This document shows, one piece after another, positions 1 through 64,000 of a stretch of 64,000 bases of DNA (position 1 is its first letter; each line of letters opens with the position of its first letter). The notes beneath the pieces are model-generated. The model ran no database searches and was not told the origin of the DNA. It worked only from the letters and a program-made list of their open reading frames with translations. This DNA is from Xanthomarina arctica (GTDB taxonomy: Bacteria > Bacteroidota > Bacteroidia > Flavobacteriales > Flavobacteriaceae). Made by a program: the position numbers and the translations under genes. The stretch spans positions 496,001 to 560,000 of the forward strand of contig NZ_BMFQ01000003.1 in the NCBI RefSeq assembly GCF_014638915.1, written 5' to 3'.

Positions 1-1252
<1,252 letters not shown>

Positions 1253-1267
1253 CTGAATACTATTTTT

Positions 1268-4200
1268 TTACTCTTCTAATCTAATGTCTAGTCCTAGTCC
1301 TTTCAATTCGTGCATAAGTACGTTGAAAGATTCAGGTAATCCAGGTTCTGGCATTGGCTCACCTTTAACTATACTTTCGTAAGTTTTAGCTCTACCAATA
1401 ACATCATCAGATTTAACGGTCAATATTTCTCTTAATGTTGCAGATGCTCCATACGCTTCAAGTGCCCAAACTTCCATCTCTCCAAAACGTTGACCTCCAA
1501 ATTGTGCTTTACCACCAAGAGGTTGTTGTGTAATTAATGAGTATGGTCCAATTGAACGTGCGTGCATTTTATCATCAACCATATGTCCTAATTTCAACAT
1601 ATAGATGATTCCAACTGTTGCAGGTTGGTCAAAACGATCTCCTGTTCCACCATCATAAAGATAGGTATGTCCAAATCTTGGAATTCCAGCTTCATCTGTA
1701 AATCCGTTAATTTGATCTAGTGTTGCACCATCAAAAATTGGCGTCGCATAGGTACGTCCTAATTTTTGTCCAGCCCAACCAAGAACAGTTTCGTAAATCT
1801 GCCCAATATTCATACGAGAAGGTACACCAAGTGGATTTAATACAATATCTACTGGAGTTCCATCTTCTAAGAAAGGCATATCTTCTTGACGAACGATACG
1901 TGCAACAATACCTTTGTTACCGTGACGTCCTGCCATTTTATCACCTACTTTAAGTTTACGCTTTTTAGCGATATATACTTTAGCAAGTTTAATAATACCT
2001 GCTGGTAATTCATCTCCTACAGAAATAGTAAACTTCTCACGACGTAAAGAACCTTGTAAATCGTTTTCTTTAATCTTGTAGTTGTGAATTAAATCGGCAA
2101 CTAATTTGTTAGTACTATCATCTGTTGTCCAAACACCAGAAGTTAAATGCGTATAATCATCTACAGAATTTAACATTTTAAGTGTGTACTTTTTACCTTT
2201 TGGTAAAACTTCTTCACCTAAATCATTAAAGATACCTTGAGCTGTTTTACCACCAACAATTGTAAAAAGTTTATCTACTAAAACTTCTTTTAAATCGTCG
2301 AATTTTCTATCGTAAACACCTTCTAACTGAGTGATATCTTCTTTATCTTTTGCACGTTTGCGTTTATCTTTAACCGCACGAGCAAAAAGTTTTTTGTCAA
2401 TTACTACACCATTTAATGAAGGTGACGCTTTTAAAGATGCATCTTTAACATCTCCAGCTTTATCTCCAAAGATAGCACGTAATAATTTTTCTTCAGGGGT
2501 TGGATCACTTTCTCCTTTTGGAGTAATTTTTCCAATAAGAATATCTCCAGGTTTAACTTCAGCACCAATACGAATCATTCCGTTTTCATCAAGGTCTTTA
2601 GTAGCCTCTTCTGAAACGTTAGGAATATCGTTTGTTAGTTCTTCGTTACCTAGTTTTGTATCTCTAACTTCTAAAGAATACTCATCTATATGAATCGATG
2701 TAAAAACATCATTTCTTACTACTTCTTCTGAAATTACAATTGCATCCTCAAAGTTATACCCTTTCCAAGGCATAAAGGCTACTTTCATATTTCTACCTAA
2801 AGCTAATTCCCCTTTTTGAGTAGCATAACCTTCACTTAGAACTTGACCTTTAACAACTTTATCACCTTTTTCTACAATAGGTTTTAAGTTGATAGATGTT
2901 CCTTGGTTGGTTTTTCTAAACTTAATAAGTGGATATGTTTTAACATCGCTTTCAAAGCTTACTTTAGCTTCGTCCTCAGTTCTATCGTACTTAATAGTAA
3001 TTTCGTTTGCATCAACGTATTCAACAACACCATTTCCTTCAGCATTAATTAATACACGAGAATCTGAAGCTACTTGTCTTTCTAATCCAGTTCCAACAAT
3101 AGGAGCTTGCGGACGTAATAAAGGAACCGCTTGACGCATCATGTTAGATCCCATCAAGGCTCTATTCGCATCATCATGTTCCAAGAAAGGAATTAAAGAT
3201 GCAGAAATTGAAGCAATTTGATTAGGTGCAACATCTGTATAATGAATTTGTGTAGGATCTACAACAGGGAAATCGCCTTCCATTCTAGCAATTACCTTAT
3301 CGTGAAGAATCTTTCCATTTTCATCAACCTTAACAGTTGCTTGAGCAATCATTTGATCTTCTTCTTCCTCAGCACTTAAATATATAGGAGTGCTTTTAAT
3401 ATCTACAACTCCATCAGTTACTTTTCTGTAAGGTGTTTCAATGAATCCCATTGAATTAACCTTAGCAAAAACTGAAAGTGAAGATATTAATCCAATGTTT
3501 GGTCCCTCAGGAGTTTCAATTGGACAAAGTCTTCCGTAGTGCGTATAGTGAACATCACGTACTTCGAAACCTGCTCTTTCACGAGATAAACCACCTGGTC
3601 CTAGTGCTGATAAACGACGCTTGTGCGTAATTTCTGCAAGAGGATTGGTTTGATCCATGAACTGAGATAATTGGTTTGTTCCAAAGAAAGAATTAATAAC
3701 AGACGATAACGTCTTAGCATTAATTAAATCGATAGGAGTAAATACTTCGTTATCACGAACATTCATACGCTCACGAATAGTACGAGCCATACGAGCTAAA
3801 CCAACTCCAAATTGTTGAGATAATTGCTCACCAACTGTACGTACACGACGGTTAGATAAGTGATCAATATCATCAATCTCTGCTTTAGAGTTAATTAATT
3901 CGATTAAGTATTTAATAATAGTAATAATATCTTCTTTGGTAAGCACTTGCTTATCCATTCCAATATCAAGACCTAATTTTTTGTTCATTCTATAACGACC
4001 TACCTCTCCTAAAGAGTAACGTTGGTCACTAAAGAATAATTTATCAATAATACCACGTGCTGTTTCCTCATCTGGCGGCTCAGCATTACGTAGTTGTCTG
4101 TAAATATGTTCAACAGCCTCTTTTTCAGAGTTTGTTGGATCTTTTTGAAGCGTATTATGAATAATTGCATAATCTCCTTGTTGCGCACTTTCTTTGTGTA

Positions 4201-5080
4201 AAAGAACAGTTTTTACGCTAGTTTCAAGAATTTCCTCAATATTGTCTTTATCAAGAATGGTATCACGATCAAGAATAATTTCGTTACGTTCAATAGAAAC
4301 TACTTCACCAGTATCTTCATCAACAAAATCTTCATGCCATGTATTAAGTACACGAGCTGCAAGCTTACGACCTAGCACTTTTTTTAATCCAGCTTTAGAA
4401 ACCTTAACTTCTTCAGCAAGGTCAAAAATTTCCAGAATGTCTTTATCACGTTCAAAACCAATAGCTCTAAATAATGTTGTTACAGGTAATTTTTTCTTAC
4501 GATCGATATACGCATACATTACTTGATTGATATCTGTAGCGAATTCAATCCAAGAACCTTTAAAAGGAATTACTCTTGCAGAATATAGTTTGGTTCCATT
4601 TGCATGAAAAGATTGACCGAAAAACACACCAGGAGAACGGTGTAATTGAGAAACTACTACACGTTCTGCACCGTTGATACAAAAAGTACCAGAAGGTGTC
4701 ATGTAAGGTATGGTACCTAAATACACATCTTGAACAATGGTTTCGAAATCCTCATGTTCAGGGTCTGTACAATACAGTTTTAACCTTGCTTTTAATGGAA
4801 CGCTATAAGTTAATCCTCTTTCAATACATTCTTCTATGGAATATCTAGGTGGATCGATAAAGTAATCTAAGAATTCTAGAACAAATTGATTACGTGTATC
4901 TGTTATTGGGAAGTTTTCCATGAAGGTATTATAAAGACCTTCATTACCTCTTTCTTCTGATTTAGTTTCTAACTGGAAAAAATCCTGGAAGGATTTAATC
5001 TGAATATCCATAAAATCCGGATACTCTGTTCTATTGACAATAGACGAGAAATTTAATCTTTCAGCTTGTGTTACTAACAT
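1268..5080 (-). CDS. rpoB: DNA-directed RNA polymerase subunit beta
   Basis: Beta subunit of RNA polymerase, 1270 residues, full length for Bacteroidota. I take the ATG at 5080-5078 ([13 protein letters not shown]) as start; a TTG codon immediately before it could extend the protein by one residue but is unlikely. The rifampicin-binding cluster runs from about residue 470 ([20 protein letters not shown]) and keeps the residues equivalent to E. coli Gln513, Asp516, His526 and Ser531, so no classical rifampicin-resistance change is present. Other landmarks are [23 protein letters not shown] and the C-terminal [20 protein letters not shown]. It follows rplL after a 125-bp spacer with two hairpins and precedes rpoC. 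Confidence 0.98.
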
Positions 5081-5100
5081 CAATGGGCGAAATTTTGATT

Positions 5101-5178
5101 AAAAAAAAATGTTTGGTTATAGCCTACTGGCTATATACGACAAATGGTCTAGGTCTTGGAGAGTACTCTCCAGACCTA
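5101..5178 (-). promoter_or_regulatory. Tandem hairpins between rplL and rpoB (possible attenuator)
   Basis: Read on the minus strand, the first stem pairs TAGGTC/GACCTA and TGGAGA/TCTCCA with one bulged base (5150-5178). The second pairs TATAGCC with GGCTATA around a 4-nt loop (5118-5135) and is followed about 7 nt later by a run of nine T (5101-5109). The U run is too far away for a classical intrinsic terminator, but a partial attenuator or RNase site between rplL and rpoB is plausible, as is known for E. coli at the same position. Confidence 0.5.
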
Positions 5179-5205
5179 AACCTTTGTTAATTTTAGATGT
5201 TAAAC

Positions 5206-5580
5206 TTACTTAAGTTCAACCTCAGCTCCAGCTTCTTCTAAAGACGCTTTTAAAGCTTCTGCTTCATCTTTAGATACACCTTCTTTGATTGCACTTGGTG
5301 CATCATCAACTAAACCTTTAGCTTCTTTTAATCCTAAACCAGTTAATTCTTTAACTAATTTTACTACTGCTAATTTAGAACCACCAGCGGCTTTAAGGAT
5401 TACATCAAATTCTGTTTGCTCTTCAGCAGCGTCTCCACCACCTGCAGCAGGTCCAGCCATAACTGCAGCAGCTGCTGCAGGCTCGATACCGTACTCATCT
5501 TTTAATATAGTTGCTAATTCGTTAACTTCTTTTACTGTTAAGTTAACTAATTGTTCTGCGAAATCTTTTAAATCTGCCAT
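5206..5580 (-). CDS. rplL: 50S ribosomal protein L7/L12
   Basis: Stalk protein bL12, 124 residues, which recruits translation factors to the ribosome as dimers on L10. The N-terminal dimerisation segment ([26 protein letters not shown]) is followed by the Ala/Gly-rich hinge (about residues 33-52) and the C-terminal factor-binding domain with [16 protein letters not shown]. Length and architecture are normal. It sits 62 bp after rplJ and before the rpoB spacer, the usual L10-L12-beta order. Confidence 0.98.
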
Positions 5581-5642
5581 TTTTTCTATCGTTTTAATAA
5601 TTTTAATAAAATATAATTTGTTTAAGTGCGTACACGTTTTGA

Positions 5643-6164
5643 TTATCCTTCTTTTTCGGATAATGTTTTAAGAATACCTGCTAATTTACCACCACTTGAT
5701 TTAAGTGCTGAAATAACATTTTTAGCTGGAGATTGTAATAATCCGATGATATCACCAATAACTTCTTCTTTAGATTTAATGTTAACTAAAGAATCTAATT
5801 GATCATCGCCAATATAAACAGCTTCCGCGATGTAAGCTCCTTTTAAAAGAGGCTTATCTGATTTTTTACGGAAGGTTTCAATTATCTTAGCTGGAGCATT
5901 ACCTGTTTCAGAATACATTACTGAAGTATTTCCCTTTAATGTTGCAGGAAGATCTCCAAAATCTTTATCTGATGCCTCCATTGCTTTTGCAAGCAAGGTA
6001 TTTTTAACAACTGCTAATTTTACGTTTGCTTTAAAACAAGCACGACGTAAATTTGAAGTACTAAGTGCATTTAATCCTGATATATCTGCTAAATAGATAT
6101 TTGCATTATCAGCTAATTGTGCAGTTAATTCTTCGATTACTTGTGATTTTTCTTCTCTTGTCAT
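5643..6164 (-). CDS. rplJ: 50S ribosomal protein L10
   Basis: Stalk base protein uL10, 173 residues, which anchors L12 dimers to 23S rRNA. The start [17 protein letters not shown] and the motif [11 protein letters not shown] are typical, and the C-terminal helix (about 140-170) that binds L12 is present. It is 19 bp downstream of rplA. In other bacteria the L10-L12 complex autoregulates its own mRNA leader; the short spacer here leaves no room for a separate leader, so any such control would have to act further upstream. Confidence 0.97.
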
Positions 6165-6183
6165 AATAAAAGTTTTAAACTAC

Positions 6184-6873
6184 TTAACCGATCTTAGGAT
6201 CAACAGCTATACTTGGACTCATTGTAGAAGACATAAAAATGCTTTTAACATAGATTCCTTTTGCTGCAGTTGGTTTTAGTTTCATTAATGTTTGTAATAA
6301 TTCGTTTGCGTTATCTACAATTTTATCAGCACTAAAAGATGCTTTTCCAATTGAAGCGTGAACGATACCAGTTTTATCAACTTTAAAGTCAATTTTACCA
6401 GCTTTTACATCGCTTACAGCTTTAGCTACGTCCATTGTTACAGTACCAGTCTTAGGGTTAGGCATTAAACCACGAGGACCTAATACACGTCCTAAAGGAC
6501 CTAATTTACCCATAACGCTAGGCATAGTTACAATAACGTCTACGTCTGTCCAACCATTCTTGATTTTTTCAAGATATTCGTCTAAACCTACATAATCAGC
6601 TCCTGCTTCTCTTGCTTCTGCTTCTTTATCTGGAGTTACTAATGCTAAAACTTTTACGTCTTTACCAGTACCATGAGGAAGTGTTACTACTCCTCTTACC
6701 ATTTGGTTTGCTTTTCTAGGATCAACTCCTAAACGAACTGCTATATCAACAGATGCATCAAATTTGGTATTGGTTATATCTTTTACTAATGCTGATGCTT
6801 CAGTAACAGAATAGATTTTACCCTTTTCTATTTTTGCTAAAGCTTCTTTTTGTTTCTTTGTTAATCTTGCCAT
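6184..6873 (-). CDS. rplA: 50S ribosomal protein L1
   Basis: L1 stalk protein uL1, 229 residues, which binds 23S rRNA near the E site. Conserved blocks are [21 protein letters not shown], the GTGK turn, [21 protein letters not shown] and [15 protein letters not shown]. It lies 19 bp downstream of rplK, in the usual L11-L1 pair. L1 is a known autogenous translational repressor of this pair in other bacteria; whether that holds here cannot be read from the sequence. Confidence 0.98.
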
Positions 6874-6892
6874 TTTTTAGAAATTTTTTAGA

Positions 6893-7333
6893 TTAATTAG
6901 GGGCTTCGCCACCTTTAACAGTTATACCCATAGATCTTGCTGTACCTGCTATCATTTTCATAGCTGCATCAATAGTAAATGCATTTAAATCTTGCATTTT
7001 ATCTTCTGCGATAGTTCTAACTTGATCCCAAGAAACTTTTGCTACTTTCTTAATATGTGGTTCTCCCGAACCTTTTTTTACTTTGGCCGCTTCTAATAAT
7101 TGTACAGCTGCAGGTGGTGTTTTGATTACAAAGTCGAATGATTTGTCTTTGAAAACAGAAATGACCACTGGTAAAACTTTACCAGGTTTATCTTGGGTTC
7201 TAGCATTAAACTGCTTACAGAATTCCATGATATTTACTCCAGCGGCACCTAAAGCGGGTCCAACCGGTGGCGACGGATTCGCTGCACCTCCCCTAACTTG
7301 TAGTTTAACTACTTTACTTAACTCTTTTGCCAT
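6893..7333 (-). CDS. rplK: 50S ribosomal protein L11
   Basis: GTPase-centre protein uL11, 146 residues. The N-terminal domain has the proline-rich [29 protein letters not shown] block that contacts translation factors; the C-terminal RNA-binding domain carries the [10 protein letters not shown] motif. It starts 73 bp downstream of nusG, within the secE-nusG-rplK-rplA-rplJ-rplL run. Length is normal. Confidence 0.98.
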
Positions 7334-7406
7334 TTTTAATAATTTAGATTTTTATGTAATTCTTTATTTTGAAGCTTAAGATTACATATTATGATTGTAA
7401 CAAATA

Positions 7407-7961
7407 TTATACTTTTTCAACTTGCATATAACTTAACTCTAAAGGTGTTTTTCTTCCGAAAATCTTAACCATTACTTCAAGTTTACGCTTTTCTTCATTT
7501 ATTTTTTCGATTGTACCATCAAAACCATTGAATGGACCATCGATTACTTTAACAGTTTCTCCTTTTGTAAAAGGAATAGCAACATTTGCATCTGCATCAA
7601 CTGTTAGCTCATCTACTTTACCTAACATTCTGTTTACTTCAGATTGTCTTAACGGTACAGGATCTCCACCTTTTGTTTCACCTAAAAAACCGATTACATT
7701 TGTAACAGATTTTATAATATGAGGTATTTCTCCTGTTAAATTAGCTTTTACCATAATGTAACCTGGAAAATAAACTTTTTCTTTATTTACCTTCTTACCG
7801 TTACGGATTTGAATTACTTTTTCGGTTGGAACTAAAACTTGGTCAACATAATCCTCTAAGCCCAAACGAGCTATTTCTGTTTCGATATAAGCTTTAATTT
7901 TGTTTTCTTGACCGCTTACTGCTCGAACAACATACCATTTCTTATCATTCCCTTCAGACAT
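7407..7961 (-). CDS. nusG: Transcription termination/antitermination protein NusG
   Basis: NusG, 184 residues, binds RNA polymerase through its N-terminal NGN domain (KWYVVRAVSGQENKIKAYIE at the start) and Rho or ribosomal protein S10 through its C-terminal KOW domain (GETVKVIDGPFNGFDGTIE, about 128-146). It acts on elongating polymerase in the cytoplasm. It follows secE by 11 bp, so the two are co-transcribed. Both domains are intact. Confidence 0.98.
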   Translation of the reverse strand: MSEGNDKKWYVVRAVSGQENKIKAYIETEIARLGLEDYVDQVLVPTEKVIQIRNGKKVNKEKVYFPGYIMVKANLTGEIPHIIKSVTNVIGFLGETKGGDPVPLRQSEVNRMLGKVDELTVDADANVAIPFTKGETVKVIDGPFNGFDGTIEKINEEKRKLEVMVKIFGRKTPLELSYMQVEKV

Positions 7962-7972
7962 ATAATCTTTTT

Positions 7973-8170
7973 TTAACCGTTAATGAATTTGAAATAAATT
8001 CCAACAACTTTACTAAAAACTGTATCCACTCCCCAAATTGCTAATGAGAAAACAATAGAAAATACAGCAACTAAAACTGTTAGACTTTGTCCTTCTGCCA
8101 TTGTTGGCCAAGTAACATTATTCTTCAATTCACCAAATGATTCTTTTATGTAGTTTATAACTCCAGCCAT
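7973..8170 (-). CDS. secE: Preprotein translocase subunit SecE
   Basis: Short form of SecE, 65 residues, with a single transmembrane helix (about residues 30-55, LTVLVAVFSIVFSLAIWGVDTVF) preceded by the amphipathic surface helix containing ELKNNVTWPT, the conserved SecE signature. It stabilises SecY in the Sec translocon of the inner membrane. Position directly upstream of nusG and 78 bp after tRNA-Trp is the standard bacterial arrangement. Confidence 0.96.
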   Translation of the reverse strand: MAGVINYIKESFGELKNNVTWPTMAEGQSLTVLVAVFSIVFSLAIWGVDTVFSKVVGIYFKFING

Positions 8171-8248
8171 TATATAATTTTTATTATCACTTCAATTTCT
8201 ATCGGTGTGGACTTAAAAAACATTTTATAAGCCTCATTAATAATTCTG

Positions 8249-8321
8249 CACGGGCGGAGAGACTCGAACTCCCGACACCTGGTTTTGGAGACCAGTGCTC
8301 TACCAACTGAGCTACGCCCGT
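8249..8321 (-). tRNA. tRNA-Trp (CCA anticodon)
   Basis: On the minus strand the cloverleaf begins ACGGGCG and closes with CGCCCGT. The anticodon stem CTGGT/ACCAG encloses a loop with CCA, and the T arm has GTTCGAGTC. Length is 73 nt with G as discriminator base; CCA is not fully encoded. It lies between tuf and secE. Confidence 0.97.
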
Positions 8322-8332
8322 AAATACAAGTC

Positions 8333-8359
8333 AAGGCATTCCGAAAAACGGAATACCTT
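8333..8359 (-). other. Hairpin between tuf and tRNA-Trp
   Basis: Arms AAGG-C-ATTCCG and CGGAAT-A-CCTT enclose a loop of about 5 nt, with no T run on either side. It is probably an RNA-processing or mRNA 3'-end stabilising structure separating tuf mRNA from the tRNA, not a terminator. Confidence 0.5.
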
Positions 8360-8383
8360 AACTTTATATTTTATTAAACTTTA

Positions 8384-9571
8384 TTAGTCTAAAATTTCAG
8401 TTACCTGACCTGCTCCTACTGTACGTCCACCTTCACGGATTGCAAAACGTAAACCTACAGTCATTGCAATTTTTTGGATTAATTCAACAGTAATAGTAAG
8501 GTTATCTCCAGGCATAACCATTTCAACACCTTCTGGTAATTGGATATTTCCAGTTACATCAGTTGTACGAACGTAAAACTGTGGACGGTAGTTGTTATGG
8601 AATGGCGTGTGACGCCCACCTTCTTCTTTCTTAAGGATATAAACCTCAGCTTTGAATTTTTGGTGTGGTGTTACAGAACCTGGCTTAACAATTACCATAC
8701 CTCTAGAGATCATTGATTTCTCAATTCCTCTTAATAAGATACCAGCATTATCACCAGCTTCACCTCTATTTAATATTTGACGGAACATTTCAATTCCAGT
8801 AATTGTAGATGTTAACTTTTCAGCTCCCATACCAATAATTTCAACAGGATCTCCTGTATTAGCAATACCAGTTTCGATACGACCTGTAGCTACAGTTCCA
8901 CGACCAGTAATAGAGAATACATCTTCGATAGGCATTAAGAAAGGCTTATCAATCTCACGTAATGGCTCTTCAATCCAAGCATCAACAGATTCCATTAATT
9001 GTAATACTGTATCAACCCATTTTTGCTCACCATTAAGTGCACCTAAAGCAGAACCAGCAATTACAGGTCCATTATCACCATCATACTCATAGAATGATAA
9101 TAAATCTCTGATTTCCATTTCTACTAATTCTAATAATTCTTCATCATCAACCATATCCACTTTATTCATGAATACAACCATACGAGGAATTCCTACCTGA
9201 CGTCCTAAAAGGATGTGCTCACGAGTTTGTGGCATTGGACCATCTGTAGCCGCAACTACTAAGATAGCACCATCCATTTGTGCTGCACCAGTAACCATGT
9301 TCTTTACGTAATCCGCGTGACCTGGACAGTCAACGTGAGCGTAATGACGATTTGCTGTTGCATATTCTACGTGTGAAGTATTAATTGTAATACCTCTTTC
9401 TTTTTCTTCTGGTGCGTTATCAATCTGATCGAATGATTTCGCTTCTGAGAAACCTGCATCAGCTAATACTTTAGTAATAGCAGCAGTTAAAGTTGTTTTA
9501 CCGTGATCTACGTGTCCAATTGTACCAATGTTTAAGTGTGGTTTTGAACGATCGAAAGTTGCCTTTGCCAT
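8384..9571 (-). CDS. tuf: Elongation factor Tu
   Basis: EF-Tu, 395 residues, the GTPase that delivers aminoacyl-tRNA to the ribosome. GTP-binding motifs are intact: [10 protein letters not shown] (about 19-28), DCPGHADYV (about 80-88) and NKVD (about 135-138). Domains II ([11 protein letters not shown]) and III (C-terminal [13 protein letters not shown]) follow. It lies downstream of four tRNA genes and upstream of tRNA-Trp, secE and nusG, the tufB-type context. No second copy is visible in this window. Confidence 0.99.
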
Positions 9572-9643
9572 GTTTTAATAAATTTAATCTTAGTTATATA
9601 ATAATATTAGTGTATTCTAATTTAATCTGTCTTTAAAAAAAAG

Positions 9644-9715
9644 AGCCAATGACGAGAATTGAACTCGTGACCTCTTCCTTACCAAGGAAACGCTCTACCC
9701 CTGAGCTACACCGGC
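9644..9715 (-). tRNA. tRNA-Thr (GGT anticodon)
   Basis: The minus strand gives acceptor arms GCCGGTG and CATTGGC (two G-U pairs), anticodon stem TTCCT/AGGAA with GGT in the loop, and T loop GTTCGAATT. Length is 72 nt. It corresponds to the last tRNA before tuf (E. coli thrT position). Confidence 0.96.
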
Positions 9716-9724
9716 TAAAAAAAG

Positions 9725-9797
9725 AGCGAGAGACCGGGTTCGAACCGGCGACATTCAGCTTGGAAGGCTGACGCTCTACCAACTGAGCTACTCTCGC
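9725..9797 (-). tRNA. tRNA-Gly (TCC anticodon)
   Basis: Acceptor arms GCGAGAG and CTCTCGC are perfectly complementary. The anticodon stem TCAGC/GCTGA encloses CTTCCAA, giving anticodon TCC. The T loop is GTTCGAACC. Length is 73 nt. It holds the glyT position of the tRNA4-tuf cluster. Confidence 0.96.
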
Positions 9798-9845
9798 AAT
9801 ATTTAAATCCTTTTTTTAATTATCATTATTTTAAAAAAAATAATG

Positions 9846-9927
<82 letters not shown>

Positions 9928-10009
9928 AATTAAAAATGTTTCACTCTTTTAAAGAACTTCACCTAATTAGTTGTAAAATAAACCATTTTACAAATGTTAG
10001 ATGTTTTAG

Positions 10010-10083
10010 AGCCGATGGAGGGACTCGAACCCACGACCTGCTGATTACAAATCAGCTGCTCTAGCCAGCTGAGCTACATCGGC
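10010..10083 (-). tRNA. tRNA-Thr (TGT anticodon)
   Basis: Acceptor arms GCCGATG and CATCGGC pair perfectly. The anticodon stem CTGAT/ATCAG encloses a loop with TGT, and the T loop is GTTCGAGTC. Length is 74 nt. It is the first gene of the tRNA4-tuf transcript and holds the thrU position. Confidence 0.97.
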
Positions 10084-10103
10084 TTTTAAACCTTTTTTAT
10101 CAC

Positions 10104-10132
10104 AAAAAAAAGCCCGCTATTTCTAACGGACT
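10104..10132 (-). terminator. Intrinsic terminator of hpf
   Basis: On the minus strand, AGTCCGTTA pairs with TAGCGGGCT (two wobble pairs) around a GAAA tetraloop and runs straight into T residues. It lies 50-80 bp after the hpf stop and upstream of the first tRNA. Confidence 0.8.
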
Positions 10133-10133
10133 G

Positions 10134-10163
10134 CAAATGTATATATTTATTTTCTTATTCAAA
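10134..10163 (-). promoter_or_regulatory. Promoter of the tRNA4-tuf operon
   Basis: A Bacteroidota-type promoter on the minus strand: -33 element TTTG (10163-10160), an 18-nt spacer and -7 element TACATTTG (10141-10134), matching TTTG-N(18-20)-TAnnTTTG. Transcription would begin near 10127 and cover the tRNA cluster and tuf. The -7 box lies two bases from the hpf terminator stem, so the promoter and terminator overlap functionally. Confidence 0.7.
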
Positions 10164-10183
10164 ACATTTTTTAGAAAAATTTA

Positions 10184-10486
10184 TTATAAATGTGTTCTTA
10201 ATTTTTCTTTTCGTTTTTTAAGTTGTCTTTCTAAGGACGCTATTGCCATATCTGTTCCCTCTTCAAATGTCTTACATTGCTTCTTAACAACGAAACTATC
10301 TCCCGGAACACTAACGCGTGCTTCAAATATTTTATTCTCTTTATCGCTTGTGTTATCTAATTTTAGATATACATCTGAACTTATTACCTTATCATAAAAT
10401 AAATCTAACTTATCCATTCGCTTTTGAATAAAGTCTATCAATTTTTGGTCGGCATTGAAATTGACTGATTGGGTGTTTACTTTCAT
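10184..10486 (-). CDS. hpf: Short-form ribosome hibernation-promoting factor (HPF/RaiA family)
   Basis: A 100-residue protein of the HPF/YfiA family, which binds the decoding centre of idle 30S subunits and inactivates or dimerises ribosomes in slow growth. It begins MKVNTQSVNFNADQKLIDFIQKRMDKL, carries the central VYLKLDN strand and ends in the basic helix RQLKKRKEKLR typical of the family. It lacks the long C-terminal dimerisation domain, so it is a short form. It lies 40 bp downstream of the xerC-like gene and has its own terminator. Confidence 0.93.
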   Translation of the reverse strand: MKVNTQSVNFNADQKLIDFIQKRMDKLDLFYDKVISSDVYLKLDNTSDKENKIFEARVSVPGDSFVVKKQCKTFEEGTDMAIASLERQLKKRKEKLRTHL

Positions 10487-10526
10487 ACTTCTTTTGTTTT
10501 TAATGATACAATAAGACGATACTGTT

Positions 10527-11417
10527 TTACTTCTTACTTCTAGGATGTGTGTTTAGGTACACTTTTTTTAATTCGGCTATACTATTATGTGTGTAAACCT
10601 GTGTCGCAGCTAAACTGGAATGTCCAAGAAGTTCTTTTACAGCATTTAAATCTGCACCTTGGTTTAGTAAATGTGTTGCAAAAGAATGCCTTAATATATG
10701 TGGGCTCTTTTTCACTTTACTAGATGCTAAACTAAAATACTCATTAATTATTCGGTACACAAGTGTTTCATAAATTTTAACTCCTTTTTGGGTTAAAAAA
10801 AGAACCTCTGGATTGGCAACATTCTCTAACTCACTTCTATACTTTAAATAGCTCTTAAGAGTGTGTAAAACCGAATTAATCAAAGGAACTAATCGTTCCT
10901 TATTTCTTTTTCCCAAAACTTTTAAAGTTTGATTAGAAAAATCGACATCTTTTAATTTTAGTTCTACTAATTCTATTCTTCTTATTCCTGTTGAATAAAA
11001 GAGTTCTATAATAAGTTTGTCTCTAACACCTTCAAAACTATCTTCAAAATAAAGTTCATCTAAAACAGTTTTAATTTCAGTTTCAGAAAAGGGAACTTGT
11101 ATTTTCTTACTGGTTTTTAACGCTTTGTGTTTTACTAAGGGATTAGCTTGAATACTTTCGGTTTTTAATAGAAATTTATAATAGGAGTTTAAAGCTGAAA
11201 TTTTTCGGTTAATACTTCTATTTGAAATACCTTTTTCCACGAGACTTACTATCCAATTTCTAATTTGAGGATAAATTATGGCTTCTATGGAATTGGTGTC
11301 ATATTCCAACATTATAAAATCTGAAAATTCATTTAAATCTTTTTTATATGCAGTTATGGTAAGCTTCGAATATTTTTTTTCAAGCAATAAATAATCTAAA
11401 AAAGGTTTAAAAGGCAT
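10527..11417 (-). CDS. xerC: Tyrosine recombinase, XerC type
   Basis: A 296-residue site-specific tyrosine recombinase. The N-terminal SAM-like core-binding domain covers about residues 1-95 and the catalytic domain 105-290. All active-site residues are visible: Arg146 (STGIRR), Lys170 (KVLGK), His240 and Arg243 (HILRH), His266 (LLGHSS) and nucleophile Tyr275 (TQVYTH). Length and context (rpsU upstream, hpf downstream, no phage genes) point to the housekeeping Xer enzyme that resolves chromosome dimers rather than an integrase. XerC versus XerD cannot be settled without a tree. Confidence 0.88.
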   Translation of the reverse strand: MPFKPFLDYLLLEKKYSKLTITAYKKDLNEFSDFIMLEYDTNSIEAIIYPQIRNWIVSLVEKGISNRSINRKISALNSYYKFLLKTESIQANPLVKHKALKTSKKIQVPFSETEIKTVLDELYFEDSFEGVRDKLIIELFYSTGIRRIELVELKLKDVDFSNQTLKVLGKRNKERLVPLINSVLHTLKSYLKYRSELENVANPEVLFLTQKGVKIYETLVYRIINEYFSLASSKVKKSPHILRHSFATHLLNQGADLNAVKELLGHSSLAATQVYTHNSIAELKKVYLNTHPRSKK

Positions 11418-11474
11418 CTGTAGGTTTATATAGTTTAGTAAATATAAGAATTTAATAAGAAGTTAACTATGAAG

Positions 11475-11505
11475 CAAAAAAAATCCTGCTATTGCAGGAT
11501 TTTTA
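11475..11505 (-). terminator. Intrinsic terminator of rpsU
   Basis: The minus strand forms AAAATCCTGC / GCAGGATTTT with a 4-nt loop followed by a run of T. It lies between the rpsU stop and the xerC start, so rpsU can be transcribed as a short monocistronic message. Confidence 0.85.
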
Positions 11506-11529
11506 ATCGGATTTAACAAAATTTAAAGA

Positions 11530-11724
11530 TTAGAAGTTCTCTTGATCTCTTAAATTCTGGATGTATTGCGCTTTTTGAACTTGAGCTCTTTTAATAACAG
11601 ATGGCTTGTCAAACTGCTTACGAGTCTGTAAAGCACGCTTCGTTCCAGTTTTATCAAACTTTCTCTTATAACGCTTTAACGCTCTATCTATATTTTCTCC
11701 TTCTTTAATTGGTATTATTAACAT
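11530..11724 (-). CDS. rpsU: 30S ribosomal protein S21
   Basis: bS21, 64 residues, strongly basic: MLIIPIKEGENIDRALKRYKR is the canonical start of the family. In Bacteroidota ribosomes bS21, with bS18 and bS6, covers the 3' tail of 16S rRNA and hides the anti-Shine-Dalgarno, so most mRNAs lack that signal. This gene is an exception: AGGAGGTT sits 8 nt before the ATG. Known work on flavobacteria interprets this as autoregulation, because ribosomes short of S21 expose the tail and prefer this message. It has its own promoter and terminator. Confidence 0.97.
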   Translation of the reverse strand: MLIIPIKEGENIDRALKRYKRKFDKTGTKRALQTRKQFDKPSVIKRAQVQKAQYIQNLRDQENF

Positions 11725-11732
11725 AGTGTCTT

Positions 11733-11740
11733 AACCTCCT
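11733..11740 (-). promoter_or_regulatory. Strong Shine-Dalgarno of rpsU
   Basis: AGGAGGTT on the minus strand, 8 nt from the rpsU start codon, is an essentially perfect anti-SD complement. I saw no comparably strong SD before the ribosomal, tuf or rpo genes of this window. Its restriction to rpsU fits the known S21 feedback model in flavobacteria. Confidence 0.9.
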
Positions 11741-11761
11741 CTCTTTTAGAATTTCAAGCCG

Positions 11762-11791
11762 CAAATATAAAAACATTTTAATAATGAACAA
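11762..11791 (-). promoter_or_regulatory. rpsU promoter
   Basis: -33 TTG at 11791-11789, a 19-nt spacer and -7 TATATTTG at 11769-11762 match the Bacteroidota vegetative promoter. The 5' leader would be about 30 nt and would contain the Shine-Dalgarno. Confidence 0.75.
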
Positions 11792-11919
11792 TTAAAAAAA
11801 TAAAAAAAATTCAATATTTCTTTTTAGACAAAATGATGACCCAGTAATTGGCTTTAAACACTCTTAAGACAATCTAATCAAACCTCAGATTTTGGCCATT
11901 TCAGGAGCCTCAAATAGTC

Positions 11920-13344
11920 TTATTCTTTAAATAAAGTAGATCGTTTGGTTAAATCTTGAATCATTTTTTCTTCCTCTTCGCTTTCTAACAAGGTGTTGTA
12001 ATTTTTCCAAAAAGCCTTATTATAGGGTTTTGATGAAAAGATATCAGCATCCCAAGGACCATTTAAAGCGTCCTTTATTTTTTCTTTATCAAGGATGATT
12101 TCAGTAAATAAAATTTCTTGTACCGTGTAGTAATAGCGCTCTTCTGGATTTGCTTCTTCCACTTCTCCCTTTGCGTTTTTTACAGGGTTAGTACCAACAT
12201 TTACAAGTTTTGGAGTTTCATAATAAATATAATTTGGATACATTTTATCTTGATATTCCATATAATTAATAATTAATTTATGGTTTACCTGAGTTCCAAA
12301 AAGTGTCTTACTTCTACTCTTCTGGGCACTTGAAGAAGCTACTAATTCGTATTCAATTTTTTTAATAGCATAGGTATCCCAATAAATATAAATCCAACCA
12401 TTAGCATTATAACCATCATTGTAAATCCCTTTAGTTTCAAGGTTGATATAATCTGCACCTTTAGAAATTTTAATCTTATAGATTTTTCTACCATCATCTA
12501 CCAAAACGGTATCTAAAGAAAATAGATGTTGGTCTAACATGCTTTCATTAAATAGTCCCTTCGGATTGTTAGAGTTCCTAACTAAATTCAACTTCCCGTG
12601 AAATAAGGTTTCTAAACCATTAATTCTGGTATCATTCCACTTGATAGCTTTTATTAAAGAAGATGTTCTAATGGTATCTCTTCTTAAGTTTTTAGCTTTT
12701 AAGTCTCTGTTGTTAGATTTGTCTTTAAGATATGCCGTATAGGTTAACAAGCTATCAACATCGCGTAAATCGTAACTTTTACGCACCTCATCCACATTAA
12801 TTTTAAGTGTTTCTGATGTGTTTGTTTGATAACTGGAATCGTAAAGGGTAATAGCTCCTTCTACAAGCCATTTAAATTCCTTTTTATTACGCTCTTTATG
12901 TCTAACGAAGCCTTTTTCTATATAAGCTGAATCTGGCAAATTTTCCGGTAATCTTTCTAAGGCTCGAAGCACAATATCATTCCCAGATTTTGGCCTTGAA
13001 TCTGCAACCAATAAAATTTCATCTAAAGATGCTACATCAGGCTCCAAATAAACATCGAAAGTACTGTCGAATTCATCTACAGGAACCTTATAACTTTTAA
13101 ATCCAATAGACGAAACAACCAAGGTATCCTTTAGGGATTTTTGTGGCACAAGCAACACAAACTTACCATCTGCATTAGTTATAGTTCCTATAGTTGTATT
13201 TTGAACATATACACTCGCGCTTTCTAAAGGCAAGAAAGTTTCAGCATCTAAAACAGCATTTTTTATTTCCGTTTGCGAAAATGCTGATAGACTCATTAAA
13301 AAAACAATCGTTCCAAGAAAATGCTTAAAATATGGGGACTTCAT
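11920..13344 (-). CDS. Secreted carboxypeptidase-regulatory-like domain protein
   Basis: A 474-residue exported protein of unknown function. A signal peptide (about 1-23, ending AFSQ) is followed by a CarboxypepD_reg-like beta-sandwich (about 26-105; LDAETFLPLESASVYV and NADGKF are typical of the fold that precedes TonB receptors and peptidases). The rest, about 110-474, is a large domain with many charged and aromatic residues and no catalytic motif I recognise; no transmembrane barrel repeats are obvious. It is the last gene of a tight four-gene run (14 bp after the acyl-CoA dehydrogenase). A periplasmic or outer-membrane-associated role is inferred. Confidence 0.7.
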   Translation of the reverse strand: MKSPYFKHFLGTIVFLMSLSAFSQTEIKNAVLDAETFLPLESASVYVQNTTIGTITNADGKFVLLVPQKSLKDTLVVSSIGFKSYKVPVDEFDSTFDVYLEPDVASLDEILLVADSRPKSGNDIVLRALERLPENLPDSAYIEKGFVRHKERNKKEFKWLVEGAITLYDSSYQTNTSETLKINVDEVRKSYDLRDVDSLLTYTAYLKDKSNNRDLKAKNLRRDTIRTSSLIKAIKWNDTRINGLETLFHGKLNLVRNSNNPKGLFNESMLDQHLFSLDTVLVDDGRKIYKIKISKGADYINLETKGIYNDGYNANGWIYIYWDTYAIKKIEYELVASSSAQKSRSKTLFGTQVNHKLIINYMEYQDKMYPNYIYYETPKLVNVGTNPVKNAKGEVEEANPEERYYYTVQEILFTEIILDKEKIKDALNGPWDADIFSSKPYNKAFWKNYNTLLESEEEEKMIQDLTKRSTLFKE

Positions 13345-13358
13345 ATAAAATGATTTAT

Positions 13359-14525
13359 TTAAGTAGCAGGTTTATAGTTTTTATCGTCTAAGAGCATTTT
13401 AGCAAGAATTTCACGAAGAATCTCTGAGGTTCCTCCTCCAATTGGACCTAATCTACTATCTCGAAGTAATCTAGCCATTGGATATTCTTCCATATAACCA
13501 TAACCGCCTAAAAATTGAAGACATTCATTAATAACGTCATCTGCCATTTTAGTAGATTTCAATTTAGACATGGTTGCTTGCTTTACAACGTATTCTCCTT
13601 TGTTTAGTCTGTAAGCCACTGAATAATTGAACTCTCTACAAATTTCCATGTCTGCATATAAATCTGCATATTTATGTCTTAGCGCTTGAAATTTATTAAT
13701 AGTTTTTCCAAAAGCTGTGCGTTCGCTCATATATTGTTTGGCATAATCTAAGGCATATTCTGCTCTAGCATGCGAATTGATTCCCATAATCAATCTTTCT
13801 AGGGCAAAATGTTGCATAATGTATGGAAACCCTTTTCCTTCTTCTCCCATGAGTTGATTGGTAGGAATGGTTACATTATCGAAAGCGATTTCTGCTGTAT
13901 CACTAGCTCTCCAGCCTAACTTATCTAATTTAGTAGCAGAAATGCCAGGCGTATCTCTATCCATGATAAAAATACTCATTCCGTTATGTCCTGCTTCTGG
14001 ATCTGTTTTAGCGGCAACCACTAGATAATCGCTATAGATGCCATTGGTTATAAAAGTTTTCGAACCATTAATAACATAAGTATCTCCTTTTTTTATAGCA
14101 GTTGTTCTCATTCCTGCAACATCACTACCTCCAAAAGGTTCTGTAATACACAAACAACCAATTTTATCTCCAGTAATACTTGGAGCTAAATATTTTTCTT
14201 TTATTTCATCACTTCCTTCTTTATTAACATGCGTCATAGCCAAATAAGCATGAGCCCACATGTTGGCCGCGAAACCTCCTGAATTTATTTTCTGGAGTTC
14301 CTCTAAAAAAATCACGGTATAAAATAAATCAAGATCTAATCCACCATATGCTTCTGGATAGGCTAATCCGAAGAAACCCATGTCGCCAAATTTTTTCCAG
14401 ATAAAACGTTCAACAGTTCCTGTTTTTTCCCATTTTTCAATGTGCGGAACAACTTCTTTCTTTAAAAAATCTTGAAGACTTTTTCTAAACATTTGATGTT
14501 CTTCTGTGAAGTACATGCTTTCCAT
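13359..14525 (-). CDS. Acyl-CoA dehydrogenase
   Basis: A 388-residue FAD-dependent acyl-CoA dehydrogenase that would oxidise an acyl-CoA to the trans-2-enoyl-CoA. The order is the usual N-terminal helical domain, middle beta domain (CITEPFGGSDVAGMRTTA; FITNG) and C-terminal four-helix domain (RTAFGKTINKFQALRHKYAD; GGYGYMEEYPMARLLRDSR). The position used as catalytic Glu in medium-chain enzymes is Gly (GGGTSEI), while Glu is present in the alternative site (ALERLIMG), as in long-chain and isovaleryl-type enzymes. Substrate cannot be assigned. It lies 14 bp from both neighbours. Confidence 0.92.
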   Translation of the reverse strand: MESMYFTEEHQMFRKSLQDFLKKEVVPHIEKWEKTGTVERFIWKKFGDMGFFGLAYPEAYGGLDLDLFYTVIFLEELQKINSGGFAANMWAHAYLAMTHVNKEGSDEIKEKYLAPSITGDKIGCLCITEPFGGSDVAGMRTTAIKKGDTYVINGSKTFITNGIYSDYLVVAAKTDPEAGHNGMSIFIMDRDTPGISATKLDKLGWRASDTAEIAFDNVTIPTNQLMGEEGKGFPYIMQHFALERLIMGINSHARAEYALDYAKQYMSERTAFGKTINKFQALRHKYADLYADMEICREFNYSVAYRLNKGEYVVKQATMSKLKSTKMADDVINECLQFLGGYGYMEEYPMARLLRDSRLGPIGGGTSEILREILAKMLLDDKNYKPAT

Positions 14526-14539
14526 ACCTTTTTACTTTT

Positions 14540-15415
14540 TTAATTTAACTTCAAATATAATTTAATTATCTCGATTTTGTTAGATGGGAAGCTTTTTACT
14601 TTTAATAAGTCGTCTAAAGATTGATACCCTTCTCTTAATGTTCGTTGCTCAATAATATGATGTGCAACTTCATAATCTATATACTGAATGGTGACTAACT
14701 GCTCTATAGATGCTGTATTTAAATTAATCTTCTCAACCTGTTTTGGTGTTTTTACTGTGAATTGTTCCACCACCCGATCTATAACTTCTGGCGACAAACC
14801 ATATACTTCCCGTAACTGAATATCTGCAATAAAACCGCCTAACTTATCTCTATAGGCAATAATTCTTTTTGAATACCCTTCCCCTATGCCGTTTACTTTC
14901 TGTAATTGTAAAGCTGATGCCGTATTTAAATCTTGTTTCTGTTCGAAAGTCTTTGGTTGGTTATTATATTGATAAGTTGTAAAAGTTTTAGGCTTTGGAT
15001 TGGTAACCCATTCTGGAAACTTAAAATAAGGTGATATAATTGCAAGAAATGAATCTGATACTTTGGTTACATTTTGAAACTCTTGAACCGAATTAACCCA
15101 TTTATCCTGTTTTCTAAATGCTAAAAGTCTATCAATTTCTTCAGTAGTCATTCCAAGCGTATAACCTTTATAATCGGTTATAAAATTTGGATTGAAAGGA
15201 TAAATTTTTGGTTTTTTATTTTCGATTTCAACTAAGCGAAGGGAGTCTATCTCAAGTTCAAATTTCAGCAATTCCTTTTGATTTACTTGAGTTTTTTCAG
15301 GAGTGAAGCTTACAAAAAAGTAAACCATTTGAACAAAAACTATGATTAGTATTAATAAAAAAATCCCATTCCGCTGTTTTTTTGAAAACGTGAAATGGGA
15401 TTTTAATTTATTCAT
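14540..15415 (-). CDS. Membrane-anchored helix-hairpin-helix protein (ComEA-like)
   Basis: A 291-residue protein with an N-terminal membrane anchor (about 17-35, NGIFLLILIIVFVQMVYFF) and helix-hairpin-helix repeats: one begins DLNTASALQLQKVNGIGEGYSKRIIAYRD (about 159-187) and a second NLNTASIEQLVTIQYIDYEVAH. These resemble ComEA-type DNA-binding repeats, so binding DNA on the periplasmic side is possible, but flavobacterial proteins of this type have no proven role in uptake. It is 6 bp downstream of the symporter gene. Its first codons overlap a terminator-like hairpin. Confidence 0.75.
   Translation of the reverse strand: MNKLKSHFTFSKKQRNGIFLLILIIVFVQMVYFFVSFTPEKTQVNQKELLKFELEIDSLRLVEIENKKPKIYPFNPNFITDYKGYTLGMTTEEIDRLLAFRKQDKWVNSVQEFQNVTKVSDSFLAIISPYFKFPEWVTNPKPKTFTTYQYNNQPKTFEQKQDLNTASALQLQKVNGIGEGYSKRIIAYRDKLGGFIADIQLREVYGLSPEVIDRVVEQFTVKTPKQVEKINLNTASIEQLVTIQYIDYEVAHHIIEQRTLREGYQSLDDLLKVKSFPSNKIEIIKLYLKLN
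15357..15404 (-). terminator. Terminator-like hairpin inside the start of the HhH gene
   Basis: On the minus strand AAAATCCCATT pairs with AATGGGATTTT across a 23-nt loop and is followed by further T residues. It lies 18 nt after the symporter stop but inside codons 4-20 of the next gene. Either it is coincidental coding sequence or it attenuates read-through in the operon. Confidence 0.35.
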
Positions 15416-15421
15416 GATCCT

Positions 15422-17497
15422 TTATTTTTTTACATCAATCTGTTTTCGATATAAAAGATTTGCTTTTAATTTTTTAGTATAGTCATCTAAATCAAATTTA
15501 ACTTCTTTAGACATAATATACAACCCTATAATATTTGGGAACGACATTGCAAGAATCATCATATCTGAAAAATCTAAAACAGCTCCTAAACTCACTGATG
15601 CTCCAATAACTACAAACACCAAGAATAACATTTTATAAACAAACTCAGTTCTTTTACTTTTACCAAATAAATAAGTCCAGGCTCTCATTCCATAATAAGA
15701 CCAAGAAATCATTGTAGAGAAAGCAAATAAGAACACGGCCAATGCTAATACATAAGGGAACCATGAAATTTGGCTTCCAAAAGCATCAGATGTTAATTGT
15801 GCTCCAGCTAAGCCTTCTACTTCGTGCATTCCTGTAAATATCAGTACCAAAGCGGTTAGAGTACATACAACAACCGTATCTATAAATGGCTCTAATAATG
15901 CCACAAAACCTTCAGAAGGTGGATTATTTGTTTTCGCTGTACTATGAGCAATAGCTGCCGAACCAACACCTGCTTCGTTTGAAAAAGCTGCACGTTGGAA
16001 TCCAACCACTAAAACACCAATAATTCCTCCTTTTAAAGCAGATGGACTAAAAGCTCCATCGACAATAGCAGAAAATGCTGGTCCTATATTTTGAATATTC
16101 ATAATAATTACAGCTAAAGCAGCAACTACATAAATAGAAGCCATAATTGGCACTACACGACCTGTTACCTTTGCAATACTATTAATACCTCCAATAATTA
16201 CAACACCCACCAAGATGGCCGTTATTACACCAAAATAAAATCCATTTCCTTCTAACATTGGAAATTGTCCTGCTAATTGTTCAAAAGACTGATTAGCTTG
16301 GAACATATTTCCTCCACCAAAAGAAGCACCAACCGCAAGTACAGCAAACATTCCTGCTAATACTTTACCTAAACCTTTCATGTTTCTTTTTTCAAGTCCG
16401 TAACGCAAATAGTTCATTGGACCACCAAAAACACGACCATCAGGTAAAATGTCTCTATATTTTACTCCTAAAGTACATTCTACAAATTTGGTTGACATTC
16501 CTAAAAATCCACAGACAATCATCCAAAAAGTAGCACCTGCTCCACCAAGGGAAACTGCTACTGCTACACCCGCAATATTTCCAAGACCCACGGTTCCAGA
16601 AACGGCAGTTGCCAGGGCTTGAAAATGTGTTACTTGCCCAGGTGCATCTGGATCATCGTATTTTCCTCTAGCTAAATCAATAGCATGTTTAAAACCACGA
16701 ATATTAATAAAGCCCATTCTAATTGTAAAAAATAAAGCTCCAAGTACTAACCAAATAACAATAAAAGAAATTGGTTTAGTAAGTGGGTCGCCATTAGGAT
16801 GTGTTAATACTATTGGTTCATCGTATTTTACTTCACCAAATATGTGAGCTCCTTGCTCAATAACGTGTTTTTGATTTTCTGAATTGTAAATTACCTTACC
16901 AGCAGCAGTAAATTGCTTTAATGTTCCATTCCCTTCAGAGTTCACGGTAATTTCATTTCCACTTTTATCTGTAATAACTGCAATAGCTTCACCTTTATTT
17001 ACATGATCACCATCTCCTTTTAACCACTCCTTAAGTACATATTTATTTTCAACTTCATTGGTCCAGTTAGGAATACCTATTTGTTTGGAATCTGCATATA
17101 CTACAGGGTCATAAACACCCATTGCTTCAAAAGGATCCCAAAATAATATGGAACCTAAAGCACTTACTGCTGGTGTCATAGTTCCATTAAAAACTTCTGT
17201 AATAGCTTCCGTTTTCACAGTGAAAACTCCTGTTTTGGAATCTCCAACTGCATCTGTAACAAGAACCGAATATGAAACCCCTTCGGTTAATCCCGTTGCT
17301 CTATTAGAAGACAAAGGTGTACTTTGGTTACTCCATCTATACGTATAAGGCTCTTGGCCTCCAGACACTTTAACCTCTATAACACCATCATTTATAGATT
17401 TTGAAGTATTATAAGTTTCTCCCTCTATATTAAAGTCTTGGGCAAAGGATATTAAAGGTATAATTATTGTGAAAATTAAAAGAAGAATTTTCTTCAT
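15422..17497 (-). CDS. Sodium:alanine/glycine symporter (AGCS family) with SprB-like and lipoyl-like N-terminal domains
   Basis: A 691-residue protein. Residues 235-690 form the AGCS transporter, which imports alanine or glycine with Na+; the family block [20 protein letters not shown] is intact and about ten hydrophobic helices follow. Unlike ordinary ~450-residue AGCS proteins it has a ~230-residue extension: a signal peptide (1-19, ISFAQ), an SprB-like/PKD-type repeat (about 40-95; [21 protein letters not shown]) and a biotinyl/lipoyl-like domain (about 150-225; [20 protein letters not shown] followed by DK). The extension should face the periplasm. It leads a four-gene run with the HhH, acyl-CoA dehydrogenase and carboxypeptidase-like genes. 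Confidence 0.88.
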
Positions 17498-17609
17498 AAA
17501 AAATTTATTATTGGTTAGTTTGTTGTTAATAAGTTTAGCAAGATGCTAAAAAAAATTGATTTTTTAAAATTTCACTTAGTATTTAACGCTTTTAAGCCCT
17601 TTTCAATAC

Positions 17610-18629
17610 TTATATATTGTATAACGTATTTAATTTTTGAATTTGTTCTGGTCTTCCTAACACAATTATTTTTGAATTAGGAATTAACTTTAAACTGGCA
17701 TCTGGATTAATAACATATTCGCCATTGGCATCTTTAAAACCAATAATACTACATCCGGTTTGCTTTCTAAGATCAAGATCTCTAATGGTTTTAATTTCTG
17801 AAGTGTCATATAATTGTTCTACAGAAATTTCTTCAATATTGATATTGGATTTACCTACAATAGATAAATTATCAATAAACTCCAATAATCCAGGAACAAC
17901 TACTAAGGAAGCCATATGGTCTCCTCCTATTTTGTCAGGTAAAATAACATTGTTTGCTCCGGCAAGTTTCAGCTTTTTATAAGATGTTTCTTGCGAGGCT
18001 CTACTAATAATATTTAACTTGTTATTAATCTGTCTGGAAGAAAGTACCACAAAAAGATTATCTGCATCATTTGGCAAAGCCGAAATTAAAGCACTGGCTC
18101 TATTAATTCCTGCCTGCAGGAGAACTTCATCTTCATTAGCATTTCCAATTACAAATGGCACCAATTCACTTTGAAACTTCTCAGCAATCTCTTTATCTCT
18201 TTCTATAATCACATATGGTTTATTATAAGCCAATAATTTTGCAGCCGCTTGTTTTCCGTTCCTTCCATATCCACAAATAATGATATGATCTTTTAGCTTA
18301 TCAATCTTTTTTTGCATCTTTTTTTGTTTTAATCCTTCAAAATTATTCTTGCTTAAAATATACTCTGTTATCACACTTATGGCATAACCAACTATTACAA
18401 TACTCGTTAAAATTAAAATGACAGTGAATATTTTAGAACGCTCATCCAAAGGTTGTACTTCACCAAAACCAACGGTTGTAATGGTAATGACAGTCATATA
18501 TAAAGCATCAATCCAATTAAGTTGAGACAATATTTTAAACCCCAAGACTCCTGTAAACAATAAGATAACCAAAAGAAAAATGGCTGTATATATCTTAGAT
18601 TTTAAAAGTTTTATAAGCGGGTTATTCAT
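17610..18629 (-). CDS. Two-TM potassium channel with RCK/TrkA-N domain
   Basis: A 339-residue K+ channel. Two transmembrane helices (about 14-32 and 67-90) flank the pore loop with selectivity filter TVGFG (52-56). The cytoplasmic part holds a TrkA-N/RCK Rossmann domain beginning IIICGYGRNGKQAA (about 116-128) and a TrkA-C domain (about 250-335; GCSIIGFKDANGEYVINPDASLKL region). Ligand-gated K+ flux across the inner membrane is the family role. It lies 9 bp downstream of the PspC-like gene, so both are probably co-transcribed. Confidence 0.92.
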   Translation of the reverse strand: MNNPLIKLLKSKIYTAIFLLVILLFTGVLGFKILSQLNWIDALYMTVITITTVGFGEVQPLDERSKIFTVILILTSIVIVGYAISVITEYILSKNNFEGLKQKKMQKKIDKLKDHIIICGYGRNGKQAAAKLLAYNKPYVIIERDKEIAEKFQSELVPFVIGNANEDEVLLQAGINRASALISALPNDADNLFVVLSSRQINNKLNIISRASQETSYKKLKLAGANNVILPDKIGGDHMASLVVVPGLLEFIDNLSIVGKSNINIEEISVEQLYDTSEIKTIRDLDLRKQTGCSIIGFKDANGEYVINPDASLKLIPNSKIIVLGRPEQIQKLNTLYNI

Positions 18630-18638
18630 GTTATTTTT

Positions 18639-18866
18639 TTATAAATCGAATACCGAAGAGCGCTTTGTATAAAGCAAATCTTTAATGTGCATCCAAAAAG
18701 CAATAAAAAGGTATAAAGCAAACCCAAAGCCTAGTGTTACAAAGGTTAAATACAAAAAAGAAGTTCTTACAACCTTAGCTCTTATACCCAATCTGTCTGC
18801 AATTCGCTGACAAACATAATAACCATGTTTTTGGAAGTAAAGTAAAATTTTGTAAAATAAATTCAT
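18639..18866 (-). CDS. PspC-like small membrane protein
   Basis: A 75-residue protein with the PspC layout: VCQRIADRLGIRAKVVRTSF followed by a single hydrophobic helix (about 38-60). PspC-domain proteins sense or transmit envelope stress in the inner membrane, but short stand-alone members have no proven role. It shares a transcript with the K+ channel gene 9 bp downstream. Assignment rests on the pattern R-x-A-x-x-L-G-I...V-R and on length. Confidence 0.65.
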   Translation of the reverse strand: MNLFYKILLYFQKHGYYVCQRIADRLGIRAKVVRTSFLYLTFVTLGFGFALYLFIAFWMHIKDLLYTKRSSVFDL

Positions 18867-18974
18867 CCTGCAATTTAAATATAAAATTTTTATAAAATTA
18901 TAAAATTTGGTTTTCCTCTTTAGGAGTTTGAAAAAGGAGATAAAAAGTCCAGAGTTCTATAAAAAACTGTGTTG

Positions 18975-20246
18975 CTATTTATTGATCAACATATTCCCAA
19001 TGACGCATTGAACACATTTATTTTTATCACAATATTCAGATTTAAGTTGAATAAGGCCTTGAGATTGCAAAGCAGAATGCGATACGTTCTTCAACTTATT
19101 AAAAGCCTGCACAATACTATTTTTTTCTGAAGGTATATGTTGAATTAACTCTAATAGGGTTTCGTTAATATCTGTCCCTTGATATCTAGAATAAGCAAAT
19201 TTTAAAGGAATAATCGTGTTAATTAAAAGTAAATCTATAAATGGTTTAGCTATTTTTTTTGAAGCTAATTTAGATTGTTTTCCAAATGAATAATGTGATT
19301 CCCAAAAAACTGAAGTTGCAACCTGAAACAGATTATAAAGATCTTTTTTAGAATCCAACGCAATAATTTTTGAAAACAGATTTGCATGTAAACTATAAAG
19401 AGTTGCTAATTGAGACAGGCGAATGGTTGGGAAATTTTGAGGTCGCAACCTAAAAAACTGAATTGGGATAACTTCAGTATGACTTAATTGAAACTTTTGT
19501 TTTAAAAATAAATATTCTTTCTGAAGTTCTAAAAAATAAGAATCCTGAATATCTTCTTCTAATAAACCAGCTTGACCTAAAAATAAAGCTTCCAATGCTG
19601 TTTGGTTGGTTTTCAGTTTCCGAATTACAGAAAAATCGATGCTATTTGCAAGACTAAAAAAAGCATCTCCATTTACTTTCAATCCAAAGTTTTTTGCAAG
19701 CATTTTAAACAAGACAGCTTCCCAATTATTTTTGGAATCTTCTAACAAGGTCTCAATGGTTCTAGATTTTCGTTCCAACCTTTCAATATACAAACGCTCT
19801 AACCAACTGTCGACAATAAATTTATCGACTTCAGCAAAATCTGATTCACAATTAATCCACTTATTCTTAGCTGAAAGTAATTTGGTATAGTTTTGAAATA
19901 CATGAGAATCTACATAACCTTTTAATTCAAGGGTTGGAATAATAGAATTATCTTTTCTAAAAATTTCGGTATCATGTTCCCAAACCACATGTAAAATCAC
20001 ATTGTCATAAGCTTTATCTGTTTCATGATTATGAACAAACCAATCACTAGATTTAATATGAATTTCAACATTTCCAGCCCAAAGTTGCCCTGCAATTTTT
20101 AATTGTGCATTAAAAAAATCTGGCCCAGAATTGGTATTATGTTGACCAACTGAAACAATTTCTAAAATTTCATATTGAGACGTTTTCAAATGAATGACAT
20201 CCAATTTTTTATATTGCCAGACATAATGTAGAAAGTCTTCTTGCAT
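18975..20246 (-). CDS. DUF2851 family protein
   Basis: A 423-residue soluble protein of the DUF2851 family, widespread in Bacteroidota and of unknown function. The diagnostic N-terminal block is present: MQEDFLHYVWQYKKLD, then TNSGPDFFNAQLKI and WAGNVEIHIKSSDWFVHNH, which look like a beta-rich active-site core. The C-terminus carries four closely spaced cysteines (CDKNKCVQCVIG), a possible metal site. It is transcribed away from the ergothioneine cluster, from a 194-bp divergent intergenic region. Confidence 0.85.
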   Translation of the reverse strand: MQEDFLHYVWQYKKLDVIHLKTSQYEILEIVSVGQHNTNSGPDFFNAQLKIAGQLWAGNVEIHIKSSDWFVHNHETDKAYDNVILHVVWEHDTEIFRKDNSIIPTLELKGYVDSHVFQNYTKLLSAKNKWINCESDFAEVDKFIVDSWLERLYIERLERKSRTIETLLEDSKNNWEAVLFKMLAKNFGLKVNGDAFFSLANSIDFSVIRKLKTNQTALEALFLGQAGLLEEDIQDSYFLELQKEYLFLKQKFQLSHTEVIPIQFFRLRPQNFPTIRLSQLATLYSLHANLFSKIIALDSKKDLYNLFQVATSVFWESHYSFGKQSKLASKKIAKPFIDLLLINTIIPLKFAYSRYQGTDINETLLELIQHIPSEKNSIVQAFNKLKNVSHSALQSQGLIQLKSEYCDKNKCVQCVIGNMLINK

Positions 20247-20440
20247 AAACTAAAAATAGTGAATTATCTGATATGTTTCTCTAATTAATTGGAGATTATT
20301 CTTTTAAAATGATCTTAATTTTCAACTTCTATTTTCCAAAGTAAGGAATTTAAAACTATGGAGACTTATAGTTAAAGCAAGTGTTAAAATTATCTTATTC
20401 TGAACATTAATTCATTTTATAGGTATTATATTTATAGGAT

Positions 20441-21589
20441 ATGCAACAAATTTTACAACAATTTCAAACTACAAGAAATCAATCAAAAGAGCTCTGCAAA
20501 CCCTTAAGAACAGAGGATTACGCACCTCAATCTACTGATTTTGCGAGTCCTCCAAAATGGCATTTAGCACATACATCCTGGTTTTTTGAGGAAATGATTT
20601 TAAAAAAATATTCTAAGAATTATCAAGTGTTCGATGACGCTTACAGTTTCCTATTTAATAGTTATTACAATAGTATAGGTGAACGGATAGAAAGAAAAAA
20701 TCGTGGTTTAATAACCAGACCATCTATTGAAACCATTTATGAGTATCGTGCATTTGTAGATGATAAAATGATTGAGCTTTTAAAGTTGAATCCTTCAAAA
20801 GACATTGAGGAGTTAACCATTTTAGGTATCAACCACGAACAACAACATCAGGAATTACTGATAACCGATTTAAAACATACTTTTTCCTACAATCCCATTT
20901 ACCCAAAGTTTACCGAGACAAATTATATAAGCTCGAAAAACAAATCCAAAGGTTGGCTGGAAATAGCTGAAGGAATCTATAATATTGGCCATGAAGGCGA
21001 TGATTTTTGCTTTGATAATGAACTTGGAAAACATCGGGTCTTTTTAGAACCCTATAAAATCTCCATAGCTTTAGTCACCAATGCCGAATTTATAGCGTTT
21101 ATAAACGACAAAGGATACGAACAAGCTAAATATTGGCTGGATGATGCTTGGCATTGGATTAACCAAAATCAGCTTAAAAGTCCCATGTATTGGAAGTTAA
21201 TAGATGGCGTTTGGCATCAATACACACTTTCTGGTTTACAACCGGTCAATCCTGACGCCATTTTAACTCATGTTTCTTATTATGAAGCATCCGCTTTTGC
21301 TTTTTGGTCCGACTCTCGTTTACCAACAGAATTTGAATGGGAAGTTGCATCCAAGCAATTGGAATGGGGAACAGTTTGGGAATGGACAAATTCAGCCTAC
21401 TTACCTTATCCAAATTTTAAAATTGCCAATGGAGCTGTGGGTGAATACAATGGAAAATTCATGATTAATCTGATGGTTTTAAGAGGCGCTTCATCAGCAA
21501 CAGCTCAAAACCATAGTCGCCAAACCTATCGCAACTTTTTTTCACCTAACACGCAGTGGCAATTTTCCGGAATCCGCCTAGCTAAATAA
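20441..21589 (+). CDS. egtB: Ergothioneine biosynthesis sulfoxide synthase EgtB
   Basis: A 382-residue non-haem iron enzyme that joins trimethylhistidine (hercynine) to a thiol (cysteine or gamma-glutamylcysteine) with O2. The N-terminal DinB-like domain supplies the iron ligands: PPKWHLAHT (His41/His44) and the HX3HXE motif HEQQHQE (132-138). The C-terminal FGE-sulfatase domain (about 160-382) ends NFFSPNTQWQFSGIRLA. Five bp separate it from egtD. The preferred sulfur donor cannot be read from the sequence. The start ATG at 20441 leaves a normal N-terminus. Confidence 0.93.
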   Translation: MQQILQQFQTTRNQSKELCKPLRTEDYAPQSTDFASPPKWHLAHTSWFFEEMILKKYSKNYQVFDDAYSFLFNSYYNSIGERIERKNRGLITRPSIETIYEYRAFVDDKMIELLKLNPSKDIEELTILGINHEQQHQELLITDLKHTFSYNPIYPKFTETNYISSKNKSKGWLEIAEGIYNIGHEGDDFCFDNELGKHRVFLEPYKISIALVTNAEFIAFINDKGYEQAKYWLDDAWHWINQNQLKSPMYWKLIDGVWHQYTLSGLQPVNPDAILTHVSYYEASAFAFWSDSRLPTEFEWEVASKQLEWGTVWEWTNSAYLPYPNFKIANGAVGEYNGKFMINLMVLRGASSATAQNHSRQTYRNFFSPNTQWQFSGIRLAK

Positions 21590-21594
21590 CATCT

Positions 21595-22542
21595 ATGAAT
21601 TCAAATTTTAAAAAAGATATAAACGATGGCTTAAGTAGCCCGATAAAAACATTATCATCTAAATATTTTTACGATACAGCTGGAGATGCTCTGTTTGTTA
21701 AAATAATGAACCTTCCAGAATACTATTTAACAAAAGCTGAGTTTGATATTTTTAAAAATCAAACTCAAAATATTATAAAATCCTTAAACATTGAACCTGA
21801 TACTTTTTTCGAATTAGTAGAATTAGGCGCTGGAGATGGAACGAAAACAAAAGAACTCTTAAAAGTTTTAATTTCCGAAAATTACAACTTCAAATATCTT
21901 CCCGTAGATATTTCAAATAATGCATTAGACAAATTAAAAGCAAACTTAAACACCGAACTCCCTACATTGAAAGTATCAAAAAAGCAAGGTGATTATTTTG
22001 ATGTTTTAGATAGTTTGAAAGCTTCAAATCATCCAAAAGTAGTTCTGTTTTTAGGTTCTAATATTGGAAATATGGAAGATGAACAAGCCAAACTATTTAT
22101 CTCTAAACTAAGTAACTCTTTAAACATAAGCGATAACGTATTATTAGGAGTTGATTTAATAAAATCTAAAGACATTGTTTTACCTGCTTACAATGACAAG
22201 TCTGGTGTTACCAAAGCATTTAATTTAAATTTATTAAACAGAATTAATAACGAATTAGATGCCGATTTTAATATTGATGCTTTCTCACATCAGCCGGAAT
22301 ACACCGAAAAAGAAGGGATTGCAAGGAGTTTTATTGTAAGTAACAAAGAACAGGAGGTTCGAATTGGAGCCTTAGACAAAGTCTTTAAATTTAAAAAGGA
22401 CGAAAAAATTCACACAGAAATATCTCGAAAATATAATGACACTATATTAAACACTATTTTAGAAAATAGTCAATTAAAAAAAGTGACAAAACTACTAGAC
22501 TCCAAGTCTTATTTTGCTGATTATATTTTAATCAAAAGCTAA
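21595..22542 (+). CDS. egtD: L-histidine N(alpha)-methyltransferase EgtD
   Basis: A 315-residue SAM-dependent methyltransferase that trimethylates histidine to hercynine, the first step of ergothioneine synthesis. Family marks are SSKYFYDTAGDALFVKIMNLPEYYLTKAE near the N-terminus, the SAM motif ELGAGDGTKTKELL (about 82-95) and FLGSNIGNM. It is 5 bp after egtB and 4 bp before the racemase-like gene, so the three are one operon. Confidence 0.94.
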   Translation: MNSNFKKDINDGLSSPIKTLSSKYFYDTAGDALFVKIMNLPEYYLTKAEFDIFKNQTQNIIKSLNIEPDTFFELVELGAGDGTKTKELLKVLISENYNFKYLPVDISNNALDKLKANLNTELPTLKVSKKQGDYFDVLDSLKASNHPKVVLFLGSNIGNMEDEQAKLFISKLSNSLNISDNVLLGVDLIKSKDIVLPAYNDKSGVTKAFNLNLLNRINNELDADFNIDAFSHQPEYTEKEGIARSFIVSNKEQEVRIGALDKVFKFKKDEKIHTEISRKYNDTILNTILENSQLKKVTKLLDSKSYFADYILIKS

Positions 22543-22546
22543 AACC

Positions 22547-23218
22547 ATGTCTAAAAACAGTGATACTTTAGGAATTTTAGGTTTAGGAAACAGGAGCACC
22601 TTATTTTATATCAATGCACTAAATACAACTTTTAATACGATAGAAAAAGAATACAGCACGTTTCCTTTTATACTTTATAACACAAATTTTAATACCATCA
22701 ATCCCTATTTACCTGATAATTTTGAAATGCTACTTCCTACACTTTCAGAATACATCAATCATTTAGAGAAACTCCCTGTAAGTCATCTTTTAATTCCGAA
22801 TATCACATTGCATGAAGCTATAGACAAACTAGAAACAACGTTACCTATACTGCATCCATTACAATTAAGTGCTACTTTTTTAAAAGAACAACATAAAAAC
22901 AAAGTAGTTGTATTCGGAACAAAATATACGATGACTTCTACTTATATCTCCAATTATTTTTCTTCGAAAGGCATATTGGTGATTTCTCCTTCAAAAGAAG
23001 ACATTGAATTTATAGATGATTTTAGAAAGAAAATCTACTCAAATTCTGAAACAGCAACAGATTTAGAAACCTACAGCAACTTAGTATCTAACTATAATAA
23101 AGAAAGTACCGTTTTAATTGCATGTACAGAACTATCCCTTGTAAAAAACGCCAAACCTGTCTTAGATATGGCAAAACTTCAAATAGACGAAGCGATAAAA
23201 CAATTTAAATACCATTAA
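22547..23218 (+). CDS. Aspartate/glutamate racemase-like protein, one catalytic Cys missing
   Basis: A 223-residue member of the Asp/Glu racemase superfamily, beginning with the typical LGILGLGNRSTLFY. These enzymes invert C-alpha with two opposed acid/base residues, usually cysteines. The second one is present (LIACTELSL), but where CNT is expected the protein reads LLIPNITLHEA, without cysteine. It may be a one-base racemase, a lyase of the same fold, or inactive. Location in the egt operon (4 bp after egtD) suggests a link to amino-acid or thiol metabolism, but no substrate is evident. Confidence 0.75.
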   Translation: MSKNSDTLGILGLGNRSTLFYINALNTTFNTIEKEYSTFPFILYNTNFNTINPYLPDNFEMLLPTLSEYINHLEKLPVSHLLIPNITLHEAIDKLETTLPILHPLQLSATFLKEQHKNKVVVFGTKYTMTSTYISNYFSSKGILVISPSKEDIEFIDDFRKKIYSNSETATDLETYSNLVSNYNKESTVLIACTELSLVKNAKPVLDMAKLQIDEAIKQFKYH

Positions 23219-23254
23219 AAATATCAGAATAAACAACATTTAAAACATCCGATT

Positions 23255-23965
23255 ATGAAAAAGCCAGATTTTACAGATTTAAAAGCTATTTATATTAACT
23301 GTACTTTAAAAGAATCTCCAAGGCAAAGTCATACAGATGGATTAATGGACGTTTCGAAAACAATTATGAAAGCTGAAGGTGTTTCCATTAAACACATTAG
23401 ACTTGTTGACCACGAAGTTGCATTTGGAGTTTATCCAGACATGACAGAACACGGTGTTCAAAAAGATGAATGGCCAGCCATCTATAAAGATATTTTTGAA
23501 GCGGACATTTTAATAGTTGGCACACCTATTTGGTTAGGCGAAAAATCGTCTGTTTGTCAAAAACTTATTGAACGTTTATATGCTATGAGTGGCATGACCA
23601 ACGATAAAGGTCAGTATATTTTTTACGGAAAAGTTGGAGGTTGCGTCATCACTGGGAATGAAGATGGTGTTAAACATTGTGCCATGGGTATTTTGTATGC
23701 TTTACAACATGTTGGGTATTCAATTCCTCCACAAGCAGATTGCGGTTGGATTGGGGAGGCTGGTCCTGGACCAAGTTATTTGGATGAAGAAAGTCATGCT
23801 AAAAACAACAGTTTCACAAATAGAAACACGACTTTTATGACTTACAATTTAATGCATTTAGCCAAGCTATTAAAAGAAAATAAAGGCTATTCCAATTATG
23901 GAAATTCGAGAGAGGATTGGGATGATGGAACCCGTTGGAATTTTGAAAACCCAGAATACAGATAG
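23255..23965 (+). CDS. Flavodoxin-family NAD(P)H-dependent oxidoreductase
   Basis: A 236-residue FMN-binding flavodoxin-like protein. The first strand and phosphate loop read AIYINCTLKESPRQSHTDGL, with the further flavin contacts VGTPIWLGEKSS and GGCVITGNEDG. Such proteins are quinone or FMN reductases of the cytoplasm. It lies 36 bp after the racemase-like gene and 30 bp before an NTF2-like gene, so it is probably the fourth gene of the egt operon. The exact substrate is not readable. Confidence 0.82.
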   Translation: MKKPDFTDLKAIYINCTLKESPRQSHTDGLMDVSKTIMKAEGVSIKHIRLVDHEVAFGVYPDMTEHGVQKDEWPAIYKDIFEADILIVGTPIWLGEKSSVCQKLIERLYAMSGMTNDKGQYIFYGKVGGCVITGNEDGVKHCAMGILYALQHVGYSIPPQADCGWIGEAGPGPSYLDEESHAKNNSFTNRNTTFMTYNLMHLAKLLKENKGYSNYGNSREDWDDGTRWNFENPEYR

Positions 23966-23995
23966 CCTATTAAATTTCATATAAAAAACTATTAG

Positions 23996-24370
23996 ATGAA
24001 AGAAACAATAAAGAAAAATGCGGTAGCTTTTTATAAAATGGCTTACGAAGGCAACCCTAGAAAGGCAATCGAATTGTATGTTGGAGAAGAATACATACAA
24101 CATAATCCTGCAGTAGAAAACGGCACCGAAGGCTTCATTGCTTATTTTGAACAAATGCAAGATGAGTATCCTAACAAGTCAATCGATTTTGTTCGAGTTA
24201 TTGCTGAAAACGATTTGGTAGCTTTACATACACATCAAATTTGGCCAGATAATGACCAATACGTTACTATGGATTTTTTTCGGTTTGATAAAAATGGAAA
24301 AATAATTGAACATTGGGATTCCATTCAACAAATCCCAAAAACTTCAGCAAATAAAAATAACATGTATTAA
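23996..24370 (+). CDS. SnoaL/NTF2-like protein
   Basis: A 124-residue cone-shaped NTF2-like protein of the SnoaL type: AFYKMAYEGNPRKAIELYVGEEYIQHNP at the start, then GTEGFIAYFEQM and DFFRFDKNGKIIEHWDSIQ at the end. The family includes small isomerases, cyclases and binding proteins. It is last in the egt gene run, 30 bp after the flavodoxin-like gene. No specific ligand can be inferred. Confidence 0.8.
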   Translation: MKETIKKNAVAFYKMAYEGNPRKAIELYVGEEYIQHNPAVENGTEGFIAYFEQMQDEYPNKSIDFVRVIAENDLVALHTHQIWPDNDQYVTMDFFRFDKNGKIIEHWDSIQQIPKTSANKNNMY

Positions 24371-24537
24371 ACCATTAATAATCTCATTTCAATCTTAAAA
24401 ACGCATCGGGTTATTCATATTTAATAAGACTAAAAAACTCTAATATTCATTCCTAATAATAAATTTATTATTATACCTTTATACTAGTATTAATTTTTAT
24501 GTAATAAAATTAATACCAAACGTTTTACTTATTAAAT

Positions 24538-25314
24538 ATGATAAAAATGATCAAAAAAATTACGCTTACATGCTTCTTACTTAGTAGTTTATTTATTACA
24601 GCTCAAGAAACAACAGATGCAACTCCTGAAACCAAAAGCTCATCTTGGAACTATTTGGTACAACCCTATTTAATGTTTCCAAATATGAAAGGAGACACAC
24701 AAATACGCGAAAATCTTCCTGCTCTTAGTGTTGACGCTAATACTAGTGATATTTTTAGCAATCTTAAAATGGGAGCCATGCTCTATTTAGAAGCAAGAAA
24801 TAAAGATTGGGCCATTACTTCAGATTTTGTTTACATGAAACTAGGTCAAGATGTCTCTCCAGATAAAGTAGTTCAAAATGCTAGTTTAGATGTTACAGAA
24901 ACAATTTGGGAATTAGCAGGTTTTAGACGTGTCATCCCTATGCTTGAAGCCGGTGTAGGACTTAGATTAGTTAGTATTGGTGCTGAAGCTAATATTAATA
25001 TGATTACTGGAACAAACCACAATCCAAATATCACGGAAACTTGGGTAGACCCAATTATTATTGTTCGTTCTAATCATATAATAAAAGATAAATTTATAGC
25101 AAACCTTAGAGCAGATATTGGTGGTTTTGGAATAGGCTCTGAACTTACTTGGCAAGTTCAAGCAGAAGCTGGTTATATGTTTTCTGACCTATTTTCTTTA
25201 TCACTTGGATATAGATATATCAGTATCGATTACGAAACTGGAAGCGGACAAGATTATTTTGCTTACGACATTGGGACCTTTGGTCCTGAATTGAGACTAG
25301 GATTTAGTTTCTAA
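24538..25314 (+). CDS. Outer-membrane beta-barrel protein
   Basis: A 258-residue protein with a signal peptide (about 1-22, cleaved near ITAQ) followed by amphipathic strands with alternating aromatic residues and terminal Phe (LRLGFSF), the pattern of a small outer-membrane barrel. Two start codons lie three codons apart (ATG at 24538 and 24547); both keep the signal peptide. No close functional family is recognised. It is separated from the egt genes by 167 bp and has its own terminator. Confidence 0.72.
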   Translation: MIKMIKKITLTCFLLSSLFITAQETTDATPETKSSSWNYLVQPYLMFPNMKGDTQIRENLPALSVDANTSDIFSNLKMGAMLYLEARNKDWAITSDFVYMKLGQDVSPDKVVQNASLDVTETIWELAGFRRVIPMLEAGVGLRLVSIGAEANINMITGTNHNPNITETWVDPIIIVRSNHIIKDKFIANLRADIGGFGIGSELTWQVQAEAGYMFSDLFSLSLGYRYISIDYETGSGQDYFAYDIGTFGPELRLGFSF

Positions 25315-25332
25315 AAAAAACTAATTACAGTA

Positions 25333-25364
25333 AAAAAACCGGACATATGTTCGGTTTTTTTTGA
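25333..25364 (+). terminator. Intrinsic terminator after the barrel gene
   Basis: AAAAACCG and CGGTTTTT pair around the palindromic core ACATATGT, followed by a T run. It lies 20 bp after the stop codon. The rest of 25365-25656 has nothing I can support as a gene; the 75-codon open frame there has no recognisable signal or homology. Confidence 0.85.
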
Positions 25365-25656
25365 TTTTAATATGATATTTTCTAACAAACCATATAATAT
25401 CAATAACCTTCCTTTCAGAAAACCAATAAAGCTAAAAACAACAATTCAATTTCGTTTAACCTACTTAATAGATGTCTTTTATAAAAAATATGACATCATT
25501 TTACAAATCACAAGCTCGCAAGACCACTCCTTTAAATCCAATAATTTTGTCATTTATTTAGTTTCATCGATTATTACCGGTGTTCTTCGATTTATTTAGA
25601 TAGTAGTTAATTAATAGGCAATATTTGCACTAGCTATTAATCTTATTCAAATATTT

Positions 25657-27558
25657 ATGAAAAAATTTACACACTCTATTTTACCGAGTATATGTATTGC
25701 TATGTTGGCATCATTTTCGGTTAACGCATCAAATGATGCTAATTTACTTGACAGTACACCTGTTAGTTATTTCCCAACAGAAGAATGTTATGCTTCTGAA
25801 GTTATTTATTTCCATCAAGGATTAATGACAAACGGCAATCCTATTGGAGCTGATCGTTCAAATCCAATGACGGCACTTTATCAGCCAGATGCATCTAATG
25901 CACCAGGTGGATTTGTCTCTTTAGGAGTTGATGGTTACATCATCCTAGGTTTTGACGGTGTTGTTTACGATGCTCCAGGTGATGATTTCATGATTTATGA
26001 AACTTCTTACGCAGGGGATGCTTGTAATGCTTGGGCAGAAAAAGCAATTATTAAATTAACTCAAGATGGAATTAACTGGATTACATATGGTGAGATTTGC
26101 ACCGATGAAGCCATTGATTTTTCTGGTTTAGGCTTAGATTATGTTACTCAAATAAAAATCATGAATGCATCGACCTCTCCTGATGGTTATGATGTGGATG
26201 GTGTTATTGCTATTAATGGGTGTCAGGAACTTCCTGTAGAATGTTACCCTTCTACAGTACAGACTGCCACTTTAGGATTAAATAAATATGGTAATCCAAT
26301 TACAAACCCAGAAAGAACCAATCCTAATAAAGCTTTAGGGCAACCTGAAGATGATGATACTGAAAACTTCGTTTCACTTGGATACAGAGGAGAAGTTGTT
26401 GTAAGTTTTGATGGTGCTGTTATGAATAGAACTGGTAATGATATAACTGTTTTCGAAACAACTTTTGGTAACCACACATTTACTAACTATCCAGAATCTG
26501 CGGATGTTTTTGTATCTAAAAATGGTGTTGATTTCTACTTCATTGGCTCAGCTTATACAAATGACGCAGCAATGTTCGATATAGATAACGCACTAAGTCC
26601 AGATCCTTTAGCATATATAACTCATGTTAAAGTTATAGATACTACTCCAATTGGATCAGTTTCTGATGATGGATTTGATCTTGATGGTATTATTGCCATA
26701 ACAGGATGTAGTGAAATTCCTTACGAATGTAATTCTGAAATAGTAAATGGTGGATTTGAAAGCGATAACAATTTCCCAGGTACCTGGTCTTATGTTCCTC
26801 AAGGAAATGTACCAGGTTGGAGCACAACATCTACATCTGGAACTATTGAAATTCAAGAAAATTTAGGTACAGGAGATGTTATTCCTTCTAATAGTGGTGA
26901 TTATCATTTTGAACTTAATGGTGATGGTCTTAACACGCTTTATCAAGAAATATGTACTACTCCGGGAACAAATCTTGCACTTACATTTGCTCATAAAAAG
27001 AGACAAGCTGGTGGTGTAGATAGAATGGAAATTTACATTGGTGGAGATCTTGCAACTATTGAGAGTAATACCGCTATTCCTTTTATTGCAAATGTAGATA
27101 TGGAATGGCATAATAATACATTCGTATTTACAGTTCCTGAAGGACAAATGTCCACTATCATATATTTCAAAGCAATAAGCGGGACAACTCATACTGTTGG
27201 TAATCTTTTGGATGATATTTCAATTGGTGAAACAATCGAATCTGCAACAGATATTGAAGCTCTTCTAGCGTTATTGAGTACACAAGAACAAGCATTTGAG
27301 TTTGCAAATATTAGCATGTACCCAGTACCGGCTAACAACAATATCACTGTTAATCTAAACAGCCAAGTTAGCGGAACCGTTTCTTATGAAATTGTATCGC
27401 TTATGGGACAGTCTTTAAACAAAAAATCTCTAGATGCTTATTCAGGGAAATCAGAAATAAAAATGGATATTTCTAATTTAGCAGACGGAACTTACTTCAT
27501 GAAAATCACTATGAATGGCAGTACAACTACGAAACAGTTTATTAAAGTTTCAAGATAA
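25657..27558 (+). CDS. Large secreted surface protein with T9SS C-terminal sorting domain
   Basis: A 633-residue cell-surface protein. A signal peptide (about 1-25, SVNA) is followed by two related ~150-residue units (about 45-190 and 200-352), each holding GNPI...NP..AL.QP, FVSLG, a DxDG strand (VDGVIAINGC / LDGIIAITGC) and a closing Cys. Then comes a carbohydrate-binding-like module of DUF642 type (about 360-530; IVNGGFESDNNFPGTWSYVP, WHNNTFVFTVP). The last ~75 residues are a type A Por secretion sorting domain (YPVPANNNITVNL; LADGTYFMKI; QFIKVSR). It is therefore exported by the type IX system; adhesion or glycan binding is inferred. Confidence 0.83.
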   Translation: MKKFTHSILPSICIAMLASFSVNASNDANLLDSTPVSYFPTEECYASEVIYFHQGLMTNGNPIGADRSNPMTALYQPDASNAPGGFVSLGVDGYIILGFDGVVYDAPGDDFMIYETSYAGDACNAWAEKAIIKLTQDGINWITYGEICTDEAIDFSGLGLDYVTQIKIMNASTSPDGYDVDGVIAINGCQELPVECYPSTVQTATLGLNKYGNPITNPERTNPNKALGQPEDDDTENFVSLGYRGEVVVSFDGAVMNRTGNDITVFETTFGNHTFTNYPESADVFVSKNGVDFYFIGSAYTNDAAMFDIDNALSPDPLAYITHVKVIDTTPIGSVSDDGFDLDGIIAITGCSEIPYECNSEIVNGGFESDNNFPGTWSYVPQGNVPGWSTTSTSGTIEIQENLGTGDVIPSNSGDYHFELNGDGLNTLYQEICTTPGTNLALTFAHKKRQAGGVDRMEIYIGGDLATIESNTAIPFIANVDMEWHNNTFVFTVPEGQMSTIIYFKAISGTTHTVGNLLDDISIGETIESATDIEALLALLSTQEQAFEFANISMYPVPANNNITVNLNSQVSGTVSYEIVSLMGQSLNKKSLDAYSGKSEIKMDISNLADGTYFMKITMNGSTTTKQFIKVSR

Positions 27559-27582
27559 GATTGCAAATATTATATAAAATTT

Positions 27583-27612
27583 AAGCCAGCTCAATTGAGC
27601 TGGCTTTTTTTG
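27583..27612 (+). terminator. Intrinsic terminator after the T9SS surface protein
   Basis: AAGCCAGCTCAA and TTGAGCTGGCTT form a perfect stem with no unpaired spacer, followed by T residues. It lies 25 bp after the stop codon. Confidence 0.9.
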
Positions 27613-27699
27613 TATGGCTAATTAAAACCATATACTGAAAAATTTTATTTGGATACCTTAAGAACTATGAAATCGGAATAAGGCTTTAAAATTAAGGAC

Positions 27700-27787
27700 C
27701 TAATCCATATAACCCATTTTCTTCATCCAGTCGTCATTAAACATTTACCAACATATCTACTTCCATGGTCATGGAATACAACGTAAG
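27700..27787 (-). pseudogene. Remnant of a cysteine synthase/CBS-like gene 3' end
   Basis: The minus strand encodes VVFHDHGSRYVGK in one frame and MFNDDWMKKMGYMD then TAG in another, nearly the same as the C-terminus of the intact gene at 28476-29456 (VVLFHDHGSRYVGK, MFNDDWMKKMGYIE). A single missing T (in the ACATTT run near 27750) causes the frameshift. Only about 85 bp are left and no upstream coding part is visible, so it is a decayed fragment, either of a duplicated gene or of an ancient paralogue. The rest of 27613-27905 shows nothing else. Confidence 0.85.
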
Positions 27788-27905
27788 AAAATAGTAATCT
27801 ATGGTTATCAGGGAAGAAAGTTATTAATTTCATATATTCACAGCTTTAAACAATTAGCCGTTATTAACTAGAATTTGGTTATAATGGTGCATAAACCTTA
27901 AATCT

Positions 27906-28307
27906 ATGAAAACATATTTAGGAATTTTATTTTTCGGTGCCATTTTATTTTCCGGATGCGATCAATCTAAATCTCAAACAACAAATAGTAATACAGATCA
28001 GACTGTTACGCAAGAAGAACCGGCAAAACAAGTAGTCAATTCTAATAACACCTCTATTACTCCTGCTCAGACTGCTCCTGGCATGAATCCCGCTCATGGA
28101 AAACCAGGTCACGATTGTGCTATTCCTGTTGGAGCGCCATTGAATACTAAAAATAGTTCATCACCTATGGTAAACCCTGGAAGTTCATCTCCTGTAATAA
28201 ACTCGGGGAATTCATCACCAGTTAAGACTGCTCCAGGTATGAATCCAGCCCATGGTCAACCAGGTCACGATTGTGCTATTGCAGTTGGTTCGCCATTAAA
28301 TAAATAA
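27906..28307 (+). CDS. Small lipoprotein with duplicated TAPGMNPAHG motif
   Basis: A 133-residue protein with a lipoprotein signal peptide (lipobox LFSGC, Cys about 18) and a low-complexity Ser/Asn/Thr-rich body. Two copies of a ~24-residue motif, TAPGMNPAHGxPGHDCAI followed by xVGxPLN, lie at about 56-80 and 107-131, separated by a Ser/Pro/Gly linker. The motif carries Met, two His and Cys at fixed spacing and could bind a metal or haem, but that is inference. Similar short motifs occur in other Bacteroidota proteins without known function. The protein should be tethered to a membrane in the periplasm. Confidence 0.75.
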   Translation: MKTYLGILFFGAILFSGCDQSKSQTTNSNTDQTVTQEEPAKQVVNSNNTSITPAQTAPGMNPAHGKPGHDCAIPVGAPLNTKNSSSPMVNPGSSSPVINSGNSSPVKTAPGMNPAHGQPGHDCAIAVGSPLNK

Positions 28308-28395
28308 TATTTTTGGCTTACTTACTATTCTAGCTTATTACTGAATACTTTAAATTATTTGAACTCATCTAAATAATCAAGTAAAACAGACACAT

Positions 28396-28427
28396 AAAAA
28401 AACCTGAGCATATGGCTCAGGTTTTTT
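28396..28427. terminator. Bidirectional terminator between convergent genes
   Basis: AAAAAACCTGAGC and GCTCAGGTTTTTT pair around a short ATATG loop, with A and T runs on both sides. It can end both the lipoprotein transcript (plus) and the cysteine synthase transcript (minus). Confidence 0.88.
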
Positions 28428-28475
28428 ATATTGTAATGAGATTCTTCAGTCGTTTTACTCCTTCTGAATGACAGG

Positions 28476-29456
28476 TTATTCTATATAACCCATTTTCTTC
28501 ATCCAGTCGTCATTAAACATTTTACCAACATATCTACTTCCATGATCGTGAAACAAAACCACAACCACATCGTCTTTTGTAAAGTGTTCTTTTAATTGCA
28601 ATAATCCTTTAATTGCTGCGCCAGCGGAGTTGCCTAAAAACATACCTTCTTTTTTTGCTAACAACTGCGTGTAAACAGCAGCATCTTTATCTGTAACTTT
28701 AGTGAAGCCATCGATAATATCGAAGTTTACATTTTTTGGTAAAATATCTTCCCCAATTCCTTCGGTTACATAAGGATAAATTTCTTTTTCATCGAAAATA
28801 CCAGTTTCGTGATATTTTTTAAAGACAGAACCATAGGTATCAATTCCCCAAATTTTCACATCTGGATTTTGTTCTTTTAAATATTTTCCAACTCCTGAAA
28901 TTGTTCCTCCTGTTCCAACACCCACTACAAAATGCGTGATTTTACCTTCGGTTTGTTTCCAGATTTCCGGACCTGTACTTTCGTAATGTGCTTTCGTATT
29001 ACTTGGATTATCATACTGATTTACATACCAAGAATTAGGAGTTTCTTCACCCAAACGTTTAGAAACAGAATAATAAGAACGAGGATCCGTAGGTTCCACA
29101 TCTGTTGGGCAAACAACAACTTCCGCTCCCACAGCTCTTAACATATCTACTTTTTCTTTACTCTGCTTGTCTGCCATTACAAATATACATTTGTAACCTT
29201 TTACAATGGCGGCAAGTGCTAAGCCCATTCCCGTATTTCCAGACGTACCTTCAATAATGGTTCCTCCTGGTTTTAAACGTCCATCTGCTTCGGCATCTTC
29301 AATCATGGTTAATGCCATTCTGTCTTTTACAGAATTTCCAGGATTAAAAGTTTCGTATTTTGCTAATACCAAACATGGCAATTCTTCTGTTAGTTTATTT
29401 ATTTTAACCAATGGTGTATTTCCAATGGTCTCTAGGATATTCTTTGCGTAATTCAT
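28476..29456 (-). CDS. PLP-dependent cysteine synthase / cystathionine beta-synthase-like enzyme
   Basis: A 326-residue fold-type II PLP enzyme that makes cysteine or cystathionine. Landmarks are TIGNTPLVKIN, the PLP lysine in NPGNSVKDR, the substrate loop GTSGNTG, the phosphate loop GVGTGGTISG and GNSAGAA. It is closer to CBS-type enzymes without the regulatory domain than to CysK, but this needs a tree. I start it at the ATG 29456 (MNYAKNILETIGNTP): a promoter-like TACCTTTG overlaps the longer reading at 29477. The end duplicates a remnant 0.7 kb away. Confidence 0.88.
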   Translation of the reverse strand: MNYAKNILETIGNTPLVKINKLTEELPCLVLAKYETFNPGNSVKDRMALTMIEDAEADGRLKPGGTIIEGTSGNTGMGLALAAIVKGYKCIFVMADKQSKEKVDMLRAVGAEVVVCPTDVEPTDPRSYYSVSKRLGEETPNSWYVNQYDNPSNTKAHYESTGPEIWKQTEGKITHFVVGVGTGGTISGVGKYLKEQNPDVKIWGIDTYGSVFKKYHETGIFDEKEIYPYVTEGIGEDILPKNVNFDIIDGFTKVTDKDAAVYTQLLAKKEGMFLGNSAGAAIKGLLQLKEHFTKDDVVVVLFHDHGSRYVGKMFNDDWMKKMGYIE

Positions 29457-29474
29457 GCTCTTAATTTTCAGGTG

Positions 29475-29505
29475 CAAAGGTATGTTTTTGCTATGAATTC
29501 ACGAA
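29475..29505 (-). promoter_or_regulatory. Candidate promoter of the cysteine synthase-like gene
   Basis: -7 TACCTTTG at 29482-29475, with TTCG 19 nt upstream as a near-match to the -33 TTTG. The predicted transcript starts about 12 nt before the ATG at 29456, and supports that start over the longer one. Confidence 0.55.
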
Positions 29506-29570
29506 TAGTTTTTAAGAAGAATTATTTTGTACAGAAATGCAAACAACCACTACTTATTACCAGCTGTTTC

Positions 29571-30806
29571 CTATTCAAAGCGAATTGCCTTTACAGGAGA
29601 AATTTTAGTAATTATATATGATGGCAATAATAACATAACCAGACACAAGACAAAGGTTCCAATATTTAATGCTAAAATATAACTTAAGCTAATGTAAACA
29701 GGCGCTTCGGCTACATAATAAACATCTGGATTTAAAGGGAAAAGTTTAAAATATTTTTGAGCAAATAGCAAACCTAAACCTATAACATTACCCCAAATCA
29801 AACCTAAAGTAATAAGGTACGACGCATTATATAAAAATATTTTTCTAATCGCCCAATTGTTAGAACCAAGCGCTTTCAAGATCCCAATCATTTGTGTGCG
29901 TTCTAAAACTAAAACCAATAAAGCGGTTATCATATTGATACCTGCCACTAAAATCATGATGCCAATAATGCCATAAATGTTTTTAACGAAAATTTTTATC
30001 CATTCGAAAATAGAAGCGAATTTTTGTTCTACAGTAGTTACATTAAGTAAAGGTGGCGTGTTATGATAAACCTGATTATAAATATCGTTTAGCTTATTAT
30101 AATCCGTTACAAAAACCTCAAAATGTCCAGCCTGGTTATCTTCCCATTTATTAAGACGTTGCAAATGACGTAGATCTCCAAGAACATAAGTTTCATCAAA
30201 ATCTTTGAACCCTGAATTATAAATACCCACAATGTTATAGGTAATCATACTTGGTGGTTTGTTTGGATCGTCCTTTCTAAATAAAGTATTAAATGTATCT
30301 CCTAATTTAAAATGAAGTCTATTAGCTAAATATTGAGAAATTAAAACATCTTCATTTCTTTCATTTGAATAATCAGGAAGTTTTCCTTCTACCAGAAAAT
30401 CTTGAAAATAAGTCCAATCGAAATCAGCTCCAACTCCTTTTAGAATGATGGCCTCAAAATCTGTTTCTGTTCTAATAATTCCAAATTTAGTAGCAACGGC
30501 TTGAATATGAGAAACACCTTCCACCGATTTAAACTCTGGATAAAAATCTTGATCTAAAGAGACTGGGTTGCCGCTTTCCTGAGAATTATTACTATCGAAA
30601 TTAGAAATAACAATTTCACCATTAAAAGCCACAACTTTTTCACGAATCTTTTGTTGAAGTCCAATTCCAGTAGCAATTGCAATCATCATCACAATAATTC
30701 CTATAGCAATTGCCGCAATACCAATTTTTATTATTGGTGCCGAAACACTACTTTTATACGCTTTACTATCAATAATGCGTTTGGCTATAAAATATTCGAA
30801 TTTCAA
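29571..30806 (-). CDS. LolC/LolE-like ABC transporter permease (MacB/FtsX fold)
   Basis: About 411 residues. One N-terminal transmembrane helix (about 22-45, IAAIAIGIIVMMIAIATGIG), a large periplasmic domain and three C-terminal helices (about 270-405) form the MacB/LolCE topology; this family extracts lipoproteins from the inner membrane or drives mechanotransmission, powered by a separate ATPase not found next to it. There is no ATG at the N-terminus; I choose the TTG at 30806 (product starts with KFEYFIAKRIIDSKAYKSS), which matches related proteins, over a TTG three codons earlier. Its start abuts that of the divergent NamZ-like gene. Confidence 0.82.
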   Translation of the reverse strand: MKFEYFIAKRIIDSKAYKSSVSAPIIKIGIAAIAIGIIVMMIAIATGIGLQQKIREKVVAFNGEIVISNFDSNNSQESGNPVSLDQDFYPEFKSVEGVSHIQAVATKFGIIRTETDFEAIILKGVGADFDWTYFQDFLVEGKLPDYSNERNEDVLISQYLANRLHFKLGDTFNTLFRKDDPNKPPSMITYNIVGIYNSGFKDFDETYVLGDLRHLQRLNKWEDNQAGHFEVFVTDYNKLNDIYNQVYHNTPPLLNVTTVEQKFASIFEWIKIFVKNIYGIIGIMILVAGINMITALLVLVLERTQMIGILKALGSNNWAIRKIFLYNASYLITLGLIWGNVIGLGLLFAQKYFKLFPLNPDVYYVAEAPVYISLSYILALNIGTFVLCLVMLLLPSYIITKISPVKAIRFE

Positions 30807-32075
30807 ATGATGCAATTAAAATTAATTCAGTTCAAAAATACAGTTTTATTATTTGTTTTAATACTCATTTCCTGTGGAAACTTATCCAATGCTAAAAGTG
30901 AAAAACTTGTTAAGCATAGCAATGATAAGATTGCTTCGTCACAAGCTATTCGCGATACTAAAAGTATTATTGTTGGCGCAAATCAAACAGAAAAGTATTT
31001 ACCTTTATTAAAAGGAAAACGTGTTGGAATTGTTGCTAATCTTACGAGTGTTATTTTTAAAAATCCTGAACAAACAAGTTATACACATCTAGTAGATTCA
31101 TTAGTTGCTTTAAACATAGATGTTATAAAAGTACTTTCACCAGAACATGGGTTTAGAGGTGTGGCAGATGCTGGAGAATTAGTTGAAAGCGGAAAAGATA
31201 ACAAAACAGGTTTACCTATTATTTCACTTTATGGGAAAAACAAAAAAGCATCTATTGAAGCATTTCAAGATCTAGATATTGTAATTTTCGATGTTCAAGA
31301 TGTTGGGGTTCGTTTTTACACCTATATCTCTACCCTGCATTACATTATGGAATCCTGCGCAGAAGCTAATATTCCATTACTTATTTTAGATAGACCAAAC
31401 CCGAATGGACATTATGTAGATGGGCCAACCCTTAAAATTGAGAACAAGAGTTTTCTTGGCATGCATCCAATACCCCTAGTTCATGGGTTAACAATAGGTG
31501 AATTTGCTCAAATGCTTAATGGTGAAAAATGGTTGGAAAATAAAGTACAATGTGATATAACCATTATACCAGTTGAAAATTATACTCATGATACGTTTTA
31601 TCATGTACCTATTAGACCTTCGCCTAATTTGCCTAATGATCAAGCTATAAAACTATATCCTAGTCTTGGGCTTTTTGAAGGCACAGACATTAATGCTGGG
31701 AGAGGAACAGAATTTCAATTTCAAAGGTATGGAGCCCCATTTTTAGATAAAAAAATCTTTACTTTTTCTTATACACCTAAAGAAAATTTTGGTGCAAAGA
31801 ATCCAAAACATAAAGATGTTCTTTGTTATGGCGAAAATTTAGAAAACAATCCCTTATATGGAGAAGTATCTTTAAAATGGTTGATGAAAGCTTATAACCA
31901 TGCAACTGATAAATCGAAAGTATTTAATACTGCAAATTTCACCAAACATGCTGGAACAGCCATATTACAACAACAAATTGAAGCAGGATTAAGCGAAAAA
32001 GAGATCAAAGCCACTTGGCAGACAGATCTTGTTGCCTTTAAAAAAATAAGAGCCACTTATTTAATTTACAATTAA
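30807..32075 (+). CDS. NamZ-like exo-beta-N-acetylmuramidase (DUF1343), lipoprotein
   Basis: A 422-residue protein of the DUF1343 family, whose characterised members (NamZ) release MurNAc from the ends of peptidoglycan fragments. It has a lipoprotein signal (MMQLKLIQFKNTVLLFVLILISC; lipobox LISC). Conserved family blocks are VGIVANLTSV, LSPEHGFRG, FDVQDVGVRFYTY, LDRPNP and GTDINAGRGTEFQF. An outer-membrane or periplasmic lipoprotein role in wall recycling or MurNAc scavenging is inferred. The reading frame could extend upstream over the permease gene, but the signal peptide fixes the start at 30807 or 30810. Confidence 0.88.
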   Translation: MMQLKLIQFKNTVLLFVLILISCGNLSNAKSEKLVKHSNDKIASSQAIRDTKSIIVGANQTEKYLPLLKGKRVGIVANLTSVIFKNPEQTSYTHLVDSLVALNIDVIKVLSPEHGFRGVADAGELVESGKDNKTGLPIISLYGKNKKASIEAFQDLDIVIFDVQDVGVRFYTYISTLHYIMESCAEANIPLLILDRPNPNGHYVDGPTLKIENKSFLGMHPIPLVHGLTIGEFAQMLNGEKWLENKVQCDITIIPVENYTHDTFYHVPIRPSPNLPNDQAIKLYPSLGLFEGTDINAGRGTEFQFQRYGAPFLDKKIFTFSYTPKENFGAKNPKHKDVLCYGENLENNPLYGEVSLKWLMKAYNHATDKSKVFNTANFTKHAGTAILQQQIEAGLSEKEIKATWQTDLVAFKKIRATYLIYN

Positions 32076-32078
32076 ATA

Positions 32079-32840
32079 TTAATCGTAAGGTCTCCCGTTC
32101 GGTCTTAAATTGTTTCGTCTATAATCTGCTCTAGATTGAATGTTATGGCTCCCAGAACGCGTATCTGAAAGATTATAAGCCTTAGAATACGCAGGCTTAT
32201 TGCGTTCAAGAATGTTATCTATTTTTCTGGTTTTTAAATGCTTGGCATCCAAATCATCTCTATCTTCTATGGACGTTAAAGAACCTGAAAGCTGTGTATC
32301 TTTTACAACGTCTAAATTACTGTTATCTCCATTATTTGCTAAGCCAACCGGTTTAGGGAAATCTTTTATAATTTTATTTTCACTTAAATCCAAGATAGGA
32401 ATATTCAGCCCAGCCAAATGACTATTTGAATGCATTGGATTCATACCTCTCATCAAGATAGAATCAATAGGCAATAATCTGGAAATTTTAAAAACAATGG
32501 TTTTTCTGTAGATATAGGTATCGTCACGACCCTCTGTATGAACCACAGCAAAAGTATAATCGCCCATAGGCAAATCGCTTAGAGGAATTCTAATGTCTTT
32601 TGTAACATCATTAATGGCATACACCTTTAAACCTGAAGTTCCAATAACTTCAATTTTATTAAGATCGAATTGACTTTCTAGATAGAGGGTATCACCGGAA
32701 GTATTTAAATAATGATTTAAACTTTGGGCTGAATCATTTACATTTTTAAAAATAGCAGAATACACAACATCTTGACTATAAGAAGTATTAAAGTAGGCTA
32801 CAACTAAAAACGTAAACATTTTGAGATTTAGGGTCTTCAT
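32079..32840 (-). CDS. Secreted protein of unknown function
   Basis: A 253-residue protein with a signal peptide (about 1-22, NTSYSQ). Residues 25-125 look like an immunoglobulin-like beta-sandwich (LESQFDLNKIEVIGTSGLKVY, LPMGDYTFAVVHTEGRDDTYIYRKTIVFKI). The C-terminal half (about 150-253) is polar, rich in Arg, Asn and Asp, probably disordered, ending RRNNLRPNGRPYD. I do not recognise a family. It ends 3 bp from the convergent NamZ-like gene, with no terminator between them. Its leader holds an inverted repeat and a TATTTTTG box. Confidence 0.6.
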   Translation of the reverse strand: MKTLNLKMFTFLVVAYFNTSYSQDVVYSAIFKNVNDSAQSLNHYLNTSGDTLYLESQFDLNKIEVIGTSGLKVYAINDVTKDIRIPLSDLPMGDYTFAVVHTEGRDDTYIYRKTIVFKISRLLPIDSILMRGMNPMHSNSHLAGLNIPILDLSENKIIKDFPKPVGLANNGDNSNLDVVKDTQLSGSLTSIEDRDDLDAKHLKTRKIDNILERNKPAYSKAYNLSDTRSGSHNIQSRADYRRNNLRPNGRPYD

Positions 32841-32855
32841 GTGTTTATAGTTTTA

Positions 32856-32917
32856 TTTTGTTCAACAAAATTATTTCTTAGGTAAAACTCATTCCTTTGT
32901 TGAACAAAACAAAAATA
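32856..32917 (-). promoter_or_regulatory. Inverted repeat and promoter-like box before the 253-residue secreted protein
   Basis: TTTTGTTCAACAAA (32856-32869) and TTTGTTGAACAAAA (32896-32909) are perfect inverted copies, each also near-palindromic (TTTGTT-C-AACAAA). Just upstream on the minus strand is a -7-like TATTTTTG (32917-32910). The two arms could pair as a 14-bp stem in the leader or serve as twin operator half-sites. The rest of 32918-33200 holds no gene I can support. Confidence 0.55.
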
Positions 32918-33200
32918 CGACAATGTGATTATCGGAAATAGAATCGAATAAGATATTCGATAAGTCTATAATTAAATTAGACTAACTGTTTTAGTGGCAA
33001 CTAAATATCTAAATTTTAAGCATTTAATCGATTCTAACTTTTTATGATTTCGTAAAATTTAGATTAATTAGTGGTCACAGCCATAGGGAAAAAGCCAAAA
33101 ACAGGAATCACATTTATGATTTTCTTCGAACAATTTCGTAGGTAGAATTTATAGGTGCGTAGGCTAAAAAACAAATCCAATTATTTTTAGGATTCTGAAT

Positions 33201-34046
33201 TTATAAAATATCTTTTTCAGAAATAATAGTAGGATTATGATAGTCTTGAAATGGTTGTTTTAAAAGTTCGGTAATTTGTCCATTCTTAACTTCGTCTGGA
33301 AACACATCCACGCCATATACCAGTTTCTCTCTATCAAATTCCATATAAGTGCCAAAAACCCGATCCCAAATAGAAAATATATTTCCATAGTTAGAATCCG
33401 TATAAGGCAACACATAATGATGATGAATTTTATGCATATCTGGAGACACAAAAAAGTAACTGATAATCTTATCCAGTTTTTTAGGCATTCTAATATTGGC
33501 ATGTGTTAATTGCGTAAAAACTACTGATAGAGATTGATAAATAAACACAACAGCAATTGGAGTTCCTACAATAAAAACACCCATTAAAGTGAAGGTAAAA
33601 CGAATGACACTTTCCAAAGGATGATGTCTGTTTCCAGTGGTTGTATCTACATGATGATCTGTATGATGTACCAAATGAATCTTCCAAAGTGGATTCACTT
33701 TATGTTCCACATAATGCGCTAAATAAGCTCCAAAAAAGTCGAGCATCATTACACCCAACACCACATATAACCAAAGTGGCATGGTTGGTAACCAATTGAT
33801 AATTCCAAAATGATTGACTTTTACCCAATCTGCAGTTAGTAATAACAAAAATGCTAGTCCGAAATTTATTATAATGGTTGTAGCCGTTAAAAAGAAATTT
33901 GGACCTGCATGTTTCCACTTTTTATAAGAAAATTTAAAAAGGGGAAAAGCACCTTCCATTAACCAAAATAAAGTGATTCCTCCAGCAAGAAGCAAACTTC
34001 TGTGAAATGTTGGAATCGTTTCGAAATAATTAAATATGCTTTCCAA
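33201..34046 (-). CDS. Sterol desaturase / fatty acid hydroxylase family protein
   Basis: A 281-residue integral membrane di-iron enzyme. About four hydrophobic helices lie in residues 15-110 and 145-175. The family histidine clusters are complete: AHYVEHKVN, HLVHHTDHHVD, NRHHPLE and MHKIHHHYV followed by NYGNIFSIWDRVFGTY. Members hydroxylate or desaturate lipids in membranes; the substrate here is unknown (bacterial members act on carotenoids, sphingolipids or hopanoids). It stands alone, with 360 bp upstream-side and 176 bp downstream spacers. Confidence 0.88.
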   Translation of the reverse strand: MESIFNYFETIPTFHRSLLLAGGITLFWLMEGAFPLFKFSYKKWKHAGPNFFLTATTIIINFGLAFLLLLTADWVKVNHFGIINWLPTMPLWLYVVLGVMMLDFFGAYLAHYVEHKVNPLWKIHLVHHTDHHVDTTTGNRHHPLESVIRFTFTLMGVFIVGTPIAVVFIYQSLSVVFTQLTHANIRMPKKLDKIISYFFVSPDMHKIHHHYVLPYTDSNYGNIFSIWDRVFGTYMEFDREKLVYGVDVFPDEVKNGQITELLKQPFQDYHNPTIISEKDIL

Positions 34047-34083
34047 GGTCTAAAATTTTTACTAAATATACTAAAAATTTTAA

Positions 34084-34131
34084 AGTCTTCAGTCACCGTC
34101 CTACGCTAAAGCTTCGGATGGGCATACAGTC
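34084..34131 (-). repeat. GC-rich intergenic repeat, copy 1 (short)
   Basis: On the minus strand it carries TGCCC, TCCGAAGCTTTA, then GGTGACTGAAGACT. These blocks recur in the same order in the longer copy at 43171-43251, which has an extra central part. It lies in a gene-free spacer between the desaturase and YkgJ genes. Confidence 0.7.
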
Positions 34132-34192
34132 TCAGTATTCAGAAATTTTTCATGAACTTTTATACTTTAAATACTATTTTAAAAATTGAGTC

Positions 34193-34216
34193 TGAGACTG
34201 AGACTGAGACTGAGAC
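34193..34216. repeat. Hexanucleotide tandem repeat (TGAGAC)4
   Basis: Four exact TGAGAC units, preceded by a degenerate unit, lie just before the YkgJ stop codon at 34223. The end CTGAGACTGT is the inverse of ACAGTCTCAG at 34126-34135, so the tract may belong to the neighbouring repeat element. Confidence 0.8.
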
Positions 34217-34222
34217 TGTAAA

Positions 34223-34717
34223 CTAAACTTTAATCCGTTTCTTCATTTCTTCAACAATATTAAAAGCCGCTGGACAAATAGCCACATTTTGTAAGGTTAA
34301 ATTAGAAATTTGTTGAAATTTCTTTCTGTCTGTATGCGGGAATTCACTGCATGCTTTGGGTCTAACATCATAAATAGAGCAATAATTATCAGCTCCTAAA
34401 AACGTACAAGGCACAGACTGCAACACATAATCTTTGTCTTCATCTATCCTTAAATACGTATCGATAAACTGTTGCTGTTTCATTTTAAAATGCTTGGCAA
34501 TACGCACCACATCTTTATCTGTAAACAAAGGCCCAGTAGTTTTACAACAATTGGCACATTCTAAACAATCTGTCCGCTTAAATTCTTCGTTATGCAATTC
34601 TTGCATGATATAATCCAACTGCTTTGGGGGCTTCTTTTTAAGCTTGGCAAAGAAGTTTTTATTTTCCTTATGCTTATCTTTGGCGAGTTTTGGAAGGTTT
34701 TTAATAATATCTTGCAT
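34223..34717 (-). CDS. YkgJ-family cysteine cluster protein
   Basis: A 164-residue protein with an eight-cysteine pattern: CLECANCC (about 56-63), then CTFLGADNYCSIYDVRPKAC and a late Cys. The family, formerly annotated as Fe-S oxidoreductase, probably binds a zinc or Fe-S centre; function is unknown. The first 40 residues are very basic (KDKHKENKNFFAKLKKKPPKQ). It is divergent from the methyltransferase gene, with 99 bp between the starts. Confidence 0.85.
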   Translation of the reverse strand: MQDIIKNLPKLAKDKHKENKNFFAKLKKKPPKQLDYIMQELHNEEFKRTDCLECANCCKTTGPLFTDKDVVRIAKHFKMKQQQFIDTYLRIDEDKDYVLQSVPCTFLGADNYCSIYDVRPKACSEFPHTDRKKFQQISNLTLQNVAICPAAFNIVEEMKKRIKV

Positions 34718-34816
34718 AACACAAAAGTAATAAAACTTGTTATTTAGAGCGATGAGAAAAATCTAAAATAATAAAGATGTTTCTTCTATGCTTAACATAA
34801 CACAAAACACAAACCC

Positions 34817-35512
34817 TTGAAAGACCTATTCGGAAAAGCCTTATTAGATTACCAAAATGGTAATTACACTGAAGATTTAATTACGTCTACCAATATATCG
34901 GGTGAAGACGAACTCCCTCTTCCCTATTTGTTTAGAGGTTTTGAAGACATGCCGAAACTTGAAAAAAAAGCTTTGAAACTTTCAAATGGAAAGATCTTAG
35001 ATGTGGGTTCTGGTTCTGGCAGTCATAGCTTGTACCTGCAAGAGAAAGGATTTGAAGTGAAAGCTATTGATATTTCTCTAGGAGCTATAGAAGTCGCAAA
35101 AAAACGTGGTGTTTTAAAAGCAGAATTAAAAGACATTCTCAATGAAACAGAAACTTTCGATACCATTTTATTATTAATGAATGGAACAGGAATTTTTCAA
35201 GAAGTTTCAAAAGTTGCTACCTATTTAAAACATTTAAAATCTTTATTGAATCCAAAAGGTCAGATTCTGATTGACTCTTCTGATATTAAATATATGTATG
35301 AAGATGAAGATGGCGGACTTTGGGTAGATACAAATTCCGATTATTATGGCGAGTTAGACTATTTCTTAAGCTATAAAAATGAAGACGAAGAACCCATGAA
35401 ATGGTTGTATCTAGATTTTGAAAGCTTAAAATTTGCTTGTGAAAGTGTTGGGTTAACTTGCGAAAAAGTAATGGATGGAGACCATTTTGATTATTTAGCG
35501 AAACTTTATTAA
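34817..35512 (+). CDS. Class I SAM-dependent methyltransferase
   Basis: A 231-residue Rossmann-fold methyltransferase. The SAM-binding motif is ILDVGSGSGSHSLYL (about 56-70), followed by the acidic strand end VKAIDIS and the motif IV region TILLLMNGTGIF. The start is TTG at 34817 (KDLFGKALLDYQNGNYTED): no in-frame ATG lies upstream before a stop, and the N-terminus matches the family I know from flavobacteria. Substrate unknown. It is convergent with the amidohydrolase gene. Confidence 0.84.
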   Translation: MKDLFGKALLDYQNGNYTEDLITSTNISGEDELPLPYLFRGFEDMPKLEKKALKLSNGKILDVGSGSGSHSLYLQEKGFEVKAIDISLGAIEVAKKRGVLKAELKDILNETETFDTILLLMNGTGIFQEVSKVATYLKHLKSLLNPKGQILIDSSDIKYMYEDEDGGLWVDTNSDYYGELDYFLSYKNEDEEPMKWLYLDFESLKFACESVGLTCEKVMDGDHFDYLAKLY

Positions 35513-35520
35513 TAACAATC

Positions 35521-35591
35521 TCTCTGCGAAAAACTCTGCGCATCTCTGTGGAATATCAATAACGCAGAGATACACTGAGGAGCACAGAGAT
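35521..35591. repeat. Intergenic repeat with two interleaved inverted repeats
   Basis: TCTCTGCG (35521) pairs with CGCAGAGA (35563), and ATCTCTGTG (35542) with CACAGAGAT (35583). The element fills the 79-bp spacer between two convergent genes and ends one base before the amidohydrolase stop. It may serve as a weak terminator or be an intergenic repeat of a kind found in many bacterial genomes. Confidence 0.6.
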
Positions 35592-37214
35592 TTATTGCTT
35601 CACGCCATCAATAAAAGTTTGTTCCACTTTTGTGATTGGTATATTTATTAAGTCTGTAGTCATGATATCATGATCCAGAATGATAAAATCTGCAAATTTA
35701 CCTACTTCAATACTTCCTTTTTCGTTCTCTTCAAAATTAGAATAAGCGGCCCAAATGGTCATTCCTTTTAGAGTTTCTTCTCTAGTTAATCCATCTGCTA
35801 TCTGAAAACCTCCTTCAGGAAATTGCTCTAAATCCTGTCTAGCAACTGCGGCATAAAAGGTTAAAAACGGACTTACCTGTTCAATAGGAAAATCGGTTCC
35901 AAGAGCTACTTTTCCACTTGATTCTAAAAGTGTTTTGTAAGCATAAGCACCTTTAATACGTTCAGCACCTAGCCTATCTTCTGCCCAATACATATCGCTT
36001 GTAGCATGTGTAGGTTGAATGGAAGGAAGGATATTTTCATTTTTAAAATATTCAAAATCGTTGTCCGTAATTATTTGTGCATGTTCCACTCTCCAACGTC
36101 TATCAGTTTTTCCTTGCAAGGTTTTATCATAGGTTTTTAAAACGAAACTATTTGCCGAATCTCCAATAGCATGTGTATTCATTTGATAATTGGCCGCTTC
36201 AAGTCGCTTTGCTAAAGTTTCAAAATCTTCTAACCCAATAACCATGGCTCCAAAATGATTTTCGGCATCAGCATAAGGAGTTTTTAAAGCCGCACCACGA
36301 GACCCCAATGCCCCATCTGCGTATACTTTTACTGACTGTACATTTAGCTTTTCAGTTTTAATTTTTCCTTTAGGCAAGTAGTAATCAAGATTCTCTTTAG
36401 TATTAGAAACCATTCCGTACACTCGCATTTGCAAATCGCCTGTTTGTTGCAAACTATCAATTAATTCAATTACATTTCTATCCAATCCAGCATCAGAAAC
36501 GGTTGTCAAACCTAAACTTGCGCATATTTCCTGCGCATCCATCAATCCTTCTATTTGAAGCTGTCTAGTAGGTTTCGGGAAAATATTATAAACCAACTCC
36601 ATAGGATTATCGATTAAAACACCTGTTAATTCTCCGTTCTCCAAAACTACTTCACCACCATCTATTTTGGTGTCTTTGGTAATGTTTGCTAAATCTAAAG
36701 CTGCTTGATTACATAACAACGCATGTCCATCAATTCTGGTTAAGGCTATTGGAGTATTAGGAAATAAGGCATCTAATAATTTTTTGTTCGGGAAATTTTT
36801 GTCTTCCCAATCGTTTTGATCCCATCCACGACCAATAATAAAAGAAGTGTTTCTTTCATTTTGATAATCTAAAACACGTTTCATCACTTCTTCAAAACTG
36901 GTGGTTCCAGTTAAATCTACTGTTTGAAGATTCATTCCCATACCGTAAAAATGACAATGTGCATCTATAAATCCCGGAAAAACAGCTTGTCCTTTAGCAT
37001 CAATAATAGTATCTGCTACAAAGTTGTTTTGAATATCTTTTGTAGTACCTATTTTGAAAAACTTACCGTCTTTTATGGCAAAAGCTTCAGCCTTATCGAA
37101 ATTTGAATTTACGGTATAAACATTAGCATTTATGACGATGGTGTCGACTTGTTGCTTTTCTTTCTGACAAGACAGAATTAAGGTTAAAACGAAAATGGTT
37201 AGTAGTTTTTTCAT
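35592..37214 (-). CDS. Amidohydrolase family 3 (YtcJ-like) lipoprotein
   Basis: A 540-residue metal-dependent hydrolase. A lipoprotein signal (MKKLLTIFVLTLILSC, lipobox LILSC) fixes the start at 37214; the reading frame extends 24 codons upstream but without a signal function. The metal motif DAHCHF is present, with RGWDQNDWED, RIDGHALLCN, the later HAIGDSAN and VEHAQI, and ALGTDFPIEQVSPF near the end. YtcJ-type enzymes hydrolyse amide or ester bonds; the substrate is unknown. It is presumably anchored in a membrane facing the periplasm. Confidence 0.88.
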   Translation of the reverse strand: MKKLLTIFVLTLILSCQKEKQQVDTIVINANVYTVNSNFDKAEAFAIKDGKFFKIGTTKDIQNNFVADTIIDAKGQAVFPGFIDAHCHFYGMGMNLQTVDLTGTTSFEEVMKRVLDYQNERNTSFIIGRGWDQNDWEDKNFPNKKLLDALFPNTPIALTRIDGHALLCNQAALDLANITKDTKIDGGEVVLENGELTGVLIDNPMELVYNIFPKPTRQLQIEGLMDAQEICASLGLTTVSDAGLDRNVIELIDSLQQTGDLQMRVYGMVSNTKENLDYYLPKGKIKTEKLNVQSVKVYADGALGSRGAALKTPYADAENHFGAMVIGLEDFETLAKRLEAANYQMNTHAIGDSANSFVLKTYDKTLQGKTDRRWRVEHAQIITDNDFEYFKNENILPSIQPTHATSDMYWAEDRLGAERIKGAYAYKTLLESSGKVALGTDFPIEQVSPFLTFYAAVARQDLEQFPEGGFQIADGLTREETLKGMTIWAAYSNFEENEKGSIEVGKFADFIILDHDIMTTDLINIPITKVEQTFIDGVKQ

Positions 37215-37344
37215 AGGTATTTCCCATGCAAATGGGAGTCTTTTAAATAAGCTGTTAGAAAATTCGTGTAAATATATAAAAAACACCTCTAATGTTCACT
37301 TAGAAAACTATATTGAAATTCTTATAAAATCCACTCGAAGGGAC

Positions 37345-37376
37345 AAAAAAAGCGCTCCAATTAGAACGCTTTTTTT
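37345..37376 (-). terminator. Terminator of the 145-residue lipoprotein gene
   Basis: Arms AAAAAAAGCG and CGCTTTTTTT enclose an inner pairing TC/GA around CAATTA; the 3' end of the minus transcript runs into T residues. The central 28 bases match the terminator palindrome at 41312-41339 in 26 positions. Confidence 0.85.
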
Positions 37377-37391
37377 AAAGTTTAGAATTTT

Positions 37392-37829
37392 TTAATAAGA
37401 AACGCACTTTTTAAATCTGAAATTTTTATATAATGCCACTCCAGATTCTATGGTAACCGTATTATAATCATCATAAAGGTAAACATCCTCAGGTAGAACC
37501 AAATAAACCTCTTCAGGTAATTCAGTTTCAAGGACTCCATCTGTAATGTTAAAATGAATACTATTTGATTTTAATTCCTCATATGCACCTTCTTCATTTC
37601 CTAAATTTTCTAATTCAGATTTTATTATAAAATAAATTTCTCCATTATAATTATTAAAATCTATAGGATTAGTATTGCCAGGCATACAATCTGCTCTAGC
37701 ATATTCTATCCTGCCAAAAATTCCAGTATCTATATTATCATTTTCAATAAGAGGATTTTCTGTATCATCATCTTGACAACTAAAAGCTAAAAACAGCATT
37801 ATGAGTGTTATTGGAATAATTTTTTTCAT
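37392..37829 (-). CDS. Small lipoprotein of unknown function
   Basis: A 145-residue protein with a lipoprotein signal (MKKIIPITLIMLFLAFSC, lipobox AFSC) followed by an acidic linker DDDTENPLIENDN. The mature part (about 36-145) is beta-rich (GEIYFIIKSELENL, EVYLVLPEDVYLYDDYNTVTIES) with one pair of cysteines (ADCMPG and the terminal KKCVSY) that could form a disulphide. No family is recognised. It has its own terminator and lies upstream of the amidohydrolase gene in the same orientation. Confidence 0.65.
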   Translation of the reverse strand: MKKIIPITLIMLFLAFSCQDDDTENPLIENDNIDTGIFGRIEYARADCMPGNTNPIDFNNYNGEIYFIIKSELENLGNEEGAYEELKSNSIHFNITDGVLETELPEEVYLVLPEDVYLYDDYNTVTIESGVALYKNFRFKKCVSY

Positions 37830-37950
37830 AATAATAGTAGGTTTAAAATAGTTTTATTAAAGTTCGTGATTTTTAAATTATTTGAATAAAAAAACTTTGT
37901 TGAATTCATAAATAGATCGTATTTCACTTCATACTTCTCTGTGACAAAAT

Positions 37951-40596
37951 CTACTCTTTTATAATTTTAGAAGTTTGAATACCAGCCTCAGTTCTTATTT
38001 TAACAAAATAGACTCCTTTGGAGAAACGACTTAAATTTACTTTCGATTTATTTGTGTTTCCACATAAAACAAGCGTCTGTAATTGTCTGCCATTCACATC
38101 AAAAATTGAAATGGTTTCTAGAATATGTTTGCTATCAATCGTTAAGTTGCCTGAAACTGGATTAGGGTAGATTTTCACTACTGTTTGCAAGATTGATTCT
38201 TCAATACTTAAATTTTCAGCAACTGTTGTTAATTCATCGTTGGTGATAATTGGCGCATTATAATCAAAATATATTTCGGCATCGTTAGAAAATGTGTCTC
38301 CAAGAGTTAAACTTTCTAAGGTTTTAATTTTGAATAAAACATAGCCATCATTAGTAGCATCATCAAATGGCAAATTGATGTTTTCAAAAATAAATTCTAC
38401 AATATTATCTTCTTTAATTCTGGTTACAAATTCATGACTTCCATTTAGTGGGATTAAAGACGATACATCATATTTAGTCAAATCAATGTCGTCTTTAACT
38501 ACAATATTTAAAGCATCTGCAGTTCCTGTATTTTCAAAACGAATCATGTAATGTACAAACGCTCCAACTTGCTCTGGTGTAATGACTTTTCCTTCTAAAC
38601 AGGTTTTATCGTTAGGATCGAAAGAATTTACTACGGTTTGATTTAGAATAAATTCATTATCGTCAGGCATCTCATCTCCAGAAACTGGATTAACAGTTGC
38701 AGTAAAAATTAGAACATCGTCTCCATTTAAGGGAGGAGTGTCTGTAGGTGTGTTTAAATTCATTGTGAATACAATCTCTCTACTTTCAAAAGGTAATAAG
38801 TTTGAAAAATTCCATGATAATTCATTTAAGATTTGACTGTCTGCAATTGGATTGGCTGAAGTCATATCCATAACATTACCTTGAAACATCAAGTCCACAC
38901 TGCCACTAAGTTCTGTATTGCCTTTGTTTTTATAGATTATTTTGTAATTTGTATCAAATCCAGGTCTAGCTTGATCTATAGGCAAGATGGTAATTTCTAA
39001 ATCGTTATGTGTACCATTTGGAACCACACAAAAATTTTGATTGTAAGGACTTGCCTCTGTTGGGAAATTGACAACTAAACTTGAAGGAGAAACTGTAAAA
39101 TAGGTTGGATTTTCAATAATTGGAGTTATGGTATGAGAACTTGCTTGCACTGGAATAAAATAATTTCCACTAGCATTCGAAATACTTGTTCCAGCGACAC
39201 TGCCATCTGTAATATTATATTTTAAACTTGGAAAAATTGGATCATTTGTATTACAGCCATTTGCATCAATATCTAACTTGTTTTCTCCTTGAATGGTGAA
39301 ATAATCTCCGCCTGGAACAAAGCTACAATAGCTATTGACGACGCAGTTTGCAACACCTTCTTGATCAACTAAATATTGTACATTATCCAATTCACTTTCA
39401 TCAACACAGATATACTCTAAATTGGGGTTTCCAGCAAAGTTTAATATATTTTCTTGTCCATTTTTTATAAACAATGTTGTTAATTCATTGACAGAACAAT
39501 CTAAAATTACAAGATCTGTTAAGCCATTTATATTTAAAGTAGTTAATTGATTAAAAGAACATTCCAAGGTAGCTAAGCTTGCTAAGTCACTAACATCCAG
39601 TGTATTTAATTGATTATTTTCACAATTTAAAAAGCCAAGATTTAATAAACCATTAACATTTAAAGTGTTTAATTGATTACTTCGACAATCTATATAATCA
39701 ACATTTACTAAACCGTTAAAATCAAGAGAATTTATTTCATTATTATCACATGAAAATTTTACCAGATTTGTTAACCCACTTAAATCCAAACTATTTAAAT
39801 CATTATAATCACAATCTAATATTTTTAGATTTGATAAACCTGATAAATCTAAAGTAGTTAATTGATTGCTTTCAATTAGTAATGTTTCTAGACTTGTTAA
39901 ACCACTAACATTCAGTGTGTTTATTTGGTTCCCATAACAATTTAATTGGGTGAGATTAATTAATTCTGTGACATCCAATGATGACAAATTATTACCATAA
40001 AGATTTATCTCTTCAACATTCACTAGCCCATCAATAACCAATGTATTAATAGAATTATTATTAGATGAAAGAGTTATAAGGTTTGATAAATTGCTTAAAT
40101 CCAAAGTAATTAATTGATTATCTGTGCAGTTTAATGTTATGAGATTAGCTAAATCAATTACATCCAGATAGTTTAATTGATTATTAGAACAATCCAAATA
40201 TTCTAGATCTGATAATTCACTTACATTCAAGTAGTTTAACTGATTATTAGAACAATCCAAATATTCTAGATCTGATAATTCAGTTACATTCAAGTTAGTT
40301 ATTAAGGTTTCATTACAACTTAAACGTTTCAAATTAACAAAAGCTTCAATACCTTGAACATTATTGGCAGGTATGGCATAAATTTTAAGATCTAAAACTG
40401 CTTCTGCTTCTAAAACCTGTATCTCACCATCATTGTTTGTATCCACATCAGAATCATAAATACCATCATCATCAGTATCCACACAATTGGTATCTACTAA
40501 CGCATATTTAAAAATAACATCTGGGATATAAACATTTTGAGCTTGAGAAAAAGAAACGACTAAAAAAGCCATTAGGAATAAGTAGTTATGTTTCAT
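37951..40596 (-). CDS. Leucine-rich-repeat surface protein with T9SS C-terminal domain
   Basis: An 881-residue exported protein. After a signal peptide (1-19, FSQAQ) comes an acidic segment with DTDDDGIYDSDVDTNNDGE, a likely calcium-binding loop. Fourteen LRR units of 21 residues follow (about 88-385; consensus xxLxxLDCSxNQLxxLxVSxL). The middle (about 400-790) holds beta-sandwich domains similar to those found before flavobacterial sorting domains. The C-terminus is a type A Por sorting domain (VKIYPNPVSGNLTI; FSKGVYFVKI; TSKIIKE), so the protein is secreted by the type IX system and probably surface-bound. Adhesion is inferred. Confidence 0.88.
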   Translation of the reverse strand: MKHNYLFLMAFLVVSFSQAQNVYIPDVIFKYALVDTNCVDTDDDGIYDSDVDTNNDGEIQVLEAEAVLDLKIYAIPANNVQGIEAFVNLKRLSCNETLITNLNVTELSDLEYLDCSNNQLNYLNVSELSDLEYLDCSNNQLNYLDVIDLANLITLNCTDNQLITLDLSNLSNLITLSSNNNSINTLVIDGLVNVEEINLYGNNLSSLDVTELINLTQLNCYGNQINTLNVSGLTSLETLLIESNQLTTLDLSGLSNLKILDCDYNDLNSLDLSGLTNLVKFSCDNNEINSLDFNGLVNVDYIDCRSNQLNTLNVNGLLNLGFLNCENNQLNTLDVSDLASLATLECSFNQLTTLNINGLTDLVILDCSVNELTTLFIKNGQENILNFAGNPNLEYICVDESELDNVQYLVDQEGVANCVVNSYCSFVPGGDYFTIQGENKLDIDANGCNTNDPIFPSLKYNITDGSVAGTSISNASGNYFIPVQASSHTITPIIENPTYFTVSPSSLVVNFPTEASPYNQNFCVVPNGTHNDLEITILPIDQARPGFDTNYKIIYKNKGNTELSGSVDLMFQGNVMDMTSANPIADSQILNELSWNFSNLLPFESREIVFTMNLNTPTDTPPLNGDDVLIFTATVNPVSGDEMPDDNEFILNQTVVNSFDPNDKTCLEGKVITPEQVGAFVHYMIRFENTGTADALNIVVKDDIDLTKYDVSSLIPLNGSHEFVTRIKEDNIVEFIFENINLPFDDATNDGYVLFKIKTLESLTLGDTFSNDAEIYFDYNAPIITNDELTTVAENLSIEESILQTVVKIYPNPVSGNLTIDSKHILETISIFDVNGRQLQTLVLCGNTNKSKVNLSRFSKGVYFVKIRTEAGIQTSKIIKE
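40162..40300 (-). repeat. Near-identical 63-bp tandem duplication in the LRR gene
   Basis: Two adjacent LRR units encode SDLEYLDCSNNQLNYLNVSE and its near copy; at the DNA level the 63-bp units differ at only a few positions, while other LRR units in the gene are clearly more diverged. This points to a recent slip or unequal exchange. Confidence 0.75.
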
Positions 40597-40703
40597 CTTA
40601 GATTATTAAAGGTCAGGTAATATAATAATAGATGTTATAAAATTCTATATTTATTTTAAAAAACATTTTAAAACATGCCTAAAGTTGGCTTAAGGGGACA
40701 ATA

Positions 40704-41283
40704 AAAACACCCCTAAAGTTTTTTTAGGAATCCGTGTTGAAATCCTAACAAAGTCCCCTCAAGGGGACAATTAAATTTTTAGAAAGTTTTCAAGTGAAGG
40801 ATATATAAAATTTTATAGTAAATTTAAATAATGGCAAATAAAATAATTCCATATAGATCTGACCTAAAATTCTTGGCTAGAGAGCTTAGAAAAAACAGCA
40901 CCCTTGCCGAAGTGATTCTTTGGCAGAATATTAAGCAAAGAGCTTTAGGTGTTCAGTTTCATAGGCAAGTTCCCATGGTCAATTATATTGTAGATTTTTA
41001 TTGTCATGAGATAGGTTTAGCTATTGAAATTGATGGTTCCATTCATGACCATTCTTTTCTGGAAGATGCTAAAAGACAAGGAGAAATTGAAGCTTATGGC
41101 GTTACTTTTATACGGTTTACCAATGAAGAGGTGAAAAAAGATTTGTTTAATGTTTTACTTGCTTTAGAAGATAAAATTCATGAATTATTGGGTTAGTTGT
41201 TTCCTGAAATTTTGCTGTTTTACCTCCAGAAAATGAAGGCAAACTACTAAGTTGTCCCCTTGAGGGGACCATAGGGGTGTTTT
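40704..41283. mobile_element. Putative inverted-repeat-bounded cassette carrying a DUF559 nuclease gene
   Basis: Outer inverted repeats AAAACACCCCTA (40704-40715) and TAGGGGTGTTTT (41272-41283), and inner ones GTCCCCTCAAGGGGACAA (40753-40770) with its exact reverse complement (41252-41269), enclose the nuclease gene. Each inner repeat is itself a hairpin (GTCCCCT/AGGGGAC). On the left, 37 bp separate outer and inner repeats; on the right only 2 bp. The unit is about 580 bp. No transposase is present; mobility is inferred from structure only. Confidence 0.55.
40831..41196 (+). CDS. DUF559 (Vsr-like) endonuclease-domain protein
   Basis: A 121-residue protein of the DUF559 family, which has the very-short-patch-repair-like restriction endonuclease fold. 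The family pattern is complete: LRKNSTLAEVILWQNIKQ, VQFHRQVPMVNYIVDFYC, then the acidic site EIDGSIHD (about 69-76) and VTFIRFTNEEV. Glu/Asp in VDFYC, EIDGS would bind the metal. The biological role of stand-alone members is unknown. It is flanked on both sides by nested inverted repeats, and lies alone between two minus-strand genes. Confidence 0.85.
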   Translation: MANKIIPYRSDLKFLARELRKNSTLAEVILWQNIKQRALGVQFHRQVPMVNYIVDFYCHEIGLAIEIDGSIHDHSFLEDAKRQGEIEAYGVTFIRFTNEEVKKDLFNVLLALEDKIHELLG

Positions 41284-41311
41284 CGAGTGTTTATGGGTGT
41301 TTTTAAAACGC

Positions 41312-41339
41312 AAAAAGCGTTCTAATTAGAACGCTTTTT
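41312..41339. terminator. Perfect 28-bp palindromic terminator
   Basis: AAAAAGCGTTCTAA is followed immediately by its reverse complement, giving a perfect palindrome. It lies 30 bp after the stop of the minus-strand barrel gene and can work in either direction. It is almost the same as the terminator at 37345-37376. Confidence 0.85.
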
Positions 41340-41368
41340 AATCACAAGATTCCTGCCTGCGCAGGAAT

Positions 41369-43102
41369 TTAGAAATCAAACTTATAAGTAGCTCCTGCTA
41401 AAAATTGAATACCTTGAACTGGATAGTTCAACCAACGTTGGTAATTTTGACTGGCTATATTATTAACCTTTGCAAATACAGAGAACTTATCGTTAATATG
41501 ATAGCCTACATGTGCATTGGCATCAAAATAACCATCTAAGGTGGTTGACCCATATGTTACTAAAGGAAACGTTGTTTCATACACTTGATCTTTACGTTCT
41601 CCAACATAAAATAAACTGGCTCCTGCAAACCAATGTTCGTCAATTTGGTAATCCATAAGAAGCGAACCAGTAATACTTGGTAAGTTCCAGGCTTCACTTT
41701 CATTATCTGTACTGTAAGCAAAGAAATCTGCTTTCAAACCTAATTTTAAATTTCTATTGACATCTACACTTAACTCACCTCCAAAATTAAAGGTCGAAAC
41801 GTCGTCATAAACCACAGAAAACGAATTCCCATATTGGTAACTTTCGTCTGGATTTACAAATTCAATTTCATTATGTTTATAAAGAGCTTTGTTACTTTCT
41901 GCCAAATAAGCCGCTTGAACACTATAGCTTACATTGCTTGAAACCTTTCCTTTTAAACCAACATAAGCATTGTATTGTTGATCTGTTGGAGTGATTAATA
42001 AGGTTGGTGACACAAACATATTCTCTTGAGTAAAATTCTCATAGCTATTCTGAATTAAACCACCTTTAATTCCTCCAAAAGCAATTAACACTTCATCTAC
42101 AACTCGGTAAGACGCTGTAATATTAGGATAGACATAAAATTTGCTTTCGCTAGATTCGGTATCGTTTAAATAATATAGAGAAACCCCTAAATCCAGAGTT
42201 AAATCATCCTTGATAAAACGATACGTTGGGGCAAAACCAATATTAAAATTTCCGTATTTATTTTCGGCATCTAAATTATAAAATCTCTCAAAAGAACCTC
42301 CAAGGTAATCAATCATAAGTTTCGCAGAGAAATCCAAATCTGCAATAGGAATATCTGCAGATATATCAGCAGAAAATCTATTTTCTCCAGATCCATAATT
42401 ATCACCAAAATGTCTAAACATCACATTTGCGGTTTTAAAATAACTGTCGTTAAAAGAAATTTCCCCACCTAAATTTCCACCATAATAGGTATGACTAACA
42501 CCTAATTGTGCTTCTGGAGAAGTTTCATTATAATAAGGTTGTGGTAAACCATACCAATTAAAAACTTGATGTTTGAAACCACCTTCAACCTGCCAGCTCA
42601 TATCTCTTTCTTTTCTTGAGAAATTGACATTTAGGTTGGTATTATAAAAATAATCATCCAACAAGACATCGTCAATACCACCTTGAGAAGAATGATGACT
42701 AAAATAACCACCTACCTTATCTGTTTTGCTTAACGCATAATTTAAATAGGCCTCACCCAAAATAGTTCCATAATTTCCTAAACCTAAAGACGCATAGTTA
42801 TCATAAAGTTTTACTGGTTTTTCTTTATCAACAACAGCCGCTTTCCCTTTTGCTGGTGTAAATGTAGAAGCTACTGGAAAAGAGAAAATATTGTACTCAA
42901 TGGTTTTCTTGGTTGTTGTTACATCATCGTCCAAATTTGGCAATTCCTTCACTTTAAAAGCATCAGAAATAGTTGGCGCATATGGTTTTACTACTTGAAT
43001 AACATCCGTTTTTAAAGTATCGCTATCTCGCTCTTGAGCTGAAATGTTACCCACTTGGAAACTAATTAGTAAAATGATGATTTTATGAATGTGCTTTCGC
43101 AT
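41369..43102 (-). CDS. Outer-membrane beta-barrel protein (TonB-receptor-like, no plug)
   Basis: A 577-residue protein with a signal peptide (about 1-22, NISAQ). It lacks a plug domain: after a short linker with VVKPYAPTISDAFKV it goes straight into alternating beta-strands ending GIQFLAGATYKFDF, with aromatic C-terminus as in outer-membrane barrels. Flavobacterial annotation often calls such proteins TonB-dependent receptors, but without a plug a transport role is doubtful. It lies 152 bp downstream of the large TPR gene, with a repeat element in the spacer; similar pairing is common in the family. Confidence 0.78.
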   Translation of the reverse strand: MRKHIHKIIILLISFQVGNISAQERDSDTLKTDVIQVVKPYAPTISDAFKVKELPNLDDDVTTTKKTIEYNIFSFPVASTFTPAKGKAAVVDKEKPVKLYDNYASLGLGNYGTILGEAYLNYALSKTDKVGGYFSHHSSQGGIDDVLLDDYFYNTNLNVNFSRKERDMSWQVEGGFKHQVFNWYGLPQPYYNETSPEAQLGVSHTYYGGNLGGEISFNDSYFKTANVMFRHFGDNYGSGENRFSADISADIPIADLDFSAKLMIDYLGGSFERFYNLDAENKYGNFNIGFAPTYRFIKDDLTLDLGVSLYYLNDTESSESKFYVYPNITASYRVVDEVLIAFGGIKGGLIQNSYENFTQENMFVSPTLLITPTDQQYNAYVGLKGKVSSNVSYSVQAAYLAESNKALYKHNEIEFVNPDESYQYGNSFSVVYDDVSTFNFGGELSVDVNRNLKLGLKADFFAYSTDNESEAWNLPSITGSLLMDYQIDEHWFAGASLFYVGERKDQVYETTFPLVTYGSTTLDGYFDANAHVGYHINDKFSVFAKVNNIASQNYQRWLNYPVQGIQFLAGATYKFDF

Positions 43103-43170
43103 AGAATTTATTTTTATTTACTATTGACGATTTATGACTGATAATTTTTGATTTATTTATTGCAAAACTG

Positions 43171-43251
43171 GACTGCCTGCCCGTCCGAAGCTTTACGGCC
43201 TTCGTAGCCACTTCGGCGTAGTAGGCTAGCGTCGGCGGGCGACTGAAAACT
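43171..43251 (+). repeat. GC-rich intergenic repeat, copy 2 (long)
   Basis: A conspicuously GC-rich 81-bp element in AT-rich DNA, in the spacer between the TPR and barrel genes. It contains GCCTGCCCGTCCGAAGCTTTA, several partial palindromes (CTTCGTAG, CACTTCGGCG, GTCGGCGGGCGAC) and the end GACTGAAAACT. Its ends match copy 1 at 34084-34131, which lies in the opposite orientation. Confidence 0.75.
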
Positions 43252-43254
43252 AAT

Positions 43255-46200
43255 TTAATCTTCTTCAGGTAAAACAGAAGCATTGGTTTTAGCTTGCTCC
43301 TTCTTTATTTTGCTTAATTCTTCTTCGGCCTGAGTAACAACTTCTCCATATTCTCCAAAATTCTCAATCACACTTTCTAGAATATAAGTTGCTTGAAAAG
43401 CATCTTCCAATTGGTAATAATTCTTAGCCATAAGCACCAAGCCTTTAGCGCTAAAATATTTATAACTAGAATAGTCTTTTGCTAAACGTTGCACTGTTTC
43501 GTTTGAAGTCTGATAGTCTCCTGCCTTATTTTTAAAATAGGCATTGTAATATAAAGATTCGGCAGCCGCTTCTCCTGTTGCTGTTTTTTCAACTTCGGCA
43601 TAAGCAGTTTTAGCGCGTTCCAAATTGTTTGTTTTTATGGCAGATCGTGCTATAATAAGATGTGCATCACTTTTTATTTTAACATCTACAACACCTTGAT
43701 TCAATACTTTTTCAGCATAAGCAACTGCTTCAGAATATTTATTTAACTGATAATATGCTTTCATTAAATTGGATTGTGCATAAATAACATTTTGAGGAAA
43801 ACTAGCCTCTTCTTCCAAACGCTTGAGCATTGGAATGGCTTGAATCCAATCTTTCTTTTCTAAATAAATTTGGGAAACCTTAAATAAAGATTCTTCAGTA
43901 AATTCGCATGGAGGTGCATCTACTACATAAACATAATGAGGAACGGCATTTTCCTTTAAGCCTTTTTTATCATATAATTGTGCTAAGTAAAAATGGGCTT
44001 GCAAAGCATGAATACCTTTAGGAAACTGTGCCAAATAGCTATTAAACTGCTTGATGGCATCATCTGTTTTGCTGTCCACATATTTCTTTTCGGCAGATTC
44101 GTAAGTGGTATTATCCAAATCGGCATCTGTAACTTCCACATAATCCAATGTTCTTACCCAAGTAGCATAATCGTTAACACGACCTAAATCGATATAAATT
44201 AAACGTGCAGAAGAAACGGCTTGATTGGCTTCTGGTGTTCCAGGGTAGTCTTTAGCAACGGCTTTAAATTTAATTAAAGCTTGTTCATTATCACTTTTAT
44301 TATAATGAATTAAACCTTGACGCAACATGGAACCAGGCACAAATGTGCTCATTCTATAATCGCCCTGAAGCTTTTCATAAATTTTTAAAGCTTTCACATC
44401 TTCATTGGCTTTAACGTATGAATTTCCAAGCTCGAACATGGCATCATCCCGTAAAGTCGATTTTGGATATTTTTGAAGAAACGCTTCTAATTCAGTTATT
44501 TTCTTAGAGGCTTTACCTTCGTAACCATAACTTATGGCTTGCTGAAAGAATGCATAATCGGAATCAATCTTATTTATTTTAATCGCTTCATCATAAGCTT
44601 GAATGGCTTGCGCATACTGACTAGAAACAAAATTCGCATCTCCAAGTCTTAAATACGCATCGTTTAAACGAATAGCATCATCCTTTTGATTTGTTATAAA
44701 CTGATTGAAAAACTGAATGGCTTGCGGATAATTTTTCTGCTTAAAATAGGTGTACCCCAAATTGTAATTTATGTTTTTGTATTCTGGAGTTTCAGAGGCA
44801 TTTGATTGTTGCTGAAATTGTTTAAAACCAATTAAAGCGTCACTATAATTCGTGAGATTATAATTAGTTTCTGCTTTCCAAAAAGTTGCTCGGGTAGTGA
44901 ACATGCCATCTCTTGGCTCTTTTAATGAATTTGAAAACATATCTAAAGCATCCTGATATTTTCCTTCATTATAGAGTTCCAAGCCTCTATAAAATGCCAC
45001 TTTTTGATATGCTACTTTATTCTCGAAACTATTTTTTCCTTTTAATAATTTTAAAGCTTCCTGATAGTTTTTAGATGTAATATAAGAGTCGATTAAAAGC
45101 GTTTCTACTTCTTCCTTATAAGCTGTAGATGGATATGTTTCCAGATAGATGGTTAAAACTTGAGGAACGGATTGATATGGATTTCCTATTTCGTAACTAA
45201 TTTTAGCATAATTCAACCAAGCATCTTCCTGAATTTTTAAATCGAAATCCATTTGAGACGCATTTCTAAAAGCATTTAAAGCTTCCTGCTTTTTCTCTAA
45301 ATTCACATAACTTTCACCTAAATGATAATACGCATTTTGAGCCACAGAATTTTTTCCATCTACAATTTTGTTAAATTCTGAAATAGCGCTTTCATAATCT
45401 CCTTGTTTGTAATACGCATATCCTAACTGATAAAAATCTGTATTATTCCATTTGCCTTTTTTACCTTGATATTCGGATAAATAAGGAATTGCTTCCCCAT
45501 ACTTCCCTAAATTGAAATAGCTTTCCCCAATGATTTTATTAAGCTCAGACACTTCATATCTATCACTATTCTGCAATTGTTCTTTGGCTAATTTGATAGC
45601 TTCTTCAAATTTTCCAAGTTTAAAATTTAAATCTGCTTGATAATAAGACAGTTTCTCTTTGTATTTTTCGTTGTCGCTAACTTGATCGAAGTATTGATTG
45701 GCTTCCTTATAATCGTCACTTTCATAAGCCATAAAACCAATATAATATTTGGCTTGAGATCCATATGTTTGTGAATTTTCAATTCGCATCAAATACTTTT
45801 TAGCGTCTTTAAAATTCTTGGTAGTAAAAGCGACATACCCATTATTGAAATTAAACTTTTCAAGATCACCTTTTGCTAGAGAATTCTCATCTACTTTATC
45901 GTACCATTTTTTAGCATAGGCATATTTTCCATTTTTAAAATAGTAATCTGCAACATCCAGATAAGCTGTATTTCTTTTGGTACTTGTAGGATAATCTTTA
46001 ACAAAATCCTCCATTAACTGGTCGGCATTTAACTGATTTAAACGCACAGCACAATTGGCAATATAATAAGCACAATTAGACTGTAAAAGATCGTTATCGG
46101 TTGTTTTCTTTATTTTAGAAAATAAAGTTTGTGCTCCGGCATATTGCTGGTTTTCATATAAATTTAAAGCGTTTTGAAAATCTGCTAACGGATTTGTATA

Positions 46201-46278
46201 AATAGCAGACTCTTGACTAAAACCACTTAAATTAAAGCTAAAAGCAAGAAAGAGAATTATTATTTTATGGATACTCAT
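43255..46278 (-). CDS. Large secreted tetratricopeptide-repeat protein
   Basis: A 1007-residue protein with a signal peptide (about 1-21, SGFSQ) followed by TPR units over nearly its full length (for example YQLGYAYYKQGDYESAISEFNKI, NLGYTYFKQKNYPQAIQFFNQF, FELGNSYVKANEDVKALKIYEKL). Such solenoids act as scaffolds in the periplasm; the relatives BamD and YbgF join envelope machines. It is followed by the plugless barrel gene. A -7-like TACCTTTG (46309-46302, minus strand) lies 24 bp before the start. Confidence 0.85.
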   Translation of the reverse strand: MSIHKIIILFLAFSFNLSGFSQESAIYTNPLADFQNALNLYENQQYAGAQTLFSKIKKTTDNDLLQSNCAYYIANCAVRLNQLNADQLMEDFVKDYPTSTKRNTAYLDVADYYFKNGKYAYAKKWYDKVDENSLAKGDLEKFNFNNGYVAFTTKNFKDAKKYLMRIENSQTYGSQAKYYIGFMAYESDDYKEANQYFDQVSDNEKYKEKLSYYQADLNFKLGKFEEAIKLAKEQLQNSDRYEVSELNKIIGESYFNLGKYGEAIPYLSEYQGKKGKWNNTDFYQLGYAYYKQGDYESAISEFNKIVDGKNSVAQNAYYHLGESYVNLEKKQEALNAFRNASQMDFDLKIQEDAWLNYAKISYEIGNPYQSVPQVLTIYLETYPSTAYKEEVETLLIDSYITSKNYQEALKLLKGKNSFENKVAYQKVAFYRGLELYNEGKYQDALDMFSNSLKEPRDGMFTTRATFWKAETNYNLTNYSDALIGFKQFQQQSNASETPEYKNINYNLGYTYFKQKNYPQAIQFFNQFITNQKDDAIRLNDAYLRLGDANFVSSQYAQAIQAYDEAIKINKIDSDYAFFQQAISYGYEGKASKKITELEAFLQKYPKSTLRDDAMFELGNSYVKANEDVKALKIYEKLQGDYRMSTFVPGSMLRQGLIHYNKSDNEQALIKFKAVAKDYPGTPEANQAVSSARLIYIDLGRVNDYATWVRTLDYVEVTDADLDNTTYESAEKKYVDSKTDDAIKQFNSYLAQFPKGIHALQAHFYLAQLYDKKGLKENAVPHYVYVVDAPPCEFTEESLFKVSQIYLEKKDWIQAIPMLKRLEEEASFPQNVIYAQSNLMKAYYQLNKYSEAVAYAEKVLNQGVVDVKIKSDAHLIIARSAIKTNNLERAKTAYAEVEKTATGEAAAESLYYNAYFKNKAGDYQTSNETVQRLAKDYSSYKYFSAKGLVLMAKNYYQLEDAFQATYILESVIENFGEYGEVVTQAEEELSKIKKEQAKTNASVLPEED

Positions 46279-46301
46279 AAAGACGTTTTTTCATTTAGAA
46301 T

Positions 46302-46309
46302 CAAAGGTA
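46302..46309 (-). promoter_or_regulatory. Candidate -7 element for the TPR gene
   Basis: TACCTTTG on the minus strand, about 24 bp from the TPR start codon, matches TAnnTTTG. No clear -33 element was found. Confidence 0.4.
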
Positions 46310-46442
46310 ATTTAATCTCTATTTTATAACGTTAGAATTATGTTATAATTATAAACAGAGTTATTAATATTTTTCACTTATATAATGTCATCCAAAAAAT
46401 AGCATCTTGAAAATTTCTTAGCTATATCTACAAAAACATACT

Positions 46443-46450
46443 TATATTTG
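46443..46450 (+). promoter_or_regulatory. Candidate -7 element for the glycosyltransferase operon
   Basis: TATATTTG on the plus strand matches TAnnTTTG, about 70 bp before the first glycosyltransferase start. No clear -33 element was found, so confidence is low. Confidence 0.4.
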
Positions 46451-46520
46451 ATTTTTGGGTAAACAACTTATTCGTTTATCAAAAATCATTAAAAACCAAT
46501 TGGTTTTTCCAAAGTTACCT

Positions 46521-47249
46521 ATGCAAAAAACCTGTGTCATTATTCCATGTTATAACGAAGGGTTTCGATTTGATATCGAAGCTTATCATGAATTTTTGAA
46601 GTCTCATCAGGAACTAGATTTATGCTTTGTAAACGACGGAAGTTCAGACAACACCATTTCTATCTTAAAAAAACTAGAAGCTGATTTTACCCATGTTTCT
46701 GTGATTAATCTTGATAAAAATTTGGGAAAAGCAGAAGCTATTCGTTTTGCTGTTGAAAAAACAGATAAAAACACCTATCAATATATAGGATATTTAGATG
46801 CAGATTTATCCACTTCTTTAGATGAAATGTTACGATTAACTAGCTTTTATTCTGAAACAACCAAATTTATTATTGGATCTCGAATTAAAACGCTTAACAG
46901 TTCGATAGACAGAAGTCCAATACGTCATATATTTGGAAGAGGCCTTGCTACTGTTGTCAATATCTTTATTCTAGATTTACCTATTTACGACACCCAATGC
47001 GGTGCAAAATTGATAGAAACCTCCTTGGCAAAGGAAATTTTTAATGCTCCTTTTAAAAGCAAATGGTTGTTTGATATTGAACTTCTTTTAAGAACCATCA
47101 AGTTAAAAGGCATAGATTTTTGTTATCAGGCGGTTCTTGAAGTGCCTTTAAAAAAATGGCATGACCAAGGGAATTCGAGAATTACGACTTTGGACTTAAT
47201 AAATGTGCCAATAGATTTATCTAAAATATATTTTCAATATAGAAAATAA
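46521..47249 (+). CDS. Family 2 glycosyltransferase
   Basis: A 242-residue GT2 enzyme (dolichol-phosphate mannosyltransferase-like). It begins MQKTCVIIPCYNEG; I choose ATG 46521 rather than a TTG 22 codons upstream, since the fold starts here. The nucleotide-sugar motif FVNDGSSDNT and the metal motif DADLST (about 93-98) are present. It lacks membrane helices, so it probably charges a lipid carrier on the cytoplasmic face. It is 1 bp upstream of a GT-C-like membrane gene. Confidence 0.9.
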   Translation: MQKTCVIIPCYNEGFRFDIEAYHEFLKSHQELDLCFVNDGSSDNTISILKKLEADFTHVSVINLDKNLGKAEAIRFAVEKTDKNTYQYIGYLDADLSTSLDEMLRLTSFYSETTKFIIGSRIKTLNSSIDRSPIRHIFGRGLATVVNIFILDLPIYDTQCGAKLIETSLAKEIFNAPFKSKWLFDIELLLRTIKLKGIDFCYQAVLEVPLKKWHDQGNSRITTLDLINVPIDLSKIYFQYRK

Positions 47250-47250
47250 G

Positions 47251-48597
47251 ATGTTTAAAAAACTCCAAGAATATATTCTAAAATACCCAGTGGCTATCTT
47301 GCTAACCTATGGTATTCTTATACGATTATTGGTTTTTGTTTTTTATCATCATGTTAGCATTTTCCCGGATTCTGAAGATTACACCAATCTGGCACAATAC
47401 CTTTTAAATTTCAGTTTAGAAAATTATACAGGAGAACGTACGCCAGGTTTACCCTTTTTAATTGCTTTGGTAGGTGGGAATTTATATTTAACTGTTCTTA
47501 TCCAAACGCTACTTGGTATTTTAAGTCTGTATTTAATTTACGATTTCAGTAAAACGAAAACAGGCAATGTTCTTTTAGCTTTTTGGATTACCATAATAAC
47601 AACCTCGTTTTTACATTTTGTGTTTTTTGAATTCGCTATTCTAACTGAAACACTTTCCATGTTTTTTCTATTCCTATCGTTTTGGTACCTTCAAAAATAT
47701 GAGGTTTTAAAATCTACAACTCCTTTAAAGCATTATCTGGTTTTATCTGTTATTTTAAGTGTGCTGTATTTGGTAAGACCTATGTTTATTTATGTTCCTA
47801 TTGGTTTTTCTCTGTTTTATCTGGTTAAAAATTTCAACTTCGGAATAAAAAAAATACTTATAAAAACGCTAGCTATATCTCTACTTCCACTAGTAACATT
47901 TTATAATTGGTGTTCCTTAAACGAAAGAAATATTGGACAATTTACTAGTTCGTATTATTTAGGAATGAATTTCGCACAAGTAGCCACTTCCTTTTTTGAA
48001 AAAGCTCCAGAAGAAGATAAACTTATTCGAGATGTTTTTGTAGCTCAACGTAAATATACTAGAGATAACCTTCCATACCATTTGTATCCTATGACTGCAT
48101 GGTTTGCTTACAACCAGCTCATTGAAGAAACCGATTACACCAGATTAGAATTGATAAATGAAATGGGACGGATTTCTAAAGAATTAATTAAAAACAATCC
48201 CGATTTGTACGCCAAACAGGTTGTTATTTCCTTTAGAGATTTTTGGTTTACATCGTCACTTTTATGGAATGTCAATGAATTCCAAAATGTGACTATTAAA
48301 AAATCCCTTATTGGTCTTTGGAATTACCTCGAACACTATTTACTGATTTTAATAAATACACTATTCCTTCTATTTTCAATCAAAAAGTTATTTTACTTTT
48401 TTAAAATGAAATGCCAAGTCTTTGATTTAGACCTACTAATTGTTGCCATTGTGCTCTCTGGAGCCTTGGCTCAAGCGTTAGTAACTTATGGTTCAAATTC
48501 CAGATTTTCCTTTCCCTATTTCCCTTTAATTGTTTACTTTGTGCTGGTAAATGTAATGACCCTAAAAAACAACTATGCAAAACGTACTTTATCTTAA
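47251..48597 (+). CDS. GT-C type membrane glycosyltransferase
   Basis: A 448-residue polytopic membrane protein (about ten helices). The first extracytoplasmic loop has FPDSEDYTNLAQYL and then GERTPGLPFLIAL; an acidic pair in the first loop followed by R-T-P-G is the pattern of ArnT/PMT-like enzymes that move sugars from a lipid carrier. It follows the GT2 gene by 1 bp, so GT2 may charge a carrier used here. Its last 23 bp overlap ftsE. Confidence 0.78.
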   Translation: MFKKLQEYILKYPVAILLTYGILIRLLVFVFYHHVSIFPDSEDYTNLAQYLLNFSLENYTGERTPGLPFLIALVGGNLYLTVLIQTLLGILSLYLIYDFSKTKTGNVLLAFWITIITTSFLHFVFFEFAILTETLSMFFLFLSFWYLQKYEVLKSTTPLKHYLVLSVILSVLYLVRPMFIYVPIGFSLFYLVKNFNFGIKKILIKTLAISLLPLVTFYNWCSLNERNIGQFTSSYYLGMNFAQVATSFFEKAPEEDKLIRDVFVAQRKYTRDNLPYHLYPMTAWFAYNQLIEETDYTRLELINEMGRISKELIKNNPDLYAKQVVISFRDFWFTSSLLWNVNEFQNVTIKKSLIGLWNYLEHYLLILINTLFLLFSIKKLFYFFKMKCQVFDLDLLIVAIVLSGALAQALVTYGSNSRFSFPYFPLIVYFVLVNVMTLKNNYAKRTLS

Positions 48598-49261
48598 AGA
48601 TGCTTCTATATATCAAGGTGACAACCTTGTACTTTCGGACATTAACATTGAAATAAACAAAGGCGAATTTGTTTATTTAATAGGAAAAACTGGAACTGGA
48701 AAAAGTAGTTTTATGAAAACTCTTTATGCCGATTTACCTTTAACTAAAGGTGAAGGAAGCATTGTGGATTTCAATTTAAGAACCCTTAAAGAAAAAGAGA
48801 TTCCTTTTTTAAGACGAAAATTAGGTGTTGTATTTCAGGATTTCAAATTACTTACAGATAGAACCATAAACGATAATTTGATGTTTGTTTTAAAAGCTAC
48901 TGGCTGGAAAAACAAAAAGGAAATGAGTACGCGTGTGGAAGAAGTTTTAAATAAAGTTGACATGAAAACCAAAGGGTTTAAATTTCCTCATGAACTTTCA
49001 GGTGGAGAACAACAACGTGTGGCTATTGCAAGAGCTTTATTAAATGATCCAGAACTTATTCTTGCCGATGAGCCAACTGGAAACTTAGATCCGCAAACGA
49101 GTATTGAAGTTATGGAAGTTTTGCAGGAAATTAATAAAAATGGAAATACCATATTAATGGCAACCCACGATTATGCTTTATTATTAAAATACCCAAGCAA
49201 AACACTTAAATGTGATGAAAACCAAGTGTTTGAAGTCGTTCAGAGAAAAACGACTCTTTAA
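48575..49261 (+). CDS. ftsE: Cell-division ABC transporter ATP-binding protein FtsE
   Basis: A 228-residue ATPase that, with FtsX, activates cell-wall hydrolases at the septum. Walker A (GKTGTGKSS, about 37-45), the ABC signature LSGGEQQRV (about 144-152), Walker B LILADEPTGNLD and the H-loop MATHDYALL are intact; the ATGWKNKKEMSTRVEE insert is typical of flavobacterial FtsE. There is no ftsX nearby. The start overlaps the preceding glycosyltransferase gene by 23 bp, so they are translated from one transcript. Confidence 0.87.
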   Translation: MQNVLYLKDASIYQGDNLVLSDINIEINKGEFVYLIGKTGTGKSSFMKTLYADLPLTKGEGSIVDFNLRTLKEKEIPFLRRKLGVVFQDFKLLTDRTINDNLMFVLKATGWKNKKEMSTRVEEVLNKVDMKTKGFKFPHELSGGEQQRVAIARALLNDPELILADEPTGNLDPQTSIEVMEVLQEINKNGNTILMATHDYALLLKYPSKTLKCDENQVFEVVQRKTTL

Positions 49262-50178
49262 TTTTTTTCTAAATATTCATTAATTAACAATGAACATTTT
49301 TTTGCTCCCTGAGCATTTAAATGATCTGCATCCTGAAAATCTGCTGTAGTAAAACGTGGATCTCTTAGAAAGCTAAGGCGTTTAACATTTGTATTATTTT
49401 TTACTAACCTATCGCAAGTAGCTTCAATTTTTTTCAATTTCTCAGGATTCAAGAGATCTAAATAATCTTTAGTTACTGGCATGTTTATCAATATCACTTC
49501 AATATGTCTTTCTTTACACAAATCGATTATTTGCTGAATTCTTCCAATATTTAAACTAAAATCCATAGAACCATCTTCGTGTTTTCTGGAAATATTTTTG
49601 GCAATGGTTTTCAATTCTAAAGAATCTACAGTTGCCAGATATGTGTTTCCCCAGCCGTTAACATCAGAACCAATTAAAGTTCCTTCCGTTCTATAATCTC
49701 GATAAGATTTCCATGTTTTATTAAATTTTCGGGTTAAAGCCAAACTATACTTTTTTGGATTGTACCAATCTATTATTGGCACCTCCAAATCCATTTGAGC
49801 ACTGTAAAAATATTTTCGCCAAATATCTTCCTGTGTATTATCTATTTGACTTAGCGTAGTATATTCTACAGAAATAATTACATACTTCAACTTTGGTAAA
49901 TGGTTGATGTGTTTTTCTAATAAAAGTTTATCAAAATATATTGTTTGACTGATATTGGCCAAATTAAAGGAGCTAACCGAAAGCCATTCGGGATTGATGC
50001 CATAAAAAGTATGGGAATCTCCAAAAACCAACATGTTTACATCGTTATTTTCATTTAAAATCTGATTGTTTTTATAAGTATACGTATTTGGAACCGTTCG
50101 GTAAAATAATTCCGCTAAGATCCAAACCACCAAAATGGGAATTAAAAATAAACCGATATGTGTGAGTAACTTTCTCAT
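49258..50178 (-). CDS. SGNH-hydrolase-like membrane-anchored protein, MBOAT partner
   Basis: A 306-residue protein with an N-terminal membrane anchor (about 5-25). The SGNH residues are recognisable: LVFGDSHTFYGINPEWL supplies the serine block and DADHLNAQGAKK the Asp-His pair. Partners of AlgI-type MBOAT proteins with this fold (AlgX, AlgJ, DltD-like) transfer or edit acyl groups on exported polysaccharide. It shares one base with the MBOAT stop, a TAATG junction, so the two are coupled. It overlaps convergent ftsE by 4 bp. Confidence 0.7.
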   Translation of the reverse strand: MRKLLTHIGLFLIPILVVWILAELFYRTVPNTYTYKNNQILNENNDVNMLVFGDSHTFYGINPEWLSVSSFNLANISQTIYFDKLLLEKHINHLPKLKYVIISVEYTTLSQIDNTQEDIWRKYFYSAQMDLEVPIIDWYNPKKYSLALTRKFNKTWKSYRDYRTEGTLIGSDVNGWGNTYLATVDSLELKTIAKNISRKHEDGSMDFSLNIGRIQQIIDLCKERHIEVILINMPVTKDYLDLLNPEKLKKIEATCDRLVKNNTNVKRLSFLRDPRFTTADFQDADHLNAQGAKKCSLLINEYLEKN

Positions 50179-51608
50179 TAAAACTGAAAATATATAAACG
50201 GTTGCGTGTCTCCTCCAAAATAAAATATCAATAGAACCAAACCATAATAAATAGCGATTCTTAATGGTTTTGAGCTAATAAAGTCTATTTCTAACAAATG
50301 TTTTTTATCTCTTTGTAGCCATTCAAAAATCATATAGATTATTAAGAATAATACCAAGCCTCTTGAAACCGTTGGAAAAGAAAACAACGACGCGGAAAAA
50401 AGACCTTGTAAATATAAAAAGGCGTGCGAGACATTCTCTGCTCTAAAAAACACCCAAGCCAATAGTACGATTAAAAAAGTGCTTCCGATTTGAAAAACAG
50501 TTTTCAAACTAGGTAATAATTTACCTTCGTCGGCTTCTTCCTTAAAATTAGCCTGTTTTTTTCGAAAAATAAGTGGCAGAAAAAATAACGCGTGAATAAA
50601 ACCCCAAATAATAAAAGTCCAATTCGCGCCATGCCAAAAACCACTTAAAAGAAAAACGACAAAAATATTTCTAACCCATTTTGATTTTGAAACCTGACTT
50701 CCGCCAAGTGGAATATATACATAATCGCGAAACCAAGTGCTTAAAGAGATGTGCCAACGTCTCCAGAATTCAGTAAGATTTCGTGATAAATACGGCGAAT
50801 TGAAATTCTGCATCAAATCGAAACCTAATAATCTAGCAGAACCAATGGCTATATCTGAATAACCTGAAAAATCGCCGTAAATTTGAAAGGCAAAAAAGAA
50901 GGCGCCAAAAAACAATGTGCTCCCGCTATAATCTGAATAATTAGTAAAAATCTCGTTCACAGCCAAGGCACAATTATCTGCAATAACCATTTTTTTGAAA
51001 AGTCCGAGTAAAATTAGGCGTAACCCATCTACACTTTTAGCATAATCAAATTGACGTTTTTTTTCAAACTGTGGTAATAAATTGGATGCACGCTCAATAG
51101 GCCCAGCTACTAATTGCGGAAAGAAACTAACGAAGGCAAAAAACGACAACATGTTATTTGTAGGTTCTAGCCTATTCCTATAAACGTCTATGGTATAACT
51201 TAAGGTTTGAAAGGTGTAAAAACTGATTCCAACAGGAAGTAAAATATTTAGCGTACTGGATTCCAAACTTCTTCCGAATAATGAAAAGACATCTTGAAAG
51301 GATTCTAGAAAAAAATTGTAATATTTAAAATATCCTAAAATTCCTAAATTTACCACGAGGCTTGTTAACAGAAGCAACTTACGATTGGTTTTCTGTTTGG
51401 TTGTAGATAAAAATAATCCAATGGAATAATCCACTAGAGAACTTAAAAAAATAAGCCCAAGAAAACGCCAATCCCAACAAGCATAGAAAAAATAGCTAAC
51501 AACAAGTAAAAAAAGATTTTGAATCTTGAGGTTTTTCTTAAAAACAAACCAATACAACAAAAAGACTATTGGCATAAAAATGGCAAAATCTATGGTATTG
51601 AATAACAT
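50178..51608 (-). CDS. MBOAT-family O-acyltransferase (AlgI-like)
   Basis: A 476-residue membrane protein with about eleven helices. Typical AlgI/DltB features are FPQLVAGPIERASNLLPQF, AFQIYGDFSGYSDIAIGSARLLG, NFNSPYLSRNLTEFWRRWHISLSTWFRDYVYIPLGG and the active-site histidine in SGFWHGANWTF. It moves an acyl group, commonly acetyl, across the inner membrane to a polysaccharide. With the downstream SGNH gene it forms an O-acylation module for this locus. Confidence 0.9.
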   Translation of the reverse strand: MLFNTIDFAIFMPIVFLLYWFVFKKNLKIQNLFLLVVSYFFYACWDWRFLGLIFLSSLVDYSIGLFLSTTKQKTNRKLLLLTSLVVNLGILGYFKYYNFFLESFQDVFSLFGRSLESSTLNILLPVGISFYTFQTLSYTIDVYRNRLEPTNNMLSFFAFVSFFPQLVAGPIERASNLLPQFEKKRQFDYAKSVDGLRLILLGLFKKMVIADNCALAVNEIFTNYSDYSGSTLFFGAFFFAFQIYGDFSGYSDIAIGSARLLGFDLMQNFNSPYLSRNLTEFWRRWHISLSTWFRDYVYIPLGGSQVSKSKWVRNIFVVFLLSGFWHGANWTFIIWGFIHALFFLPLIFRKKQANFKEEADEGKLLPSLKTVFQIGSTFLIVLLAWVFFRAENVSHAFLYLQGLFSASLFSFPTVSRGLVLFLIIYMIFEWLQRDKKHLLEIDFISSKPLRIAIYYGLVLLIFYFGGDTQPFIYFQF

Positions 51609-51726
51609 TGGTATTATTTAGAAGTTGGTTTAAAAATCTGATTTAAGATTTTATTAATGTAAATATATACTATTTGAAGTATTGATTACAAATTCGTTTT
51701 AATAGGTTTGAAATAACTAAAATAAA

Positions 51727-52014
51727 CTAAAGAATATTATTCAAATCTTGTTTCCCTACGATTGTCATAATTTCGATCATATTATTATTAATCTTATAGA
51801 AAACACTATCGGTGCCACATACACAGCGTCTATATCCTACTTTTATGAAATCAACCGATTCGAAAGAATATGGTCTTTGAGCTATGATTTCAAAATATTC
51901 AAAAAACGAATCGAAGTACATATCTGCCTGAATCATTCCAAATTTTTGAACTCCGTATTGATGAATCCGAATTAAATCTTCTTTAGCCTGATTGCTTAAT
52001 CTATACTTAGCCAT
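51727..52014 (-). CDS. ParE/RelE-family toxin
   Basis: A 95-residue toxin of the RelE/ParE superfamily: MAKYRLSNQAKEDLIRIHQYG at the start, then SFESVDFIKVGYRRCVCGTDSVFYKI, with the Arg-rich strand and the final IVGKQD typical of ParE. Such toxins inhibit gyrase (ParE) or cleave mRNA (RelE). Its start overlaps the antitoxin stop by 8 bp. Confidence 0.88.
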   Translation of the reverse strand: MAKYRLSNQAKEDLIRIHQYGVQKFGMIQADMYFDSFFEYFEIIAQRPYSFESVDFIKVGYRRCVCGTDSVFYKINNNMIEIMTIVGKQDLNNIL

Positions 52015-52246
52015 TGAGTAAGGCCTTTGATTCCCTCAAAATTTGTTCCTTACTATCCAGCGTAAACCCACTTTTTTCAGCCTTTTCCAATTTTGCCTGG
52101 ATCCAATTAATTTGAACTTGCTGATTTCTTGCTTGTCTAATCAAATCATTAACAAGTTCACTTTTGCTTGAATATTCATTTTTATCTATTTGATCTTTTA
52201 ACCAATCATCATTTGGTTTCGTAAAAGAGATACTTTGTCTTGCCAT
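52007..52246 (-). CDS. ParD-like antitoxin
   Basis: A 79-residue ribbon-helix-helix antitoxin. I start it at ATG 52246 (MARQSISFTKPNDDWLKDQID), the usual start of the RHH strand, rather than 16 codons upstream. The helix SSKSELVNDLIRQAR follows. It would neutralise the toxin and repress the pair. A near-palindrome CACcATATGTG at 52271-52281, upstream, may be its operator. Confidence 0.86.
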   Translation of the reverse strand: MARQSISFTKPNDDWLKDQIDKNEYSSKSELVNDLIRQARNQQVQINWIQAKLEKAEKSGFTLDSKEQILRESKALLNG

Positions 52247-52393
52247 AATAAGTCGTTTTGATGTAAATATACACCATATGTGAATCGTTTGCAAATTTAT
52301 AAATCTTGGTATTCAAAATTTAAGTTATGATTAAATAAATTTTCCACAATTTGTTTCAATATTGATTAGATTTGAACAACTGATTATACATTC

Positions 52394-53278
52394 ATGTTAT
52401 CCATATTAATACCTACATATCATTATAATGCGCTTCCTCTAGCTACTCTTCTTGAGAAACAAGCTCTGGGAAACAAGCTTATATTTGAGCTTATTTGTGT
52501 AGACGATGGTTCTTTTTCTCATTTAAACCAAGAGAATCAAAAGATTAATAATCTAACCCATTGTAAATTTATTGAAGCTAAAAAAAATGTAGGCAGAGCC
52601 GCAAGTAGAAAATTTTTAGCTGAACAGGCGCAATATGATTGGCTTTTGTTTATTGATGTAGATGTCATCCCCAAAAATCCTGATTTCCTAATTAAATATC
52701 TTAAAGAAATCAAGAACCATCACGAAGCTATTTTTGGAGGTTTTGCCTATTTAGATTCATCTTATGAACCAAAAAAGTCCTTGCGTTATACTTTTGGTAA
52801 ACAACGAGAAGAAGTGGATGCAACCCATAGAAATAAAACACCTTACAAAGTTATCATTTCGGCAAATTTTCTTATAAAAAAACATATTTACTTGGATCTA
52901 ATCGAACAACATACTGAAAATAGTTACGGTATGGATTATGTCTTTGGCACCTTATTAAAAAAACATCAAATAGAGGTTTATCATATCAATAACGAAGTCA
53001 TTCATTATGGTTTGGATGAAAATTCAGCGTTTTTAAAAAAAACAGAGCAGGCCATGGAAACACTTCATCATTTTTATGCCAATAAACAATTAACTAAAAG
53101 CGATATTAGCATTTTAAAGGCTTACGAATTTCTTAAATTATTCCATTTACAACACCTTTTCGGGAACTTCATGAACTTTTTTGACAGCTCGATAACTAAA
53201 AATCTAACTCAAGAAAATCCCAATTTATTCTTATTCGATTTATATAGATTAGGTTACTTTTGTAGAATTAAAAACTAG
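52394..53278 (+). CDS. Family 2 glycosyltransferase
   Basis: A 294-residue GT2 enzyme with motifs ICVDDGSFSHLN and the metal site IDVDVIPKNPD (about 93-103). Adds a sugar to the surface-polysaccharide precursor at the cytoplasmic face. Upstream, TAGATTTG (52367-52374) matches TAnnTTTG and may be its promoter. It precedes another GT2 gene by 1 bp. Confidence 0.9.
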   Translation: MLSILIPTYHYNALPLATLLEKQALGNKLIFELICVDDGSFSHLNQENQKINNLTHCKFIEAKKNVGRAASRKFLAEQAQYDWLLFIDVDVIPKNPDFLIKYLKEIKNHHEAIFGGFAYLDSSYEPKKSLRYTFGKQREEVDATHRNKTPYKVIISANFLIKKHIYLDLIEQHTENSYGMDYVFGTLLKKHQIEVYHINNEVIHYGLDENSAFLKKTEQAMETLHHFYANKQLTKSDISILKAYEFLKLFHLQHLFGNFMNFFDSSITKNLTQENPNLFLFDLYRLGYFCRIKN

Positions 53279-53279
53279 G

Positions 53280-54221
53280 ATGGTTCCATATTTTTCAATA
53301 GTAATTTCAGTTTTCAATAAAGAAGATTTTATTTATAATACGATAAACAGTGTTATAAATCAAACGTATTCTGATTTTGAACTCATTATTGTTAATGATG
53401 GGTCTTCAGATTCTAGTGAAGACATTATTAAATCATTTTCAGATTCTAGGATACGATACATTCATCAAGAAAATCAGGGTGCTGGATCTACTAGAAATAA
53501 CGGAATAAAATTAGCAAAGTCTAATTTAATTGCTCTTTTAGATGGTGACGATGTTTGGCTACCTAATTATCTGGAATCCATTTTTAATGCTATTAAAGCC
53601 TTTCCAAATGAGCATATTTATACCACAGCCATTGCACATAATTACCCGAAAAAAATTGTTCCAGTAACATATAATTTTTCAATTGATGGAGGCGTTTCAA
53701 TTAAAAATTATTTAAAAGAAAGCTTAAAACATACTATTTTAACTAGCTCCAGTATTGTTTTTAAGAAATCGGTTTTAGAAACTACTGGTCTATTTGACAC
53801 TTCTATAAAATCGGGTCAAGACACAGATTTATGGATTCGAATAGGCATGCACTACCCTATTGTTTTTGTTAACCAAGTTTTAGTGCATTATACTTATAGT
53901 GATAGTAGTTTGTCCAATTCTACTTTCAACTTAAAAGCGAAACCTAAATTTGACAAATACTATTTAGAGGAAGAAAAAAACAAAGATTTAAAAAAGTTTA
54001 TAGATAAAAATAGATTTTCTCTTGCCATCTTAAGTAGGTTAACGGGAGATAAGAAGTCGTTTGAATTTTACAGGAGCCACCTTAACGTTACCAATTTAAA
54101 ACTTAGTCAACGATTATTAATTGACTGTCCTTCTTGGCTTTTAAAATTACTATTGAAAGTAAAAACTTTAAAAGGAAAAAAAGTATATTATAGACCTTTA
54201 AACGAGACGAAATCTTCGTAA
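53280..54221 (+). CDS. Family 2 glycosyltransferase
   Basis: A 313-residue GT2 enzyme: FSIVISVFNKEDFIYNTI, IVNDGSSDSSED, and the metal motif LLDGDDVWLPNY (about 92-103), with the acceptor-side SGQDTDLWIRIG. It starts 1 bp after the previous GT2 gene. Its last 34 bp overlap the convergent FdtA-like gene. Confidence 0.9.
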   Translation: MVPYFSIVISVFNKEDFIYNTINSVINQTYSDFELIIVNDGSSDSSEDIIKSFSDSRIRYIHQENQGAGSTRNNGIKLAKSNLIALLDGDDVWLPNYLESIFNAIKAFPNEHIYTTAIAHNYPKKIVPVTYNFSIDGGVSIKNYLKESLKHTILTSSSIVFKKSVLETTGLFDTSIKSGQDTDLWIRIGMHYPIVFVNQVLVHYTYSDSSLSNSTFNLKAKPKFDKYYLEEEKNKDLKKFIDKNRFSLAILSRLTGDKKSFEFYRSHLNVTNLKLSQRLLIDCPSWLLKLLLKVKTLKGKKVYYRPLNETKSS

Positions 54222-54622
54222 TCCCTAATATAATCTGCTTCGTCAAATTCTTCTGAAGCAAGCACCAAACATACAGAACCTGATGAGAAATTTTCTATTT
54301 CTCTCCAAATTCCAGGAACAATTAATAAACCTTTATCTGGTTTATTCATTGTAATTAATTGCTCGCCATCACTATCTTTTAAACGCACCTCAAAACTTCC
54401 ACTTAAAGGAATTAAAAATTGGTAAAGTGTTTTATGAGCATGACCACCGCGAAAAGCATCACTTGGAACATCATATAAATAATAGACACGTTTAATTGTA
54501 AACGGAATACAATCCTTTTCTATAACAGCCAAATTCCCTCTTGAATCTTTAATTTTTGGGATTTCAATTTGCTGAATATCACTTACTCTTGATGTCGTAT
54601 TTTGTCTAGAAGTTGTTTCCAA
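54188..54622 (-). CDS. dTDP-4-oxo-6-deoxyglucose 3,4-ketoisomerase (FdtA/QdtA-like)
   Basis: A 144-residue cupin of the WxcM-like family that shifts the keto group from C4 to C3 of dTDP-4-keto-6-deoxyglucose. The catalytic histidines are in RGGHAHKTLYQ (His61, His63), and IPKIKDSRGNLAVIEK and LIVPGIWREIENF are family marks. With the DegT-type aminotransferase it would make a 3-amino-3,6-dideoxy sugar. Galacto (Fdt) or gluco (Qdt) product cannot be told from sequence. The start overlaps the GT4 gene end by 40 bp. Confidence 0.86.
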   Translation of the reverse strand: METTSRQNTTSRVSDIQQIEIPKIKDSRGNLAVIEKDCIPFTIKRVYYLYDVPSDAFRGGHAHKTLYQFLIPLSGSFEVRLKDSDGEQLITMNKPDKGLLIVPGIWREIENFSSGSVCLVLASEEFDEADYIRDYEDFVSFKGL

Positions 54623-55698
54623 TCGTTTGTAATGTTTTTAGTTGAAAAACGTTGCACACTTTCTTGTGCATTCAATTTACAGGTTTGATATAAAGTTTCA
54701 TCAAATATAAAACTATTCATGGCATCAGATATGGCATGAGCATTAAAATTTTCAACCAAAAGTCCATTATAACCAGATTTGATAACTTCATTTGGTCCCG
54801 ATTTACAATCTACTGAAATCATTGGAGTTCCTAAGCCTAGAGTTTCTGGAATAACCATTGGAAACCCTTCGTGTCTACTTGTTAATAAAGCAAATTTGGC
54901 ATGTTTTACATAAGGATATGGATTTAACATAAATCCTTTAAAAACGACATGATTATCTAATTCCAATTTGGAGACATAGCCTTTTATTTCCTGTAAATCA
55001 GGACCTTCACCAATAATCAGTAAAGGAATATTTTTTGCTGGTAACTTAGATAATTTGTAAGCTTCTAATAAGAGCTTTAAATTTTTAGGTTCGTCATGGA
55101 TTCTTCCGAAAAACAAAATATAATTTTTCAAATCCAAATCCTCAAATTTTATAACTTCGGCTTTCTTTTGGAGTATTTCAAAATCGAAGGCATTATAAAT
55201 AGTTTCAACATGTTTTAATTGCAAGCTTTCTTTAAAATGATTTTTTGCAGCTTGAGAGACACTAACCATTTGAGCCTTCTTATATAAAAATTTATTTAAG
55301 GCTTTATAAGGCGTAAACGCTTTTGATATTTTATAGCAGTGAACTACATAAACCACGGAAATTCCAGCATAAACCCACTTAGAAATTAGCAATTCTCGAT
55401 ACCATTGAACACGAGCTCTGCCATCAATAATAACATCGAAATTATGAGATTTTAAATAGGCCTTAAAATACTTCAGCCGTTGTAATCGACCAAAAAACGT
55501 ATCGTTTTTATCCTTTAAAGCTCCTAAATTTAAAAGCGTGCCTTTGTATTCGAATTCAATATGATTTAAAACTGTAACTATATGTACATCATAATTTAGA
55601 TGATGTAACATGAAAGACAATTGTGCAGCAGAACGTTCAGCCCCACCTTTTCCTAAAGAGGATGCCACAATACAAATCTTTTTATTGTTACTTTGCAA
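54583..55698 (-). CDS. Family 4 glycosyltransferase
   Basis: A 371-residue GT-B enzyme: KKICIVASSLGKGGAERSAAQL at the start, the C-terminal nucleotide-sugar domain with ILFFGRIHDEPKNLKLLLEA, and the EX7E block HEGFPMVIPETLGLGTPMIS (about 285-304). It uses a nucleotide sugar to extend the polysaccharide precursor. It is divergent from the following GT gene with 35 bp between, and a TATCTTTG box (55729-55722, minus strand) may be its promoter. Confidence 0.9.
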   Translation of the reverse strand: MQSNNKKICIVASSLGKGGAERSAAQLSFMLHHLNYDVHIVTVLNHIEFEYKGTLLNLGALKDKNDTFFGRLQRLKYFKAYLKSHNFDVIIDGRARVQWYRELLISKWVYAGISVVYVVHCYKISKAFTPYKALNKFLYKKAQMVSVSQAAKNHFKESLQLKHVETIYNAFDFEILQKKAEVIKFEDLDLKNYILFFGRIHDEPKNLKLLLEAYKLSKLPAKNIPLLIIGEGPDLQEIKGYVSKLELDNHVVFKGFMLNPYPYVKHAKFALLTSRHEGFPMVIPETLGLGTPMISVDCKSGPNEVIKSGYNGLLVENFNAHAISDAMNSFIFDETLYQTCKLNAQESVQRFSTKNITNDWKQLLDKIRHQE

Positions 55699-55733
55699 TG
55701 CTTAATGTTTTAAAAACCTATCAAAGATACAAA

Positions 55734-56882
55734 ATGAAAATCTTATTAATTGGAGAATATAGTAGACTTCATAATTCTTTAAAAGAAGGTTTAGAAAAAC
55801 TGGGCCATCAGGTTACCATTATTGGTTTTGGTGATCATTTTAAACAGTTTCCTGTAGATATTCAATTTCATCTTAAATATCAAGCAGGAGTTTCCAGGTT
55901 TATAAAGCGTATTGTTTATAAAACCTTAAAAATAGATTTAGTCTCCCGAGACATAGAAAAACAATTTGATGTTATAAAAAAGCAACTCACCCAATTCGAT
56001 GTAGTACAGCTTATTAATGAAAATGCCTTTAATACGGTTCCAAAAACGGAAAAAAAGCTACTAGACTATATTTTTAAACATAACAAGAATGTGTTCCTTA
56101 TGTCTTGTGGAACCGATTATACAAGCGTAAATTTCGCATTGAACAAAGGATTTGAGTATTCCATTTTCACTCCTTATTTTGAAGGAAAAGTATCTAAAAA
56201 ATCAAATTATTACGCCTTAAAATTTACTTCGGACGCATATAAGGATTTACACAAATATATTTTTAAAAATATTCAGGGTGTTATTGCTTCAGATATGGAT
56301 TACCACCTACCATTAAATGATAATCCCAAATATTTAGGGATGGTTCCAAATCCAATAAATACTGATATTTTAGAATATTCACCTATTAAAATCGAAAACA
56401 AGATTGTAATTTTTCATGGCGTAAACTCCTCAAAATTCTATGTAAAAGGTAATGATTTATTTGATGAAGCTTTAAAAACTATTCAGGCCAAATATGCTGA
56501 TAAAGTTGATATTATTACAGTTACAAATTTGCCGTACACAGATTATATTGAAGCATTTAACAAGGCTCATATTGTGTTGGACCAAGTATATGCTTACGAT
56601 CAAGGTTTTAATGCCCTTGAAGCTATGGCGAAAGGAAAAGTAGTTTTTACGGGAGCAGAACAAGAATGGCTGGATTTCTATAATCTAGCAGAAAATACAG
56701 TTGCTATAAACGCACTTCCGGATGTTAAAACTATAGTTGAAAAATTGGAATGGCTAATCGAAAACCCTCATTATATAGAAGACATTTCAAAAAATGCCAG
56801 AGCTTTTATAGAAAAAGAACACAACTATATTTTAATGGCTGAAAAATATTTAAGTATTTGGACTCAACATTCTAAGAATTAG
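55734..56882 (+). CDS. GT-B glycosyltransferase-like protein
   Basis: A 382-residue protein beginning MKILLIGEYSRLHNSLKEGLEKLGHQVTIIGFG. The frame extends 37 codons upstream over the GT4 gene, but the Rossmann start MKILLIGEYS fits ATG 55734. The C-terminal half has IVIFHGVNSSKFYVKGNDL and QVYAYDQGFNALEAMAKGKVVF, the GT4-like donor domain with its EAMA block. The N-terminal domain is unusual (long KRIVYKTLKIDLVSRD insert), so the family is less certain than for the neighbours. It overlaps the convergent Wzx gene by 11 bp. Confidence 0.78.
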   Translation: MKILLIGEYSRLHNSLKEGLEKLGHQVTIIGFGDHFKQFPVDIQFHLKYQAGVSRFIKRIVYKTLKIDLVSRDIEKQFDVIKKQLTQFDVVQLINENAFNTVPKTEKKLLDYIFKHNKNVFLMSCGTDYTSVNFALNKGFEYSIFTPYFEGKVSKKSNYYALKFTSDAYKDLHKYIFKNIQGVIASDMDYHLPLNDNPKYLGMVPNPINTDILEYSPIKIENKIVIFHGVNSSKFYVKGNDLFDEALKTIQAKYADKVDIITVTNLPYTDYIEAFNKAHIVLDQVYAYDQGFNALEAMAKGKVVFTGAEQEWLDFYNLAENTVAINALPDVKTIVEKLEWLIENPHYIEDISKNARAFIEKEHNYILMAEKYLSIWTQHSKN

Positions 56883-58188
56883 AATCGGACTCCGTTTCAT
56901 CTTGAATCACCCCAAAAAGTGAGGAGCTAAATATTAATAAAACCATTCCATAATACATAACATAGGTAACAAAATGAGCTATGGTTGCTCCTTTGACGCC
57001 GTACATATCAATAAACCATACACTAGCTACGTAGAGAATAAGCACAGAAAAAGCCTCGGTAATAATATAGTGCCAGAACATGCGTTTGGCTAGAAATTGA
57101 TTGGCAATAACCATGGATAGAACCTTTACAAAATCGCCTAAAAGTTGCCAGAAAAATAAATCTTCTACAGGTTTAAATTCTGAAGAAAAAACAAGGGTAA
57201 TAATATACGTTCGCAAAAAATAAATAACAATCAATCCTGTTGCAAAAACCGGTATGATGGTTTTATAAAAATTAAAAATCTCATTTCTAAATTCCTTGGC
57301 ACCGGTTAATTCTGAAAGTCTTGGCAAGATATAAAGCGTTAATAAGGAGCTAACAAACATTAAATAATACTTGGAAATTCGGTTCATGGCTTCCCAAAAA
57401 CCAGCTTCCTTAAATCCAACGTTGTCGATAATATAAGTTCGAATTGCAATAGCCACCATAGGCAAAACCATTGCGGAAAACAAGGCCATAACAGAATATG
57501 AGCTTAGTTTTTTCATGGTTGAGAACCTTACATTACTCAATTTAATGAGAGGTATAAAACTACGCTGATTGACGATTCCAACCACAGTAATTAAAAAGAT
57601 CAAGGATTCTGATATGACTACTGAAATTAGCGCTCCATCAATTCTGTTTTTATAAATTAAAATCAAGGTGACGGCCACTGCTAAAATCTGTCCAATGATG
57701 TTAATAATGATAAGTATTTTAAACTTGGAAAACCCATTCATTATTGAAAAGGCGAACATATTCAAGGTGTAAAATGGTAATGCAATGGCTAATATTTCAA
57801 TAACATAACTATAGTCATTATACTTAGGAAAAATAAGGCCGTTTAGATAATCTGCATTAAAATAGCAGAAAAAAGAAACCAAGATCGTTGACATAAAACC
57901 TAAATAAAAGGTTGTAGATAACGTTTTACTTAATTCGACCGTATTGCTCTTGAATTCAGCAATATACTTAACAACACCATTATATAAGCCCAATGTAGCA
58001 AGAGACTGAATGGAATACATAAAGTTTCTTAAATTCCCTATTAATGCCAAGCCTTCCGCCCCAATAAAATGCGCAATAGCATTCGAGGTCAATAATCCTC
58101 CAGTAATTCTAGTTATAAGAGAAACCGAATTTAATGAAGCAACCTTGATTAATACGTTATTGTTTATGTATTTAATGAATCTTTTCAA
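56872..58188 (-). CDS. wzx: O-antigen/polysaccharide flippase (Wzx-like)
   Basis: A 438-residue MATE/MOP-type membrane protein with about twelve helices that flips lipid-linked oligosaccharide across the inner membrane. Family marks are KVASLNSVSLITRITGGLLTSNAIAHFIGAEGLALIGN at the N-terminus and FVLILYVASVWFIDMYGVKGATIAHF near the end. It lies directly before (0 bp) the FdtB-like aminotransferase gene in the same direction, next to glycosyltransferases, as in O-antigen loci. No Wzy polymerase is identified with certainty in the window. Confidence 0.85.
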   Translation of the reverse strand: MKRFIKYINNNVLIKVASLNSVSLITRITGGLLTSNAIAHFIGAEGLALIGNLRNFMYSIQSLATLGLYNGVVKYIAEFKSNTVELSKTLSTTFYLGFMSTILVSFFCYFNADYLNGLIFPKYNDYSYVIEILAIALPFYTLNMFAFSIMNGFSKFKILIIINIIGQILAVAVTLILIYKNRIDGALISVVISESLIFLITVVGIVNQRSFIPLIKLSNVRFSTMKKLSSYSVMALFSAMVLPMVAIAIRTYIIDNVGFKEAGFWEAMNRISKYYLMFVSSLLTLYILPRLSELTGAKEFRNEIFNFYKTIIPVFATGLIVIYFLRTYIITLVFSSEFKPVEDLFFWQLLGDFVKVLSMVIANQFLAKRMFWHYIITEAFSVLILYVASVWFIDMYGVKGATIAHFVTYVMYYGMVLLIFSSSLFGVIQDETESDSNS

Positions 58189-59319
58189 TTAATAGGCATT
58201 TAATACTTTTATTACTTGGCTCACATCGTTGTTAGTCATAATTGGACTTATGGGAAGACTTACAACAGTTTCATGAATTTCTTCAGTAATGGGCAACCTT
58301 AATTTATTAAAAGTTTCTAAGGCTTTTTGTTTATGTGGGGGAATTGGATAATGGATTAAAGTTTCAATATCATGTTTTTTTAGAAAGGACACAAAATTAT
58401 CTCTATTTTTCATTCTAACCACAAACACATGAAATACATGGTTTTTAGAACCATCATAAAAAGGTAGGGCTATTTTTTCTGATGAAATTTCAGTTAAATA
58501 GCGCTTGGCAATTTCTTGTCTTTTTAGATTATCTGCATCTAAATGTGGAAGCTTGACGTTTAAAAACATGGCTTGAATTTCGTCTAGTCTATGGTTATAA
58601 CCAATAAGGTTATGTTCATATTTTTTATCAGATCCGTAATTGTGTAATTTTTTAATGGTTTCTGCTAAAACTTTGTCGTTTGTAGTTACTGCGCCACCAT
58701 CTCCTAAAGCGCCTAAATTTTTACTAGGATAAAAACTAAAAGCAGCCACATTACCTAAATTCCCAGCTTTTAATACTTTCGAATTAGAATTTTGATTATT
58801 GGAATTTGACACTTGCACAGCACCATGAGCCTGTGCCGCATCTTCAATAACCAATAAATTATATTTTTCTGCAATTAGATTAATAGCTTCCATATTGGCT
58901 AATTGCCCATATAAATGTACAGCCATGATGGCTTTTACATTCGGTGTCATTTGTTTTTCTATTTCCTGAACAGAGATATTAAAAGTTTCCAAGTCAGGCT
59001 CAACAAAAACTGGAATTAATCCAGAATTAATAACGGATAAGACACTTGCAAAAAATGTATTTGCAGGAATCATAACGTGATCTCCAGTCTTTAAAATCCC
59101 TAATTCTAGATAGGCTCTAAAAATTAAAGTCAGCGCATCTAAGCCATTGCTAGTTCCAATACAATAATTTGTACCGCAATAAGACGCAAAACTGGTTTCA
59201 AAAATTTCCACTTCTTGCCCTAAAATATAATGCCCTGAGTTTAAAAACTGCTCAAATTTCCTTTGAAATTCAGGTTCAAACCGTTTATTGATATTTTTTA
59301 GATCTAGAAACTTTATCAT
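58189..59319 (-). CDS. DegT/DnrJ/EryC1 sugar aminotransferase (FdtB/QdtB-like)
   Basis: A 376-residue PLP enzyme that would aminate the 3-keto sugar made by the FdtA-like isomerase. The PLP lysine is Lys200 in SFYPSKNLGALGDGG, and EDAAQAHGA and GYNHRLDEIQA are conserved. Between AHGA and NLGNVAAFSF there is an unusual Asn/Ser/Gln-rich insert (SNSNNQNSNS, residues 171-180). It is 0 bp upstream of wzx and its start overlaps the acyltransferase stop by 4 bp. Confidence 0.9.
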   Translation of the reverse strand: MIKFLDLKNINKRFEPEFQRKFEQFLNSGHYILGQEVEIFETSFASYCGTNYCIGTSNGLDALTLIFRAYLELGILKTGDHVMIPANTFFASVLSVINSGLIPVFVEPDLETFNISVQEIEKQMTPNVKAIMAVHLYGQLANMEAINLIAEKYNLLVIEDAAQAHGAVQVSNSNNQNSNSKVLKAGNLGNVAAFSFYPSKNLGALGDGGAVTTNDKVLAETIKKLHNYGSDKKYEHNLIGYNHRLDEIQAMFLNVKLPHLDADNLKRQEIAKRYLTEISSEKIALPFYDGSKNHVFHVFVVRMKNRDNFVSFLKKHDIETLIHYPIPPHKQKALETFNKLRLPITEEIHETVVSLPISPIMTNNDVSQVIKVLNAY

Positions 59320-60296
59320 ATTAAAACATCATTTAGTAGGATGTGATTTTTTGGGAATACACTATAAAAATCGTGAGATATACTGCTAGCTCCAAAAGAT
59401 TCTTTCCAAGATTGTAAGCCTGAATTAATTTGTTTCCCACTGTTTTCGCTACAAACTCCAAAATCGAAATACGCTTTGTCTTTATAAACTTCGTTAATTA
59501 AATGGTGAAATAACATATCCAAACTCCCTAACTCCTGTTTTAAATTATTTGCTGAAATATATTGGGCATGAGCCACTTTTCCTGTTTCAAAAACAGTTGT
59601 ACCAGCAACAATCTCATTATCCTTATAAACGCTAAATTGTCTGATTTTATTGGGGAACTTCGTTTTTAAATATGTTATTTCTTCAAGGGTATGAACTGGT
59701 GTTACCCCATGTTTTTCTACTAAATTAGGAATTAAAATCTGATTCCAGAATAGGTCCAAATCGGTTTCTTCCTTTATTATCAAACCTTGTTTTATGGCTT
59801 TCTTTAAACCTCTTTTTCTATTGGAAGCCGTTATTTTTATAGGTTGACTCGTATCAATTGCAAGGGTTAGATCTTTTCTAATTAATTCGGCTTGAAGTTT
59901 AAACAACAAATATTCCATTTCATCGCTTGGATGTGTATGGTACATTCTAGGTGATGGTTTGAGAATTAACTCTTCAATTCCAGAACTCTGAAGCGTTTCT
60001 AGCAAACTTTTAAAAGCTTTTAAAACAGTTTTAAAAGATGTTTCTTTACTTACAATTAAACCGCCATACGTAAGGCCTTGATGCGAATAAAGGATGTGAT
60101 TACTTTTATTTGCAGGAAAGATGGCTACTAGCTTATCTTTTTTGAAAATCAAGTATGATTGATCCTGAAATCGGTCTTTATGGTATTCCATAAAATCACG
60201 ATGACATAGAAACGTTCCATTTTTGGAAGCATCTAAAAAATCGTTCCAAATTTTATAATCTTTAGAAGTGTATGTTAGAACTTTAAAGTCGCTCAT
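59316..60296 (-). CDS. FemAB/GNAT-like acyltransferase
   Basis: A 326-residue protein of the FemAB/BioF2 (double GNAT) type: YTSKDYKIWNDFLDASKNGTFLCHRDFMEYH, YSHQGLTYGGLIVSKE, then FSVYKDNEIVAGTTVFETGKVAHAQYISAN and YFDFGVCSENSG. These use acyl-CoA or aminoacyl donors. It is coupled to the aminotransferase gene (4-bp overlap) and could N-acylate the 3-amino sugar, a step done by unrelated hexapeptide-repeat enzymes in known Fdt pathways. That assignment is inference. Confidence 0.75.
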   Translation of the reverse strand: MSDFKVLTYTSKDYKIWNDFLDASKNGTFLCHRDFMEYHKDRFQDQSYLIFKKDKLVAIFPANKSNHILYSHQGLTYGGLIVSKETSFKTVLKAFKSLLETLQSSGIEELILKPSPRMYHTHPSDEMEYLLFKLQAELIRKDLTLAIDTSQPIKITASNRKRGLKKAIKQGLIIKEETDLDLFWNQILIPNLVEKHGVTPVHTLEEITYLKTKFPNKIRQFSVYKDNEIVAGTTVFETGKVAHAQYISANNLKQELGSLDMLFHHLINEVYKDKAYFDFGVCSENSGKQINSGLQSWKESFGASSISHDFYSVFPKNHILLNDVLI

Positions 60297-60455
60297 TCGT
60301 ATTTAATAAGAAAGTTTAAATTTAAAGTTCTTTTCTTCCAAAAAAAATTAATGTCTATTTATTTTAAGAAAATAACGCTTTTACAAACATGTTAAACGAT
60401 TACTTGCACTCTCTGTTATGGTATTAAATTAAAATAGATTCTAATTTTAATTCCG

Positions 60456-61796
60456 ATGCATTTATATAACAAAATGGAATACTTATATTTAGTCGCTAAA
60501 CTAAAATCACCTTTGGACTATTTTAAAAAATTAAACAAACAGGTTCTGTTTTACTTAATTTACGGTATCACATTCATGATCTTAATATTTCATGAAGCCA
60601 TTTACACACCAGATACTGCAAGTTATTTAATTGCTGAAATGTATCGAAGTCCTGGTTATGTTATTTTTGTTAAATTATTTCAGTTTATTTTTCAAGGGTA
60701 TTTTGATTTATTTACGGTTGGCGCGCAACTTATTATCGGACTTTTTGCTGTTCATGTTACATTAACAAAAATATCGAAGACATTAAAATTACATCCAATA
60801 AGTGAATTTATCTTTCTGGCTCTTTTAATATTTCCTTTTTTTGGGCCTTTATATGTTGCAAACAATATTTGTTCTGAAGGTTTAAGCTACCCGTTCTATC
60901 TATTAGTTATTGCTCTTTCCACGGACCTATTTACAAATTACAATTTAAAATCGTTTAGATATTTATTAATAACCTGTATTCTTTTAGCTTTAACAAGAGG
61001 CCAATTTATTGTTCTTCCTATTATTATAGCGGTTATTTATATTATAAAAAATAAAGCACTTGCATTAAAAAAGTTTCATCTTAAAAATATCCTACTACTC
61101 TTGTTAATTCCTTTAGTGATTACTCTAATGGATAAAACCTATCATAAACTAAAAGATGGGGTTTTTGTAACAACGCCATTTTCTAATTTATGCATGTCTG
61201 GCGCTGCGTTTTATGTGAGTAATGCTTCAGATGTGCTTTTGATAGAAAATGAAGATGATAAAAACATTTTCAACGACTGCTACGGTTTTATAGAAGAAAA
61301 TGGCTGGTTGTTATCTAGTAAAGAGAGAGACTCTTACACAGATTATTATAATCATTTTCATAAAAACTTAGGGAATATATGCAATTATACAGTTCATAGA
61401 ATTGGAACTAAATATTTTTATGATCATGGTTACTCTTTTGTAGATTCTAGAGTTGGTATTGAAAACACCTGTAGTAATATAGTACCCATTCTAATAAAAA
61501 ACAATTTCGGAAAATGGATAAAATTGTATTATAGCAATTTAGTGTATGGTTTTAAATCTCAAATATTATTATTTTTCATTGTATTAATTTTTCTATTTAG
61601 TGGCATTAAAATGCTATTTTCAAAAAATGAATTTGTTTTATATTTGTTCTTATTTTCATCATTAATTCTCTCAAATGCCATGATTGTAGCATATGCTAGT
61701 CATTCTATTATGAGGTATTTATTCTATAACTATTCTTTATATTTCTTAATATTCATTATCCTTTTAAAACTACTAAAGCATGGAAAAAAAGCCTGA
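60456..61796 (+). CDS. GT-C-like polytopic membrane protein
   Basis: A 446-residue membrane protein with about ten helices. The first loop reads EAIYTPDTASYLIAEMYRSPGYVIFV, with the same P-D-x-x-x-Y...R-x-P-G pattern as the GT-C-like protein at 47251-48597, so it is probably a sugar transferase using a lipid carrier; a Wzy-like polymerase cannot be excluded. It overlaps the next GT2 gene by 17 bp. Start at 60456 is chosen; an ATG six codons later is also possible. Confidence 0.68.
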   Translation: MHLYNKMEYLYLVAKLKSPLDYFKKLNKQVLFYLIYGITFMILIFHEAIYTPDTASYLIAEMYRSPGYVIFVKLFQFIFQGYFDLFTVGAQLIIGLFAVHVTLTKISKTLKLHPISEFIFLALLIFPFFGPLYVANNICSEGLSYPFYLLVIALSTDLFTNYNLKSFRYLLITCILLALTRGQFIVLPIIIAVIYIIKNKALALKKFHLKNILLLLLIPLVITLMDKTYHKLKDGVFVTTPFSNLCMSGAAFYVSNASDVLLIENEDDKNIFNDCYGFIEENGWLLSSKERDSYTDYYNHFHKNLGNICNYTVHRIGTKYFYDHGYSFVDSRVGIENTCSNIVPILIKNNFGKWIKLYYSNLVYGFKSQILLFFIVLIFLFSGIKMLFSKNEFVLYLFLFSSLILSNAMIVAYASHSIMRYLFYNYSLYFLIFIILLKLLKHGKKA

Positions 61797-62940
61797 ATTA
61801 TCCATAGTCATGCCATGCTTAAATGAAGCAGAAACCTTAGCAATATGCATTGAAAAAGCAAAACGCTTTTTAGAAAACAATCAGGTTGAAGGTGAAATAA
61901 TTATTGCTGATAATGGTAGTACAGATGGTTCTCAAAAAATTGCTGAATCGCTGAACGCTAGAGTAATTCCTGTTAAAGAGAAAGGATACGGAAGCGCTTT
62001 GAGAGGCGGTATTGAAGCTGCAAACGGAACTTACATTATTATGGCTGATGCTGATGATAGCTATAATTTTGAAGCACTTTTACCTTTTTTAACCAATCTT
62101 AGATCTGGATCAGATTTAGTTATGGGGAATCGATTTAAAGGTGGGGTAGCAAAAGGGGCTATGCCTTTTTTACATAAGTATTTGGGCAATCCTGTTTTAT
62201 CATTTATAGGACGTTTATTTTATAAAATTAATATTGGAGATTTTCATTGTGGCTTAAGAGGTTTTAGCAAAGAAGCCTATTATAAGATGGACCTAAAAAC
62301 CACCGGAATGGAGTTTGCTTCGGAAATGATTGTAAAATCCAAACTCAATAATTTAAAAATAACAGAAGTCCCTACAACGCTTCAACCTGATGGAAGAACT
62401 AGAGACCCACATCTTAATACTTGGAGAGATGGTTGGAGACATTTAAGATTTTTACTTCTATATAGTCCACAATGGTTATTTTTAATTCCAGGGCTCTTCT
62501 TAATTGTGATTGGGTTTATTTCTTCAGTAGTAATTATTAGTCAACCTATTGTTATTGATAACATCCATTTGGATATACACACCTTACTTTATACTTCTAG
62601 CTTCGTACTCATAGGTTTTCAGTTTATCGTGTTTTATGCGCTGACTAAAATTTATGCCGTTGAAAACAAATTACTCCCTAAAAGCAATCGATACAATAAA
62701 TTATTTAAATATTTAAACCTAGAAACAGGCTTAATAATAGGAGTCTTATTTCTTATAGTTGGAATAGTCTTAAGCTATTTTGGACTCAATATCTGGAAAC
62801 ACTCTAATTTTGGAGAACTAAATCCTTCAGAAACATTAAGAATAATTATCCCAGCAGTCTTTACGATACTTTTGGGAATGCAAATAATATTCTTTAGTCT
62901 ATTTTTTAGTATTCTAGGTTTAAAGAATTCAGATAATTAA
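61780..62940 (+). CDS. Membrane-anchored family 2 glycosyltransferase (polyprenol-phosphate mannosyltransferase-like)
   Basis: A 386-residue protein: a GT2 domain (about 1-230; ELSIVMPCLNEAETL, IADNGSTDGSQ, metal motif MADADDSYNF) followed by about four transmembrane helices (about 235-380). It resembles GtrB/DPM enzymes that make polyprenyl-phosphate sugars for periplasmic GT-C transferases such as the gene before it, whose end overlaps by 17 bp. The pair likely adds a side branch. Convergent overlap of 4 bp with the next gene. Confidence 0.9.
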   Translation: MEKKPELSIVMPCLNEAETLAICIEKAKRFLENNQVEGEIIIADNGSTDGSQKIAESLNARVIPVKEKGYGSALRGGIEAANGTYIIMADADDSYNFEALLPFLTNLRSGSDLVMGNRFKGGVAKGAMPFLHKYLGNPVLSFIGRLFYKINIGDFHCGLRGFSKEAYYKMDLKTTGMEFASEMIVKSKLNNLKITEVPTTLQPDGRTRDPHLNTWRDGWRHLRFLLLYSPQWLFLIPGLFLIVIGFISSVVIISQPIVIDNIHLDIHTLLYTSSFVLIGFQFIVFYALTKIYAVENKLLPKSNRYNKLFKYLNLETGLIIGVLFLIVGIVLSYFGLNIWKHSNFGELNPSETLRIIIPAVFTILLGMQIIFFSLFFSILGLKNSDN

Positions 62941-63167
62941 CTCTTCTTCAATACTAAATAATACAAGTTTATACAAGCAATAGCACCATTGGAGATTATA
63001 ATTGGCCAAGAGGTTTGCAACATAAAGCCATAAGTAACAAAAAGGATACAACCTATGGTGTTAATTATTCGTAGTTTTTTAACGTCTTTCATTGTAAAAG
63101 AAATTAATAACACTGCCATGGCGGCATAACCAACCCACTCCGTAAATTCAATTCCAAAAAAATCCAT
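62937..63167 (-). CDS. YgjV-like small membrane protein
   Basis: A 76-residue protein with three hydrophobic segments (WVGYAAMAVLLISFTMKD, IINTIGCILFVTYGFML, IIISNGAIACINLYYLVL). It resembles YgjV or half-transporter SemiSWEET-like proteins and is often mislabelled in flavobacteria; function is unknown. It lies upstream of typA on the same strand with 83 bp between it and the typA 3' end. Confidence 0.68.
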   Translation of the reverse strand: MDFFGIEFTEWVGYAAMAVLLISFTMKDVKKLRIINTIGCILFVTYGFMLQTSWPIIISNGAIACINLYYLVLKKS

Positions 63168-63189
63168 AATCTCGTTATTTTTTAAGTCG

Positions 63190-63226
63190 AAAAAAGAGGA
63201 ATCCGTTTATTGGATTCCTCTTTTTA
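63190..63226. terminator. Intrinsic terminator downstream of typA
   Basis: AAAAAGAGGAATCC and GGATTCCTCTTTTT pair around GTTTATT, with a T run after it on the plus strand and an A/T run on the minus. It ends typA and insulates the YgjV-like gene. Confidence 0.88.
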
Positions 63227-63250
63227 TATATTTAATAATAAGTAACTTAT

Positions 63251-64000
63251 TTAAAATTTATTTCTTTTACGCTCTACTTCTGTTAAGTAAATTTTACGTA
63301 AACGTAAGAAATTAGGAGTTACTTCAACATACTCATCTTTTTGAATATATTCTAAAGCTTCTTCTAGAGAAAACTTAATTGCCGGAACAATTTTCGCTTT
63401 ATCATCTGCTCCTGAAGAACGAACGTTACTTTGTTTTTTAGTTTTAGTTACGTTAACTGACATATCATCTCCACGAGAGTTTTCGCCAATTACTTGTCCT
63501 TCGTAAATATCTTCACCTGGATCGATGAAAAACTTACCTCTATCTTGTAATTTATCAATCGAGTAAGGAATTGCTTGCCCTTTTTCCATAGATACTAAAG
63601 ACCCATTTTGACGTTCAGGAATTCCACCTCTTAAAGGTTGGTATTCTTTAAACCTGTGTGCCATAATAGCTTCACCTTGAGTAGCCGTTAATAGTTGGTT
63701 ACGTAATCCAATAATACCTCTTGAAGGTACCATAAATTGACAAACCATTCTATCTCCTTTCGCTTCCATGCTTAACATTTCACCTTTACGCAAAGTAACC
63801 ATCTCAATAGCTTTACCAGAAACTGTTTCAGGTAAATCGATAGTCATTTCTTCAATAGGCTCACATTTAACACCATCAATTACTTTAATAATAACTTGTG
63901 GTTGACCAATTTGCATTTCGTAACCTTCACGACGCATGGTTTCAATTAGAACTGATAAGTGTAATACCCCACGTCCAAAAACGATGAATTTATCTGCACT
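63251..64000 (-). CDS. typA: Translational GTPase TypA/BipA (C-terminal part)
   Basis: The last ~250 codons of BipA, a ribosome-associated GTPase needed at low temperature and stress; the G domain lies beyond the right window edge. Visible parts are SADKFIVFGRGVLHLSVLIETMRREGYE (domain III), GEMLSMEAKGDRMVCQFMVPSRGIIGLRNQLLTATQG and the C-terminal domain with PGEDIYEGQVIGENSRGDDMSVNVTKTKKQSNVRSSG, which is diagnostic for BipA. No start codon is in the window. Confidence 0.96.
   Translation of the reverse strand, partial: SADKFIVFGRGVLHLSVLIETMRREGYEMQIGQPQVIIKVIDGVKCEPIEEMTIDLPETVSGKAIEMVTLRKGEMLSMEAKGDRMVCQFMVPSRGIIGLRNQLLTATQGEAIMAHRFKEYQPLRGGIPERQNGSLVSMEKGQAIPYSIDKLQDRGKFFIDPGEDIYEGQVIGENSRGDDMSVNVTKTKKQSNVRSSGADDKAKIVPAIKFSLEEALEYIQKDEYVEVTPNFLRLRKIYLTEVERKRNKF

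Follow-up and report, generated by a model that had tools for sequence, protein, structure and literature searches.

What is a 121-codon gene of the DUF559 family doing between two nested pairs of inverted repeats in the genome of Xanthomarina arctica? The locus lies in a stretch of 64,000 nucleotides (hereafter the window; contig NZ_BMFQ01000003.1 of assembly GCF_014638915.1, positions 496,001 to 560,000) and was singled out by an original prediction that took it for a cassette-like mobile element. The answer we favor, at a probability of about 0.62, is an old resident copy of a mobile element that has DUF559 as its sole gene and terminates in inverted repeats able to form hairpins; DUF559 would be the enzyme that moves a REPIN-like family. 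The idea of a cassette-like element is retained for its recurring architecture, its unit ends, its empty sites and its dispersal, whereas the copy in the window looks resident and movement by DUF559 is what we infer. The locus is made up as follows, all features being given on the forward strand.

40673..40701, +: decayed extra copy of the left repeat, 23 of 29 bases being those of the intact left repeat of a congener (G001)
40704..40718, +: outer (tail) part of the left repeat, AAAACACCCCTAAAG, whose first 12 bases pair with 41272-41283 as exact reverse complement; unsplit in G001
40719..40752, +: 34-bp insert splitting the left repeat; G001 and G005 lack it at their orthologous loci
40753..40770, +: inner left palindrome, GTCCCCTCAAGGGGACAA, a perfect inverted repeat of 41252-41269; hairpin of -5.8 kcal/mol
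40831..41196, +: DUF559 nuclease gene, 121 aa (PF04480, E 9e-29)
41252..41269, +: inner right palindrome, TTGTCCCCTTGAGGGGAC, pairing with 40753-40770
41272..41283, +: outer right arm, TAGGGGTGTTTT, exact reverse complement of 40704-40715

Both the inner 18-bp and the outer 12-bp arms are perfect, as had been proposed, and the inner pair is the sole exact inverted pair of at least 15 bp with starts no more than 700 bp apart in the 64-kb window. We could also confirm that an inner copy folds alone (6-bp stem, -5.8 kcal/mol as single-stranded DNA, equalled by 2 of 200 shuffles); the 32-nt right end as a whole folds no better than its shuffles (33/200). Outer and inner repeats are spaced by 37 nt on the left and by 2 nt on the right, so that the left side does carry the expected ~35 extra bases. 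A second AAGGGGACAAT is indeed found there, one base away from where it had been placed (40692-40702 instead of 40691-40701). In contrast to the suggestion that two insertion footprints overlap on this side, its letters are better read as one decayed extra repeat plus a 34-bp insert. The best 29-mer elsewhere in the window, with the element excluded, matches the G001 left repeat at 20/29 bases, versus 23/29 at 40673-40701. The left repeat is unsplit in both G001 and G005, and the G001 element has clean 30-bp arms at both ends (24 scored as net match). Moreover, the letters at 41252-41280 are a 29-bp end common to G001 and to a locus of another genus (L120). No third copy of the inner repeat was found in the genome with up to two mismatches allowed. 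As for a DDE insertion sequence, no DDE transposase lies between the inverted repeats, the 121-aa DUF559 gene being the only one.

The window protein scores 99.9 bits against PF04480, for a curated cut-off of 20.6, and belongs by profile and fold to the DUF559 family that includes YcjD, VsrA and NGO0050; we take this family to be COG2852. Residues D55, F56, E66, G69, H72 and D79 are invariant in 37 sequences including the window protein. In line with the predicted Vsr-like nuclease fold, the structure model (pLDDT 91.6) found as nearest PDB structure 3hrl, itself a DUF559 protein, and then the catalytic domain of the homing endonuclease I-Bth0305I (E 3.6e-4), while Vsr itself was a weaker match (E 0.3). 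Judged from this model, the fold is Vsr/homing-endonuclease-like. The gene is under strong purifying selection, with dN/dS values (NG86) of 0.035, 0.045 and 0.048 for three species pairs.

Then, we scored the flanks of other DUF559 genes for inverted repeats, taking up to 450 bases without gaps (+1/-2). DUF559 occurs in 143/299 family genomes, from which we drew 30 loci of the DUF559 search, 80 more of its best-scoring listed places and the genus loci. Of the 125 domains found by profile, 120 were tested after dropping two of L016 (which is L053) and three fragments. A score of at least 12 was reached by 54/120 and of at least 14 by 35/120, the latter comprising 28/76 free-standing and 7/44 in-frame genes; at the same threshold, mismatched flanks gave 6/360 and shifted windows 0/82. 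A cross-phylum sample of 80 named loci, the top-ranking ones among 237 relatives retrieved with a single query and hence leaning to its subgroup, left 76 with enough flank (L169, L172, L191 and L213 were dropped). Here 48/76 scored at least 14 and 26/76 at least 25, against 28/380 and 6/380 for mismatched flanks and 0/152 for shifted windows; the mismatched flanks that score do so because the motif is common to several species. Arms can be long, with 53/53 matches in Methylosinus, 41/41 in one Bacteroidales genome and 110/114 in Sinorhizobium meliloti Ak57. Below the strict score of 14 are 85/120 family and 28/76 cross-phylum loci. The E. coli ycjD gene has repeats downstream only (inverted-repeat score 8), and the flanks of L323, another DUF559 locus of Sinorhizobium, score 9 and form no inverted pair.

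Ordinary places are not flanked in the same way: besides the shifted windows, a control nuclease of similar size, UPF0102, gave 0/29 at a score of at least 13 (one of 30 loci was dropped). In contrast, small GIY-YIG genes of the family genomes (L268-L297) reached 10/27 at a score of at least 14, with three of 30 dropped, which indicates that the pairing of a nuclease with repeats is not unique to DUF559. Their flanking repeats are of another type (TGTCATTCTGAACGAAGTGAAGAATCT, TCTCGACTCCGCTCGA), making a second nuclease-repeat pairing; among the papers covered by our literature search, none joined GIY-YIG with repetitive extragenic palindromic sequences.

Repeat types follow the relatedness of the nuclease. 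By comparing the 76 free-standing family genes pairwise, with same-genus and same-locus pairs excluded, we observed that flank similarity rises with nuclease identity (rho 0.41; 0/500 permutations as high). A flank match of at least 14 was seen for 9% of 76 pairs at 30-35% identity, 4-5% at 35-45% and 53% at 60-70%, some of these matches falling in the gene start. A palindromic stem of at least 6 lies within the matched stretch in 199/376 matches at 50-70% identity. Co-ancestry of whole loci may add to the correlation at high identity.

Some DUF559 copies stand in frame within essential genes. Ten such frames run against Pfam hold DUF559 and a host domain in one open frame, the hosts being leucyl-tRNA synthetase (1), methionine synthase (4), RecG (1), HemD (2), histidinol dehydrogenase (1) and a class I tRNA synthetase (1) that reads as IleRS. 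Among the 120 rows, in-frame hosts amount to 17 LeuRS, 9 MetH, 7 RecG, 9 HemD, 1 IleRS and 1 HisD, tallied by motif or frame length with part of the rows run against Pfam. In a midpoint-rooted DUF559 tree, built from few columns and with many forks left open, one branch (99/91) has the LeuRS, MetH, RecG, IleRS and HisD copies all on the same side, and a second branch (100/100) holds the HemD copies together with one free gene.

Several sites bear on mobility. First, in genome G221, a single MetH frame contains two DUF559 domains at unrelated positions. These two copies can be aligned without gaps over exactly 418 bp (82.5%), with terminal inverted repeats of ~27 bp, and their flanks outside the 418 bp are unlike; a relative (L020) has a lone in-frame palindrome at the second MetH site. 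Second, of the five genomes of the window's genus with a MetH match, one (G002) has an occupied site and four (G000, G001, G004 and G007) an empty one; three others gave no match. Third, the genes flanking the element of S. meliloti Ak57 abut on a plasmid of Shinella sp. PSBB067 (82% identical DNA), with neither repeat nor DUF559 between them, which makes this an empty site. No target-site duplication is visible at the genus MetH, G221 MetH and Ak57/Shinella sites, all of them much diverged. Within E. coli we found no clean empty site at ycjD, because in other strains the eef operon takes the place of ycjD, as a passage of PMC12817139 indicates. As a separate observation, MetH of G001 (L136) has an in-frame insert of ~8 residues (HASRVRTSREGTSRDL region) that is missing from four other genomes of the genus and is possibly another translated repeat.

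At the locus of the window, the neighbouring 577-aa gene is found in seven of the eight genomes of the genus, that of the window included. The element lies beside it in three of these seven (G000, G001 and G005). The other four (G002, G004, G006 and G007) have neither the element nor the adjacent LRR gene at this place, and another gene comes next, which on reading is the amidohydrolase that follows the LRR gene in the window. The locus is thus not invariably occupied among relatives. On the far side of the LRR block that these four congeners lack together with the element, positions 37318-37346 of the window resemble the element repeat at 20/29 bases; this is perhaps a decayed repeat bounding an accessory block. 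Where its relatives hold the element, G006 has a lone half palindrome CCTCAAGGGGACAA and another hairpin (L049:1370-1425), the half palindrome being either a scar or a separate insertion.

Since the same locus is occupied in three species and the gene is under such strong purifying selection (dN/dS 0.035-0.048), the window copy looks like an old resident, not recently mobile, and a recent arrival is ruled out by the same two observations. Given its damaged left end, this copy may no longer move whole. In another genus (G144, L126), a DUF559 gene 77% identical lies by the same two neighbour genes but is itself in reverse orientation; beside it are two inverted pairs of ~157 bp that have similar ends, one of them damaged, and contain no gene, as well as a 40-bp perfect palindrome (L126:1-1110). 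Among four other relatives, the same kind of repeat occurs at L120, L118 and L109, and none was found at L114 by the pattern used. These four loci have no neighbour gene in common with the 14 kb of the window that were compared.

Similar repeats are also dispersed away from the nuclease gene. By searching for the palindrome of the genome's other DUF559 locus, CCCCTCTT, independently of the gene, we found it in 29/299 family genomes, and DUF559 is carried by 26 of these 29 versus 117 of the 270 others (Fisher p 9e-7). Among the matches listed, 24/79 palindrome copies lie at most 500 bp from a listed DUF559 gene, in 18/28 genomes; copies and genes both being counted among the matches listed, this may overlook some neighbours. 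A related palindrome has 0 to 162 forward copies in 25 genomes or records that were picked for their DUF559 locus, with a match in 23/25, against 0 or 1 copies for the reversed-palindrome control. Of the copies listed for two of these genomes, 20/22 in one are closely paired at spacings of 115-128 bp, and 37/52 in the other at 73-242 bp. Reading twenty such stretches revealed inverted units that contain no DUF559 gene but have ends similar to the ends of DUF559 units. Within one genome, unit ends are alike at 83.6% over 61 bp (L166 vs L313) or 91.3% over 69 bp (L218 vs L309); some other comparisons of gene-less and DUF559 units gave no match. In E. coli, a 44-bp repeat downstream of ycjD is present in 5377/5426 genomes, at a median of 19 places and at most 35.

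Two clusters were observed beside these dispersed copies. The genome's second DUF559 gene (L003, G000:C3:306442-355381) sits in an array of ~280-bp palindromic repeats, of which 10 matches were found, all within 49 kb of one contig. In G079 (L125), two DUF559 genes with identical domains lie 1.4 kb apart in a cluster of ~140-bp repeats.

In the model that we propose, DUF559 elements would be the gene-bearing members of REPIN/MITE-like families in many phyla, and the gene-less inverted pairs with like ends their non-autonomous members. The DUF559 enzyme would recognise the end repeats in a folded or cruciform state and cut at or beside them, after which host repair or replication could copy or re-insert the unit. 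DUF559 would thereby move, or once have moved, its own unit together with gene-less derivatives. The window copy would have been kept by selection on the nuclease, with its left end damaged. A broader proposal, which we put forward more tentatively and to which we would give slightly less than even odds, is that DUF559 defines a separate class of transposable elements: a unit of less than 500 bp with two hairpin ends and one Vsr-fold nuclease, inserting in frame into essential genes without splicing, and whose gene-less derivatives would be palindromic repeats, with no enzyme assigned to them, in many phyla, those of E. coli, rhizobia and Caulobacter among them.

The alternative that competes best, although we consider it unlikely, is that the repeats are moved by another system (a HuH RAYT, an insertion sequence or template switching during replication), DUF559 being carried between copies or trimming hairpins to limit damage. 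In S. meliloti Ak57 a repeat pair of ~130 bp stands on either side of the gene, and ISRm16 interrupts the right-hand pair, an arrangement that is composite-like. The element ends are present at 11-14 places in each of 12 other S. meliloti records listed, none of which is among the records listed with a DUF559 match to the window protein; plasmids thus carry the ends without a DUF559 match, so that the gene need not share their replicon. The three palindrome genomes of 29 without a DUF559 match point the same way. Against these observations, DUF559 is the sole gene that fits in the 418-bp MetH unit, the repeat type tracks DUF559 relatedness across genera, and the pairing recurs across phyla.

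It is much less probable that the locus is a homing element, in which DUF559 would cut alleles that lack it and gene conversion alone would carry the gene into that one site, with the palindromes as by-products. This would agree with a homing endonuclease as the nearest fold outside DUF559, and with in-frame copies whose hosts in different genera are repeatedly LeuRS, MetH and RecG and which largely cluster by host gene. However, two copies at unrelated MetH sites and dispersed gene-less units with like ends both require more than homing. We gave still less credit to a Vsr-like host repair nuclease for which the nearby palindromes would only be binding or regulatory sites. The purifying selection on DUF559 could, judging from the sequences, reflect a host function instead, and two papers fit with repair: PMC12907096 links VsrA of Caulobacter, a protein with a DUF559 domain, to DNA damage in cells that lack a methyltransferase, and a YcjD profile finds Vsr (PMC1189080). 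Yet such a role would leave unexplained the in-frame copies in LeuRS, MetH, RecG and HemD as well as the dispersed pairs. Finally, ordinary transcription terminators or chance palindromes are hardly credible and were ruled out, for although hairpins do lie near gene ends, the shifted windows and the UPF0102 control give 0, arms extend up to 114 bp with 110 matches, and both arms fall inside the host frame in six of the seven in-frame rows scoring at least 16.

If DUF559 is the partner of such repeats, an abundant family of unknown function gains a role and several repeat families gain a common origin. CIR, RIME and box C are presumably the repeats that lie next to DUF559 in Caulobacter, Sinorhizobium and E. 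coli, a link suggested by their similar form. To our knowledge, no enzyme has been assigned to any of these three, and many bacterial genomes contain tens to hundreds of short palindromic repeats for which we know of no assigned enzyme. Since the nuclease-repeat pairing recurs in distant bacteria, sometimes in frame within essential genes, our data suggest that DUF559 is the missing engine behind several short dispersed repeat families. E. coli would then offer a testable model, with ycjD adjoining a multicopy repeat, and the copies in LeuRS, MetH, RecG, IleRS and HemD would represent a mobile gene surviving inside essential proteins without splicing. PMC10969869 presents CIR as a Caulobacter MITE located between genes, and RIME is named in a reference title of PMC2873474. 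In the titles, abstract starts and passages covered by our search, which left subscription journals mostly outside, no tie between DUF559/COG2852 and palindromic repeats was found, and the family is given a repair or unknown role, never that of a mobile element as in our reading; the portions seen of a REP survey (PMC3733652) do not mention DUF559.

The locus can be compared with known systems. A small nuclease gene flanked by inverted palindromic repeats is the layout of RAYTs and REPINs. The original prediction of a RAYT-like logic served by a different enzyme is apt as regards architecture, since DUF559 elements resemble the REP/RAYT systems (TnpA-REP, REPtron) in three respects. First, a small nuclease gene lies between inverted palindromic repeats, in the window as in the 35/120 and 48/76 loci. 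Second, similar repeats are dispersed, often as inverted pairs, in DUF559 relatives, the window repeat itself having no other genomic copy. Third, enzyme type and repeat type go together, as they do for TnpA-REP according to PMC8266576. Unlike these systems, the enzyme is a DUF559 protein with a predicted Vsr/homing-endonuclease fold instead of a HuH Y1 transposase, and some copies are in frame within essential genes. We did not adopt membership in REP/RAYT, because the defining HuH enzyme is absent. Among EDxHD/Vsr-like homing endonucleases, the catalytic domain of I-Bth0305I, which represents the EDxHD family (PMC3943268), is the nearest solved structure outside DUF559. In contrast to I-Bth0305I, the DUF559 protein has just 121 aa and no extra DNA-binding part; we saw no intron or intein at the DUF559 element, and its ends are palindromes dispersed in relatives. 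Membership among homing elements was likewise not adopted, as non-homologous sites are used. Lastly, Rickettsia palindromic elements and bacterial MITEs likewise place palindromic DNA in frame within unrelated genes (PMC10969869), whereas the DUF559 element adds a nuclease domain in the same frame.
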